DNA of 48,841 nt. Source: Methanospirillum sp. (lineage in GTDB: Archaea; Halobacteriota; Methanomicrobia; Methanomicrobiales; Methanospirillaceae). The translations under genes and the position numbers were made by a program. The stretch is from positions 1 through 48,841 of the forward strand of contig JAAYEG010000062.1 of NCBI GenBank assembly GCA_012728895.1, given 5' to 3'. This document shows positions 1 through 48,841 of this stretch, one piece after another. The first letter of the stretch is position 1. Every line of letters begins with the position of its first letter. Below the pieces are notes generated by a model that saw only the letters and a program-made list of their open reading frames with translations, was not told the DNA's origin and did not search any database.

Positions 1-1
1 A

Positions 2-190
2 GCACACCAGAAACGGATTCGGACGACGAACGGGATGGAACGGATCAATAAGGAACTCAAGAGGAGAACGAACGTCATCGGAGCATTTCCAAATGAAGAT
101 GCGCTCCTTCGACTGGCAGGGGCGATCCTCATGGACATCAACGAGGAGTGGGTTACGGGCAGAAGGTATTTGTCAATGGATGAGGAATGA
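2..190 (+). CDS. IS256-family transposase, C-terminal end (cut by window edge)
   Basis: The reading frame is open from the first bases of the window and ends in TGA at 188-190. The last residues contain RTTNGMERINKELKRRT and, further on, EEWVTGRRYLSMDEE. This is the typical C-terminal end of mutator/IS256-type DDE transposases, which end in a conserved (L/M)ERxNxExKRRT helix and a short W-x-TGRRY tail. Only about 62 residues are inside the window, so it is unknown whether the rest of the gene is intact. The sequence after the stop, around 215-242, is where the terminal inverted repeat would be expected; it borders a broken minus-strand gene. A different piece of an IS256-type transposase lies at 38,140-38,720. 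Family assignment is confident; intactness is unknown. Confidence 0.8.
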   Translation, partial: AHQKRIRTTNGMERINKELKRRTNVIGAFPNEDALLRLAGAILMDINEEWVTGRRYLSMDEE

Positions 191-218
191 TCCACCAAGG
201 AGTCAGGGCGTACCAATT

Positions 219-510
219 TTACAGAAAGATCGAGACGCTACCGTCCTCGCCCATCCGGTGGTAGGCGTGGAACTCGAGGTACTCCCGTCCGTCCTGCTCG
301 CCGAAGACGTAGTAGATCCGGCCGCTGCTGCCGAAGGACGGGGATCCTTTTCTGCGTTCACGCAGGTTCTCTTCGGGCAGGTGAAGATCAAGAAGGGAGA
401 ACCGCTCTGCAAAACCTCCCTGGATCTTTTCCGTGGATCGGTTCTCGGAGATCACGATGAGATCGAGACCCTCCCGGCAGGACTCCACGTCGGTGCTCTT
501 CCCCGTTTCG
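219..510 (-). pseudogene. Conserved hypothetical protein, truncated at the 3' end by the IS element
   Basis: On the minus strand a protein-like frame reads from about 510 down to a TAA at 219-221. It includes SCREGLDLIVISENRST, a stretch LLDLHLPEENLRERRKGSP and RIYYVFGEQDGREYLEFHAY. Residue usage is natural, unlike the antisense frames nearby. No ATG or other plausible start with a ribosome binding site is visible near 500-520, and the upstream part of the frame is low-complexity. The protein stops abruptly within a few residues of the presumed end of the IS256-type element at about 215-242. I read it as the body of a conserved protein of unknown function that lost its C-terminus to the insertion. 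I do not recognise the family. Confidence 0.45.
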
Positions 511-1130
511 ACCGGCACGCCCCGAGCCGCGGTCTCTCCCGGGGGGGCATCCCCCGGCAGACGGACTGCACGGGGACTGGCTCGACGAGATAGATAGAAG
601 CGATCCGCACACCCGCACCCGGGCGACCAGCCGTGATCGATACCCGGAAGGACCGGGCGCGCCCTGCACGACAGGATCGGCCGGCGAATCCAGGACCCCC
701 GGTGCGATCCGGGGAGCATCCGGACCCGCGACGGCGACGGCCGAAGTCCCGGGTCGCTCCGCGCAACCGGGGAACTGGGCCTCCGGGACCGTCGGGAACT
801 CTGCCGAAACCACCGGCCGGGCCGCACCCGGGCTCACGGCGCCGGTATGCGGGGGTAGCCGTTCCGAGCGCGATCTGCGATACCTCGAGCGCACGCCCGG
901 GCGAGCCGGGCATCTCGAGGGCACGGGATCGGTGTCCGAGATCACTGCCGCCCCACCCCGGGCAGGGGCGGCAGGCCTGCTGCCGGGGACCCGGTGGGGG
1001 CCTGGTGCTGACGGACTGTCTCTGCATCCGGCCGGCCCCAGTGGCACCGCATCGCCCCGGGGGAGACACGTCCAAACCGGTCTCGTCGGACCGCGGGCGA
1101 CAGGCAGGTGTGCACTGCCCGGGGGGCCCG
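511..1130. other. GC-rich gap, no recognisable gene
   Basis: About 600 bases of very GC-rich sequence with long open frames on both strands but no recognisable protein family, ribosome binding site or promoter. The arginine, proline and glycine content of all six frames is typical of chance ORFs in GC-rich DNA. It probably consists of decayed coding sequence. Confidence 0.4.
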
Positions 1131-1290
1131 GCCGGGATGGTGCCGGCGCACGCGAGCGAGGCGTTCAGTGCGTTCGACGACCCCCTCGAGGCCGCCGTGC
1201 CGGCGGTGCGGCCCGGGCTCGGGCCCGTGCGGGAGGCAGAGCGCGGTCTCCGGGCACTCATGGGGCCGGCGGACCGGGTGATGTCCGTTT
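1131..1290 (+). pseudogene. Remnant fusing a small-helical-protein end and a RecA-like protein end
   Basis: Bases 1,131-1,205 are a near copy of the 3' half of the small gene at 48,162-48,428: HASEAFSAFDDPLEAAV here against HASEAFYALDDPLEAAV there. It is followed directly by AERGLRALMGPADRV, which matches the C-terminal part of the RecA-like gene at 47,659-48,180 (AERGFRALLGPADQV). In the intact module the RecA-like gene precedes the small gene, so the remnant has lost material and order. No start codon or ribosome binding site belongs to it. I treat it as a deletion-scarred copy of the module at the right end of the window. Confidence 0.65.
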
Positions 1291-1624
1291 TCATCGACGG
1301 GGCGGGGGAGGGGCAGTCCGACCCGAGACTGTCACCATCGAGGAGCGTGTTCGCCCCGGTGCCCGTCGTCACCACGATTGCGGCCGGCTCGTCTCCGACC
1401 CAGGTCGGCAGACGGCGACCGCCGCGTCTCTATCGCTCTCCTGCCACTCGTTCGGCGCTCTCGACGAGTCGAGGGGGTGCGGCGAGTCTCGATAAAAACG
1501 TGCTGGTGACGTGCGCCGCGCTCTCGAACCCCGGGCCGGTGAACCCCGGTACCGGCCGAAGGACCGGACCATCCGGGGGGTGAGAGGGACGAGGGCCTCC
1601 CCGTCACACGCGCGGGTTGGCGGG
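1291..1624. other. Gap with no recognisable gene
   Basis: GC-rich sequence between the module remnant and the lipoprotein gene. I see no protein family, RNA or repeat in it. The last 60 bases would be the 3' flank of the minus-strand lipoprotein gene. Confidence 0.35.
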
Positions 1625-1837
1625 TCAATCGTCGTCCTCGTCGTCCTCTGTCGAGGATGCCCGGGTGGTGTCGTCACCGGAGTCGTCGTCCGACTCCCCG
1701 GAGCTGCCGGGCACGGTCGTCGCCGAATCCTCCGCGGACTTCGACGAGCAACCGGCAGCGAGTGCGGCGCCGAAGAGGACGAGGAAGACGAGCGACGCCA
1801 CGAGGATCGGGGGTCCGGCCTGTTGCCTGCTCGTCAT
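1625..1837 (-). CDS. Small lipoprotein with acidic C-terminal tail
   Basis: A 70-residue protein. It begins MTSRQQAGPP, followed by a hydrophobic stretch ILVASLVFLVLFGAALAAGC that ends in a good lipobox (LAAGC, cysteine about residue 30), so it is predicted to be exported and lipid-anchored. The mature part is only about 40 residues, rich in Ser, Thr, Asp and Glu, and ends in an Asp/Glu run (EDDEDDD). Such a charged, low-complexity tail is common in archaeal surface lipoproteins of unknown role. The ATG at 1,837 has no strong ribosome binding site. It stands alone between decayed regions. The signal peptide is what makes it credible, as the frames opposite it are arginine-rich shadows. The function is unknown. 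Confidence 0.55.
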   Translation of the reverse strand: MTSRQQAGPPILVASLVFLVLFGAALAAGCSSKSAEDSATTVPGSSGESDDDSGDDTTRASSTEDDEDDD

Positions 1838-2278
1838 GTGTTGACCCTGGGCCGGGACCGGATAATGGTATCCCGGACCCCTTCACCCGGGCGGCAGTCC
1901 TCCCGTGCGACCTGGATCTCCACCGGAACCGGGCCATCCCTCGCGGGAGGCCAGGACGAACGGGGCGTGCTTCGCCAGGCGCCCGGTGATGGGGGAGGGC
2001 CTGCCGGCGCGACCGTGTCCCCGTTATCGATGCGGAGAGCGGGGCTCAGAGACGGGTTCGGAGAGCGGCATCGCGCCGGCCGGCACGACCGGGGCCGCGG
2101 TCGGGATGGCCACCGCGAACAGGCCACGGACCCGGGACCGGTACAGCTGGCCGAACGGGCAGGTGCGCCCCGGGGGTCATCGCGATGACCGCCGGCACCC
2201 GGTCCGGAACTGCGGCGCACGCCCGGGCCGCGGCGAGCGGACAGAGGTGGTATCGAGGAGAGGACCCCCGGGCCAGCC
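1838..2278. other. Gap with no recognisable gene
   Basis: GC-rich stretch upstream of the second RecA-like remnant. Several long frames cross it, but none shows a recognisable motif or translation signal. Confidence 0.35.
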
Positions 2279-2445
2279 GCGGGCCCGTGCTGCTCCGGGC
2301 GCCGCGGGCGGAGCGCGGGTTCCGGGCGCTCATGGGGCCGGCGGACCGGGTGGTCTGGTACTACGAGGAATGGCCGGCGCGGCAGGCAGGCTCGGCAAGG
2401 CGGCGGGGGCGGGATATGCAAGCGACGCTGGACGGGGTGGGATGA
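2279..2445 (+). pseudogene. C-terminal remnant of a RecA-like module protein
   Basis: The segment reads GPVLLRAPRAERGFRALMG, then PADRVVWYYEE, and ends at TGA 2,443-2,445 after RRRGRDMQATLDGVG. It aligns almost residue for residue with the last 60 residues of the RecA-like protein at 47,659-48,180, which has AVLLWAPRAERGFRALLG, PADQVVWYYDE and RRRRDMQATFEEGG. The nucleotide match is also very high, so the copy is recent. Everything upstream of this C-terminal part is missing, and there is no start signal. Together with 1,131-1,290 it shows that the module was once present at least once more near the left end of the window. Confidence 0.7.
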
Positions 2446-2752
2446 GGTGAGGTCGGGGTGACGGGCCCTGCGGCTTCGGCTCCCGGACACCGGAGACATC
2501 GAGCGGATGACCGTCGATTCGCCAGCAGGGAGATTTCCAGGAGAGCGGTCATGGCTGACGACTTCCTGGTTCCCGGCCCGGTCGTCATCCCTCGTCAGCA
2601 ACAATCAAAGAATCTCGATCTGAACCGACAGGGGAATCCAGAAAAAATCGAAAAACTTCAACGATAAAAAATCCATCCTGATAGCCAGAACTAAAAAATC
2701 TCAACCCCTATCATGAGGTAGTGGAACCCAGCAAGCTCCCACGGAGAGAACG
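2446..2752. other. AT-rich spacer upstream of the methylase gene
   Basis: The base composition drops from very GC-rich to AT-rich at about 2,600. The segment holds several A-rich tracts (gataaaaaatcc near 2,664 and actaaaaaatctc near 2,691) that could act as promoter elements for the methylase gene. I see no coding sequence in it. Confidence 0.35.
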
Positions 2753-3666
2753 ATGAGAGACGTCCGTGCGAACCCTTCTTGAAGTGGGCCGGCGGGAAAA
2801 ACCAGTTGCTCGGGGAGTTCGAGAAGAGAATCCCTGCGGAACTGAAGGAAGGGGGACTATCAACCTTCATCGAACCGTTCGTGGGTGGCGGAGCCGTCTT
2901 TTTCGATTTCAACAGCGTTTTCGAGTTTTCGAAGTGTCATATATTCGATATCAACGAAGAATTATTCCTTGCCTACAGAGTGGTGAGGGACGATGTCGAT
3001 TCACTCATCGATCATCTTGGCGAACTCTCATCGAGGTATCTATCAAGAAACGATACGCTCCGAAAGGAGTTCTTCTATCAAATTCGGGACGAGTTCAACA
3101 AGACAAAGGCCGAGATCGATCTCAACCGGTTCGAGTCATCATGGACGAACAGGGTCGCACATCTCATCTTCCTCAACAGGACCTGTTTTAACGGCCTGTT
3201 CCGTGAAAATTCACGAGGAGAATTCAACGTCCCGTCTGGACGGTATAAAAATCCAAAGATCCTGAACGCCGATCTGTTGATCGTCGATTCAGAGGTCCTC
3301 CAGAACACCAAGATCCACTGTGGCGATTTCGCTTCATCGGCACCCCACATCTCAGGTACTTCTTTCGTCTATTTCGACCCCCCCTACAGGCCTCTCAACC
3401 AGACCTCGTCGTTTACCGGATATACACAGGATGGGTTCAACGACGACGAGCAACGGCGCCTCGCCCGTTTCTTCAAGGAATGCGATCGAACCGGAGCACG
3501 GCTGATGCTCAGCAACTCGGATCCGAAAAATATCGATCCCGATGACGACTTTTTGGACACCATCTACGCGGAATACCGGATCGAACGAGTTCCGGCGAAA
3601 CGGATGATCAATTGCGATCGGAAGAAAAGAGGGGAGATCAACGAGATCATCGTCACTAATTATTGA
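2753..3666 (+). pseudogene. Dam-type DNA adenine-N6 methyltransferase, frameshifted at the N-terminus
   Basis: Class D12 adenine methylase that would transfer a methyl group from SAM to adenine N6 in a short DNA target. The frame from 2,779 shows KWAGGKNQLL (SAM motif I region), FIEPFVGGGAVFFDF, the catalytic DPPY near residue 200, and the family C-terminus ending KKRGEINEIIVTNY. The good translation start is ATG 2,753, with GGAGAG a few bases upstream, reading MRDVRA. One base is missing at about 2,769-2,770 relative to the expected reading into EPFLKWAGGK, so that frame stops at TGA 2,780-2,782. The only in-frame start left is TTG 2,779, which would remove the family's PFL leader. The gene is clearly less GC-rich than its surroundings, which suggests horizontal transfer. 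A partner endonuclease gene follows but is broken. A sequencing error cannot be excluded. Confidence 0.8.
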
Positions 3667-3672
3667 GACCCG

Positions 3673-3797
3673 ATGACGTCACGGAACGATACCGCGTGGG
3701 ACAGGGTATTCCGGGAACTCGGACTTCTCGATGAGATCCACAGAGAGGGTCTTGCCAGGATCAGTGCGACGGCTCTGAAGGAGATCGGTCACGGTCC
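3673..3797 (+). pseudogene. Truncated type II restriction endonuclease, N-terminus only
   Basis: Six bases after the methylase stop a frame begins MTSRNDTAWDRVFRELGLL, followed by DEIHREGLARISATALKEIG. This N-terminus resembles that of endonucleases paired with Dam-type methylases, which begin NDTAW-(E/D)-x-(L/V)-F and contain (F/R)-x-IS-A-xxxKE. The recall is from family memory and has not been searched. After about 41 codons the similarity ends. The frame continues only as an arginine/proline-rich shadow of a dockerin-coding fragment in another frame. The restriction half of the system is therefore deleted. The spacing and orientation fit one operon with the methylase. Confidence 0.5.
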
Positions 3798-3806
3798 CCC
3801 GGCGCA

Positions 3807-4012
3807 TCGGTGCCCCCGGCCGACCCAGACTTCGACGGCCTGTTCAAGGACGCGAACGGCAACCGCCGGCCGGACTTCGCGGACGTGGTGCTGTCCTTCA
3901 ACCAGATGGCCCGGATCGAGGAGAACGGGCCGACTGCGCTCTTCAGCTACAACGGCAATGGAAGGATCGACTTCGCCGACGTCACCTGGCTTGCAACCAC
4001 CTCGGAACCGTC
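3807..4012 (+). pseudogene. Orphan dockerin type I fragment
   Basis: In the third frame the DNA encodes a dockerin-like pair of calcium-binding loops: DGLFKDANGNRRPDFADVV, then SFNQMARIEENGP and FSYNGNGRIDFADVTWL. It closely matches the C-terminus of the protein remnant ending at 46,641. The first loop has lost some Asp/Gly residues, and the natural LFNHL end is replaced by LATTSEP. There is no start codon, signal peptide or upstream domain, so this is a transplanted 3' end. Its left junction cuts the endonuclease gene. Dockerins bind cohesins in large extracellular assemblies; this fragment alone would do nothing. Confidence 0.75.
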
Positions 4013-4197
4013 ACCCCCTACTTTCTCCTGCCGGCGTTGGTTGGCCCCCTCTCCTCCGTTCCGTGACGCGCACCGACGAGGATCGTTATTAAGCCGTCCC
4101 CGTGTCGAATTGATATTGACATTGTCTGCGATACCCGGGTCCGCCAGGGCGGCAGGAGGACGCGATAATCACGGACCGATCGGGAGGGACCGCTTCC
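4013..4197. promoter_or_regulatory. Probable promoter region of the rhodanese gene
   Basis: A short AT-richer stretch (gatcgttattaag near 4,080 and gaattgatattgacattg near 4,108) precedes the rhodanese gene. GGGAGGGA at about 4,181 is a plausible ribosome binding site for ATG 4,198. The exact TATA element cannot be fixed by eye. Confidence 0.35.
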
Positions 4198-4734
4198 ATG
4201 CGGGAGAATGAAAAGAAACGTCTTTTGCGTTCGTCTCCCGGCCGCCGGACCCACGGTGAGTGCCATCACCCGGAGCGGGGGCGTCCCGGGACGGGGCGTC
4301 GACTGCTCTCCCTGCTCCCGGTCGCGCTGATCGTCGCGCTCGCCGTCAGCGCCGGCTGCACCGGGATCCGGACGGCAGCCTCATCCGACGGCCCGGGCCG
4401 ACTCGACATCACCCACAAGGAGTTCAAGCAGATGCTCGACGGGTCCCGGGAGAGTCCCGGGGAGATCGTGGTCCTGGACGTCAGGACCCCGTCGGAGTAC
4501 GAGCGGGAGCACCTTGAAGGCGCCGTGAACCTGGACAACAACGCCGGCATCTTCCGGGAGCGGGCCTCCCGGCTCGACCGCGACCAAACCTACCTGGTCT
4601 ACTGCCAGAGCGGCACGCGTTCCGCCCACGCGGCCGATGTCATGGTCGAACTCGGGTTTTCGAGCGTCTACAACATGAAGGGCGGCATCACCCGCTGGAA
4701 GGGAGCGGGCTTCCCGGTCGTCAGGGGGATGTAG
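4198..4734 (+). CDS. Rhodanese-domain lipoprotein
   Basis: 178 residues. A hydrophobic segment RRLLSLLPVALIVALAVSAGC ends in a lipobox at Cys54, so the mature protein should be lipid-anchored on the outer face of the membrane. The rest is a single rhodanese domain: VVLDVRTPSEYEREHLEGAV, then the active-site loop VYCQSGTRSAHAA with the catalytic cysteine at about residue 136, and YNMKGGITRWKGAGFPV near the end. Single-domain rhodaneses carry sulfane sulfur as a persulfide on this cysteine. The physiological donor and acceptor are not known for exported archaeal forms. The N-terminal 30 residues before the hydrophobic stretch are unusually long and charged, so the true start may lie further in, but ATG 4,198 has a good GGAGGG ribosome binding site. 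The gene stands alone, followed by a promoter-like gap. Confidence 0.85.
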   Translation: MRENEKKRLLRSSPGRRTHGECHHPERGRPGTGRRLLSLLPVALIVALAVSAGCTGIRTAASSDGPGRLDITHKEFKQMLDGSRESPGEIVVLDVRTPSEYEREHLEGAVNLDNNAGIFRERASRLDRDQTYLVYCQSGTRSAHAADVMVELGFSSVYNMKGGITRWKGAGFPVVRGM

Positions 4735-4808
4735 GGGCCGCCCTTCCCCCCGGGCGGCGATATAGTCTTTTTAGGCTTGGTCGCCTTCTGTAGTACGGTG
4801 ACACAGGA
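4735..4808 (+). promoter_or_regulatory. Promoter of the lemA-DUF2207 operon
   Basis: The gap contains gcgatatagtcttttta at about 4,756, a reasonable archaeal TATA-like element about 50 bases before the first start codon. GGAG at 4,806-4,809 can serve as ribosome binding site if the start is the TTG at 4,815. Confidence 0.4.
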
Positions 4809-5369
4809 GTGGCTTTGACCTGGATCGTACTGATCATCATCGGGCTCGTCGTGCTCGGGCTCGTCGGCTGGTTCATCGGGATCTACAACCGGTTCTTCAG
4901 CCTCAAGAACTCCGCCGAGGCGTCGCTCGGGCAGATCAGGGTCGCGATGAAGAAGCGGCTCGATATGATCGAGCAGCTGCTCGGGGCCGTGAAGAGCTAC
5001 GCGCAGTTCGAGCGGGAGACGCTCGAGAAGGTCACGGAGCTGCGCGCCTCGGTGGCACGCGGGGGCCCGGCGGAACTCGACGCGATCGAGCGGGAGAGCA
5101 GGTCGATCCTCGGCAGGCTCTTCGCGGTGGCCGAGGCCTATCCCGACCTCAAGACCTCGACGGTGGTCCAGGAGCTGACCGGCTCGGTCCGCGGGGTCGA
5201 GGACGAGATCGGGCGGCAGCGCTACACCTACAACAACGTGGCCCAGCAGTTCAACACGATGGTCGACGTGATCCCGTCCAACATCGTCGCGCGCCTGATC
5301 GGGATGGCGAAGCTCGCATACCTCGAGTTCGAGGAAGCGATCGAGAGACCGCCGAAGATCGAGTTCTGA
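4809..5369 (+). CDS. lemA: LemA family membrane-anchored protein
   Basis: 186 residues. One N-terminal transmembrane segment ([20 protein letters not shown]) is followed by a helical domain with the family signature: [18 protein letters not shown], a tyrosine- and asparagine-rich [16 protein letters not shown], and a C-terminal [13 protein letters not shown]. LemA proteins form a long four-helix coiled bundle on the membrane; their biochemical role is poorly defined. They are often encoded directly before a DUF2207 membrane protein, as here (six bases between the genes), so the two probably work together. GTG 4,809 overlaps the only ribosome binding site (GGAG), while TTG 4,815 is spaced better. 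The two starts differ by two residues. Confidence 0.9.
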
Positions 5370-5375
5370 TCCGGC

Positions 5376-7214
5376 ATGGGCGAAGCACGCTCGATCGCGT
5401 TCCTGGTCGCGCTCACGCTCGCCCTCGGGCTCGCGGGCGCGGCCCTGGCCCTCTGGATCCCGGGCCTGGTCGTCCCGGAGGGCCTCGTAATCGACACCTA
5501 CGAGGCCGACTGGGCGCCGGACGGGTCGCTCGAGGAGCGCTACGTCTACCACGTCCGGTCCCCGGGCACCTACCGGATGCTCTACCGGACCCTCGACGAC
5601 CCGCTGCGGTACTCCGCCGCCGGCACGCCGCACTTCGAGCTGGCCGGCGTCGAGCCGCCGGACGGCGTGGTCGGCTACGCCAGCGACTCCTCGGGCGAGG
5701 TCCGCCTCTTCGGGGGCGGGGACGACCCTCTGGCCTCCTCGTTCGTCTCCTCGCACGCCGAGCTCAACGAGGTCGGGCTTGTCGACACCGGCTACTTCGC
5801 GAGCGGCACCTACGACGCCCGGTACGCCTTCACGGTCCGCCCGCCGGTCGAGTACGACGACGCGGTCGTCCACGTGAACCTCAAGCTCGCCCGCGCCGGG
5901 CAGCACGTCCGGTACTCGTTCGTCAGGATCACGATCCCGGCGGAGGGGGTGCGGGAGGTCTTCGCCTACCCCCCCACCCTGCACCAGGAGCGGGAGGGGG
6001 ACCGGATCGTTATCTCCGGCAGCGCGACCGAGAACGAGAACCTGGCGATCGAGGTCCTGCTCGAGCGCCATGTTCTCGGCGGCGTCGCCGGGTTCCCCCG
6101 GCAGGTCGGCGACCTGGAGAACCAGGCGCGCTCGGCCCATCTCCGGGAGAGCGTCCCGTACTGGCTCTCGACCGCGCTCTACTGGCTCGGGATCGCGTTC
6201 GTGCTCGCCGTGCCCCTCGCCCTGCTCTGGCTCTACCGCCGGCACGGACGCGAGAAGGAGTTCGTCGTGCCCGAGTACCTGAGCACGGTCCCGGACCCGG
6301 GCAAGCCCCCCTGGACGGTGAACCTCCTCTTCAAGGGGGACCCGAAGAACGGGGACGCCGACGGGTTCTACGCCACCGTGCTCGACCTGCACCGGCGCGG
6401 CCTGATCCGGGTCGAGGAGGTCGCGGACGGCGAGGATGTCTGGATACAGCTCGCCGGCGCCCGGTCGGACGACTTCTACGAGCAGCGGGTGCTCTCCTTC
6501 CTGGAGGCGATCGCGACCGACGGGGTGGTCGACACGGCCGAGCTCCAGCGCCAGCGCGAGCGGGCGAAGACGGACACGGCGCTCCAGTCCCGGATGATCC
6601 GGGATCTCGGGACCTACCGGGCGGTGGCCTCCCACCAGGACCCTGCGGTGACCGGCGCCTACACCGTCTCGGGGCGCGGCAAGGTCCTCCCGGTGGTCGC
6701 GGCCGGGGGGCTGCTCTCGATCGCGTCGTTCGTGCTGATCTTCGTCTTCCCCGGGCTCGCGGGCCGGTTCGTCGGGCCGTTCCTGCTCTTCGGGCTCGGG
6801 GCGGTCCAAGGGCTGATCGCGCTCGCCTTCCCGACCACGCTCTTCGGGTTCTGGAAGGGCGATGGCTACCGCGAGCGGCTCGAGTGGGAGTCGTTCGCGC
6901 ATTTCCTCTCGGACCTGGCGATGCTCAGGAAGTACTCGCCGGCGGACCTCTCGATGTGGGGCGAGTGGCTCGTCTACGGCACGGCCCTCGGGGTCGGCGA
7001 CCGGGTCGCGCGGGCGATGCGGGACCTCGACATCCGGCTCCCCGAGGAGGCCGCGATGCCGACCCACCTGCAGACCGCGTTCGTGCCGGCGCTCGTCCTC
7101 GCCCCGCCCGTCCAGAGCGGCGGGAGCGGCGGCGGGTTCGGCGGCGGTGGCTTCGGTGGCGGCGGTTTCGGCGGTGGGGGCGGTTTCGGCGGCGGCGGCG
7201 CCGGGGGACGCTGA
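5376..7214 (+). CDS. DUF2207 domain membrane protein with glycine-rich C-terminus
   Basis: 612 residues. An N-terminal signal or transmembrane segment (about residues 6-30) is followed by an extracellular beta-rich domain opening with IDTYEADWAPDGSLEERYVY. A transmembrane helix lies near residues 265-285 (LGIAFVLAVPLALLWLY). Next come a cytoplasmic domain with a winged-helix look (FYATVLDLHRRGLIRVEE) and two more transmembrane helices near residues 440-490. The protein ends in a run of Gly-Gly-Phe repeats after residue 585. This is the layout of DUF2207 proteins, whose function is unknown and which commonly follow lemA. A glycine/phenylalanine tail is typical of the family. A large antisense frame over this gene is a GC-driven artefact. 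Confidence 0.88.
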   Translation: MGEARSIAFLVALTLALGLAGAALALWIPGLVVPEGLVIDTYEADWAPDGSLEERYVYHVRSPGTYRMLYRTLDDPLRYSAAGTPHFELAGVEPPDGVVGYASDSSGEVRLFGGGDDPLASSFVSSHAELNEVGLVDTGYFASGTYDARYAFTVRPPVEYDDAVVHVNLKLARAGQHVRYSFVRITIPAEGVREVFAYPPTLHQEREGDRIVISGSATENENLAIEVLLERHVLGGVAGFPRQVGDLENQARSAHLRESVPYWLSTALYWLGIAFVLAVPLALLWLYRRHGREKEFVVPEYLSTVPDPGKPPWTVNLLFKGDPKNGDADGFYATVLDLHRRGLIRVEEVADGEDVWIQLAGARSDDFYEQRVLSFLEAIATDGVVDTAELQRQRERAKTDTALQSRMIRDLGTYRAVASHQDPAVTGAYTVSGRGKVLPVVAAGGLLSIASFVLIFVFPGLAGRFVGPFLLFGLGAVQGLIALAFPTTLFGFWKGDGYRERLEWESFAHFLSDLAMLRKYSPADLSMWGEWLVYGTALGVGDRVARAMRDLDIRLPEEAAMPTHLQTAFVPALVLAPPVQSGGSGGGFGGGGFGGGGFGGGGGFGGGGAGGR

Positions 7215-7397
7215 ACCCTCTCCACCGCGGCAGTCCGCCGCAACCCTCTCTTCACCCTTTTCGCGTCCGGGTAGGATTCCCGCGAAAGAGCCGATCGGCA
7301 GGTTTTTGCGAGAACGGATTCAATGTGTCATTACTGATTATTTTGAAGATCTCCGGCCACAGCCCTGGACGGGGATGTTCGAATCGGAGAGGACGTG
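7215..7397 (+). promoter_or_regulatory. Probable promoter region of the lipoprotein pair
   Basis: An AT-richer stretch (tgtcattactgattattttgaag, 7,324-7,346) lies about 55 bases before the lipoprotein start. GGAGAGG at 7,386-7,392 is a good ribosome binding site for ATG 7,398. Confidence 0.4.
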
Positions 7398-8636
7398 ATG
7401 AAAGGATTTCTTGGATTTTGCACAGCCGTCCTGGCGACGCTGGCGGTGCTACTCGCCATATCGGCCGGATGTATCGGCGGCCCCGAGACGGTCGCGGACC
7501 ATGATCTTGTGGTCGTCAAGCTGGCCCCCGACGGCGCGACGCAGTGGACGAGGATTATCGACACCGGCGAGGACGACGGCGCCGAGGACCTGGTCGAGCT
7601 CCCGGACGGCGGATTCGGAATCGCCGCCCGGAACGGGAGCGACGCGCGGGGCCCGGCGCGCCCCCGGCTCGTCCGGCTCTCGCCCGACGGCGCCGTCCTG
7701 TGGGACCGGTTCGTCACGGACGGCTTCGACATCGCACGGGTCGTCGTGCCGGCCGGCGACGGCGGTACCGCCGTGCTCACCGGGAACGGCACGGTCGTCC
7801 GGTTCGATACAGCCGGCCAGGTACGCTGGTCGAGGTCGACGGGGATATCGGAGGCACAGGCGCTCCGGCAGCTCGCGGACGGCGGCTATGTCGCGGGTGG
7901 CCGGGTGACGTACCGCACCGCCACGAACATCACGCCCCCGCCCGTCCCCGGCGCGTCGGCCGTCACGATCACGGCCAGCACCTCCGCGGGCGGAGAGGGG
8001 ATGGCGACGCGGCTCTCCGCCGACGGCGTCGTCCTCTGGGAGCGCCGCTACGGCGAGAGCGGCCTGGTCGGGGTTCTCGCGCTCGCCGAAAGTCCCGACC
8101 GCGCCGGTCTCCTCCTCGCCGGGGACGGCACGATGCCGAACGCCAGCGCCGGCACCCCGCTCCTCGCACTCCCCCTCGATACGGCCGGGACGCCCGGCAC
8201 GGTCACGCAGCTCGGCACGGTGCCCCTCTCCGACCCGGTCTGGATCCGGTCGGACCCGGCCGGATACCGGGTGCTCTATCAGAATACCAGCCTGGCGGCG
8301 AGGATCGCCGCTCCCAGGGGGGTCGTCGACGCGACCCTCGATCGCGACGGGCGCGTGCTCGATCGGCAGCCCATCGACGCGAGCATCGCCGTCACCTGGA
8401 CGGCCGACGGCGGGTACTTCTCGGTCGGCATCCCGTCCGGGGGAGGCGAACCCGGGTACGGCACTGCGACCTCCGACAGGACATCCGTGAGCGCCCTCCA
8501 CGCCCGGCGGCTCGATTCCGCAGGAACGCCCGTCTGGGAGCGCGCGCTGCCGACCGGCCTGCTCAGCCGGGTTCTGAAGGTCGTGCAGACATCGGACGGC
8601 GGCTTTGCGGTCCTCGCTCTCAGGGATACTGGATAG
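7398..8636 (+). CDS. Repeat-domain (propeller-like) lipoprotein, first of a tandem pair
   Basis: 412 residues. The signal peptide ends in the lipobox LLAISAGC at about residue 24, so it should be an outer-surface lipoprotein. The mature part is built of repeated short beta-rich units in which a Trp-containing strand alternates with a DGG turn: VVKLAPDGATQWTRI, LVELPDGGFGIAA, VVRFDTAGQVRWSR, LADGGYVAGGR, WTADGGYFSVGIP and VQTSDGGFAVLALRD. This pattern is seen in PQQ/Kelch-like beta-propellers of archaeal surface proteins and fits five or more blades. No catalytic residues can be recognised. ATG 7,398 is preferred over GTG 7,395 because of spacing to the ribosome binding site. A paralogue follows directly, so the pair arose by tandem duplication. 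Ligand and role are unknown. Confidence 0.8.
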   Translation: MKGFLGFCTAVLATLAVLLAISAGCIGGPETVADHDLVVVKLAPDGATQWTRIIDTGEDDGAEDLVELPDGGFGIAARNGSDARGPARPRLVRLSPDGAVLWDRFVTDGFDIARVVVPAGDGGTAVLTGNGTVVRFDTAGQVRWSRSTGISEAQALRQLADGGYVAGGRVTYRTATNITPPPVPGASAVTITASTSAGGEGMATRLSADGVVLWERRYGESGLVGVLALAESPDRAGLLLAGDGTMPNASAGTPLLALPLDTAGTPGTVTQLGTVPLSDPVWIRSDPAGYRVLYQNTSLAARIAAPRGVVDATLDRDGRVLDRQPIDASIAVTWTADGGYFSVGIPSGGGEPGYGTATSDRTSVSALHARRLDSAGTPVWERALPTGLLSRVLKVVQTSDGGFAVLALRDTG

Positions 8637-8672
8637 ATGTCGATCGCGGACGAAATGGAGGAGGGGCCCGGC

Positions 8673-10001
8673 ATGCGCGGGTGTCGGCTGACGAACAAAC
8701 GACCGCGGGCATGGTGGTTCACCATGCTCGCGATGCTGGCTGGTGTACTCCTCGTCGCTTGCGGCTGCTGCAACCTCGACTAGGTCCCCGACCACGACAT
8801 CGTGGTCCTCAAGCTGGCCCCCGACGGCTCGACGGTGTGGACGCGGGTGATCGACCGCGGGTCCGACGATACGGCCGAGGACCTGGTCGAGCTCCCGGAC
8901 GGCGGGTACGCAGTCACCGGCGGGAGCTCGGACGCGCGGTTCGCCCCGCCGCAACCGCTCCTGGTCCGGCTCTCACCCGACGGCGCTATCGTCTGGGACC
9001 GGCCCGTCACCGATGGGTTCGACGTCGCGAACGCGGTCGTGCCGGCCGGCGACGGCGGCACGGCCGTACTCACCGGGAACGGCACGGTCGTCCGGCTAGA
9101 CCCGGACGGCCGGATGCTCTGGGCGCGGGCGACAGGGATCCCGGAGGCGCACGCCCTCGACGCCACCGCGGACGGCGGTTTTATCGCGGGCGGGCGGATC
9201 ACGTACGAGGTCCCCGTGAACCGTACCGACGGGCCCGGCACGGTCGCCCGGCTCCCGGTGATCACGACGGAGATCGGCGACGCCCCGGTCCTCGCGGCGG
9301 CGGCGAGCCGGCCCACCACGCCCCAGCTCGTTGAGATCCCCCGTCGCTTCGACCATGTACAGAGAGCGATGGTGGTGAGGCTGGATGCCGACGGCGGAAT
9401 CGCCTGGGAGCGGCAGTACGACGACCCGGACTGGCTGAAGTCCCTTGCCGATGGTCCCGCCGGGCTCATCGTCGCCGGATACGGTGACACGATCAACGGG
9501 AGATGGGGCATCGCTCACCCGCTGCTTGCGCTGCGCCTCTTGCCGGACGGAACCCCCGCCGGGGTCTCGCAGATCGACACCACGAGCGTCGGCGACCCGG
9601 TATGGATCCGACCGGATGGCGCGGGGTACCGGGTGCTGTACCAGAACACCTCCCGGGCCCTGACGGCGGAGGGGTTCTACCTCATGAACGTCGTCGACGC
9701 CGTCCTCGACCGTGACGGGTGCGTGCTCGAGCAGCGACCCATCGACGGGAGCATCGCAGTCACCTGGACGACCGACGGCGGGTACTTCTCCGTCGGCATC
9801 CCTCCCGTGGGAAACAGCTCGTGGTACGACACCATGACCTATAATTCGGCCGGCGCCACATTCCACGCGCGCAGGCTCGATAGCGCCGGGAGGCTCGTCT
9901 GGGACCGCGTGCTTCCCGCAGGGCCGCTCGGCAGGGTCACGAAGGTCGTGCAGACGACGGACGGCGGATACGCTGTACTGGCCGAAAAGCAGAACAGGTA
10001 G
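8673..10001 (+). pseudogene. Tandem paralogue of the repeat-domain lipoprotein with an in-frame UAG
   Basis: ATG 8,673, with GGAGG upstream, opens a signal peptide: NKRPRAWWFTMLAMLAGVLL followed by a VAC lipobox. About ten codons later, at 8,781-8,783, the frame meets TAG. After it the same frame continues for 405 residues as a full copy of the upstream protein, starting VPDHDIVVLKLAPDG against VADHDLVVVKLAPDG. The body is as well preserved as that of its neighbour, with DGG-turn repeats and no other stop. Translation from the internal GTG 8,802 would give a protein without an export signal. UAG is used as a normal stop by several genes here, so recoding is unlikely. I interpret the codon as a recent nonsense mutation or a sequencing error. 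Confidence 0.65.
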
Positions 10002-10044
10002 TCATCTGACAGCACCGTTCCCGGACCGGTGGCCAGCAGAACCG

Positions 10045-11901
10045 TTATTCCGATTGTATCCCCGCCCGCGCCGCGAGCGTCGCCTCGCGCTCGTCGAAGA
10101 AGAGCCGGAGCCAGAGCTCGGTCACGAAGACCCGGAAGACCTCCCAGGAGTACGGGGCGTTGCCGGCCCGGAACCGGGCGAAGTCCGCGGCGACGGCGTC
10201 CGCGTCCCAGTACGGCCGCGAGCGGAACGACGCCGAGGCGAAGACCTCCTCGACGAGCGGGGCGAGCTCGCGCCCCATCCAGACCTCCTCGGGCGTGACG
10301 AAGCCCATCTTGTCCATGCGGCACCGGATTTCCTCGGGCACGAGCCCCCGGATCGCGCGCCGGAGCACCCGTTTCGTGACCCCGCGGCGGAGCTTCTGGT
10401 CGAGCGGGAGCGAGGCGAGGTACTCGACCACGCGGTAGTCCAGGAACGGCACCCGCGCCTCGAGCGAGAAGCGCATCGAGTTACGGTCCTCGTAGTGGAG
10501 GAGCCCGGGCAGGTTCGCCGAGGTCGTCTCCTGCCGCAGCACCCGGTCCAGGTCGCCCGCGTACCGCCCCACCGGCGGGGCGGCGACCCGGAGGAGCCCG
10601 CGCCGGTTCCGCCGGACCAGGAGCTCCCGGGCCGCGTCCGCGAAAAAGCCGCGGTGGTGCCGGAGCGTCCCGAGCGCCTCCAGGACCAGGAGGCCGAACC
10701 GGCCGCGGCGGGCGAGCGTGGAGAGGTGGGTCCCCTGGTACGCGATGTAGCCCGCGAGCTGCTCGTCCGCGCCCTGGCCGTCGAGCACCACCGTCACCGA
10801 CCCGGCCGCGAGCCGCATCACGCAGTACTGGGCGTAGATCGAGAGCGAGCCGAACGGCTCGTCCTGGAACCAGACCAGGTCCAGGAGATCGGCCAGGAGC
10901 CGGTCCGGGGAGGGCTCCACGTACGCGCCGGCCACCCCCGCGGAACCGGCCGCAATCTCCACAAAGGGGCGCTCGTCGACCCGGGGGTCGGCGTACACGG
11001 CCGAGAAGGTCTGCTGCCGCGCCCCGACCGAGCCCGGGCGCTCGGTCTCGAGCAGGCGCGCGATCAGGGCGACGACGGTCGAGGAGTCGATCCCGCCCGA
11101 GAGGCAGGTCCCGACCGGGACGTCGGAGCGGAGCCGGAGCCGGACCGCGTCCTCCAGGAGCCCGAGCAGGCGCGCCGGCGCGTCGGCCTCGACCGCGGGC
11201 GGCGAGTCGACCGCCGGGTTCACGGCGAGGTCCCACCACCTGACGGGCCCCTCGGTCCCTTCCGGCCCGACGGCCATCCAGTGCCCGGGCGGGACCTGGA
11301 GCACCCCGTCGAACATCGTGAGCGGGGAGTGGTCCAGGACCCCCCAGGCGAGGAACGTGGCGAGGGCTTCCTCGGCCGGCGCCCGCCCGACGGCAGGGTC
11401 GGCGAGCAGGGCCTTCACCTCGGAGGCGAAGAGGAAGCGGTCGCCGGCCCGGGCGTAGTAGAGGGGCTTGACCCCGAGCCGGTCCCGGGCCAGAAAGACC
11501 TCTCCCGCTCGCCGGTCCAGGACCGCGAACGCGAACATCCCGTTGAACCGGGCAAGGCAGTCGCGTCCCCACGCGGCGTAGGCGGCCAGCACCACCTCGG
11601 TGTCGGTCCCGGTCACGAACTCGTGCCCGGCGGAGCGGAGCTCCTCCCGGAGCTCGAGGTAGTTGAAGATCTCGCCGTTCAGGACGATCGAGAGCGCGCC
11701 GTCCGGGGAGGTCATCGGCTGGCGGCCCGCCTCCGAGAGGTCGATGATCGCGAGCCGCCGGTGGGCGAGCCCGACCGGCCCCTCCACGATCGCCCCGCTC
11801 CCGTCCGGCCCGCGGTGGGCGAGCAGCGCGGACATCCGGGCGAGCAGGGACGCGTCCGCCCCCCCGCCCCCGGTCATCACGACCCCGGCGATCCCGCACA
11901 T
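10045..11901 (-). CDS. asnB: Asparagine synthase (glutamine-hydrolysing)
   Basis: 618 residues. It makes asparagine from aspartate, ATP and glutamine. The protein starts MCGIAGVV, with the N-terminal cysteine nucleophile of class II glutamine amidotransferases exposed at position 2 once Met is removed. The glutaminase domain shows HRGPDGSGAI, LAHRRLAIIDLSEAG and LNGEIFNYLELR. The synthase domain carries the ATP pyrophosphatase loop LSGGIDSSTVVAL at about residue 270 and, later, DGQGADEQLAGY. Start 11,901 was chosen because Cys2 must be N-terminal; the frame continues upstream as a shadow over moaA. The length is normal for AsnB. It is the last gene of an apparent minus-strand operon, one base after moaA. 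Some members amidate other carboxylates, but nothing here suggests this. Confidence 0.93.
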   Translation of the reverse strand: MCGIAGVVMTGGGGADASLLARMSALLAHRGPDGSGAIVEGPVGLAHRRLAIIDLSEAGRQPMTSPDGALSIVLNGEIFNYLELREELRSAGHEFVTGTDTEVVLAAYAAWGRDCLARFNGMFAFAVLDRRAGEVFLARDRLGVKPLYYARAGDRFLFASEVKALLADPAVGRAPAEEALATFLAWGVLDHSPLTMFDGVLQVPPGHWMAVGPEGTEGPVRWWDLAVNPAVDSPPAVEADAPARLLGLLEDAVRLRLRSDVPVGTCLSGGIDSSTVVALIARLLETERPGSVGARQQTFSAVYADPRVDERPFVEIAAGSAGVAGAYVEPSPDRLLADLLDLVWFQDEPFGSLSIYAQYCVMRLAAGSVTVVLDGQGADEQLAGYIAYQGTHLSTLARRGRFGLLVLEALGTLRHHRGFFADAARELLVRRNRRGLLRVAAPPVGRYAGDLDRVLRQETTSANLPGLLHYEDRNSMRFSLEARVPFLDYRVVEYLASLPLDQKLRRGVTKRVLRRAIRGLVPEEIRCRMDKMGFVTPEEVWMGRELAPLVEEVFASASFRSRPYWDADAVAADFARFRAGNAPYSWEVFRVFVTELWLRLFFDEREATLAARAGIQSE

Positions 11902-11902
11902 C

Positions 11903-12767
<865 letters not shown>

Positions 12768-12778
<11 letters not shown>

Positions 12779-13367
12779 CGGCGTCCCCCCCGACGAAGTT
12801 CTTGCCGATCACGTAGACCTCGCGGGACCCCCGCCGGCTCGCCCGCGCCTGGTAGGTCCTGGCCGAGCGGAACGAGGCGCGGACGGCGGCCAGGAGCCCC
12901 GGGAAATCCTCTCCCTGGAACGACTTGACCACGAGGTTGCCGCCAGGCTTCAGGACTGCCCGAGCGAACCCGAGCGCAGCCTCCCCGAGCGCGACGGCCC
13001 GCGCCTGGTCGTACGAGCGCTGGCCCGAGAGCTTCGGCGCGGCGTCCGAGAGGACCACGTTGACGACGCCGAGCGCCTCTTTCACGCGCGCCGGCAGCCC
13101 GGGGTCGGCCAGGTCCGCGACCACCGTCTCGACCCCTTCGATCGGCGCGATCGGGTTCAGGTCGATCCCGAGCACCCGCCCGTCCGTGAGGGACCGGACC
13201 ACCTGGAGCCAGGACCCCGGGGCTGCCCCGAGTTCGACCACGTTGTCGTCGCGCCGGATCACCCCGGCGTGCTGCTGGACCTCGAGCAGCTTGTACGCCG
13301 CACGCGAGCGGTAGCCCTCGCGCACGGCCCTGGAGTATTCCCCGTCGCGTCCCCACTGCGATCCCAT
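12768..13367 (-). CDS. rlmE: 23S rRNA 2'-O-methyltransferase, RlmE/FtsJ family
   Basis: 199 residues. SAM-dependent methyltransferase for a ribose 2'-OH, in archaea probably of a 23S rRNA uridine. The N-terminus has the family's YRSRAAYKLLEV, with the catalytic lysine of the K-D-K-E tetrad. The SAM-binding loop is VVELGAAPGSWLQVV. The catalytic aspartate lies in VVLSDAAPKLSG, the next lysine in LVVKSFQGEDF, and the final catalytic glutamate in SREVYVIGKNF. Length and motif order are normal. It is the first gene of the minus-strand operon with moaA and asnB and diverges from pcn across about 140 bases. A possible TATA element (gtttattcg on the minus strand) lies at about 13,428-13,436. Confidence 0.92.
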
Positions 13368-13510
13368 TGTATCTGTCTGCTCCCGAACGGCGCCGCCTCC
13401 GTGACCCTTTCACGGAAATCGGAGCGAATAAACCCTCCGATTGGAGCGCTGCTGCGATATCATTAAAACTATGTCTGGTCAGTTTATAATAGAGAGTGTC
13501 AGGGGTATCC
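13368..13510. promoter_or_regulatory. Divergent promoter region between rlmE and pcn
   Basis: The spacer is AT-richer than its flanks. For pcn the candidates are cattaaaact at about 13,461 and tttataat at 13,483-13,490. The second would put the transcript start almost on the ATG, whereas the first leaves room for the AGGGG ribosome binding site at 13,501-13,505. Confidence 0.45.
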
Positions 13511-14254
13511 ATGTTACGCGCCACCATCGACGCAGACGTCTTCAGGGAGGCGGTCGACGCCGTCGCCGCCCTCGTGAGCGAGTGCCGCCTCCATATCGAC
13601 GGCGGGGGAATGAGGACGAGGGCGGTCGACACCGCGAACGTCGCGATGGTCTCGCTCGAGCTCGCGCCGGACGCCTTCGAGGTCTTCGAGGCCTCGGAGC
13701 GCGCCCTCGGGATCGACGTGACCAAGCTCAAGAACATCGTCGGGACCGTGAACCGCGGCGAGAAGCTGATGCTCTCGGTCCCCGAGGGAGGCCAGCGCCT
13801 CAACCTGGCGTTCCAGAGCTACCAGTACTCGCTGACCCTGCTCGACCCGAACACCATCCGGAAGGACCCGAACGCGCCGGCCCTGGAGCTGCCGGGGCGG
13901 GTGGTCCTGGAGGGAGCACGGCTCACGAACGCGATCAAGGCCGCGAGCGTGGTCTCCGACAAGATCGCGCTCGGGATCGATCCGGAGGCCCGGGCCTTCT
14001 TCATGGAGGCGGAGGGGGATACCGACAACATCCGGTTCGCGCTCGGCTCGGACGAGGTGGAGTCGCTCTCGGACGTGCGGGCGCGGTCGCTCTTCAGCCT
14101 CGACTACCTCAAGGACATGGCGAAGGCCATGAGCCGTGCGAGCACGGTCGAGATCGGGATCGGGATCGACCACCCGGTCCGGTTCACCTTCGAGATCGCG
14201 AACGGCAAGGGGCGCGTCGTCTACCTGCTCGCCCCGCGGATAGAGGCCGACTGA
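13511..14254 (+). CDS. pcn: DNA polymerase sliding clamp (PCNA)
   Basis: 247 residues, the normal length of an archaeal PCNA subunit. Three copies form a ring around DNA that tethers the replicative polymerase and other enzymes carrying PIP boxes. Recognisable parts are MLRATIDADVFREAVDAVAAL at the start, DTANVAMVSLEL, the interdomain region following LALRIDVTKLKN-like sequence (here ERALGIDVTKLKNIVGTV), and a C-terminus with DHPVRFTFEIANGKGRVVYLLAPRIEAD. The last ten residues contain the usual PIP-box docking strand. ATG 13,511 is chosen over GTG 13,496 because AGGGG lies six bases before it and it gives the family's usual N-terminus. The primase large subunit follows 14 bases later, so the two replication genes form one operon. 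Confidence 0.95.
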   Translation: MLRATIDADVFREAVDAVAALVSECRLHIDGGGMRTRAVDTANVAMVSLELAPDAFEVFEASERALGIDVTKLKNIVGTVNRGEKLMLSVPEGGQRLNLAFQSYQYSLTLLDPNTIRKDPNAPALELPGRVVLEGARLTNAIKAASVVSDKIALGIDPEARAFFMEAEGDTDNIRFALGSDEVESLSDVRARSLFSLDYLKDMAKAMSRASTVEIGIGIDHPVRFTFEIANGKGRVVYLLAPRIEAD

Positions 14255-14268
14255 TCCCCGGAGGCCGC

Positions 14269-15330
14269 ATGCGGCCGGTGTTCGACGCAAAGGACCTGGC
14301 CCGGTACCCTTTTTTGCAGGAGGCCCAGGCGAAGATCGCCGGGTCGCAGCTCGAGAACCTGGAGACCTTCCTGGAGGGCGAGGTCGGGCGGCGGATCATC
14401 GAGCGGGCGACCGACCGGCTCGAGTCCGCCATCAGTCTCCCGCCGCAGGCCCTCAATGACCACTTCCGCGAGTTCCACGCCCGGATCCCGAACGCCCTGG
14501 AGTCGCTCTACGCATACGGGATGGCCCGGGTCATCGCCTCCTGCACCGGCGACCGGACGGTGATCGAGCGGCTGATCGGCTACGAGGCCTGGCGGTCCGC
14601 GTTCTACCTCTCGAGCGAGGCGGACGAGGAGAAGCGGACGGAGGTGGCCCGGCAGCTCGGGCTGGAGGTCTCAGGAGAGGCGGTCCCGGTGGTCCGGTAC
14701 GTCGAGATGGTCGCGGGCCTGCGCGAGCCGCTCTGGCGGCTCGTGAACCGCGAGGTGAAGGGCGGTTTTGTCCGGGTCCACGCCTCGGAGCTCGACGTCC
14801 TGCTCCGCGAGCGGATCCGGGTCGTGATCCGGGGGCGGGGGCTCCCGGGGGTCCCCCCCGAGGTCTGCGCCCTCCTCGCCCCGGCGGTCGGGCACGTCTC
14901 CGGCGTTCTCCAGTCGCAGATGCTCCGCGACCTCGGCCCGATCGACGAGTCCCGCTACCCGCCCTGCATGGCGGCCCTGGTCGCGGCCCTCGCGGGCGGC
15001 GCGAACCTGACCCACATGGGCCGGTTCGCCCTGACCGCGTTCCTGCACACGATCGGGCTCTCGACCACCCAGATCGTGGAGGTCTACCAGCGCTCCCCTG
15101 ACTTCGACATCGAGAAGACGCTCTACCAGGTCGAGCACATCTCGGGGTCGTCGGGGACCGAGTACACCCCCCCGTCCTGCGCGACCATGGAGACGAACGG
15201 GCTCTGCGTGAACCGCGCCGCGCTCTGCGAGCGGGTCGGCAGCCCGCTCGGCTACTACCGGAAGAAGAAGGGCGGCCCGCAGCAGGCGGGGACAGCCGGC
15301 CGGGACCCGCCTAGCGGATCTTCTGGTTGA
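14269..15330 (+). CDS. priL: DNA primase large subunit, iron-sulfur type
   Basis: 353 residues. PriL partners the catalytic PriS subunit, which is not in the window, to start RNA primers for replication. Four cysteines at about residues 92 (ASCTGDR), 233 (PPCMAAL), 304 (PPSCATM) and 313 (NGLCVN) match the ligands of the [4Fe-4S] cluster in the C-terminal domain of archaeal and eukaryotic primase large subunits. The surrounding GANLTHMGRFALTAFLHTIG and YQVEHISGSSGTEYTPPSC are typical of this domain. ATG 14,269 has a GGAGG site six bases upstream. The C-terminus overlaps a small convergent gene by about 20 bases. Confidence 0.93.
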   Translation: MRPVFDAKDLARYPFLQEAQAKIAGSQLENLETFLEGEVGRRIIERATDRLESAISLPPQALNDHFREFHARIPNALESLYAYGMARVIASCTGDRTVIERLIGYEAWRSAFYLSSEADEEKRTEVARQLGLEVSGEAVPVVRYVEMVAGLREPLWRLVNREVKGGFVRVHASELDVLLRERIRVVIRGRGLPGVPPEVCALLAPAVGHVSGVLQSQMLRDLGPIDESRYPPCMAALVAALAGGANLTHMGRFALTAFLHTIGLSTTQIVEVYQRSPDFDIEKTLYQVEHISGSSGTEYTPPSCATMETNGLCVNRAALCERVGSPLGYYRKKKGGPQQAGTAGRDPPSGSSG

Positions 15331-15487
15331 TCACGTACCCCGCGCCGCTCATCAGGAGGATGAAGGCCATGATGGCGAGCAGGTACGCCGGGCCGTCCGG
15401 CAGGACGTACGGCAGGCCGACGATCAGCACGATCAGGAAGAGAAGGGCGATAACCCCGATCATCAGGTCCAGAAGACGCGGATCCAT
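15311..15487 (-). CDS. Small two-helix membrane protein
   Basis: 58 residues from ATG 15,487 (62 if an in-frame TTG at 15,499 is used). It has two clear transmembrane segments, LMIGVIALLFLIVLIVGLPY and AYLLAIMAFILLMSGAGYVI, separated by a short DGP turn and closed by NQKIR. Small proteins of this form are common and uncharacterised in methanogens. Its stop lies within the last codons of priL on the other strand, a tail-to-tail overlap of about 20 bases. The hydrophobic pattern is strong and would not be expected from an antisense frame of the neighbouring sequence. The function is unknown. Confidence 0.65.
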   Translation of the reverse strand: MDPRLLDLMIGVIALLFLIVLIVGLPYVLPDGPAYLLAIMAFILLMSGAGYVINQKIR

Positions 15488-15580
15488 CCTGCTGTACAAT
15501 CACGCTCAGCCATTAAGGAAGTATCGAACCGGGGCCGGGCACGCAAACACCCTTCTAGGATGAGGTGGAATCACATCGCC

Positions 15581-15907
15581 ATGGAGATCAGTGAGAGCCT
15601 GCGCAGGCTCCTCGAGCAGGGAGAGGACTGGGAGCGGAAGAACACCACCGTCCCCGGGGTCTTCCTGGTGAAGCTCCCCCGCACCCGGAACCGTCCCGCC
15701 TCGCTGGCGATCGAGCTGAACCCGATCGGCGAGAACGGGCTCCCGCTCAAGCGCAAGGGGGTCATGATCATGAGCGGCCAGGAACTCCTGGCCTTCCGCC
15801 GGCTCTTCGAGAACCCGAAGGTCTCGGCGGTGATGGACTCGATCGACGACCTCTTCCCCGAGCGGCGGGGGTCGGGGAGGACGGCCAACGACGTCGTCGA
15901 GATCTAG
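15581..15907 (+). CDS. Conserved hypothetical protein
   Basis: 108 residues from ATG 15,581, which has GAGGTGG about a dozen bases upstream; an ATG at 15,560 would add seven residues. Features are EISESLRRLLEQGEDWERK at the start, a beta-rich middle PGVFLVKLPRTRNRPASLAI with ELNPIGENGLPLKRKGV, and a helical end (SGQELLAFRRLFENPKVS, then AVMDSIDDLFPERR). No enzyme motif is visible. The pattern resembles small conserved proteins of methanogens with no known role. It lies directly before the NudC-like gene in the same direction and may be cotranscribed with it. Confidence 0.65.
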   Translation: MEISESLRRLLEQGEDWERKNTTVPGVFLVKLPRTRNRPASLAIELNPIGENGLPLKRKGVMIMSGQELLAFRRLFENPKVSAVMDSIDDLFPERRGSGRTANDVVEI

Positions 15908-16028
15908 GGGGGCGCCGTTCGCGGTCGAGAGCCTCGACCTCACATTTCTCCCCGGTCCGCCCGGGCCGGGGGCGCGGTTCGTCTACCTGCAGGGCGACCT
16001 GGTTCTCGCGGACCCGGGGGCCGGGCGG

Positions 16029-16850
16029 GTGCTCACCGGGTCGCCGCCCCCGGACGGGGCGCGGACGATCCCGCTCGGCACGCTCGGCGGCGCCGCGGTC
16101 CACGCCGTCCCCCTCGCGCCGGGCGCGGGGGGCCCGGCGGGCTTCGCGCCCCTCGGGCTCCGCTCGCTCTTCGGGCTGGTCGGGGACGAGGACCTCGGGT
16201 GCGCCGGCCGGGCGGTCCAGCTCGACGCGTTCCACCGTGACCACCGTTTCTGCGGGGCGTGCGGGACCGCCACGGCGCCGAGCCCGGGCGAGCACGCCCG
16301 GGTCTGCCCGGGGTGCGGCGTCACGGTCTACCCGCGGGTCTCGCCGGCGGTGATCGTGCTGATCGAACGGGACGGCGCCTGCCTGCTCGCCCGGTCGCCG
16401 CGGTTTCCGCCCGGGGTCTTCTCGGCGGTCGCCGGCTTCGTCGAGCCCGGCGAGACGGTCGAGCACGCGGTGGGCCGGGAGGTGATGGAGGAGGTCGGGG
16501 TCGCGGTGACCGGGCTGCGGTACGCCGGCTCGCAGCCATGGCCGTTCCCGCACTCGCTGATGATCGCTTTTTTCGCCACCTGGGCCGGGGGCGAGGTCCA
16601 GGTCGACGGCCACGAGGTCGAGGACGCGGACTGGTTCCGGGCCGACGCGCTGCCGCCGCTCCCGCCCCCCGGGTCCATCGCCCGCAGGCTGATCGGTGAG
16701 TACGCCGACCGGCACGGGAGGGATGCCGGGCCCGCGCGACCCCGGGGGGCACGGGCGGGAAGCGGAGGAGGGAACGACGGCACGGGCGGGGACGGGCAGA
16801 GAGCGGGGAGCGACGGAGAGCGGGGCGCGGGAGCGGGAGAAAAGGTCTGA
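16029..16850 (+). CDS. nudC: NADH pyrophosphatase-like Nudix hydrolase (NudC family)
   Basis: 273 residues from GTG 16,029. The middle has a zinc ribbon, FCGACG and CPGCGVTVYPRVSPA, then the Nudix box GFVEPGETVEHAVGREVMEE. The NudC signature SQPWPFPHSLMIAFFA follows it. NudC enzymes cleave NADH or NAD+ and, in some bacteria, remove NAD caps from RNA. Meaningful protein sequence (FVYLQGDLVLADPGAGRV) continues upstream of GTG 16,029 to about 15,915, but no ATG, GTG or TTG is in frame there. The true start is thus unclear or mutated. The last 45 residues after the Nudix domain are low-complexity Gly/Arg/Ala and probably read-through of GC-rich DNA. Confidence 0.82.
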   Translation: MLTGSPPPDGARTIPLGTLGGAAVHAVPLAPGAGGPAGFAPLGLRSLFGLVGDEDLGCAGRAVQLDAFHRDHRFCGACGTATAPSPGEHARVCPGCGVTVYPRVSPAVIVLIERDGACLLARSPRFPPGVFSAVAGFVEPGETVEHAVGREVMEEVGVAVTGLRYAGSQPWPFPHSLMIAFFATWAGGEVQVDGHEVEDADWFRADALPPLPPPGSIARRLIGEYADRHGRDAGPARPRGARAGSGGGNDGTGGDGQRAGSDGERGAGAGEKV

Positions 16851-16868
16851 GAGGAGAGGAGGGGGCCG

Positions 16869-17960
16869 CTACTCGAGCGGCTCCCACCGGTCGCGCAGCT
16901 GCTTCTCGACCGTGGGCAGGGTGGTGTACTCCATCTCGGAGAGCGAGAGCCTGTGCGGTTCGAACGGGCCGTGCGCCCTGAGCATCTCGGCGAGCTCGAG
17001 GGACCGGCTCCGTACGCGGTCGAACCCCGGGTCGTCGAACATGTCCGCCGGCCCGATCAGCTTCCCGTTGCAGACCTGGAATCCCAGGCAGATCACCCGC
17101 GGTGGCCCGTCGAAGAACGTGCAGTTCGCGTCGCAGACGCCGACCGGGAGGAACGGCCCGTGGTGCGACCCCCGCATCCAGCCGGCAACAATGAACGGCG
17201 TCGTGAACGGGTCCAGGATCTCGCCGACGGCGGGGAACCCGGACTGCGACCGGATGATCATCACCGGGTCGTCCTTGCCGACGTACCGCCCGGCGAGCAG
17301 GTTGAGCCGCTGCGTCGAGGTCGATGCCGCGATCACGCCCTTCTTCGAGAAGACGTGCTTGACCACGAACCGTGACGGGGCCCCGATATACGCGAGCAGG
17401 TTGTACGACTCCTCGGGGGTGTTGAAGAAGACCTTGCGGTGCTCGAAGAGGTCGTGCACCTCGAAGACGAAGCCTTCGTGCATCGAGGGGTCGATCACGA
17501 GCCCCGGGGTGTTGAACGGGTCGGCGAAGATCCTGTAGAGATAGAAGTTCCAGGCGCCGGGCTCGGTCTTGTCGGCCATGAAGAAGAGCACCGGGTCCGA
17601 GGCCCGCTCCTCGAACTCCATCTCGGCCACGCCCGGTCCCATGCCCTTGACGTTGCCGCAGAACGCGTCCGAGAGGAGGTCCTGCCCGGCGCCGTAGAGC
17701 TTCATCTCTTTCGCGATCTCGGCGCACCTGCAGAAGATGTCGTACGCGAGGCGGTGGATCTCCTCGCTGTCCACTCCCTGCTCGTGGGTCATCAGGAGCT
17801 CGAGGTCATCGCCGCAGTGCGTGACGAACGAGTCGATGAGCAGGTCCCCCTCCCGCTCCCGGAGGCGCTTCGCCGCCTCCTCGAGGAGGCGGGGATGGGT
17901 CCGGGAGTGCCCGGGAAACGAGCCGACATCGGCCTTGATAATGGAAATTGTGGTTTTCAC
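16869..17960 (-). CDS. fbp: Bifunctional fructose-1,6-bisphosphate aldolase/phosphatase
   Basis: 363 residues from GTG 17,960. Archaeal class V FBPase that both condenses triose phosphates and dephosphorylates the product, giving one-way gluconeogenesis. The N-terminus VKTTISIIKADVGSFPGHSR is the family signature. Further typical stretches are VTHCGDDLELLMTH, LLSDAFCGNVKGMGPG and GKLIGPADMFDDP. The catalytic lysine and tyrosine of the lid loop are expected in MIIRSQSGFPAVGE-flanking sequence and were not mapped exactly. The frame extends to 18,020, but a TATA-like element (aaaaagttatacgg on the minus strand, about 17,993-18,006) lies inside that extension and GAGGGG precedes the GTG, so 17,960 is the better start. 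Two separate enzymes for the same steps lie next to it. Confidence 0.92.
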   Translation of the reverse strand: MKTTISIIKADVGSFPGHSRTHPRLLEEAAKRLREREGDLLIDSFVTHCGDDLELLMTHEQGVDSEEIHRLAYDIFCRCAEIAKEMKLYGAGQDLLSDAFCGNVKGMGPGVAEMEFEERASDPVLFFMADKTEPGAWNFYLYRIFADPFNTPGLVIDPSMHEGFVFEVHDLFEHRKVFFNTPEESYNLLAYIGAPSRFVVKHVFSKKGVIAASTSTQRLNLLAGRYVGKDDPVMIIRSQSGFPAVGEILDPFTTPFIVAGWMRGSHHGPFLPVGVCDANCTFFDGPPRVICLGFQVCNGKLIGPADMFDDPGFDRVRSRSLELAEMLRAHGPFEPHRLSLSEMEYTTLPTVEKQLRDRWEPLE

Positions 17961-17992
17961 GCCCCTCACCGAGGAGTAGTATCCGCCCCCTC

Positions 17993-18006
17993 CGTATAAC
18001 TTTTTC
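17993..18006 (-). promoter_or_regulatory. TATA-like promoter element for the FBP aldolase/phosphatase gene
   Basis: On the minus strand aaaaagttatacgg lies about 35-45 bases before the GTG start at 17,960. It is AT-rich in a very GC-rich setting, and its distance fits a short leader holding the GAGGGG ribosome binding site. Confidence 0.5.
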
Positions 18007-18087
18007 CATATCTTCTTCATCTCCGGCGCGCCCGCTCCCCCCCGGAGGCGGGGGTCGGGGCCCGCCGGCGTCCCGGGCGCCTCTCCG

Positions 18088-18981
18088 TCAGGTCACCGGG
18101 CAGACGTCGGTGAGGCGGCAGATGATCGAGCGGGAGCCGATGTAGATCGGGACCTTCTGGTGGACCCGCTCGGGCTGCACCTCGAGGAGGAGGTGCTCGC
18201 CGTCGGTGCAGACGCCGCCGGCGTCCCGGGCGATGAAGCCCATGGGGTTCGCCTCGAAGAGGAGGCGGAGTTTCCCCTCCTTGCCCGGGAGGCACGGGTA
18301 GCAGTAGACGCCGCCGTAGGTGAGAACCTGGTGAAAATCGGCGACAAACGCACCCGAGTACCGGAGCTTCCCGCCGTCCCGCTCGATCCCCTCGATGAAC
18401 CGGCAGTGCGCGCTGCTCCAGCTCGGCCAGCCGCCACCCGAGCCGTAGAGCTTCCCCTCGGGCATCCGGACGTTCTCGCGCAGGAGGTGGAAAGCGCCCC
18501 CTTCCGCCTGCGCGAAGACCTGGACCCCCTCGCCGACGCTGAGGGTGAGGGTGGTCATCGGGCCGTAGAGGAGGTAGAACGCGGCCTTCAGCCGGTCGCC
18601 CGGCTGGAGGACCGGCCCGTCGAAGATCCCGACGATCGTCCCGACCGCCAGGTTCACCTTCACGAGCGACGAGCCGTCGAGCGGGTCCATCACGACCCCC
18701 ATGTTCGTCCGGGCACCCGGGAACCGGCAGATCTCCGCCTGCTCCTCGGACGCGAACTCCTTCACGAGCCCCGAGGCCTCCAGGACCCGGGTCATGTGCC
18801 GGTCCGCCCAGACGTCCATCGCGGCCTGCTCCTCGCCCGAGACGTTCTCGGTCCCGACGTAGGCCTGGTTCGAGATGAACGCGGAGCGGATCGGCGTCGC
18901 CTGGTCGGCGATCAGCTCGATCAGGTCCTTGAGGTCGTGCGAGGCCCCCGTGCCGTCGAGGTACTCGCGGAGCGTGACCAT
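18088..18981 (-). CDS. Class I fructose-1,6-bisphosphatase
   Basis: 297 residues. It hydrolyses fructose 1,6-bisphosphate to fructose 6-phosphate in gluconeogenesis. The metal- and substrate-binding motif VVMDPLDGSSLVKVN at about residues 95-110 is the class I FBPase signature (DPLDGSS). Supporting stretches are NVSGEEQAAMDVWADRHM, KLYGSGGGWPSWSS and the C-terminal KLRLLFEANPMGFIARDAGG. It is slightly shorter than bacterial members, as is usual for archaeal ones. ATG 18,981 is chosen because it gives the normal N-terminus MVTLREYLDGTG; the frame continues upstream only as a shadow of the aldolase. The aldolase gene precedes it by 11 bases, so the two form an aldolase-FBPase operon. Confidence 0.92.
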   Translation of the reverse strand: MVTLREYLDGTGASHDLKDLIELIADQATPIRSAFISNQAYVGTENVSGEEQAAMDVWADRHMTRVLEASGLVKEFASEEQAEICRFPGARTNMGVVMDPLDGSSLVKVNLAVGTIVGIFDGPVLQPGDRLKAAFYLLYGPMTTLTLSVGEGVQVFAQAEGGAFHLLRENVRMPEGKLYGSGGGWPSWSSAHCRFIEGIERDGGKLRYSGAFVADFHQVLTYGGVYCYPCLPGKEGKLRLLFEANPMGFIARDAGGVCTDGEHLLLEVQPERVHQKVPIYIGSRSIICRLTDVCPVT

Positions 18982-18992
18982 GCTCTGCCCTC

Positions 18993-19916
18993 CTACGCGG
19001 CGGGGGCGTCGAGGAGGGCCGCGGCCTCTTCCACGGATTTTTCCTCGACCGTGATCGCGTAGATGGCGTTGCACATGGCCACCGCGGCCGAGAGCGACTT
19101 CTGGTGGATGTTCCGGCCGGTCGCGTTCCCGGCCGCGCCGCCGGTGTGGATCTGGTCGTAGAGCCCGGCCAGGAACTTCTTCTCGTCCGTGGACGAGCCG
19201 CCGGCGCAGACCACCCGGGTGCGCCCGGCGGCCCTTGTCGTCTCGCGCAGGAGCACCGCGGAGTCGGTCCCCTCTCTCTTGGGTGCGTTCACCTTGACGA
19301 AGTCCGCCCCGAGGGCCGCGGCCACCCCGGCGGCCCCGGCGATCAGGTGCGGGTCCTTCTCGTCCTTGACGGCCGCGCCCCGGGGATAGATCCAGAGGAC
19401 GACCAGCAGCCCGGCGCGGTGGGCCTCCACGATCGCCTGGGCCGCCTCGCGGAGCATCTGCGCCTCGAAGGTCGAGCCCAGGTAGACGGTGTACCCGACG
19501 GCCGCGATCCGGAGGCCCGTGCATTCGCGGAACTTCACGACCTGCTTGACCGACCAGAGGGCCCCGGAGAGGGGGTCCTGCTGGGCCGTCTTGACCAGGT
19601 GCGTCTTGGAGTTGAGCTTGACCAGGTACGGGACGTTCGGGTAGTCCATGCCGTACCGGGCGATGAGGCCGAGCTGGGTCGCGAAGACCCCGATCCGGGC
19701 CTGGTCCGCGATCCTGAACAGGTGCTCGGGGTCCGCGTCGTCGTCGTGGATCCCCTCGCCGTAGAAGTCGTCGTTGAGGTGCTCGAACTTCTGGTCGCCG
19801 GCGAAGAGCATCAGCCGCCCGCTGTCGCGGGTGACCAGCCGGTAGTTCGCGATGTAGGTCTCCCGCGCCTTGTCGGGGACGTCCCCGGGGACCAGGACCG
19901 GATCACTGACTGCCAT
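18993..19916 (-). CDS. Class I fructose-bisphosphate aldolase, archaeal DhnA type
   Basis: 307 residues. It probably cleaves or forms fructose 1,6-bisphosphate through a Schiff base. Family marks are LMLFAGDQKFEHLNDDF at the N-terminal barrel strand, LVVLWIYPRGAAV, and the strand ADFVKVNAPKREG that carries the Schiff-base lysine. The phosphate-binding loop is VVCAGGSSTDEKKFL. Related members of this family act in archaeal aromatic amino acid synthesis (ADTH synthase). The immediate link to an FBPase gene favours the glycolytic/gluconeogenic role. It is the first gene of the pair. Confidence 0.85.
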   Translation of the reverse strand: MAVSDPVLVPGDVPDKARETYIANYRLVTRDSGRLMLFAGDQKFEHLNDDFYGEGIHDDDADPEHLFRIADQARIGVFATQLGLIARYGMDYPNVPYLVKLNSKTHLVKTAQQDPLSGALWSVKQVVKFRECTGLRIAAVGYTVYLGSTFEAQMLREAAQAIVEAHRAGLLVVLWIYPRGAAVKDEKDPHLIAGAAGVAAALGADFVKVNAPKREGTDSAVLLRETTRAAGRTRVVCAGGSSTDEKKFLAGLYDQIHTGGAAGNATGRNIHQKSLSAAVAMCNAIYAITVEEKSVEEAAALLDAPAA

Positions 19917-19966
19917 GAATTACCTGTGGCCCCGGGAGGAAAAAAGGGTTCCCCGTCGCGGTGAGG

Positions 19967-20395
19967 TCAGCCCGGGGGGACCGGGTCCGGGTTCGACGCG
20001 TCGATCTCGATCTCGATCTCGAGCACCCCGTGCTTGAGCCGGGTGCGGACCGAGCCGGGGTCGCACGGGGGGAGCGGGGCCGCCGTGTGGTACCGGCGCC
20101 CCCCCTCCTGGGCGAAGACCTGGAGGGTCCGCCCGGTCATCCCCACCCGGATGTTCTCGGGCGCGACGCCCGGGAGCTCGGTGACCACCACGACCTTGTC
20201 ATCGATCCTGGTGACCTCGGGCACCTGCTCGATCACCTCCTCCGCCTGGCCGGGGCCGTAGAGCACCTTGATGATGACCGCCATCGGCACCCGTCCCTCC
20301 GCGTCCGCCAGCCTGCGGCGCAGGAGGCGCCCGATCAGCTCGCGGACCAGGGCCTCGATCTCGTGCTCCTCGTGGTCGTGCTCGTGGGTGCTCAT
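19967..20395 (-). CDS. Small heat shock protein, Hsp20/alpha-crystallin family
   Basis: 142 residues. ATP-independent chaperone that holds unfolding proteins. The alpha-crystallin domain is visible as VVVVTELPGVAPENIRVGM (the ELPG turn of the domain start) and the end strands LKHGVLEIEIEI (G-x-L motif). The N-terminus is rich in His and Glu (MSTHEHDHEEHEIEAL) and could bind metal, but there is no evidence for this. It begins 14 bases after the Cdc48-type unfoldase gene and is probably cotranscribed with it, which suggests a combined protein quality-control unit. Confidence 0.88.
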   Translation of the reverse strand: MSTHEHDHEEHEIEALVRELIGRLLRRRLADAEGRVPMAVIIKVLYGPGQAEEVIEQVPEVTRIDDKVVVVTELPGVAPENIRVGMTGRTLQVFAQEGGRRYHTAAPLPPCDPGSVRTRLKHGVLEIEIEIDASNPDPVPPG

Positions 20396-20409
20396 CCCGG
20401 GTTCCCGTT

Positions 20410-22836
20410 CTACTTCGGCTTCTCCAGACGCTCCTTCAGGGCGGCGGTCTTCTCGCGGATGGCGACGAAGTCCTTCTTCCGGGCGAAGACCGCCCGGCGC
20501 AGATCGTCCGCGGCTCCACCGAGGTCGTCCGCGGCGCCAGCCCCCTGGGCGACGAGCTCGGCCCGGCGGACCACCGCCATCGCCTCCTCGAGGACCGACC
20601 GCTGCTCGCCGCCGAACATCATCTCCCATGCCTGTCGCTCCGATGCCTCGATGGCGTCGCGGTCGAGCGAGGCCTTGATCCGGTCGAGCCCGGTCTCGAA
20701 GTGGGCCTTCGTCAGCCGTATGTTCGCGGCGGCGTCGGTCCGCTCCTGTTCTGTCCTATCGCCCATCAGGGAGATAAATTCACGCATCGCGGCGAGCTTC
20801 GCCTCCCTGACCAGCGCCTCGATGTCCGCCCCGACGAACCCCTCGGTCCGCGCGACCAGGTCGTCGAGCTCGATGTCGCCCGCGAGCAGGTCGCCGGCCT
20901 GGCCCAGGTAGACCTCGAAGATCTTCTTCCGGCCGTCCTCGTCGGGGGGCGGCACGTAGACATGGCGGTCGAGCCGCCCGGGCCGGAGCAGCGCCGTGTC
21001 GATCATGTCCGGCCGGTTGGTGGCGGCCAGCACGACCACGTTCTTGAGCTCCTCGAGCCCGTCGAGCTCGGTGAGTATCTGGCTGACCACCGACTCGGTG
21101 ACGTGCGAGGAGCCCACGTACGAGCCCCTGACCGGCACCAGGGCGTCCACCTCGTCGAAGAAGACGATCGACGGGGCGGCCTGGCGCGCGCGCCGGAAGA
21201 TGTCGCGGACCCCCTTCTCGGACTCGCCGACCCACTTCGAGAGGAGCTCGGGCCCCTTGATCGAGATGAAGTTCGAGTCGGACTCGTTCGCGACGGCCTT
21301 GGCGAGCAGGGTCTTGCCAGTGCCGGGCGGGCCGAAGAGGAGGACCCCCTTCGGGGCCTCGGTCCGGAGCTTCTCGAAGACGTCGGCGTACTTGAGCGGC
21401 CACTCGACCGTCTCCCGGAGCTCGGCCTTGACGTCCTCGAGCCCGCCGACGTCGGCCCACGTCACGTCGGGGACCTCGACGAGCACCTCGCGCATCCCCG
21501 AGGGGTCGACGTACTTGCGGGCCTCGGTGAAGTCGGCGTCCGTCACCTCCAGGTCGTCGAGCAGCTCGGCCGGGATCTCCTCGTCGGCCTTGATGGAGGG
21601 GAGCACCCGTCGGAGGGCGTGCATCGCGGCCTCCTTGACCAGGAGCGCGATATCCGCCCCGACGAACCCGTGCGTGGTCTCGGCGTAGTCGTGGACCCGG
21701 TTGTTCTCGACGATCTCCTTCGAGAGCGGGACGCCGCGGGTGTGGATCTTGAAGATCTCCTCGCGCCCCTTGGTGTCGGGGATCCCGATCTCGATCTCAC
21801 GGTCGAACCGCCCGCCGCGACGGAGGGCGGGGTCGATCGCGTCGGGGATGTTGGTCGCCCCGATCACCACGACCTGCCCGCGCCCCTTGAGCCCGTCCAT
21901 CAGGGCCAGGAGCTGGGCGACGACGCGCCGCTCGACCTCGCCCTTGGTGTCCTCGCGCCGGGGAGCGATCGCGTCGAGCTCGTCGATGAAGATGATCGCG
22001 GGCGCGTTCTCGGTGGCCTCCTCGAAGACCTGCCGGAGGTTGCCCTCGGACTCGCCGTAGTACTTCGACATGATCTCGGGGCCCGAGATGGTGAGGAAGT
22101 GGGCATCGACCTCGTTCGCGACGGCCTTGGCGATCAGCGTCTTGCCGGTGCCGGGCGGGCCGTACAGGAGCACGCCCTTCGGCGGGGTGATCCCGAGCCG
22201 CTCGAAGATCTCGGGGTGGCGGAGCGGGAGCTCGATCATCTCGCGCACCTGCTCGAGCTCGCGCCCGAGCCCGCCGATGTCCTCGTAGTGGACGTCGGTC
22301 CGCTCGCCCCTCTCCTTCTCTTCCTTCGGCTCGTACGGCGTCTCCTTGAGCTCGATCACGGTCTCGTCGGCGACGATGGCGATGCCCTTCGGGGCCACCT
22401 TCGCGATGACGAAGGTGAGCGGGTTGCCGATCACGTCGACGCGCAGGGTCTGCCCCTCGGTGACCGAGCGGCCCCGGAGCAGGCGCTTGAGGTACTGCTC
22501 GCCGCCGACCAGCCGGATCGGCTGGGTCGGCTGGATCACGACCCGCTTCGCGACGGCGGCCTGCACCTTGTGTATCCTGACCTGCTCGTCGACGCCGGTG
22601 CCGGCGTTGCCGCGGGTGTTGCCGTCGATCCGGAGGATCGCGCGGCCCGAGTCCTCGGCGAAGCCCGGCCAGACGATCGCGTTCGCCTTCCGCTTCCCGA
22701 CGATCTCGATGACGTCCCCCGAGACGAGCCCGAGCGACCGCATCACGTCGATGCTCACCCGTGCGATGCCGCGTCCCGCGTCCTCGCGGGCCGCCTCCTT
22801 TACCGTGACATTCAGGTAACCGTTCTCTTTTGTCAT
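20410..22836 (-). CDS. Cdc48/VAT-type double AAA+ unfoldase
   Basis: 808 residues. Hexameric ATPase that unfolds and extracts proteins, in archaea feeding the proteasome. After the N-domain (double-psi barrel, residues 1-190) come two AAA modules. D1 has Walker [15 protein letters not shown] at about residue 230 and Walker [18 protein letters not shown]2 has Walker [15 protein letters not shown] at about residue 504 and Walker [13 protein letters not shown], then the arginine-finger region [17 protein letters not shown]. Both modules look active. ATG 22,836 has an excellent AAGGAGGT ribosome binding site at 22,841-22,848. Length and layout are normal. The hsp20 gene follows. Confidence 0.95.
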
Positions 22837-22885
22837 GTGAACCTCCTTCGAATTCCGTGAGATTTACCTAAAGTTAGTGATACAA

Positions 22886-22902
22886 AGTATATAAATATTT
22901 CC
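22886..22902 (-). promoter_or_regulatory. TATA box and BRE for the cdc48-hsp20 operon
   Basis: On the minus strand ggaaatatttatatact reads as a purine-rich BRE (ggaaat) followed by a classic archaeal TATA box (tttatata). The transcript start would be expected near 22,863, about 27 bases before the ATG at 22,836. This is the clearest promoter in the window. Confidence 0.75.
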
Positions 22903-23114
22903 TAAACCCTTTTCAATGGCCAGGCTGCCCTCGCCGGTGCCCGGCGCGGATTCGTGTCTCCCCGGAGCATAATAACCTGTCGGTCACGGGGCGCGCGGCC
23001 GGGCGTCCCGCCCGCCGGCCCCCGTACCCCCGGAGGGGAGGGCCGCCGGGCCGCCCATGGGAGGAAAAATGGCCGCGACTGCCCCCCGGGGAGCGCCGTC
23101 GGCCGGTAACAATG

Positions 23115-23126
23115 AGATAATATATG
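23115..23126 (+). promoter_or_regulatory. Probable TATA box of the acs operon
   Basis: gataatatatgc stands out in GC-rich surroundings, about 40-50 bases before ATG 23,165, and leaves a short leader with AGGAG at 23,151-23,155. The bases between here and the cdc48 promoter hold no gene. Confidence 0.55.
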
Positions 23127-23164
23127 CAGGCACCCGAGAGAAAGGTACTCAGGAGATCCATGCG

Positions 23165-25195
23165 ATGATTGATATACCAGGGGCCGTGGAGGCGGGCAGC
23201 ACCGCCCTGGAGGCGGCGATGGCGGCGCTCGCCGGCCCGCTCGCCTACGAGGAGACGGCCTATCACCTTCCCATCTCGTTCGCGGTCACCGGCGAAGCGG
23301 TGTCCGACGCGGACTCGGCGCGGGCGGCCTGGTCCGCCTCGGCCAGAAACCCGCTCGTGGCCTGGGAGTGCGTCGTGGCCGGCCGCACGGCTGCAACCGG
23401 CCCCGCGGGGGGAGCGTTCACCGGGTTCATCCCCGACGCCGAGATCCGGAAGCTCGGGTACTCGCTCGTCGACGGCTCGATCCTGGGGCTCTGCCTGATC
23501 GTCGGTACGCCCCGGCACCGCGAGACCGCCCCCGCCCTCTGCCGGGAGCTGCAGGAGAAGTACATGCTGACCTTCCTCGCTGGCCCGGTCGTCCCGATGC
23601 TCCAGGAGGCGAACGTCCGGGTCGGGCTCGAGTACCGGCTCGTCCCCCTCGGCCCGGCGCCGTCGCACGGCGTCCACTTCGCCGACATCCTGGCGCGGGT
23701 CGCGATGATGTTCGGCGGGGTCGCGCCCGGGGACGCGGCGCGTCTCCTCGCGTACGCGGCCGAGCGGGCGAAGGCGATGGTGATCGTCTTCCCCGATCTG
23801 ACAGACGAGGAGGTGGCCTGCGTCGACGCGCTCCGGATGCTCGGGGTGCCGGTCCTCCACACCGGCGGCTACTCCGGCGGCGAGTGGGTCGCGACCGGGG
23901 GACAGGACGCGGTCCGGACCGGGATGGACCTGCTCGGGATCCGGGTCACGGTGACCGCGATCCCGATCCCGATGGGCTGCTCACCCGCGTTCGAGGGCAA
24001 GTCGATCCGCAAGGAGGAGATGTACGTGGAGTTCGGCGGCAACCGGTCACCGGCCTTCGAGCTTCTCAGGATGAGGGACCCGGGCGAGGTCGAGGACGGC
24101 AGGGTGAACGTGATTGGCCCCGAGGTCGAGGACCTCCGCGAGGGCTCGGCCGTACCGCTCGCGATCCTGGTCGACGTGGCCGGGAAGAACTTCCGGAAAG
24201 ACTACGAGCCCGTGCTCGAGCGCCGGATCCACAACTTCGTCAACTACGGCGAGGGCTCCTGGCACACGGCCCAGCGCGACCTGATCTGGGTCCGGCTCTC
24301 GAAAGAGGCGGTCAGGAACGGGATCCGGATCGAGCACCTGGGCAAGCTCCTCGCCGCCAAGTTCCGGATGGACTTCCCCGACCTGCTCGACGCCGTCCAG
24401 GTGACGCTCGTCACGGACGGTGCCGAGGTCGAGCGGCTGAAACAAGAGGCCGAGGCCGTCTACGAGGAGCGGGACGCCCGGGTCCGCGGGATGCGCGACG
24501 ACGACGTGGACGTCTTCTACTCGTGCACGCTCTGCCAGACCTTCGCGCCCGACCACGTCTGCGTGATCACGCCCGAGCGCCCCGCGCTCTGCGGGGCCAT
24601 CTCCTGGCTCGACGGGAGGATCGCACACGAGATCTCGCCCGCCGGCGCGAACCAGCCGGTCCTGAAGGAGGGGCTGCTCGACCGGGACGGGGGCGAGTTC
24701 GAGGGGGTGAACCGCTTCGTCAGGAAGGCCTCGCACGGCGCGGTCGAGCGGGTCCGGCTCTACTCGGTGGTGGAGTACCCGATGACCTGCTGCGGCTGCT
24801 TCGAGGCGATCGCGCTGGTGCTGCCCGAGGTGAACGGGATCATGGTCGTGAACCGGGAGTACAAGGGCGAGACCCCGTCCGGCATGACCTTCTCGACCCT
24901 GGCCGGCACGATCGGCGGCGGGGCGCAGACCCCGGGCTTCGCCGGGATCTCGAAGGGCTATCTCCTCTCGGACCGGTTCCTCCAGGCCGAGGGCGGGATC
25001 GAGCGGCTGGTCTGGATCCCGGCGGCCCTCAAAGAGGAGCTCGGCCCCCGGCTCAGGGCGAAGCTCGAGGAGAAGGGCCTCGCCGACCTCTTCGCGAAGA
25101 TCGCGACCGAGGAGGAGGCGACCACCATCGAGGAGCTGATGGTGTACCTCGAGCAGGTCAACCACCCGGCGCTCGGGATGAAGGAGCTCTTCTAG
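23165..25195 (+). CDS. acsB: Acetyl-CoA synthase, bacterial-type long form (ACS/CODH beta)
   Basis: 676 residues. It joins CO, a methyl group from the corrinoid protein and CoA to acetyl-CoA at a Ni-Ni-[4Fe-4S] A-cluster. The cluster ligands are all present: Cys454, 457, 466 and 476 in the SCTLCQTF to ALCGAI region, and Cys543/Cys545 in TCCGCFEA. Their spacing is identical to that of the Moorella enzyme (506, 509, 518, 528, 595, 597). Before this domain lie about 300 residues corresponding to the CODH-binding N-terminal domain and hinge of bacterial ACS. Canonical archaeal CdhC (about 470 residues) lacks these and starts near the segment here reading GKSIRKEEMYVEFGGNRSP. ATG 23,165 has AGGAG nine bases upstream. 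It is the first gene of a six-gene operon. Long-form ACS in a methanogen suggests transfer from a bacterium. Confidence 0.93.
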   Translation: MIDIPGAVEAGSTALEAAMAALAGPLAYEETAYHLPISFAVTGEAVSDADSARAAWSASARNPLVAWECVVAGRTAATGPAGGAFTGFIPDAEIRKLGYSLVDGSILGLCLIVGTPRHRETAPALCRELQEKYMLTFLAGPVVPMLQEANVRVGLEYRLVPLGPAPSHGVHFADILARVAMMFGGVAPGDAARLLAYAAERAKAMVIVFPDLTDEEVACVDALRMLGVPVLHTGGYSGGEWVATGGQDAVRTGMDLLGIRVTVTAIPIPMGCSPAFEGKSIRKEEMYVEFGGNRSPAFELLRMRDPGEVEDGRVNVIGPEVEDLREGSAVPLAILVDVAGKNFRKDYEPVLERRIHNFVNYGEGSWHTAQRDLIWVRLSKEAVRNGIRIEHLGKLLAAKFRMDFPDLLDAVQVTLVTDGAEVERLKQEAEAVYEERDARVRGMRDDDVDVFYSCTLCQTFAPDHVCVITPERPALCGAISWLDGRIAHEISPAGANQPVLKEGLLDRDGGEFEGVNRFVRKASHGAVERVRLYSVVEYPMTCCGCFEAIALVLPEVNGIMVVNREYKGETPSGMTFSTLAGTIGGGAQTPGFAGISKGYLLSDRFLQAEGGIERLVWIPAALKEELGPRLRAKLEEKGLADLFAKIATEEEATTIEELMVYLEQVNHPALGMKELF

Positions 25196-25204
25196 GGGTG
25201 CCTC

Positions 25205-26143
25205 ATGGGATACGACGCACACACGGACTGGAGCGGGACGATCGACCGGGTCCAGCTCGGCGCCACCAGGTCCGAGGGGGGGACCCGCTCGGTCTCCTAC
25301 AGGCTCGGCGGGAACACGGGCCTCCCGTTCGTCGAGCCTCACGAGGGCCTCGTTTGCCCCCTGGTGGCCTACGAGATCTGCGACGACCCGGTCTACTGGC
25401 CGGCGCTCGTGCTCGACCGGCTCGGCGACACGGTGGAGGACCTCGCGCTCTGGACGCGGACCGCCGAGACCGAGCTCGGGGCCGACCTGGTCCGGCTCTA
25501 CCTGACCTCGACGAAGCGGCGCGGGTTCGACGACTTCGCGGCGATCGGGACGGTGGTCGAGACGGTGCTGGCCTCGACTCCCCTCCCCCTGGTGGTGGAG
25601 GGGCCGAACGAACCCGCGATCGAGTCCGAGGCCTTCCGGCGGATCGGGGAGGCCGGCGAGGGCGAGCGGCTCCTGCTCGGGACGGCCGAGGCCACCCGCT
25701 ACCGCTCGGTGGCGGCGGCCGCGCTCGCGTACCACCACGGCGTCATCGCCCAGTCCCCGATCGACGTGAACCTGGCCAAGCAGCTCAACATCCTCCTCCG
25801 CGAGATCGGCGTGCCCCACGACCAGATCGTGATCGACCCGTACACCGGGGCGCTCGGCTACGGGTTCGAGTACTCCTACTCCGCGATGGAGCGGATCCGC
25901 TACGCCGCCCTGAAGGGGGACGCGGACCTCGCGATGCCGATGATCTCGTCCGCGATCGACTCGCTCGCGATAAAAGAGGTCCGCGACGCCCCGCCCGGCG
26001 AGGAGCACCGGACCGCCGTCGCCTGGGAGGTGACCACCGGCCTCTCGGCAGCCGTCGCCGGCGCGGCGGTGGTCTGCGTCCGCCACCCCGACTCGGTGGC
26101 GCCGCTGAAGGCCGCGATCGCGGCCACCTGGGGGGGGTCCTGA
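25205..26143 (+). CDS. acsD: Corrinoid iron-sulfur protein, small subunit
   Basis: 312 residues. TIM-barrel subunit of the corrinoid/iron-sulfur protein that carries the methyl group to ACS; it caps the cobalamin together with the large subunit. Recognisable stretches are the N-terminal YRLGGNTGLPFVEPHEG, the barrel strands LVRLYLTSTKRRGFDDF and IAQSPIDVNLAKQLNILL, and IVIDPYTGALGYGFEYSYS. The length equals the bacterial AcsD form; archaeal CdhD is longer, with an extra C-terminal part. ATG 25,205 lies nine bases after the acsB stop. Its stop overlaps the acsC start (TGATG), indicating translational coupling. Confidence 0.92.
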   Translation: MGYDAHTDWSGTIDRVQLGATRSEGGTRSVSYRLGGNTGLPFVEPHEGLVCPLVAYEICDDPVYWPALVLDRLGDTVEDLALWTRTAETELGADLVRLYLTSTKRRGFDDFAAIGTVVETVLASTPLPLVVEGPNEPAIESEAFRRIGEAGEGERLLLGTAEATRYRSVAAAALAYHHGVIAQSPIDVNLAKQLNILLREIGVPHDQIVIDPYTGALGYGFEYSYSAMERIRYAALKGDADLAMPMISSAIDSLAIKEVRDAPPGEEHRTAVAWEVTTGLSAAVAGAAVVCVRHPDSVAPLKAAIAATWGGS

Positions 26144-27480
26144 TGGCCCTCAAGGCCCTCGACATCTACAAGCTCCTGCCCAAGAAGAACTGCAAGGAGT
26201 GCGGGGTGCCGACCTGCCTGACGTTCGCGATGAAGCTCGCCTCGGGCAAGGCCGACATCGAGCTCTGCCCGTACCTCGACGACGAGGCGAAAGCCGTGCT
26301 CGGCGCCTCGACCCGCCCCCCCATCCGGCTCGTGAAGGTCGGGGTCGGGGAGCGCTCGTTCAGGGTCGGCGACGAGTTCGTCTTCTACCGGCACGAGAAG
26401 ACGTTCTACCACCAGCCGGGGCTCGTCTTCCGGGTCTCGGACACCTGGGACGAGCCGACCATCACCGGCGTGGTCCACGAGGTCCGCGACTACAAGCTGA
26501 CCCGCGTCGGCCAGGACCTGGTCCTGAACGGGATCGCGATCGCGAACGACTCGGGCGACCCGGGAACGTTCGCCCGGGCGGTCGAGACCGTCGAGGCGAA
26601 CGCCAACCTCCCCGAGGTCCTGATCGCCGCGGAACCGGCGGCGCTCGAGGCGGCCCTCGTCCACTGCGGCTCGTTCCACCCGCTCCTGGACGGGGCGACG
26701 GCGGAGAACGCGGAGGCCGTCTGCGCGCTCGCGAAGAAGCACGGGGCCCCGCTCGTGGTCCGCGCGCCGGACTTCGAGCCTCTCGTCGCGCTCGTCCAGC
26801 GCTGCACCGCGCTCGGCGTCCAGGACATCCTCCTCGACCTGGACGCCCCGACCCCGGCCGAGTTCGTCAAGCGCTCCTCGGCCGTCCGGCAGCTCGCGAT
26901 CGCCCGGGCCGTGCCCGAGCTCGGCTACCCGGTCTACTACGACTGCTCCCGGGCTGGCGAGCTGGCGGGGGCCGCGCTCGCGCTCGGTATCCTGAAGTTC
27001 GGCTCGGTCCTGGTGACCGGCCCGCTCCCGCGCCCCGGGACGGTCGCCGCGCTCACCCTCCGGCAGAACATCTACACCGACCCCCAGAAGCCGATCCAGA
27101 TGACCCCCGGGCTGTACCGGGTCGGGAACCCCGGCCCGGAGGCCCCGGTGCTGCTGACCGTGAACTTCTCGCTCACCTTCTTCACGCTCCAGGGCTACCT
27201 CGAGGCGACCCGGGTCCCGTGCTTCATGCTGATCGTGGACACGGAGGGGCAGTCCGTCCTCACCGCGGTGGCGGCCGGCAAGCTCTCGGAGACGGTGGTC
27301 GCCGAGGCGCTCAAGACCTTCGAGGTGGCGGACGCGGTCAAGCACCGGACGGTGATCATCCCCGGGTACGCGGCCCCGCTCTCGGGGGCGATCGAGGACG
27401 CGACCGGGTGGAAGGTGATGGTCGGCCCGCGGGACGCGGCCGACATCGGCGGGTTCCTCGAGACAGAATGGAAGGGATAG
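26143..27480 (+). CDS. acsC: Corrinoid iron-sulfur protein, large subunit
   Basis: 445 residues. It binds cobalamin in its C-terminal domain and a low-potential [4Fe-4S] cluster in the N-terminal domain that reactivates oxidised cobalt. The cluster ligands are Cys17, Cys20, Cys25 and Cys42 in KKNCKECGVPTCLTF and ELCPYL, the spacing known from the acetogen protein. The middle TIM barrel contains PVYYDCSRAG and LPRPGTVAALTLRQNIY. The C-terminal cobalamin domain ends in VIIPGYAAPLSGAIED and VMVGPRDAADIGGFL. ATG 26,143 overlaps the acsD stop. The TAG stop is followed at once by the next start codon. Together with AcsD it forms the methyl carrier between a methyltransferase, ACS and probably the methionine synthase encoded two genes later. 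Confidence 0.93.
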   Translation: MALKALDIYKLLPKKNCKECGVPTCLTFAMKLASGKADIELCPYLDDEAKAVLGASTRPPIRLVKVGVGERSFRVGDEFVFYRHEKTFYHQPGLVFRVSDTWDEPTITGVVHEVRDYKLTRVGQDLVLNGIAIANDSGDPGTFARAVETVEANANLPEVLIAAEPAALEAALVHCGSFHPLLDGATAENAEAVCALAKKHGAPLVVRAPDFEPLVALVQRCTALGVQDILLDLDAPTPAEFVKRSSAVRQLAIARAVPELGYPVYYDCSRAGELAGAALALGILKFGSVLVTGPLPRPGTVAALTLRQNIYTDPQKPIQMTPGLYRVGNPGPEAPVLLTVNFSLTFFTLQGYLEATRVPCFMLIVDTEGQSVLTAVAAGKLSETVVAEALKTFEVADAVKHRTVIIPGYAAPLSGAIEDATGWKVMVGPRDAADIGGFLETEWKG

Positions 27481-29412
27481 ATGCCGGTCGTCACCTTCCT
27501 CCCGAGTTACCGCAAGATCGAGGTCACCGCCGGGACCACCGTCCTGGACGCGGCCCGGCGGGCCGGGCTCCAGATGAACGTGGTCTGCGGCGGCATCGGC
27601 AAGTGCGGCAAGTGCATCGTGTACGTGAAGTCCGGCCGGGTCGAGTTCGACCGGCAGAAGTACGGCCGGTTCTTCACGCCGGGCGAGCTCGGGCGCGGGG
27701 CCTGCCTGGCCTGCGTGACCGGCGTGGTCTCGGACATCGACGTGACCGTCCCCGAGGGCTCGCTGATCCAGGAGCAGAAGATCCTGATCGAGGGGCTCGA
27801 CATCACCACCGCGTTCCGCCCCTCGGTCCTGAAGTACCACGTCACCCTCTCGCCCCCGACCCTCGAGGACCCGTCCCCCGACCTGAACCGGCTCCTGGAC
27901 GCGATCCACCGGGCCCAAGGCCCCCCGCCCGAGAAGATCTTCGCGCCGCTCGGCGTGCTCAGGCGGATCCCGGAGATCCTCCGGTCGGCCGAGTGGGACG
28001 TGACCGCGACGGTCGGGCTCCAGCCCCCGGGCAAGTACTGGCTGCTGAACGTCGAGGCCGGCGACACCTCGGGCCGGCTCTTCGGGGCCTCGATCGACCT
28101 GGGCACGACCACGGTGGTGGCCTATGTCTGGGACCTCATCTCCGGGAAGGTGGCGGGGATCGCCTCGAACTACAACCGCCAGATCTCCTGCGGCGAGGAT
28201 ATCCTCTCCCGCGTCAACTTCGGCCGGAGGTCGGGTCTCACCAAGCTCCAGGCGCTCGCGGCCGAGTCGATCAACACCGCGATCACGAACGCGGCGAACC
28301 ACGCCAGGATAGACCGCGACGACATCTACGAGGTGATGGTGGCCGGCAACACGGTGATGACCCACATGCTGCTCGGGATCGACCCCGCCTACATCATCTC
28401 CGAGCCGTACGTCCCGGTGGTCCGCCGGTCGATCAACACGGCGGCCTCGAACCTGGACCTCTCGGTCGCCCCGACGGCCGGCGTCTTCGCGTTCCCGGCC
28501 GTCTCGGACTTTATCGGGGGCGACATCGTGGCGGACGTGCTCGCCTGCGGGATGGGGGCGAGCGACGAGGTCTCCCTGATGATCGACATCGGCACGAACT
28601 TCGAGGTGGTGCTCGGCAACAACGAGTGGATGTTCTCGTGCGCGGGGGCCGCGGGCCCGGCGCTCGAGGGCGGCGAGGTGCTCTTCGGGATGCGGGCGAA
28701 CCCCGGCGCGATCGAGCAGGTCACGGTCGACCCCGTGACGCTCCGGCCGGGCTGGAGGACCATCAACGGGATCAAGCCGAAGGGGATCTGCGGCTCGGGG
28801 CTGATCGACCTCCTCGCCGAGCTCCTCACCAGCTGCGTGATCGACCGGACCGGGATGATCGACACCACGATCGACCATCCACGCATCCGGCAGGGCGATC
28901 ACGCGGCGGAGTACGTGGTCGCGTTCGCGAACGAGGCCGGGATCGAGAAGGACCTGGTCGTGACCGAGAACGACGTCAAGTCCCTGATCATGTCCAAGGC
29001 CTCGGTGCTGGCGGCCTGCCAGGTACTGATGAACGTGGCCGGGATCACGCACTCGGAGATCGGGACGGTCTTCTTCTCGGGCGGGTTCGGGAACTATATC
29101 AACAAGCAGAACGCGATCACGATCGGCCTGATCCCCGAGGTCCCGCTCGACCGGATCAAGAACATCGGGAACGGGGCGATCAACGGCGCGAACATCGCCC
29201 TGATCAACCGCGACGAGCGGCGGACGCTCGACGTGATCGCGGACAACATCGCCTACGTGGAGCTGAACGCCGAGCCCTCGTTCATGGAGGAGTACACCTC
29301 GGCCTCGTTCCTGCCGCATACCGACCTCGGGCGGTTCCCCGGGGTCTCCGCGATGCTCAGCCAGTGCCGGATCCGGGCGCACGCGAACGGCATCCGGAAG
29401 ACGGAGGCCTGA
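27481..29412 (+). CDS. acsV: Reductive activator of corrinoid protein (RACo/AcsV-like)
   Basis: 643 residues. ATP-dependent activator that reduces Co(II) corrinoid back to Co(I). The N-terminal ferredoxin domain has Cys36, Cys42, Cys45 and a further pair at 75/78 (VVCGGIGKCGKCIV and GACLACV), fitting a [2Fe-2S] cluster. A linker is followed from about residue 200 by an ASKHA ATPase domain: GASIDLGTTTVVAYVWDL (phosphate 1), MIDIGTNFEVVLGN (phosphate 2 region), and IFFSGGFGNYINKQNA-like sequence near the end (here VFFSGGFGNYINKQN). This is the layout of RACo proteins of acetogens. ATG 27,481 directly follows the acsC stop. Its place in the operon supports reactivation of AcsCD as its task. Confidence 0.9.
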   Translation: MPVVTFLPSYRKIEVTAGTTVLDAARRAGLQMNVVCGGIGKCGKCIVYVKSGRVEFDRQKYGRFFTPGELGRGACLACVTGVVSDIDVTVPEGSLIQEQKILIEGLDITTAFRPSVLKYHVTLSPPTLEDPSPDLNRLLDAIHRAQGPPPEKIFAPLGVLRRIPEILRSAEWDVTATVGLQPPGKYWLLNVEAGDTSGRLFGASIDLGTTTVVAYVWDLISGKVAGIASNYNRQISCGEDILSRVNFGRRSGLTKLQALAAESINTAITNAANHARIDRDDIYEVMVAGNTVMTHMLLGIDPAYIISEPYVPVVRRSINTAASNLDLSVAPTAGVFAFPAVSDFIGGDIVADVLACGMGASDEVSLMIDIGTNFEVVLGNNEWMFSCAGAAGPALEGGEVLFGMRANPGAIEQVTVDPVTLRPGWRTINGIKPKGICGSGLIDLLAELLTSCVIDRTGMIDTTIDHPRIRQGDHAAEYVVAFANEAGIEKDLVVTENDVKSLIMSKASVLAACQVLMNVAGITHSEIGTVFFSGGFGNYINKQNAITIGLIPEVPLDRIKNIGNGAINGANIALINRDERRTLDVIADNIAYVELNAEPSFMEEYTSASFLPHTDLGRFPGVSAMLSQCRIRAHANGIRKTEA

Positions 29413-29414
29413 CG

Positions 29415-30443
29415 ATGGCACGGTTCATCGCGCCGACCGCCGGCCGGGCCACCGGTGTCGGCGGGCTCCCGCACGCCGACCCGGCCCGGGCGGTGGACGG
29501 GGTGCTGGCGGCCTTCCCCGAGGTGCCGTACGGCCCGGGCCTCCCGAACCTGGGGCCGTGCGAGCAGATCGTCTGGAACGACGCCGCCGTCCTTCCCGGC
29601 CTGGAGGTGGTCGAGGGCCGGCTCGTGGTCGACCTGGAGGCCGACCACGCGGAGGCGATGGAGGAGGTCTACGTGGCCTTCGTCGAGAACGACGCGTCGG
29701 CGTTCGCGCCGACGCCCGGGACCTACTCGGGCCTCCTGGAGCTGGTCTCCCGCGACCTCTCCGGCGCCGTCCTGGTGAAGGGCCAGGTGACCGGCCCGGT
29801 CACCGTGGGGATGCAGGTGGTCGACCGGACCCGGCGCCCGGTTCTCTACGACGAGGGCTACGCGGACCTGCTCGGCAAGGCCCTCGCGCTCCGGGCCCGC
29901 GCAGTCGAGGGGGCGCTCGCGGCGACGGGCGCCCCGGAGACGCTCGTGGTCCTGAACGAGCCGTACTGGGCGAGCCTGGGGTCGACCGTGGTCCCGGTCC
30001 AGGACGAGACCGTCCGGGCCGCGGTCCAGGATATCGCGAGCCAGGTGGAGGGAGGGCTCGGGATCCACTGCTGCTCGAACACGGACTGGGGGTTCGTGAT
30101 GGACCTGGACCCGGCCGTGCTCTCGATCGACGCCCACCAGACGGCCCGGGAGTTCCTGCTCTACGCCGAGCAGGCGGCGGCGTTCCTGGAGCGCGGCGGG
30201 ATCGTGGCCTGGGGGATCGTGCCGGCCGACGCCCGGCTCTTCGCGGAAGAGACGGAGGGCACGCTCGCCAGGAGGATGGCCGCCGTCCGCGAGGGACTCG
30301 CCGAGTACGTCGACCCGGACCTGCTCGTCCGCCAGTCGCTCGTCACCCCGACCTGCGGGATCAAGTTCGCGACCGAGGAGGAGGCCGACCGGATCCAGAG
30401 GATCACGGCGGCGGTGGCCCGTGCCTGGCGGGAGGGGGCCTGA
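29415..30443 (+). CDS. Core methionine synthase, MesB-like (corrinoid-dependent)
   Basis: 342 residues, a single barrel corresponding to the C-terminal catalytic half of MetE, without the folate-binding N-terminal half. Zinc ligands are visible as His218 and Cys220 in LGIHCCSNTDW and Cys314 in TPTCGIKFAT; a glutamate ligand between them was not assigned. The N-terminus VGGLPHADPARAVD and the LVLNEPYWAS-like strand (LVVLNEPYWASLG) are typical. Folate-independent core methionine synthases are known as MesA to MesD; the MesB type is linked to methyl-corrinoid iron-sulfur protein. The position between the corrinoid activator and the CooC-type gene strongly suggests methyl transfer from methyl-AcsCD to homocysteine. 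The family subtype is inferred from context and has not been searched. The stop overlaps the next start. Confidence 0.78.
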   Translation: MARFIAPTAGRATGVGGLPHADPARAVDGVLAAFPEVPYGPGLPNLGPCEQIVWNDAAVLPGLEVVEGRLVVDLEADHAEAMEEVYVAFVENDASAFAPTPGTYSGLLELVSRDLSGAVLVKGQVTGPVTVGMQVVDRTRRPVLYDEGYADLLGKALALRARAVEGALAATGAPETLVVLNEPYWASLGSTVVPVQDETVRAAVQDIASQVEGGLGIHCCSNTDWGFVMDLDPAVLSIDAHQTAREFLLYAEQAAAFLERGGIVAWGIVPADARLFAEETEGTLARRMAAVREGLAEYVDPDLLVRQSLVTPTCGIKFATEEEADRIQRITAAVARAWREGA

Positions 30444-31198
30444 TGGCGCCCCCGTTCCGGGTCGCGCTCTCCGGCAAGGGGGGGACCGGCAAGACCACGA
30501 CGGCCGCGCTGCTGATCGACGCCCTGCGGCGGGCCGGCGAGACGCCGGTCCTGGCGGTCGACGCGGACCCGAACGCGAACCTGCACGAGGCGCTCGGGAT
30601 GGTCGTGACAGAGACGCTCGGGTCGATGCGCGAGGAGGCGTTCACCCGCTCGATCCCGGCGGGGATGTCGCGCCACGCCTACGTCCGGCTCCGGTTCCGC
30701 CAGGTGCTGGTCGAGGGCGAGGGGGTCGACCTGGTCGCGATGGGCCGGCCCGAGGGGACCGGCTGCTACTGCTTCTCGAACGACCTGCTCGCGGAGTGCC
30801 TGGCCGGCCTCCAGTCGGTCTACCCGTTCGTGGTGATCGACGCCGAGGCCGGGATGGAGCACATCGCCCGCGGGACGATCGGGGTCCCGGACGTTCTGCT
30901 GATCGTCTCGGACCCGGGCGCCCGCGGGATGCGTACGGCGACCCGGATCCGGGATATCGCGCTCTCGCTCGGGCTGCCGAAGGAGCGGATGTTCCTGGTC
31001 GTGAACCGGGTGCGGGCCGGGGCGGCCGACGTGGGGGGCGAGCCGGTGCCGCTGATCGTCGAGGTGCCGGCCGACCCGGCGGTCGAGGAGGCCGACCTGG
31101 CGGCCCGGCCGATCGTCTCGATCCCGGACGACAGCCCGGCGAGACTCGCGATCGAGGCGCTCGCCGCCCGGATCGTCGAGATGGCCCGGGGCCGCTGA
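30443..31198 (+). CDS. CooC/AcsF-type nickel-insertion ATPase
   Basis: 251 residues. Dimeric MinD-like P-loop ATPase that helps insert nickel into CODH or ACS. The deviant Walker A SGKGGTGKTTTAALL lies at about residues 8-22. VLAVDADPNANLHEALGM follows and contains the Asp of this family. A CYCFSNDLLAE stretch near residue 110 provides cysteines where CooC proteins bind metal between subunits. The switch and Walker B region is FVVIDAEAGMEHIARGT. Translational coupling to the upstream gene (TGATG) puts it in the acs operon. No CODH catalytic subunit is in the window, so its client here is most likely AcsB, with CODH encoded elsewhere. Confidence 0.88.
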   Translation: MAPPFRVALSGKGGTGKTTTAALLIDALRRAGETPVLAVDADPNANLHEALGMVVTETLGSMREEAFTRSIPAGMSRHAYVRLRFRQVLVEGEGVDLVAMGRPEGTGCYCFSNDLLAECLAGLQSVYPFVVIDAEAGMEHIARGTIGVPDVLLIVSDPGARGMRTATRIRDIALSLGLPKERMFLVVNRVRAGAADVGGEPVPLIVEVPADPAVEEADLAARPIVSIPDDSPARLAIEALAARIVEMARGR

Positions 31199-31212
31199 GG
31201 CGTCCTGGCCAC

Positions 31213-31223
31213 ACTACTTTTAT
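31213..31223 (+). promoter_or_regulatory. Probable TATA box of tRNA-Thr
   Basis: ctacttttatc lies about 35-45 bases before the mature tRNA 5' end, an acceptable distance for an archaeal tRNA promoter with a short leader. It sits just after the end of the acs operon. Confidence 0.45.
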
Positions 31224-31257
31224 CTGCCTCACGGCGAGATGTACTGGGGTTGGACGC

Positions 31258-31329
31258 GCCGTTGTGGCTTAGCGGTATAGCGGCTGATTCGTAATCAGCA
31301 GGTCGGGGGTTCGATTCCCTCCAACGGCT
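31258..31329 (+). tRNA. tRNA-Thr (CGT anticodon)
   Basis: A complete cloverleaf. The acceptor stem is GCCGTTG paired with CAACGGC, the D arm has GCTTAGCGGTATAGC, the anticodon stem is GCTGA/TCAGC with loop TTCGTAA (anticodon CGT), and the T arm is GGGGGTTCGATTCCCTC. The discriminator is T, as usual for archaeal threonine tRNA. CCA is not encoded. The last 18 bases recur downstream at 35,955 and 44,066, so the gene has probably served as an integration site. Confidence 0.95.
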
Positions 31330-31331
31330 CT
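31312..31331 (+). repeat. Direct repeat A: tRNA-Thr 3' end, candidate attachment site
   Basis: cgattccctccaacggct, running into tct, is the 3' end of the tRNA gene. It is repeated at 35,955-35,972 (18 identical bases) and 44,066-44,084 (19 identical bases). Archaeal integrases commonly recombine at such tRNA 3' ends and leave a direct repeat at each end of the inserted DNA. No integrase gene is visible in the window. Confidence 0.7.
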
Positions 31332-31670
31332 ATGGACAATTGTTTAACCATCTAATACAATTAAGCAATTTTATTTAACCATTTCACCTGCGTATGCTGC
31401 TGCACGCGGAAGTGCACGTCCATCAATGAATCCTGTCATCTATCCTTCGGCCCCGGTTGTCGATCATCCGAGTTCAGATACATGTTCTGCCGGTCACAGG
31501 CGGTGCGGAAGTATCGGGTACACAACCAGCGGCTGGAACGGGATACAGATAACGCATTCATCGCGCTCCCTGTCCGCCGCGGACCATGATCGGCGCCCCT
31601 CGGAAAGGATGATGTCGGAGGGGGGTGAACCCTCTTCGATCGAGATCCTCGATCACGGGGAAAGACACGG
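31332..31670. other. AT-rich gap downstream of tRNA-Thr
   Basis: No gene is seen. The first 60 bases are AT-rich and contain the direct repeat tttaaccat at 31,343-31,351 and 31,374-31,382, 31 bases apart or about three helical turns, with caatt and aattg motifs between them. This may be an operator, the tRNA terminator, or part of the left end of the inserted unit. The remainder is ordinary GC-rich sequence with no family match. Confidence 0.4.
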
Positions 31671-31673
31671 GTG

Positions 31674-33092
31674 ATGCGCGTGGACACGGTGGACGGACTC
31701 CAGGAACAGTTCGGCAGGATCCTCGACCTGCTTGATGATCGTGCGCCGCGGGGGCAGTCGGTCTCCGAGATCGCCCGGACGCTGGAGATGAGCCGGAACT
31801 CCGCGGCCAAGTATCTCGACATCCTCGCCGCAATCGGGTCCGTGCGGCTCGAGCGGTTCGGGCGCTCGAAGCTCTATCACTTGTCCTCCCATATCCCGTT
31901 CACGGATCTCTTCGATCGCCTGCCGAATGCGATCGTGATCCTGGACGGCGACCTGAAGGTCCTGATGGCGAATGCGAGCTTTCTCTCCACGCTTGGCATC
32001 CGCCAGGGTCGAACCCTGGTCGGCACCCCACTCCTCGACCTCGATCTCCCGGTCCTCGCCGAGGCAATGGTTCAGCGGAATATCGAGCGGATCCGCGATG
32101 GCAGCCAGCACCTCGAGATCATGGAACTGATCGACGAGAAGACGGACCGTATCTATTCTGTCGAGTTCGCGTCCGTGGTCTCGCCGGTGGCCGGGCCGGG
32201 GATCATGGTCAGCCTCCGGGATCTTACGGCGACCCGGAAGGCCGATACGGCACTCAGGAACGCGGAGCGGAAGGTCGCGACCCTCTTCGAGACGGTCCCT
32301 TCCGGGATCATTATCTTCGCTGCTGACGGCACCATCCTCAACGCGAACCCCGCGTCGCTCGCGATCCTCGGGCTCACGAGGTTCGAGCAGCTCTCGACCG
32401 TGAACGTATTCGCTCTCCCCTGCGTGCCGGCCACGCTCGAGGAGCTGATCGCGCGGGGACGCACGGCCGAGATCGAGCTGGCCTTCGCCTTCGACCGTCT
32501 GCGCGAGGAACGGGTGCTGACATCGAGGTCGGGGGTAGCCTACTTCAACGTCGTCTTCACGCCGATCCCCCGGGAGGGGGACGACCGACCGGACGAGTTC
32601 GCGATTCTCTTCAAGGACATCACCCGCGATCGGCAGGAACGAAAAGACCTGACATTCCGGGAGACGCGGTACCATGGTTTCTTCGAGGACATCTGCAACG
32701 GCGTCATCATCCTCGAGCGGACCGGTCCTGAAATGTTCATTTTCAAGGACCTGAACCGGGCGGCCGAAGGGTTCCTGAGGGTCAGAAAGGAGGACCTCGT
32801 TGGCAGGCCTGTTCTCGACGTCTTCCCCGATCTCGACAATCCCGCAAGCCAGATGATCGTCCAGCGGGTCCTCGAGACGGGAACGTCGGCGTTCCTCCCT
32901 CCGATCCGCTACCGAAAGGACCAGGATCTCTGGGTCTGGCATTATATCTTCACTCTCCCCTCGGGCGAGCTCGCCTCGTTCATGATTGAGATCTCGGGGG
33001 AGATGCGAACCGGCGCACACCCGTTCGCGACAGCGGATCATCCTCACCCGCCCGGGCTCCTTCCCGCCTCGAGCCCCGACCCTATCGCCTGA
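31674..33092 (+). CDS. Winged-helix/PAS-domain regulator
   Basis: 472 residues. The N-terminal 75 residues form a winged helix-turn-helix: SVSEIARTLEMSRNSAAKYL followed by GSVRLERFGRSKLYHL. Three PAS domains follow, opening near residues 80 (LFDRLPNAIVILDGDLKVLM), 205 (LFETVPSGIIIFAADGTILN) and 325 (FFEDICNGVIILERTG). No kinase, receiver or output domain follows, so the protein probably binds DNA itself and responds to a small ligand or redox state. Such HTH-PAS proteins are frequent in Methanomicrobiales. The start may be ATG 31,674 or GTG 31,671; the ribosome binding site is weak. It stands just before a three-gene alcohol/F420 redox cluster and is a likely regulator of it. Confidence 0.85.
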   Translation: MRVDTVDGLQEQFGRILDLLDDRAPRGQSVSEIARTLEMSRNSAAKYLDILAAIGSVRLERFGRSKLYHLSSHIPFTDLFDRLPNAIVILDGDLKVLMANASFLSTLGIRQGRTLVGTPLLDLDLPVLAEAMVQRNIERIRDGSQHLEIMELIDEKTDRIYSVEFASVVSPVAGPGIMVSLRDLTATRKADTALRNAERKVATLFETVPSGIIIFAADGTILNANPASLAILGLTRFEQLSTVNVFALPCVPATLEELIARGRTAEIELAFAFDRLREERVLTSRSGVAYFNVVFTPIPREGDDRPDEFAILFKDITRDRQERKDLTFRETRYHGFFEDICNGVIILERTGPEMFIFKDLNRAAEGFLRVRKEDLVGRPVLDVFPDLDNPASQMIVQRVLETGTSAFLPPIRYRKDQDLWVWHYIFTLPSGELASFMIEISGEMRTGAHPFATADHPHPPGLLPASSPDPIA

Positions 33093-33233
33093 ACGGCTGT
33101 ACAAATACATTCGCGGGGAGCCGACCGGGTGCCGTCGTCTATTTAAGTTCGCCCAATCGTTGCTCAGCAATAAACCGTGCCTTTATGGGTGATCCGTTTT
33201 TCAATTAATCAAGCGCCAGAAGCGAGGAACGGA

Positions 33234-33911
33234 ATGAAGGTAGCAGTGATTGGTGGAACCGGGGGACAGGGGCTCGGCATCGCTGCCCGGTTCGTGCAGG
33301 CGGGCCAGGACGTGATCATCGGGTCGCGCACGGTCGATAAGGCCGAAGCGGCCGTGGCGAAGGTCAAGGAACTGCTCCCGGTCGCGGAGAACGTCCGGGC
33401 CATGGCGAACCCGGACGCGGCCGAGGAGGCCGATGTCCTGGTCCTGACCGTGCCGCTCGCGGCGCAGAAGGACACGCTCGTCTCGATCAAGGAGGGGGCG
33501 GCAGGAAAACCCCTACTCGACGCGACGGGACCGCTCGAGTCGGCCATCGGCGGCTCGGCGACCAAGTGCCTGTACCTGCCCGAGGGGTCGGCCGCGCAGC
33601 GCGCGCAGGCCATCCTGCCGGACGCAAAGGTGATCTGCGCGTTCAACAACATCAGCCAGACCTGGTTCATGCAGCTTAACGAGGAGATCGACTGCGACTG
33701 CCTGATCTGCGGCGACGATAAGGACGCCAAGGCGCAGGTGACGCCGCTGATCGAGATGATCCCGGGCGTCCGGGTGATCGACTGCGGCGCTCTCGAGCGC
33801 GCAAGTATCATCGAGAAGATTACACCGCTGCTGATCGGCCTGAACATCCGGAACAAGTGCCAGTTCGGCGGCATCCGGATCACCGGCCTGGACAAGGGCC
33901 GCGTCTGCTAG
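33234..33911 (+). CDS. fno: F420:NADP+ oxidoreductase
   Basis: 225 residues. It moves hydride between F420H2 and NADP+. The N-terminus MKVAVIGGTGGQGLGIA is the nucleotide-binding Rossmann loop (GGTGGQG at residues 7-13), followed by IGSRTVDKA, whose Ser/Arg contact the NADP 2'-phosphate. The F420-binding and dimer parts are seen in ICAFNNISQTWFMQLNEEIDC-like sequence and in RVIDCGALERASIIEKITPL. ATG 33,234 has GAGGA eight bases upstream; an earlier in-frame GTG lacks a site. In methanogens that grow on secondary or primary alcohols this enzyme passes electrons from NADP-dependent alcohol dehydrogenase to F420. The two dehydrogenases encoded next fit this role. Confidence 0.9.
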   Translation: MKVAVIGGTGGQGLGIAARFVQAGQDVIIGSRTVDKAEAAVAKVKELLPVAENVRAMANPDAAEEADVLVLTVPLAAQKDTLVSIKEGAAGKPLLDATGPLESAIGGSATKCLYLPEGSAAQRAQAILPDAKVICAFNNISQTWFMQLNEEIDCDCLICGDDKDAKAQVTPLIEMIPGVRVIDCGALERASIIEKITPLLIGLNIRNKCQFGGIRITGLDKGRVC

Positions 33912-33951
33912 GACCACTACTCGACCACGACAGTACACGGAGGTATCAACC

Positions 33952-34746
33952 ATGGGAAGACTTGATGGAAAGGTAGCAATCGTGACCGGAGCCAGCTCCG
34001 GGATGGGCGAGGCGATCACGAAGCGCTTCGCGAAGGAGGGCGCCACCGTCCTCGCCATCGCGCGCAGGAAGGAGAAACTGCAGGGGGTCATCGACGAGAT
34101 AACCGCTCAGGGCGGCAAGGCTGTCGCCGTCTCCGGCGATGTCACCAACCAGGCGGACGTCGAGAACGTTGTGAAGACAGCCGTGGAGCAGTACGGCAAG
34201 CTCGATATCGTCGTGAACAACGCCGGCCTGATGGATAACATGGCCCCCGTGGAGCGGATCCCGGACGAGATGTTCGACAACGTCATCGACGTCAACCTGA
34301 AAGGGCCGTTCCGGATGTTCCGGGCCGCGATCCCGGCCATGCTGAAGAACCCCGACAACCCCAAGTACCCGGCCGGTTTCGGAAAGGGGGCCTTCGTAAC
34401 CGTGGCGTCGGTGGGCGGGCTGCGCGGGGCGATCTCCGGGCCGGCCTACACGGCGTCGAAGCACGGCGTGGTCGGCCTGGCCAAGAACGTCGCCTTCATG
34501 TACGCCAAGAAGGGCATCCGGTCCAACATCATTGCCCCGGGCGGTGTCGCCACCGAGATGGCTGCCGCCATGACGGGCTGGGACCCGGAAGGGGTGGGCA
34601 TCTGCACCTCGGGCAATGCCGAATGCAATCCGCGGACCGGAGCGCCCGGGGAGATCGCCGAGCTGGCGCTCTTCCTGGCCTCGGACGAGTCGAGCCTGAT
34701 CAACGGCGCGACGGTGACGGCCGACGCCGGCTGGTGTGCGCAGTAA
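33952..34746 (+). CDS. Short-chain dehydrogenase/reductase
   Basis: 264 residues. NAD(P)-dependent oxidoreductase of the classical SDR family. The cofactor loop is TGASSGMG (residues 12-19), the NNAG motif occurs in DIVVNNAGLMDN, the catalytic Ser lies in VTVASVGGLRG, and Tyr166 and Lys170 in YTASKHG. ARRKEK after beta-2 suggests a preference for NADP(H). The C-terminus shows LFLASDESSLINGATVTADAG. The substrate cannot be read from sequence; the neighbours point to alcohol or ketone interconversion. The gene follows fno by 40 bases, with GGAGGT shortly before ATG 33,952, and is probably cotranscribed. Confidence 0.88.
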   Translation: MGRLDGKVAIVTGASSGMGEAITKRFAKEGATVLAIARRKEKLQGVIDEITAQGGKAVAVSGDVTNQADVENVVKTAVEQYGKLDIVVNNAGLMDNMAPVERIPDEMFDNVIDVNLKGPFRMFRAAIPAMLKNPDNPKYPAGFGKGAFVTVASVGGLRGAISGPAYTASKHGVVGLAKNVAFMYAKKGIRSNIIAPGGVATEMAAAMTGWDPEGVGICTSGNAECNPRTGAPGEIAELALFLASDESSLINGATVTADAGWCAQ

Positions 34747-34803
34747 CCGGGCAGGTGCGGGACGGATGAACAGGAAGTAACAGATCCAAGGAGAGTGAAA
34801 GAG

Positions 34804-35757
34804 ATGAGAGGATGGCAATTTGAGCGGACGCACAAGCCGCTGGAACTGGTCGAGAAACCCGATCCCGTTGCGACGGAAGATAATGTCGTAATCAAGGTCA
34901 TGGCCTCCGGGCTCTGTCACTCGGACGTGGGCGCGCTCGAGGACGAGAAGTGGATGGCCCTGATGAGCACCCCGCTCTTCATCGGGCACGAGTACGCCGG
35001 CGTCATCACCGAGGTCGGCGAGGATGTCACGAAGTTCAAGGTGGGTGACAGGGTCGGCTGCTGCCCCATGCCCACCGAGAAGCATGGGTTCCTCGGAGGC
35101 TACGGACGCGACGGCGGGTACGCCACGATGTCGACGGCGCCGGAGGAGGCGCTCGTGCCGATCCCCGAGGGCGTGACCTGGGCCCAGGCTGCCGCGGCCA
35201 CGGACGCGGGGATGACGTCCCACCACGCCGTCGTCGTGACGGGGGGCGTGAAAGCGGGCATGAAGGTTGGCATCATCGGCATCGGCGGGCTTGGCTCGAT
35301 CGGCGCCCGTGTCGCCGTCCTGAAGGGAGCGGAGGTCTACGCTGCCACCCGGAGCCCAGAGGCGCAAAAGGAGGCGCTGAATCTCGGGTGCAAGGCCGTG
35401 TACACGAACATTCTCGAGGCGGCCAAGCACGACCTGGACGTCATCGTCGACTTCGCCGGTGCCGGCACGACGACCGCGGACGCCATCGAGGCGATCGGCA
35501 ACATGGGCCGCGTGGTCCTGGTGGGGATGGCGAAACTCGAGACCACCATCAACACGATGCCCGTGATCATGAAACAGGTCACCCTGGTCGGCAGCCAGGG
35601 CGGCACCAAGGAGGACATCGCGGCCGTCTACGAGATGATGGCCTCGGGCGACCTCAAGCCGGAGATCATCGAGATCGGGTTCGAGGAGATCGCCGAGGGC
35701 CTGGAGAAGCTGCACCAGGGTGGCGTCAAGGGCCGGATGGTCGCCATGATGGACTGA
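34804..35757 (+). CDS. Zinc-dependent alcohol dehydrogenase (MDR family)
   Basis: 317 residues. Medium-chain alcohol dehydrogenase. Catalytic zinc ligands are Cys38 (GLCHSDV) and His62-Glu63 (GHEYAG). The Rossmann motif is GIIGIGGLGSIGARVA. The usual four-cysteine structural zinc lobe is absent (GCCPMPTEKHGFLGG carries no C-x2-C-x2-C pattern), and the protein is about 30 residues shorter than typical enzymes, so this is a compact subfamily. ATG 34,804 is chosen over GTG 34,795 because GGAG lies about ten bases upstream. With the F420:NADP oxidoreductase and SDR it makes a plausible alcohol-oxidising operon that would supply electrons for methanogenesis. The substrate is not determined by sequence. 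Confidence 0.87.
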   Translation: MRGWQFERTHKPLELVEKPDPVATEDNVVIKVMASGLCHSDVGALEDEKWMALMSTPLFIGHEYAGVITEVGEDVTKFKVGDRVGCCPMPTEKHGFLGGYGRDGGYATMSTAPEEALVPIPEGVTWAQAAAATDAGMTSHHAVVVTGGVKAGMKVGIIGIGGLGSIGARVAVLKGAEVYAATRSPEAQKEALNLGCKAVYTNILEAAKHDLDVIVDFAGAGTTTADAIEAIGNMGRVVLVGMAKLETTINTMPVIMKQVTLVGSQGGTKEDIAAVYEMMASGDLKPEIIEIGFEEIAEGLEKLHQGGVKGRMVAMMD

Positions 35758-35899
35758 GAGGGGAGCGCCTCTCTGTTTTTACGACGGGCGGGCGCGTGCC
35801 CGCGAATGGCCGCGCAGCACGGTCAGGGTCATGACGCTGGTGACGGGATCCCGCAACGTGGATCCCTCCCCCGCCGTTCTTTTGAGCATATTGCGGTTC

Positions 35900-35932
35900 T
35901 CAACCTTCTTCTTCACCCTGCCGGCGGCGTGA
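35900..35932 (+). pseudogene. Histidine kinase 3' end remnant next to the attachment repeat
   Basis: The bases encode STFFFTLPAA and a TGA, identical to the last residues of the remnant at 43,172-43,225 and typical of the C-terminal end of HATPase domains (GSTFFFTLP). Nothing upstream matches a kinase. About 23 bases later comes attachment repeat B, and the intervening sequence is shared with the copy before repeat C. Confidence 0.6.
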
Positions 35933-35954
35933 GGGAATCTAACCATGGCCATCC

Positions 35955-35972
35955 CGATTCCCTCCAACGGCT
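35955..35972 (+). repeat. Direct repeat B: copy of the tRNA-Thr 3' end
   Basis: cgattccctccaacggct is identical to the last 18 bases of tRNA-Thr. The preceding 25 bases (gggaatct...ggccatcc) also closely match those before repeat C, although they do not match the tRNA. Repeat B is thus an element end and not a chance match. It separates the alcohol/F420 cluster from the mosaic unit downstream. Confidence 0.7.
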
Positions 35973-36070
35973 TGAAGGAGTAAATGTTGGGGTTCCCAAA
36001 CGAATCGGGGCCCATTTACTAATTATTTCGTATATTCATTCAAACCCTGATAGCAGTTCCTCTTGTTCGG

Positions 36071-36270
36071 ATGGTCGGCGCGCAGAGCGAGGAGGTCCGC
36101 ATCTCCGTGGTCCGGCTTCGCTTCCCCGAATTCCATGCAGTGGTATCCGGGCAGGTGTATACCAGGATAGGAGAAGACCGCTACCGGTTCGAGAGCGGCG
36201 GTTTCACAACCATTCTCGCGACGGACGAACATGGGGTCGTCACCGAGTACGGAGACCTCTGGCGAGAGAG
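36071..36270 (+). pseudogene. C-terminal fragment of a glycolipid-binding (PF06475-like) protein
   Basis: The frame contains VVRLRFPEFHAVVSGQVY, RIGEDRYRFESGG and DEHGVVTEYGDLWRES. This resembles the C-terminal third of putative glycolipid-binding proteins, whose members have LRFPEL...QVYRRLGE..YRYES...VD..GFVT.YPGLW (from family memory). The N-terminal two thirds are missing, and the fragment starts just after attachment repeat B. The natural stop is lost, so the frame runs on into antisense of the next gene. An AT-rich stretch at 36,016-36,045 lies upstream, but no full gene is left to express. Confidence 0.55.
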
Positions 36271-36332
36271 CCGAGCATACCGACGGGGGGTTCATCGTGG
36301 GCGGCGGTGCGGTCGTGGTCGCCGGCACGGGA

Positions 36333-37406
36333 TCAGGCGATCTCGACCGGCCGCCCGACAAAACGGCCGTACCGCTCTGCGGCGGCGACGGTGGCGAGCC
36401 GCTCGCCCTCGTCGGGGGGGTCGAGGAAGCGGAGCGAGACCCGGACCGCATCCTTCGTGAACGTGCGTCTCCAGGTCCCTCTCACCCGGCCGTCGACAAT
36501 GATGGGCAGGGCCAGGCCTTTGACCAGGCGCACCCGCCCGAGGTCCCGGCGGTCGATCGCGTGGGTCCGGTCCCGGTACCCGAGGATGAACTCGTCGTAC
36601 GCCGGCAGGAGGGCGGCGAACGGCGACGCAGGGGCGCGGCCCGGGACCGCGTCCGCCCGCCGGGAGACGGGGCCGCCCGCGGTCCCGCGGTGGAGATCGG
36701 GGCCGGCGGCAGCGATGCCCGACCGGGCGTCGGCGGCCGTCAGGCCCGACCACCAGGCGAAGTCCTGCAGCGTGGCGGGGCCGTGGCTCGCGAAGTAGCA
36801 CAGGGCGAGCTGTCCCAGCGCCGCCGTTCGGGCGACCGGTCCGGACCGGGGGACCCACTCGTCGAGGAGCACGAAGGTCTGCTGTGGGCCTTCCATGGGC
36901 CCGAAGCAGATCACCCCGTCGAGCCCGGCCCTGCCGAGGAGGTGGTATCCGCGCTGGCCGTCGGTGGCGATCCCCGCCGCCTCGAGGGACGAGAGCACGG
37001 CCCGGCGGGACAGGCGCCGCCCCCCCTCCAGCGTGCGTTCGAGGACCCGTTCGCACGCGGAGAAATCATCTTCGTCCAGGCCGAGCTGGCGGTACCGGGA
37101 GGCGCGGCCCGAGATCACGCGGGGAGCGAGGAGGGCGAGCATCCAGCGGACGTCCGCGGCGGCGACAAGGTGCAGGGTGCCCCGGAGCGCCCACGTGAGG
37201 ACGATCCTCCGCCCGGCGATCGCCCGGTCGACGTCCTCCGCCCTGCTTCCCGGCAGGCGGAGGCCGACCGACCACCGGGCCCCTGCGTGGTCCTGCGCCT
37301 GGACGGCGCCCAGCCAGCCGACGACCTGCTCGGCCCCCGTGAACGACGTCGACGCGATCCGCTGGTTCCGGAGGCGGGCGAGCGCGATCTCGTTCGGTGT
37401 CATCAT
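36333..37406 (-). CDS. Winged-helix DNA-binding protein (HTH_42, YcaQ-like family)
   Basis: 357 residues. The N-terminus LARLRNQRIASTSF with VVGWLGAVQAQDHAGARWSV and the following RGTLHLVAAADVRWMLALL are characteristic of the winged-helix DNA-binding domain-containing proteins of PF06224. The middle shows LLPAYDEFILGYRDR and, near the end, VDGRVRGTWRRTF, both conserved in the family. Some bacterial relatives (YcaQ/AlkX, AlkZ) are DNA glycosylases that unhook crosslinks; the catalytic Gln-x-Gln motif of those is matched here by QAQ in GAVQAQDH. A repair glycosylase role is therefore possible but unproven. ATG 37,406 or 37,403 may be used. It is complete and stands alone between fragments. Confidence 0.82.
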   Translation of the reverse strand: MMTPNEIALARLRNQRIASTSFTGAEQVVGWLGAVQAQDHAGARWSVGLRLPGSRAEDVDRAIAGRRIVLTWALRGTLHLVAAADVRWMLALLAPRVISGRASRYRQLGLDEDDFSACERVLERTLEGGRRLSRRAVLSSLEAAGIATDGQRGYHLLGRAGLDGVICFGPMEGPQQTFVLLDEWVPRSGPVARTAALGQLALCYFASHGPATLQDFAWWSGLTAADARSGIAAAGPDLHRGTAGGPVSRRADAVPGRAPASPFAALLPAYDEFILGYRDRTHAIDRRDLGRVRLVKGLALPIIVDGRVRGTWRRTFTKDAVRVSLRFLDPPDEGERLATVAAAERYGRFVGRPVEIA

Positions 37407-37481
37407 GGCGGTGTGCCCCAGGGCAGATGGCTTTCCTTTGCCTTATCAGGATCGGCGGATCGTCCCGTGCGCGGGGGACGG

Positions 37482-37625
37482 GTCATCCTGTACTTCAACC
37501 AGGTGACCTGGATCGCCGGCAACGAACCTGTCTCCGCGTTCGACTACAACGCCAACGGCCGTATCGACTACAACGACGCCGTCTGGCTCTTCAACCAGCT
37601 CTCCGTTTTCACCGGCACGAAGCGA
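37482..37625 (+). pseudogene. Orphan dockerin type I fragment
   Basis: One frame encodes VILYFNQVTWIAGNEPVSAF, then DYNANGRIDYNDAVWLFNQL, the linker and second calcium loop of the dockerin seen complete at 46,460-46,641. The first loop and everything upstream are missing. It lies immediately before the truncated membrane protein, so a junction again falls at a dockerin end. Confidence 0.72.
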
Positions 37626-37645
37626 CCCGTGCCGCCGGGCTCGGC

Positions 37646-38134
37646 ATGCTCTGGGTCGCGTTCGGCAATCCTCTCGTGATCTTCCAGGAGGTCATCCCGA
37701 ACCTTCTCGCGCTGATCGGCGTCGTGATGCTCGGCCACGCGGTCCTCCTCCGCGCCCGCGGTGTTCACGGCAAGAAAGACGCCGTCAGCGGGCTCACCCT
37801 GATCACGGGCGCGGTCCTCCTCTCCATCTTTTCGATCGCCTTCGTGGACGTGCTGCTCCTCGTCATTCTGGTCTGGCTCGTCTCGAGCGCAGCGGTGACG
37901 CTCGTGCGGGTCGTCAGGTCCGGAGGGAAGCTCCCCCAGGGGGCTGCGCTGACTCTGAGTATCGAGGTCGCGTCGCTGTATCTCGCCTACCTGGTCATCG
38001 TCGACCCGGTCGGTTCCCTGAAGGTCCTGATCCTTCTCCTGGGACTGATCGCGACTCTCGCGGGCATGTTCCTCGTCGTCGACGGGTACGGAATGCGGAA
38101 CGCGGCGAAGCTGATCAGGGCCGGGGTACGCTGA
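37646..38134 (+). CDS. Small polytopic membrane protein, possibly 5'-truncated
   Basis: 162 residues with about five transmembrane helices, including NLLALIGVVMLGHAVLL, TGAVLLSIFSIAFVDVLLLVI and VLILLLGLIATLAGMFLVV. The helix pattern and short connecting loops recall HdeD/DUF308-type proteins, but the match is weak. It begins with the second half of a dockerin fragment directly upstream, no ribosome binding site precedes ATG 37,646, and the first helix seems clipped. The gene may therefore have lost its 5' end. Its 3' end is followed at once by the remains of a transposase. Confidence 0.5.
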   Translation: MLWVAFGNPLVIFQEVIPNLLALIGVVMLGHAVLLRARGVHGKKDAVSGLTLITGAVLLSIFSIAFVDVLLLVILVWLVSSAAVTLVRVVRSGGKLPQGAALTLSIEVASLYLAYLVIVDPVGSLKVLILLLGLIATLAGMFLVVDGYGMRNAAKLIRAGVR

Positions 38135-38139
38135 GCGGG

Positions 38140-38720
38140 ATTCGGACCGGCTCGTATCCGGCCAGAACGCCCCGTCAACGCGGCCGGCGACCGTGGCGCC
38201 GAGAGTCTCACGCTACCCGTCGTCCCGGACGCCGGCGGTCACCAGCATGGCTTTCGGGACGTACGGGGGTCCGTCCCGGGACGTGCAGCGCGATGCAGCG
38301 AGGAAAAGATAGGGGACGGCTGCTCGATTGATCGCGTGAGGAATTCCTGGACTTCGCGATTGAGGTCCTGAGCGATCCGCGAAACCGAGGAGGGTGAGAG
38401 CGGGTCGATCCCCAGATGCGAGACGACCGCCTCGACCTTCCGGGTCGAGACGTCCTGGAGATACGATCCGGCGACCGCGTTCACCAGGGCCTTCTCGACC
38501 CGGGCATCGCGCTCCAAGACCCGCGTCTCAAACGGTCTCTCCCTGAACCGCGGTCCGGCCAGGACGCGATCGCCGTACGGGGTGACGGGTGTCCGGTCGC
38601 GAGCGCCATCCCGAAGCGCAGCCCGGGCCGGTGTCCGCTCGTGACGGTCAGCGCCGGCCTGCTGGAGCGCTTCGAGCCGCATCCCCGGGTTGGGAACCAG
38701 GTGATGACAGATCCCATCCC
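38140..38720 (-). pseudogene. IS256-family transposase remnant
   Basis: Reading on the minus strand from about 38,700: LEALQQAGADRHERTPARAA, then RFRERPFETRVLERDARVEK, ALVNAVAGSYLQDVSTRKVE and SPSSVSRIAQDLNREVQEF. These are the N-terminal half motifs of mutator-type transposases. After about 38,320 the match continues in another frame (SRDGPPYVPKAMLVTAGVRDDG), then hits TAG where the family has GY(R/K)E. At least one frameshift and one nonsense codon are thus present, and the catalytic C-terminal part is missing. It is a dead copy. Confidence 0.75.
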
Positions 38721-38907
38721 TCCCGATTGATCGGAAAGACGACTCTTCGGCGATCGATAACGGGATCGTGGACCTGTTTTTCGTCTCTCCAAACCCGGAT
38801 CAAATCCAGGGGCATTCAGATTTTTATCACTTCTGGCACATCATTTCCCGCTAACTCGTGGCGGTAGTAAACTACTTCAAAAATTAAAAGAAAAACTTAC
38901 GGTGCTC
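38721..38907 (+). promoter_or_regulatory. Spacer with the probable promoter of the ClC gene
   Basis: The last 40 bases are AT-rich (aaaattaaaagaaaaactta, 38,879-38,898) in front of the ClC start. The rest is presumed 5' flank of the dead transposase. Confidence 0.35.
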
Positions 38908-40716
38908 ATGGCGTTTTCCCTGCCCACCAGCATCACCCCGCCAAAACGGATTCTCGTCATCTCGATCGTGGTCGGGGTCATCTCCGGCGTGGGGGCCCTT
39001 CTCTTCTTCGAAGGCATCAAGTGGGGAACCGCGTTCTTCATGGGGTATCTCCTGCAGTTCAGGTATCCGGAGGAAGGGCAGAGCGTTGCCGAGATCTCCC
39101 AGTGGTCCGCGCCACCTTCGCTCGCGCTCCTGCTTCCCATCCTGATCTTCGGGAGCCTCGTGACCGGGATCCTGGTCACGCGGTTCGCACCCGAGGCGGA
39201 AGGTCACGGTACCGACGCGGCGATCAGGGCATTCCACGGCGACGGCAGGATCCGGAGAAGGGTCCCGCTCCTCAAGGCGGTCACCGCGATTCTCACCATA
39301 TCGACCGGGGGAAGCGCGGGACGCGAGGGCCCGTCTGCCCAGATCTCGGCGGGGTTCGGTTCCATGGTCGCGGACATGCTCGGCCTTTCCCCCCGCGAAC
39401 GGCGGATTGCCATGACGACGGGGATCGGAGCCGGAATTGGGACGATCTTCAAGGCGCCCCTGGGGGGGGCGGTTCTCGCCGCTGAATTACTCTATACGCG
39501 GGACTTCGAGTCCGATGCGATCGTCCCATCCTTCCTCGCATCGGTGATCGGATACGTCATCTTCGGTTTCTTCGAGGGGTACGACCCCATCTTCGCGCTC
39601 GGTCCGATCGTCTGGAACGCCGCGCAGATCCCCCTCTTCCTCCTGCTCGGCGTCCTGTGTGCAGCCTTCAGTATGCTCTATATCGTTACTTTTTATTCCT
39701 GCCGCGATCAATTCGCGGCAATCTTCGAACGATACAATCTTCCTCTGTTCTTGAAGCCCGTCTCGGGAGCGACCCTCCTGGGAATCCTGGTCATCGCACT
39801 CTCGATGGTGTCCCCGGAAGGAGAGATGCTCGGTCTCGCCTGCCTGGGCTCGAGCTACGGGTTCGATCAGTTGATGATGTACGCGATGGTCCCGCTCTCG
39901 GTACTTCTCTTCCTGCCGTTCCTCAAGATCCTCGCCACGTCCCTGACGCTCGGCTCCGGTGGGAGTGGAGGGGTTTTCGCACCGGGCCTGACCATCGGGG
40001 CGGCCATCGGCGGGGCGCTCGGCATGGCCCTGCATGGGCTCGCCCCCGCGTACGTCCCGATCGAGACGGTGCCCGTCTTTGTCATCGTCGGCATGATCTC
40101 TCTCTTCGGGGCGGTGGCGAACGCCCCCATCGCGGTCCTGATCATGGTGATCGAGATGGTCGGGAGCATCTCGATCCTGGTGCCGGCGATGGCCGCGGTC
40201 GGTGTCTCGACCCTGTTGAAGGGGGAGGAGACGATCTTCAGGGCCCAGGTCCCGACGAAAGCGCAGTCCAGCGCTCACCGGGGAGAATACAACCAGCAGG
40301 TACTGGAACGGATCCCGGTCCGGACCGCGATGACGCCCGGTACGGCGGTGCTGACGCTCTCCCCCTCGGACGAGTCGGGAACCGTGCGTGATCTCATACG
40401 GGCAACAGGACATACCGGGTTTCCGGTTATGGATCACGGCCGCCTCGTGGGGGTCGTGACGAACCGCGACACCCACGCCAGCGATATGGGGGAAGAGCTC
40501 CACCTGCCCGTACGGGAGATCATGACGCCGGCCCCGGCCGTGATCCACCCGGACGATTCCCTCGAGGCGGCGCTCGAGATCATGGTCGACCGGGATTTCA
40601 ATCATCTCCCCGTGGTCGACAGGGCGGAACCGGATCGACTCATCGGTTTTCTGACGCGGACCGACATCCTGAAGTCCTATTCGGAATCGCTCCCGCCGGG
40701 TTCGCCGATCGCGTGA
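38908..40716 (+). CDS. ClC-family chloride channel/transporter with CBS domains
   Basis: 602 residues. About ten to twelve membrane helices form the ClC core. Signature motifs are GGSAGREGPSAQISAGFGS (the GREGP selectivity-filter segment), GIGAGIGTIFKAPLGGAVLA, and GSGGSGGVFAPGLTIGAAIG. The first filter motif GSGIP is not obvious; the corresponding site reads GHGTDAAIRAFH, as in several prokaryotic subfamilies. From about residue 470 two CBS domains follow (VRTAMTPGTAVLTLSPSD and VREIMTPAPAVIHPDDS), which usually bind adenine nucleotides and gate the transporter. ATG 38,908 gives MAFSLPTS as N-terminus; GTG 38,902 is possible. It is complete and alone in its direction. Confidence 0.92.
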   Translation: MAFSLPTSITPPKRILVISIVVGVISGVGALLFFEGIKWGTAFFMGYLLQFRYPEEGQSVAEISQWSAPPSLALLLPILIFGSLVTGILVTRFAPEAEGHGTDAAIRAFHGDGRIRRRVPLLKAVTAILTISTGGSAGREGPSAQISAGFGSMVADMLGLSPRERRIAMTTGIGAGIGTIFKAPLGGAVLAAELLYTRDFESDAIVPSFLASVIGYVIFGFFEGYDPIFALGPIVWNAAQIPLFLLLGVLCAAFSMLYIVTFYSCRDQFAAIFERYNLPLFLKPVSGATLLGILVIALSMVSPEGEMLGLACLGSSYGFDQLMMYAMVPLSVLLFLPFLKILATSLTLGSGGSGGVFAPGLTIGAAIGGALGMALHGLAPAYVPIETVPVFVIVGMISLFGAVANAPIAVLIMVIEMVGSISILVPAMAAVGVSTLLKGEETIFRAQVPTKAQSSAHRGEYNQQVLERIPVRTAMTPGTAVLTLSPSDESGTVRDLIRATGHTGFPVMDHGRLVGVVTNRDTHASDMGEELHLPVREIMTPAPAVIHPDDSLEAALEIMVDRDFNHLPVVDRAEPDRLIGFLTRTDILKSYSESLPPGSPIA

Positions 40717-40978
40717 CGGTCGGAAAACCGGTGCGGCACGGAGTGCACTCCTCTCGATCCCGGCAGCGGGAACGGTGACGGTCGCGGCGACGATGGGGGT
40801 CTCGTCCGCGAGGAGCACGTCGCCGACCTCCCGGACGGTGACATCGGGGACTCCGCCGCCCGCGACGCGGCCGCTCCCGGCGGCGGGCGCGGGGGAACCT
40901 GCCCTGTCCGGGCTTGCCCCGCCGTAGGGGTGCTCCCGCTCGATCGCCGGTGCCGGCCATGGGATGACGGCGTCGTTG
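40717..40978. other. Gap after the ClC gene
   Basis: GC-rich sequence without a recognisable gene. A minus-strand frame contains PDVTVREVGDVLLADETPIV with VAATVTVPAAG, which looks somewhat like an extracellular beta-domain but has no start, stop or partner. I leave it unassigned. Confidence 0.3.
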
Positions 40979-41029
40979 GACGGCCGGATCGACTTCGCCG
41001 ACGTCGTCTGGCTCTTCAACAACCTCTGA
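40979..41029 (+). pseudogene. Dockerin 3' end fragment
   Basis: DGRIDFADVVWLFNNL followed by TGA is the last calcium loop and helix of the same dockerin type found at 46,590-46,641. Nothing upstream continues the domain. Confidence 0.7.
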
Positions 41030-41342
41030 TGGCGGGTTCCACTCTCCAACCATGGGGCGGATCGTGCCCTCCCGGCCCCCACCGACCGTCTTGCCAGCCG
41101 ACCGCCGGCGTGTCGACCGCCGGCGCGTCCTTTGTGCAGGGCACGTGTCCCGCCGGCGGACCCCGCAGCTTTTCTGCACGGGATGCCATCTAAACAGGCA
41201 TGGGAATCCGGTTTGTTCATGAGCCCTCCGCCGGCCATGAAATCACGGGACAGAGACCGTCGCTCCGTTCCGGATCCGCGATCGTTGAAGGCCCGCGCTC
41301 TGTGCCTGATCTCGTGGGTCCGTAATCGCAGGTGTGTGATCG
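41030..41342. other. Gap before ftsZ
   Basis: About 310 bases with no gene I can recognise. No clear TATA box or ribosome binding site is visible before ATG 41,343; tcgtgggtccgtaatcgcagg at 41,312 is the nearest AT-richer stretch. Confidence 0.3.
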
Positions 41343-42365
41343 ATGCGGGATAGTGTCAACGAAGCACTGAAGAATGCCAGAAGCGAGCGCGAACCGATCG
41401 AGGGGGCATTCAACAAGGAGGACGCCGACAACCGGCCCCGGATCGCGATCGTCGGGTGCGGCGGGGCCGGCAACAACACGATCAACCGCCTCCGCGTCAC
41501 GGGCGCCGAGACGATCGCGGTCGACACCGACAGGCAGCACCTGGACACGGTCCAGGCTGACAGGCGTTTCCTGATCGCCAGGTCGCTGACGAAGGGGCTC
41601 GGCGCCGGCGGGTCCCCGGAGATCGGCAGGCGCGCGGACGAGATGGGCCGCGCGGTCCTCGAGAGGGCCCTCGAGGACACCGTCCTCTGCTTCGTCACGG
41701 CCGGCCTGGGCGGCGGCACGGGGACAGGCGCTGCACCGGTGGTCGCGCAGATCGCGAAAGACCAGGGGGCGACTGTGATCGTCTTGGTCGGCTACCCGTT
41801 CAACGAGGAGACGGCACGCCTGGTGCGGGCGGAGGAGGGGCTCGCGGCGCTCTACCGGGTCACGGGCTCGGTGGTCGTCCTCGATAACAACCGGCTCCAG
41901 CCCCGTAAACAGCCCCGGCTGCCCGGGGCGGGATTCACGGCGATGGACCGGCTGATCGCCGGGACGGCAAAGGCGATCAGCGAGGCGATCGTCGAGCCGT
42001 CCCTGATCAACATCGACTTCGACGACCTCCGGACCGTCACGGCCAAAGAAGGCGTGGCCGTGATGCACGTGGGAGATGCCGATCTCGGGTCCGGAGCCCG
42101 GGGCGCCGTCCGCGACTGTCTGTCGCACCCGATGTTCGACATCGACTTCCACGGCGCGACCGGCGCGCTGATCCATATCACGGGCGGCAGCGACCTCACG
42201 CTCGAGGCGACCGAGGAGATCGTCTCAGAGCTGGTGTGGGAGCTCGATCCCATGACCGACGTGACCTGGGGGGCCCGGACCGAGAGCGGGGTCGAGGGCC
42301 GCGTCCGCGTCGTGGCGATCATGACCGGCATACGGTCTTCCCGGATTCCTCGCGCGACGCGTTAG
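41343..42365 (+). CDS. ftsZ: FtsZ-family cell division GTPase, stand-alone paralogue
   Basis: 340 residues. Tubulin-like GTPase that polymerises into the division ring. GTP-binding marks are IAIVGCGGAGNNTINRL (T1), the tubulin signature AGLGGGTGTGAAPVVAQ near residue 125, and VVVLDNNRLQP. The T7 region that completes the active site of the next subunit is in SLINIDFDDLRTV, with the Asp residues present. The C-terminus VRVVAIMTGIRSS is normal but lacks a long tail. The usual NTD after beta-strand 2 is changed to DTD (VDTDRQHLD). The secE-nusG genes that often follow archaeal ftsZ are absent. It lies inside the tRNA-Thr island among fragments, so it may be an extra copy and not the main division protein. 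Confidence 0.88.
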   Translation: MRDSVNEALKNARSEREPIEGAFNKEDADNRPRIAIVGCGGAGNNTINRLRVTGAETIAVDTDRQHLDTVQADRRFLIARSLTKGLGAGGSPEIGRRADEMGRAVLERALEDTVLCFVTAGLGGGTGTGAAPVVAQIAKDQGATVIVLVGYPFNEETARLVRAEEGLAALYRVTGSVVVLDNNRLQPRKQPRLPGAGFTAMDRLIAGTAKAISEAIVEPSLINIDFDDLRTVTAKEGVAVMHVGDADLGSGARGAVRDCLSHPMFDIDFHGATGALIHITGGSDLTLEATEEIVSELVWELDPMTDVTWGARTESGVEGRVRVVAIMTGIRSSRIPRATR

Positions 42366-43171
42366 CTGCCGGTTGGAGCGGACGACATGCCACGAAACCC
42401 CGGACCTTTTATCTGGCCGAGCGGGACGGGACGGTGCTCGCACCGGTGCCCGGGCCAGGTGTGACCATCAGCGTGCCTTCGCCGACGTCGCCTGGTTTTT
42501 TTACACCTCTGAGCCGGCAATCTTTTCTTTTCCCGCCGGGAACGGTCGGCCCGTGCTGCTCGGGATCACTGAGCGGCTCGAGTTCGTGGACGCGCCGGGC
42601 CATGCCGCGGACCGTGCGTGGTCCCGGCCCGGGGCTACTCCATGCGGGGCAACCGGATCCGACTGGTCATAGATCGGCCAATAGAGACGGTCGAGGTCCA
42701 CCCACCGTCGGTGAACAGCTTGGACATGGCCAGCGTCCCGGTCGAATACTACCCCTGGCGCCGGCGAAGGGGTGACACGCGGCAGGTATGGCGGGATCGA
42801 TGTCGCCGACCTCGTCCGGCGCTTCACCTACCTCGGCCCCTCGCTCTTTTCGTCGCACCCACTCGTTACGGCACGTTTCGTTCCGGCACGTTTATTCCCC
42901 CGGCAACGGGTTCTAGTTCATGATGCTCGACGCGACCGATCCGCCGGAGGCGCGCTGATGGTGCGACGGTCGGTCGATGGGCGCAGGGCTCCCGTTTCCC
43001 GCACCTCGCCCGGAATGGGCGCGTAGCCCCCGGCCCTGCGCACTCCGCCGGCGGACGCCGACGCCCCGGTGCACCCTGAGGACCGGGCTTGGCTCCGCGT
43101 TCTCCTACGCCTGTATGCGTAGCCGGTGCAGCGTAACGACCTGGCTAGGGCCTCACCTCGCCATCCGGGCT
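42366..43171. other. Long gap with decayed fragments
   Basis: No intact gene. Bases 42,470-42,512 encode RAFADVAWFFYT, a damaged copy of the dockerin end RIDFADVTWLFNHL. Bases 42,793-42,835 encode YGGIDVADLVRRFTYL, an even more damaged possible copy. The segment after 42,900 shows no family match. Confidence 0.5.
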
Positions 43172-43225
43172 GAGTCGACGCCGGGCGCGGGCTCGACCTT
43201 CTTCTTCACCCTGCCGGCGGCCTGA
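43172..43225 (+). pseudogene. Histidine kinase 3' end remnant
   Basis: ESTPGAGSTFFFTLPAA followed by TGA is the end of a HATPase domain (the G-x-GSTF-F-x-LP motif). The frame before it is unrelated, so only the tail of a kinase gene remains. A 23-base part of it recurs exactly at 43,998-44,020. Confidence 0.7.
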
Positions 43226-43344
43226 ACGATCCTGCGCGTCACGGAACGACCGCGTGAACGTCCCCGGCTCCGCCCCGATCCCCGACCGTTTCCGGGTCCC
43301 TGTCCGATGCGGGCCCGCAACGACGGTATCGTGCGTCCAGGGGC

Positions 43345-43929
43345 TCACATCCGCGTGATCGAGGAGAGCCACGCACGGGATGGAGCATCCGGGCGGACCA
43401 GGTTCTCGAAGGCGGCGGGCCGGATCCAATTGACGCGCCACCCATCGGCGAAGGCCGTCCGGATATCCTGCTGCGTCACGCGAAGGACCGCGGGCCCCTC
43501 GGAATCGAGATCGCTGATGGCGAGCAGGAAGAAGTTTCCGCCGGGGAGAAGGACCGAGCCCAAGCTCGATACGAACCGGGGGCGGTCGGCGTCGGAGAGG
43601 GCGTGGAAGAGGCCGGAGTCGATAATGGTGTCGAAGGTCCGTCCGAGGCCTTCCAGTGCAAGGGCGTCCTGCACCAAGAATGGTGTTGTCAGGCCCCGCT
43701 CCTCCGCCTTCTGCCGGCCCCGCTCGATCGCCGCCGGCACCGCGTCGACGCCCCAGACCTCGTGGTCGCGCTCCGAGAGGTAGAGGGCGTTCTCCCCGGT
43801 GCCGCAACCGACATCCAGCACGTCGCCGGCGATCTCCCCGGCCTCCTCCAGGGCGACGAACTCATGCTGCGCCCGCCCGATCTCCCACGGCGGGGGCCAG
43901 TCATGGTAGGCCTGTTCGAAGATCTCCAT
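43345..43929 (-). CDS. Class I SAM-dependent methyltransferase
   Basis: 194 residues. The SAM-binding loop is VLDVGCGTGENALYLSER, followed by the acidic VWGVDAVPAAIERG and the DTIIDSGLFHALSD motif IV region. The protein begins MEIFEQAYHDWPPPWEIGR, a form common to small methyltransferases related to thiopurine/tellurite-resistance enzymes (TehB/TPMT-like). The substrate cannot be inferred. It appears complete, with ATG 43,929, and lies between the two histidine kinase tail copies, suggesting it was inserted into or carried with that sequence. Confidence in the fold is high; function is open. Confidence 0.85.
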   Translation of the reverse strand: MEIFEQAYHDWPPPWEIGRAQHEFVALEEAGEIAGDVLDVGCGTGENALYLSERDHEVWGVDAVPAAIERGRQKAEERGLTTPFLVQDALALEGLGRTFDTIIDSGLFHALSDADRPRFVSSLGSVLLPGGNFFLLAISDLDSEGPAVLRVTQQDIRTAFADGWRVNWIRPAAFENLVRPDAPSRAWLSSITRM

Positions 43930-43997
43930 ACCGAAAGGGGTTGTGTTTCATCGTGAAGACGGTTTCTTTTCAGCGGGCGCGGCTGGATCGAACCGGC

Positions 43998-44065
43998 GCC
44001 GGGCGCGGGCTCGACCTTCTGCGTCACCCAGCAGTTACGTGGGGGAATCGAACTTTGGCCATCCA
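43998..44065 (+). repeat. Copy of histidine kinase tail plus element-end flank
   Basis: Bases 43,998-44,020 are identical to 43,180-43,202 inside the kinase tail. After a degenerate stretch, gggaatcgaactttggccat (from 44,043) repeats the flank found just before repeat B (gggaatctaaccatggccat). The block leads straight into repeat C. Confidence 0.6.
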
Positions 44066-44084
44066 GATTCCCTCCAACGGCTCT
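44066..44084 (+). repeat. Direct repeat C: copy of the tRNA-Thr 3' end
   Basis: gattccctccaacggctct is identical to 31,313-31,331, including two bases beyond the tRNA. It is the outermost copy and the probable right border of the island that begins at tRNA-Thr. Confidence 0.7.
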
Positions 44085-44491
44085 CGGACCATCGCGGTTC
44101 GACACCGAACCGCTCCTTTTATGTTCAGAATCGCCATGTGGGTTCATGGCAGATCTGTTCGACAAATCGCGTCCGCCGTACACGTCGGATCACGCGGAGC
44201 CCGCGCCATGGACGAACCGATCTGCGCGGCTGATCGGGCGTACCGGGGCATGTCCCGTGTCGCGTTTTCCAACGATAATGGGAATGCCATCGCCGTGCCG
44301 CGAGACCGAAAAGATCCTCCCTGGTGGCCATTTTTTCCAGAGGTGGCACCACGATACCCACAAATATCATCGATAAAGGCTGATACAACCTCAAACCCGA
44401 ATGCTACCAGGATGATAGCAGGGATATCGTACCAGGTAAATACGATCAACTTAACATCATCCACTATTTTCGTCCGCCCCGAAGATTTCCT
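44085..44491. other. AT-richer gap with a possible membrane-peptide remnant
   Basis: No intact gene. On the minus strand about 44,460-44,370 reads DVKLIVFTWYDIPAIILVAF with GFEVVSAFIDDI. After a frame change it continues as MIFVGIVVPPLEKMATRED near 44,390-44,330. The two pieces together look like a small membrane protein with a frameshift. The sequence is less GC-rich than its surroundings. The family is unknown, and support is weak. Confidence 0.3.
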
Positions 44492-45259
44492 GTGGAAGAG
44501 ATCAGGATCGAGACCATCGCAGTTCTTCCGGGAACAGCGAAGGACGGTCAACCCGAGCCGTTCGACGAACTGACCATCCGCGCCGGCGACATGGTCTCAA
44601 TCGTCGGCCCGACGGGATCGGGAGAGTCGGCCCTGATCAACGATATCGAGGTCTTCGCCCAGGAGGATACGGTTACCGGCCGGACAGTGCTCGTGAATGG
44701 CGAGGCGCCGCCGGAGCTGATCTGTCGCGACCCGGCGAACAAGCCGATCGCGATGATCGCGTAGACGAGCAAGTGCCTGGCCGACCAGCGGGTGCGGCAG
44801 TTCCTGGGGATGCACTGCGCGGCACGGAGGCTTGACGGGGATCTCACGATCAATGACACGATCACGCTCGCGAACGGGTTCACCTGCGAGGCCGTCGGGG
44901 AGGAGATGCGCATGACCGCGCTCTCCGGCGGGCAGACCCGTGCCCTGATGATCGCGGACGCCCTGCTGGTCAGCAGGACCCCGATCATCCTGCTCGACGA
45001 GATCGAGAATGCTGGGATCTTCAAGGAACGGGTGATCGCGCGGCTTCGCGAGTTCGCCAGGGCCGTTCTCTTCGTGACCCACGACCGGTTCGCCGCGCTC
45101 CTTTCCGATCGGCGGATCGTGATGCGGAACGGCGCAGTCGTCTCCGTCCTCGAACCGGGCGGTGCCGAGGCTGTTGCCCTCGGGGAGATGGCCGACGTGG
45201 ATGCCCGGTTTCACGCGATCCACGAACGAATCCGGGCCAGTGAGCTCCTCACCGGGGGA
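44492..45259 (+). pseudogene. Decayed ABC-type ATPase
   Basis: A complete ABC ATPase frame of about 255 codons is recognisable: Walker A region SIVGPTGSGESALINDIE, the signature ALSGGQTRALMIADALL, Walker B PIILLDEIENAG, and the switch histidine in VLFVTHDRFAALL. Two lesions break it. The Walker A lysine is replaced by glutamate (GSGES where GSGKS is required), and TAG stands at 44,762-44,764 just where related sequences would be expected to have the Q-loop glutamine. It is followed without spacing by a truncated GTPase and a truncated Fe-S protein, so it belonged to a three-gene operon. I do not know the physiological role of this trio. Confidence 0.8.
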
Positions 45260-45261
45260 TC

Positions 45262-45759
45262 ATGGTCCTTGCCGACGCGCTCGCCTGGGCCGGGGACGAG
45301 GGTGCGGACCTGCTGATCGTCGAGTCTGCCGGCCTCTGCCTCCGCTGTACGCCATACACCACACAGTCGCTCGGGATCGTGGTGCTGCCGGCAATCTCCG
45401 GCACGAATGCACCGCTGAAGATGGCGCCGATGATTGCATTCGCCGATATCGCGGTCGTGACCAAGACGGATCTCGTCTCGCAGGCCGAGAAGGAGGTCTT
45501 CCGCGAGGCGATCCGGCGCGTGACCCCGGGGATCGACCTGATCGAGACGAACGCGATCGAGGGGACGGGCCTCCGGTACCTGTTCCGGGCGGTCGAAGCC
45601 TGTCCGCCGATCGAGAATTCCTCGTCGATCGTCCTCCGTGGGGCCCCGCCGCTCGGGGTCTGCACGATCTGCGCGGGGAAGAAGGAGATCGGCTGGCGCC
45701 ACCACTTCGGAGTCGTGCGGACCCTGGAGGCGGCGGACGAGCTCTACCGAGGGGACTGA
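45262..45759 (+). pseudogene. SIMIBI/HypB-like GTPase, N-terminal half missing
   Basis: About 165 residues of a G-protein related to HypB/UreG/CobW-type metal-insertion GTPases: ADLLIVESAGLCLRCTPYTT (Walker B/switch region with two cysteines), AVVTKTDLVSQAEKEVFREA (the TKxD guanine-specificity motif) and VFREAIRRVTPGIDLIETNA. The C-terminus has two more cysteines in GVCTICAGKKEIGWRHHFG. The P-loop that should lie about 80-100 residues before the start is absent; the upstream DNA is the end of the ABC gene. A deletion has therefore removed the nucleotide-binding half. The frame itself is clean. Confidence 0.72.
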
Positions 45760-45763
45760 GGCG

Positions 45764-46075
45764 GTGGCCTGGGAGCCGCCGGGCAAGGACTGCGGGGCCT
45801 GCGGGGTCCGGAGCTGCCGCGACTTCGCCGAGGGGCTGCGGGCCGGGACGCGGGTATTCGCGGACTGCCCGCACCGGGCCCGCCGCCTGGACCTGGACGA
45901 GACGGCCCTGCTCCAGGTCTACGACGGGGTGGACCTGCTCGGCTCGGAGTACGACTTCATCCTCCGGCCGCTCCCGGGCCAGCCCTCGGCCCAGCGGTAC
46001 GTCCACCCCTTCCACCCCGAGCTGGTGGAGCAGTGGGGGATCGGCCCGGGCGCGGTCGTGATCGGCTGGCCCGTA
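45764..46075 (+). pseudogene. Fe-S protein fragment, 3' end replaced
   Basis: The frame starts at GTG 45,764 with GKDCGACGVRSCRDFAEGLR and FADCPHRARRLD, a four-cysteine arrangement like that of CFeSP-type or DUF-containing [4Fe-4S] domains. About 100 residues later, after GIGPGAVVIGWP, the protein sequence ends at about 46,070 and the DNA switches to an extracellular dockerin protein. The fused frame stays open to 46,641 but passes through out-of-frame material between, so the product would be a nonsense chimera. It is the third member of the decayed ABC-GTPase-Fe-S cluster. Confidence 0.65.
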
Positions 46076-46641
46076 CTACGACTCGTTCGGCAACGGCACC
46101 TACTCCATCAAGTTCGAGTGGGAGACGCGCGGCCAGAACGCCCCCTCTCGCATCGACATACGGCATCCATCACAGTCGGACCGCCCTGGCAGGAATCGAC
46201 GGGGGCGGCCAACCGTACCTATCAGGGCGCTGTCCGGGTAGACTATGCGCTCGAGGGTTCGGAGACGCGGGTGGCGTTCAACGCATACGCGTTCTGCAAC
46301 CTCTCGAACAACGGCGCGACCATGATCGCCTGGACGAACCGGCTCCAGGGCGGGAACGTGACGGGCACGAACCACGGTTATTCCGACTCCCGGGTGGTCA
46401 AGCTCGCGGCCGAACCCGCGGTGGTGATGGTGCCGGGAGGCGTCGCCCTGCCGACGGACACCGACGGCGACGGGCTGTACGACGACGTCAACGGCAACGG
46501 CCGGCCGGAATTCGCCGACATCGTGCTCTTCTTCAACCAGATGACCTGGATACCGGAGAACGAGCCGGTGGTCCGGTTCGACTTCAACGGCAACGGCCGC
46601 ATCGACTTCGCCGACGTCACCTGGCTCTTCAACCACCTGTA
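46076..46641 (+). pseudogene. C-terminal part of a dockerin-bearing extracellular protein
   Basis: From 46,076 one frame gives YYDSFGNGTYSIKFEWETRG up to about 46,150. After a frame change another gives a beta-rich extracellular domain, YQGAVRVDYALEGSETRVAF with CNLSNNGATMIAWTNRL, and then a complete dockerin: DTDGDGLYDDVNGNGRPEF and RFDFNGNGRIDFADVTWLF, ending NHL and TAA. The dockerin has two full calcium loops and is the best preserved of the copies in the window. The signal peptide and N-terminal domains are lost, and the 5' side is joined to a truncated Fe-S gene. Dockerins would bind a cohesin partner on the cell surface. Confidence 0.75.
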
Positions 46642-46907
46642 ACCCCTTTTCTCTCCGGAGCGCGGACCGCCTCCTCACTTTCGCCCCGCGTCCCTCCTGT
46701 CTCATCTTCCCCGGGCGCCACTATCTCCGTGCCGGCCGCCCGGGCAGGGTGCCGGCCACCACACCGGAGTTGTTCCATGACTGCAAGAGACGAACGCCAC
46801 ACCCCCGTCCGCGCCCGCCGCCGGCACGAACGCCGCACGGGCCGGGCGGGTGCCGCTGAAGACGGGGACACGGTGCCGGGCGCCGCCGGCGCACCGGGAG
46901 GCCCGGC
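46642..46907. other. Gap before the RecA-like module
   Basis: GC-rich, with a C/T-rich stretch after the dockerin stop (ccccttttctctccgg) that may act as a terminator. No gene and no clear promoter for the module is visible. Confidence 0.35.
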
Positions 46908-47147
46908 ATGAGCTGCCGCTCGGAGCTGCCGGCCGTCCTCGAGCGCTGGCGCCGGTTCCGCCGGGCGCTGAAAGTCGAGGACCAGCCGGCGATGGACGTG
47001 ATCATCGCCGCGCTCGAGAAGAACGGGCCGGCCACGTTCGGCCGGCTCGACGACCCGCTCGAGGCCGCGGTCCTCGCGGTGCTGATGGAGCTCGCGCGGG
47101 AGGCGGAGCCGGATGCGCCTCTGGTGCTGGCCGGGCGCCACGTTTGA
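46908..47147 (+). CDS. Small helical protein A of the RecA-like module
   Basis: 79 residues, all helical in appearance: LPAVLERWRRFRRALKVEDQ, then PAMDVIIAALEKNGPATFGR and LDDPLEAAVLAVLMELAREA. It is a paralogue of the 88-residue protein at 48,162-48,428. Both share ERWRR near the start, a charged helix, and the strongly conserved LDDPLEAAVLAVL. The pattern W-(R)-x-(Y/F)-RRAL-x-x-(D)-Q followed by a DP-x-E motif recalls a small haloarchaeal protein family (possibly DUF8156), but this is from memory. The gene overlaps the following RecA-like gene by 35 bases in another frame. The function is unknown; it probably binds the RecA-like partner. Confidence 0.65.
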   Translation: MSCRSELPAVLERWRRFRRALKVEDQPAMDVIIAALEKNGPATFGRLDDPLEAAVLAVLMELAREAEPDAPLVLAGRHV

Positions 47148-47655
47148 GCCGGGACGGCTCGCGGTCCTGGTCGCGCCGCCGGAGAGGATGGCCGCGCTCC
47201 TGGAGCTGCCGGAGATCGCGAACTTCCACACCCGGTACCTCTACCACGGCCTCTCGGAGGTCCTCTTCCGCGTGCCGCCGATTCGCTCGGAGCACTTCGA
47301 AACGGTGGAGGCCGCGACCCTCGACGAGCTGATGGCCGGGATCCGGTCGTCGTTCCACACGGTCCTGATGGTCGAGTGGAACGGGGCGCTCGCGGCCGGC
47401 CTCGAGGGCGAGGAGCGGGCCCGGCGGATGGGGCGGCTCCGGGCCGCGTTGAAGCGGCGGGCCGAGTCGTCGATCGTGATCGTGTACGCGCCGGCCATGG
47501 ACGCGGCGCTGCGGCTGGTGGCGGACGGGTCCGACCAGGCGGTCTGGCTCGTGCCGACGCCGGCGGAGCCGCGGCCGTCGGTACGGGTGGCGGCGCGGGC
47601 GACGGCGCAACGGACGCTGGCCGAGCTGCTCGCGACGGGATGCATGGAGCGGTGA
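47113..47655 (+). CDS. RecA-fold protein lacking Walker A, copy A
   Basis: 180 residues. Aligned without gaps to the next gene from the first residue: WPGATFEPGRLAVLVAPPE here, EPSIAVEAGRFTALVSPPE there, which supports start 47,113 despite the overlap with the preceding gene. The fold looks like RecA/RadA: a first beta-strand that should lead to the P-loop but reads LVAPPERMAA, a middle helix with LYHGLSEVLFRVPPIRSEHF, a hydrophobic Walker B-like strand HTVLMVEWNGALAAGLEG, and another strand SSIVIVYAPAMDAAL. With no GxxxxGK[ST] it cannot bind ATP in the usual way. Such inactive RecA paralogues may act as structural partners. It carries a short C-terminal extension. Confidence 0.65.
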   Translation: MRLWCWPGATFEPGRLAVLVAPPERMAALLELPEIANFHTRYLYHGLSEVLFRVPPIRSEHFETVEAATLDELMAGIRSSFHTVLMVEWNGALAAGLEGEERARRMGRLRAALKRRAESSIVIVYAPAMDAALRLVADGSDQAVWLVPTPAEPRPSVRVAARATAQRTLAELLATGCMER

Positions 47656-47658
47656 GCG

Positions 47659-48180
47659 ATGGCGCTCGTGCTCGAGCCGAGCATCGCGGTCGAGGCCGGC
47701 CGGTTCACGGCCCTGGTCTCGCCGCCGGAGCTCCTGGTCGGCCTACTCCTCGAGCCGGAGGTGGACCGGTTCGCGTCGCTCTACCTCTACGGCGTCAGCT
47801 CGCAGGTGCTCGGCCGGCTGCCGCGCCGGGCCCCGCGGCTCCTGGTCCGGAGCTGCATGACCGTGTACCAGCTCCTCACGTCGCTCCGGGAGGCGGACGA
47901 GTCGATCGTGATCGTGGAGTACGACGACGGGGTCTTCTCGGCGCTCGAGGGCGAGGACCGCGACGTGATCTTCGCGGTCGGCCGGCAGCTCCGGGAGCTC
48001 GCGCGAGATGCGGCCGTGCTGCTCTGGGCGCCGCGGGCGGAGCGCGGGTTCCGGGCGCTCCTGGGGCCGGCGGACCAGGTGGTCTGGTACTACGACGAGC
48101 GGCCGGCGGGGCCGGCGCGGAGGAGGAGGCGGGATATGCAGGCGACGTTCGAGGAGGGGGGATGGGGCGGGTCTTCCTGA
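47659..48180 (+). CDS. RecA-fold protein lacking Walker A, copy B
   Basis: 173 residues, paralogue of the preceding protein. Main segments are RFTALVSPPELLVGLLLEPE (P-loop position without Gly/Lys), FASLYLYGVSSQVLGRLPR, CMTVYQLLTSLREADESIVI and VEYDDGVFSALEGEDRDVIF (the Walker B-like acidic strand), and AVLLWAPRAERGFRALLG with PADQVVWYYDE. The C-terminal tail is arginine-rich (RRRRRDMQAT). Degraded copies of its C-terminal third lie at 1,220-1,290 and 2,279-2,445. Its stop overlaps the start of the second small gene, as in translational coupling. I do not recognise a named family. The fold assignment to RecA/RadA-like is by pattern, and a structure prediction would be the test. Confidence 0.65.
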   Translation: MALVLEPSIAVEAGRFTALVSPPELLVGLLLEPEVDRFASLYLYGVSSQVLGRLPRRAPRLLVRSCMTVYQLLTSLREADESIVIVEYDDGVFSALEGEDRDVIFAVGRQLRELARDAAVLLWAPRAERGFRALLGPADQVVWYYDERPAGPARRRRRDMQATFEEGGWGGSS

Positions 48181-48428
48181 GCCAGCGGCAGGGCGTCCGC
48201 GCGACGGCCGAGCGCTGGCGGCGGTCCGGGCGCGGGCTCCGGGACGGGGATCGTGCCGCGCTCGAACGGCTCGCCGGGATGGCGGCGGCGCACGCGAGCG
48301 AGGCGTTCTACGCGCTCGACGACCCGCTCGAAGCCGCGGTGCTCGCGGTGCTCGTCGAGGCCGCCGCCCCCGTCCGCACGACCGTACCAGCACCAGTACC
48401 TGACGGTGAACCGGTTTGCCAGGGTTGA
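48162..48428 (+). CDS. Small helical protein B of the RecA-like module
   Basis: 88 residues from ATG 48,162, with GAGGAGG about eight bases upstream, inside the end of the RecA-like gene. It begins MGRVFLSQRQGVRATAERWR, continues RSGRGLRDGDRAALERLAGM and AAAHASEAFYALDDPLEAAV, and ends with a short proline/valine tail. It is the paralogue of the protein at 46,908-47,147 and the source of the remnant at 1,131-1,205. The four genes thus run small-RecA-RecA-small in one direction, a symmetrical order that suggests duplication of a two-gene unit. The function is unknown. Confidence 0.62.
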   Translation: MGRVFLSQRQGVRATAERWRRSGRGLRDGDRAALERLAGMAAAHASEAFYALDDPLEAAVLAVLVEAAAPVRTTVPAPVPDGEPVCQG

Positions 48429-48770
48429 TTGAGAGGGAGTTTTCATGCCGGCTACCACGCTCGAGGACCGCGTCGACGAAGGAGAACCTCGGACGCGGGG
48501 GCGGCCTGGACGACCGGGAGACGGGGGAACGGGTCGATACCGCCGGGAACGAAGACGGGAGAGGGATTCTGGCGGCCTATCCGTGAGCGGCCCGGACCGT
48601 GACCGCACAGGCCTCAACCGTAGTCGGCTACGCTCATATCTCTGACGAGATTGCCTGTTTGCTCGGTGATGTCGGTTCTCTTCAGAGGCGAGTGACCGCG
48701 CTCAACAGATATGGGAGAATAGCGATAAACCCCAGCTCACCTTTATCCACTCTTCGATCGATCTTTCTGG
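48429..48770. other. Gap with no recognisable gene
   Basis: The first 200 bases give only arginine-rich frames. From about 48,640 the composition becomes AT-richer, which marks the 5' flank of the transposase at the edge. A terminal inverted repeat would be expected here, but I cannot identify it with one end only. Confidence 0.35.
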
Positions 48771-48841
48771 GTGAGCACGTTCGGGAACTATTTCCTCCAC
48801 CAGGAATATGCGGCTATCGCCGCCCGTGGTGATCCTCTCAA
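48771..48841 (+). CDS. Transposase N-terminus (cut by window edge)
   Basis: GTG 48,771 opens a frame reading STFGNYFLHQEYAAIAARGD and running off the window. This resembles the N-terminus of IS5/IS1182-like archaeal transposases, which start with a short FxNYFLHQEY-x-x-I-x-x-x-GD(R/P)L helix and continue into DWExFR. Only 23 codons are visible, so the family is tentative. The lower GC content of the last 200 bases fits a mobile element. Confidence 0.5.
   Translation, partial: MSTFGNYFLHQEYAAIAARGDPL

Follow-up and report, generated by a model that had tools for sequence, protein, structure and literature searches.

A four-gene iRadA–PPB2 module of Methanospirillum: probable accessory subunits of a PolB2 mutasome split between two loci, in a candidate SOS-like regulon

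Four small forward-strand ORFs lie in the order S1-R1-R2-S2 (small–RecA-like–RecA-like–small) at positions 46908-48428 of a Methanospirillum contig, and they raise the question of which system two RecA-like proteins lacking the P-loop lysine serve together with two small partners. The original prediction proposed that the four proteins form a complex and an undescribed system; it also pointed to predicted archaeal repair or mutagenesis operons, some with an inactivated PolB, which turned out to be the right system, and set them aside because no polymerase gene is adjacent. There is indeed no polymerase gene within the window, the whole 48,841-nt stretch analysed here, but polB2 lies elsewhere in the same genome. 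The window is an entire contig (C56) of a 2.28-Mb, 95%-complete draft genome (G000) and ends 413 bp from the module, at position 48841.

Gene layout and predicted fold

The features of the window are compiled in Table 1. S1 and R1 overlap by 35 nt and R2 and S2 by 19 nt, in agreement with the gene order and overlaps first described, except that R1 and R2 are separated by a 3-nt gap. The paralogy proposed within each pair holds as well, with R1 and R2 being 32% identical over 145 aa (E 6e-20) and S1 and S2 sharing LDDPLEAAVLAVL and matching each other at E 1.8e-9. The promoter box, the leader ORF, which has counterparts at the same place in other modules, and the remnant copies near the window start had not been part of that description.

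Table 1 Features of the window (positions on the 48,841-nt contig)
Feature	Position	Strand	Length	Description
Promoter box	46675-46689	+		TCACTTTCGCCCCGC, common to polB2, radA and other repair genes
TATA-like element	46702-46708	+		TCATCTT, weak; putative, spacing as in relatives
Leader ORF	46777-46911	+	44 aa	MTARDERHTPVRARRRHERRTG..., stop overlaps S1 start (ATGA)
S1	46908-47147	+	79 aa	PPB2-family small protein without N-terminal MGR arm
R1	47113-47655	+	180 aa	Genus-restricted iRadA paralogue, predicted RecA/Rad51 fold, no P-loop
R2	47659-48180	+	173 aa	iRadA, predicted RecA/Rad51 fold, no P-loop; only intact R2-type copy found in the genome
S2	48162-48428	+	88 aa	MGR-armed PPB2 retaining Arg3 and Arg9; no other intact armed copy found in the genome
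Duplicated block	46667-47108	+		Box, leader ORF and most of S1
Remnant	1131-1280	+		Degenerate, S2/R2-like copy
Remnant	2266-2447	+		Degenerate, of R2
CO dehydrogenase/acetyl-CoA synthase region	23057-29412			CdhC and CdhD genes and a RACo-type reactivator
Two ORFs upstream of the module	44492-45316			Together resemble one broken ABC-type ATPase (Walker A GPTGSGES); likely decayed gene
CobW/HypB-type GTPase and FeS-domain ORF	45262-46642			GTPase lacking its N-terminal part; FeS-domain ORF that continues into a dockerin-like end; probably remnants of genes or a chimera
Recurring sequence	46451-46638; 3816-4002; 37493-37600; 40980-41025			Around dockerin-like ends; first copy against the others, 78-91% identity

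The AlphaFold2 models of R2 and R1 as single chains (pLDDT 86.8 and 89.0) display an alternating alpha/beta architecture, and Foldseek comparison against the PDB matched both to RecA, Rad51, DMC1, RadA and KaiC (best E 4e-5 for R2 and 6e-6 for R1, query TM-score about 0.5-0.6), the best structural match of R1 being in a Rad51-paralogue complex. The predicted fold of R1 and R2 is hence the RadA/Rad51 core without the N-terminal domain, which bears out the RecA-like character suspected at the outset. The fold comparison was needed because the iRadA profile, searched against PDB sequences, yielded only marginal ABC/UvrA pieces and no RadA, which agrees with the comment that only sensitive methods detect the most decayed iRadA group (Makarova 2014, PMC4104785). 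A P-loop of the type G....GK[ST] is present neither in R1 and R2, as had been noticed, nor in any of 41 homologues, and the iRadA homologues have (A/S)PP or APE at its position; judged from these motifs, the ATPase site of iRadA is lost in both proteins. At the C-terminus, 40 of the 41 iRadA homologues carry QxxL/F, and the sequences of the window proteins there are QRTLAELL and QATFEEGG, which lack the aromatic pair; a C-terminal PCNA-binding motif occurs in many, not all, iRadA members.

Family identity and operon context

In the archaeal PolB2 operon, the polymerase gene is accompanied by genes for iRadA, a RadA homologue that is inactive, and for PPB2 (arCOG07300), which is helical and ~90 aa long (Makarova 2014, PMC4104785; Timinskas 2025, PMC11791011). 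By homology and gene order, R1 and R2 belong to the iRadA family and S1 and S2 to the PPB2 family, that is, to the accessory subunits of the PolB2 translesion mutasome, as dozens of genomes have their orthologues immediately ahead of polB2 and these fit the published description. Homologues of R2 occur in 31 of the 41 genomes searched, its own included, and the gene neighbourhoods confirmed the suspected co-occurrence of the two families, which recur together throughout the order and beyond, so that the module is not a product of chance. According to profiles built in this analysis, most other genera have R, then S2, then a ~660-aa gene. Its product belongs to the B-family DNA polymerases (PF00136): motif A (DFTSLYPS) is intact, the first Asp of DxD is replaced (GITD or GIVD), and most copies have an AADR motif. 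This signature agrees with the description of PolB2 in PMC11791011, and the downstream gene is therefore polB2. The order iRadA–PPB2–PolB2 is that of most Methanomicrobiales, and 54 of the 79 named-genome loci show it, with the S1/S2 profile mapping to the PPB2 position of the operons; the collection was scanned with the PPB2 alignment, since the iRadA alignment is too variable. In a genome of another genus (G009) the order is S1-R-S2-PolB2, which ties S1 to PolB2 too and indicates that the parts of the window module, R1 excepted, derive from a known operon form.

The N-terminus of S2 (MGRVFLSQR) carries the MGR(T) arm, and that of S1 (MSCRSELP) is devoid of it. Duplicated PPB2 genes have been described as one armed and one arm-less copy (PMC11791011), and on this basis we class S1 as the arm-less type. 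PolB2, iRadA and PPB2 have been modelled by AlphaFold as a heteropentamer, PolB2:iRadA:PPB2x3, in which the arm reaches in between PolB2 and iRadA close to the DNA (Timinskas 2025, PMC11791011), and from these models it is likely that the four proteins form a complex, as originally predicted. The same cannot be said of the proposal that the system is undescribed and unrelated to any polymerase. The lack of a polymerase in the window would suit it, as would the database searches, in which Pfam, NCBIfam, PADLOC and PHROGs offered no usable family for the four proteins (weak matches only, E 0.011 or worse), but the position of the orthologues directly upstream of polB2 and their fit to the published iRadA and PPB2 refute it as to family membership, and we find it hardly credible.

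Twelve of the 79 named-genome loci hold an iRadA-PPB2 pair without polB2, several of them with 3-5 kb of downstream sequence, although this sequence is too short in some to exclude polB2. These pairs (L182, L185, L186, L187, L198, L201, L205-L207, L210, L216 and L233) are mostly from Methanothrix/Methanotrichaceae, and one locus consists of two tandem pairs. Their recurrence speaks for a PolB2-independent module, in which PPB2-iRadA would act alone, e.g., as a cap or antagonist of RadA filaments or as a loader of other factors at stalled forks, with the linkage to PolB2 being ancestral; so do the extra two-gene copies in haloarchaea (Makarova 2014, PMC4104785) and the strong divergence of R1, which is nearly genus-wide and has its best structural match in a complex of Rad51 paralogues. 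However, polB2 is present in all seven genomes of the window's genus, S2 has kept the arm that contacts PolB2 and iRadA, and the published model of PolB2 with active RadA is poor (PMC11791011), which argues for a specific role of iRadA. We regard independence from PolB2 as unlikely.

Dispersal and decay of the accessory genes in the genus

New with regard to the known operons is that the window's genus (G000-G006) carries extra copies of the accessory genes, which are spread over several loci and for the most part not linked to polB2. Besides the S1-R1-R2-S2 order of the window, we found S1-R2-S2-R1 (G005, G003), S1-R2-S2 (G004, G006), S1-R1 pairs and single R1 genes. The neighbour of polB2 is an arm-less PPB2 in the window's own genome, an armed PPB2 in G001, iRadA in G002, G003 and G005, and nothing recognisable in G004 and G006. 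The one intact polB2 of the window's genome (C46:16437-18389) adjoins an arm-less, S1-like PPB2 with no iRadA beside it, and the block of the window that comprises the box, the leader ORF and most of S1 is duplicated just upstream of this polB2 (95.9% identity over 443 bp); an overlap between the ends of the two contigs was looked for and not found. Since no intact armed PPB2 or R2-type iRadA was found in the genome outside the window, polB2 is found on C46 with an arm-less PPB2 and the two loci share this block, the mutasome of the organism appears to be encoded at two loci.

A second new observation is that R1 is a genus-restricted iRadA paralogue: it is monophyletic (100/100) on a long branch and at an identity of at least 44% was found only in the window's genus, most other family members having a single iRadA match. 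Two genomes of the genus carry a third, very divergent iRadA-like paralogue, R3 (L047:8285-8779, L049:1846-2343), and at one of these loci a perfect promoter box lies 50 bp ahead of R3, with no PPB2 detected in the vicinity.

Degenerate copies are frequent in the genus. In addition to the remnants in the window, the C3 copy of R2 in the same genome looks degenerate (pN/pS 0.93 against R2), a second polB2 is broken in G000 and G003, G003 possesses an R1/R2 chimera (L036), and in the same genome a CRISPR array (L050:7000-8350, translated repeats GSSPRTWGT/RFIPTHVGNT/VHPHARGEH) is situated inside a decayed PPB2/iRadA copy. Such copies are what one would find if the module were a decaying by-product of gene amplification in the genus, with no present function. 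Its four ORFs are nevertheless intact, the box is kept, and the genome has no other intact copy of either the R2 or the armed S2 type. Furthermore, the mean pN/pS of 0.49 for R1, 0.54 for R2 and 0.48 for S2 (0.65 for S1 and 0.37 for polB2), only indicative given the high GC content, is well below 1 and suggests that R1, R2 and S2 are under selection. A functionless by-product is thus very improbable.

A promoter box shared with repair genes and the proposed mutasome

The third new observation is that the module stands behind a promoter box common to repair genes. The box, TCACTTTCRCNCCGC, consists of CACTTTC and a C-rich stretch, with a TATA-like element following 12-16 nt on. Of 64 iRadA genes in the named genomes, 47 are preceded by CACTTTC at a distance of no more than 150 bp, compared with 0.93 expected by shuffling, and it always lies 62-75 nt from the start of the iRadA profile. 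Across the genus, with its seven genomes, 46 copies of YCACTTTCNCNCCGC stand against 0 of the reversed pattern, and in 18 genomes of other genera 44 copies of CACTTTCRCMCYGC stand against a control count of 2. For the heptamer itself, the reversed count (23) is no valid control because CTTTCAC lies inside CACTTTCAC, and shuffling and in-gene stretches were used instead. Counted on orthologue sets rather than on box matches, 23 of 30 radA orthologues of relatives have the CACTTTC core of the box upstream (0.36 expected by shuffling, 1 in an equal in-gene stretch), as do 23 of 30 orthologues of an RNase_H_2 gene (0.44 expected, 1 in-gene). These figures are strong evidence, at the level of sequence, that the box is a shared cis-element. 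A further candidate element, GGTACCAGCGTGGCGG, was rejected, being absent near the window module and part of the leader ORF coding sequence in sister modules.

The genes behind the box comprise, besides the mutasome, radA, the RNase_H_2 nuclease, a radical-SAM putative repair protein, a ~140-aa family without known domain and, as single instances each, MCM, Orc1/Cdc6 (L144), RPA and SbcD; some box sites have no recognisable gene behind them. The RNase_H_2 protein has ~360 aa and a GIGP-type hairpin sequence (L123:1043-2152, L154, L159, orthologues L281-L310). The ~140-aa family, with no Pfam or NCBIfam match and the motifs GYLQR.G, NW.YYL and SGKALNIEL, is found repeatedly directly behind the box (L142:1581-2000, L168:1027-1437, L152, L163, L164, L165, L167) and is a candidate DNA-repair gene. 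From this list of downstream genes, we infer that the box mediates a damage response. A literature search, with most subscription journals outside its scope, found no paper describing such a box. The element of the Sulfolobus Orc1-2 damage regulon, DDRE, is ANTTTC (PMC9738581); the ACTTTC of our box fits it, both precede a polB2-type gene, and the orc1/cdc6 of one relative has the box. However, our box is longer and the archaeal lineage distant, and the resemblance of so short a motif is only a lead.

In our assessment, the four genes quite probably encode accessory subunits of a PolB2 mutasome that is encoded at two loci and belongs to a candidate SOS-like regulon. R2 would be the canonical iRadA, a RadA-like protein with lost ATP binding, S2 the canonical PPB2 with the MGR arm, S1 a PPB2 that lacks it and R1 a derived paralogue of iRadA, and PolB2 would come from the other contig, where its gene follows a copy of the promoter block and a nearly identical S1. 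Through the shared box, DNA damage would induce both the window operon and the S1-polB2 locus, and the mutasome would be assembled from the products of the two. Following the models in the literature, PolB2 would bind R2 by a RadA-like oligomerisation motif and S2 by the MGR arm, and the resulting translesion complex would extend mismatched or blocked primer ends, as reported for Sulfolobus. R1 and S1 would, more tentatively, probably join alternative complexes or tune their amount. In relatives, the function of the polymerase, its induction and the modelled heteropentamer are known from the literature. Against the mutasome reading stand the absence of a polymerase from the window, the closeness of the module to the contig end in an incomplete draft, and S1 itself, which is without the arm thought to be needed for PolB2 binding; with so many decayed copies in the genus, the module might also be on its way out.

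The module shares with the PolB2 (Dpo2) mutasome operon (PMC4104785, PMC11791011) the accessory families, the fold, the lost ATPase site and the combination of an armed with an arm-less PPB2, and in relatives PolB2 is encoded in the operon. It differs in that no polB2 adjoins it, in its two iRadA paralogues, in the order PPB2-iRadA-iRadA-PPB2 and in the dispersed, multi-copy state of the genes in the genus. The haloarchaeal iRadA-PPB2 copies without polB2 (Makarova 2014) are likewise PolB2-less accessory pairs beside a genome-encoded polB2. In contrast to these two-gene copies, the window has four genes with a derived iRadA, R1, and its genome no complete mutasome operon next to polB2. ImuA-ImuB-DnaE2 also joins an error-prone polymerase to a RecA-family protein and small partners, with a polymerase of another family, and is an analogy only. 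This applies equally to the bacterial Pol V (UmuC-UmuD'2-RecA), which combines the same kinds of components around a polymerase of a different family (PMC11791011).

That Methanomicrobiales and their relatives share an SOS-like regulon, so far undescribed and marked by TCACTTTCRCNCCGC-(12-16 nt)-TATA (with the polB2 mutasome, radA, the RNase_H_2 nuclease, the ~140-aa family and, in some genomes, MCM, Orc1/Cdc6, RPA and SbcD), and that the genus has a mutasome split over two loci, with a second iRadA giving an alternative heteromeric mutasome, is a combined proposal whose chances we see as evenly balanced. To our knowledge, euryarchaea have no LexA circuit, and the control of their DNA repair is unsettled. 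The candidate repair regulon containing the module is the more consequential result: a box that a mutagenic polymerase complex, RadA and several replication and repair genes have in common throughout a methanogen order with cultured members, among them Methanocalculus taiwanensis, which has the box (locus L212), would give a direct handle on repair control, and the split and duplicated accessory module is a natural experiment on which copies of iRadA and PPB2 are needed by PolB2.
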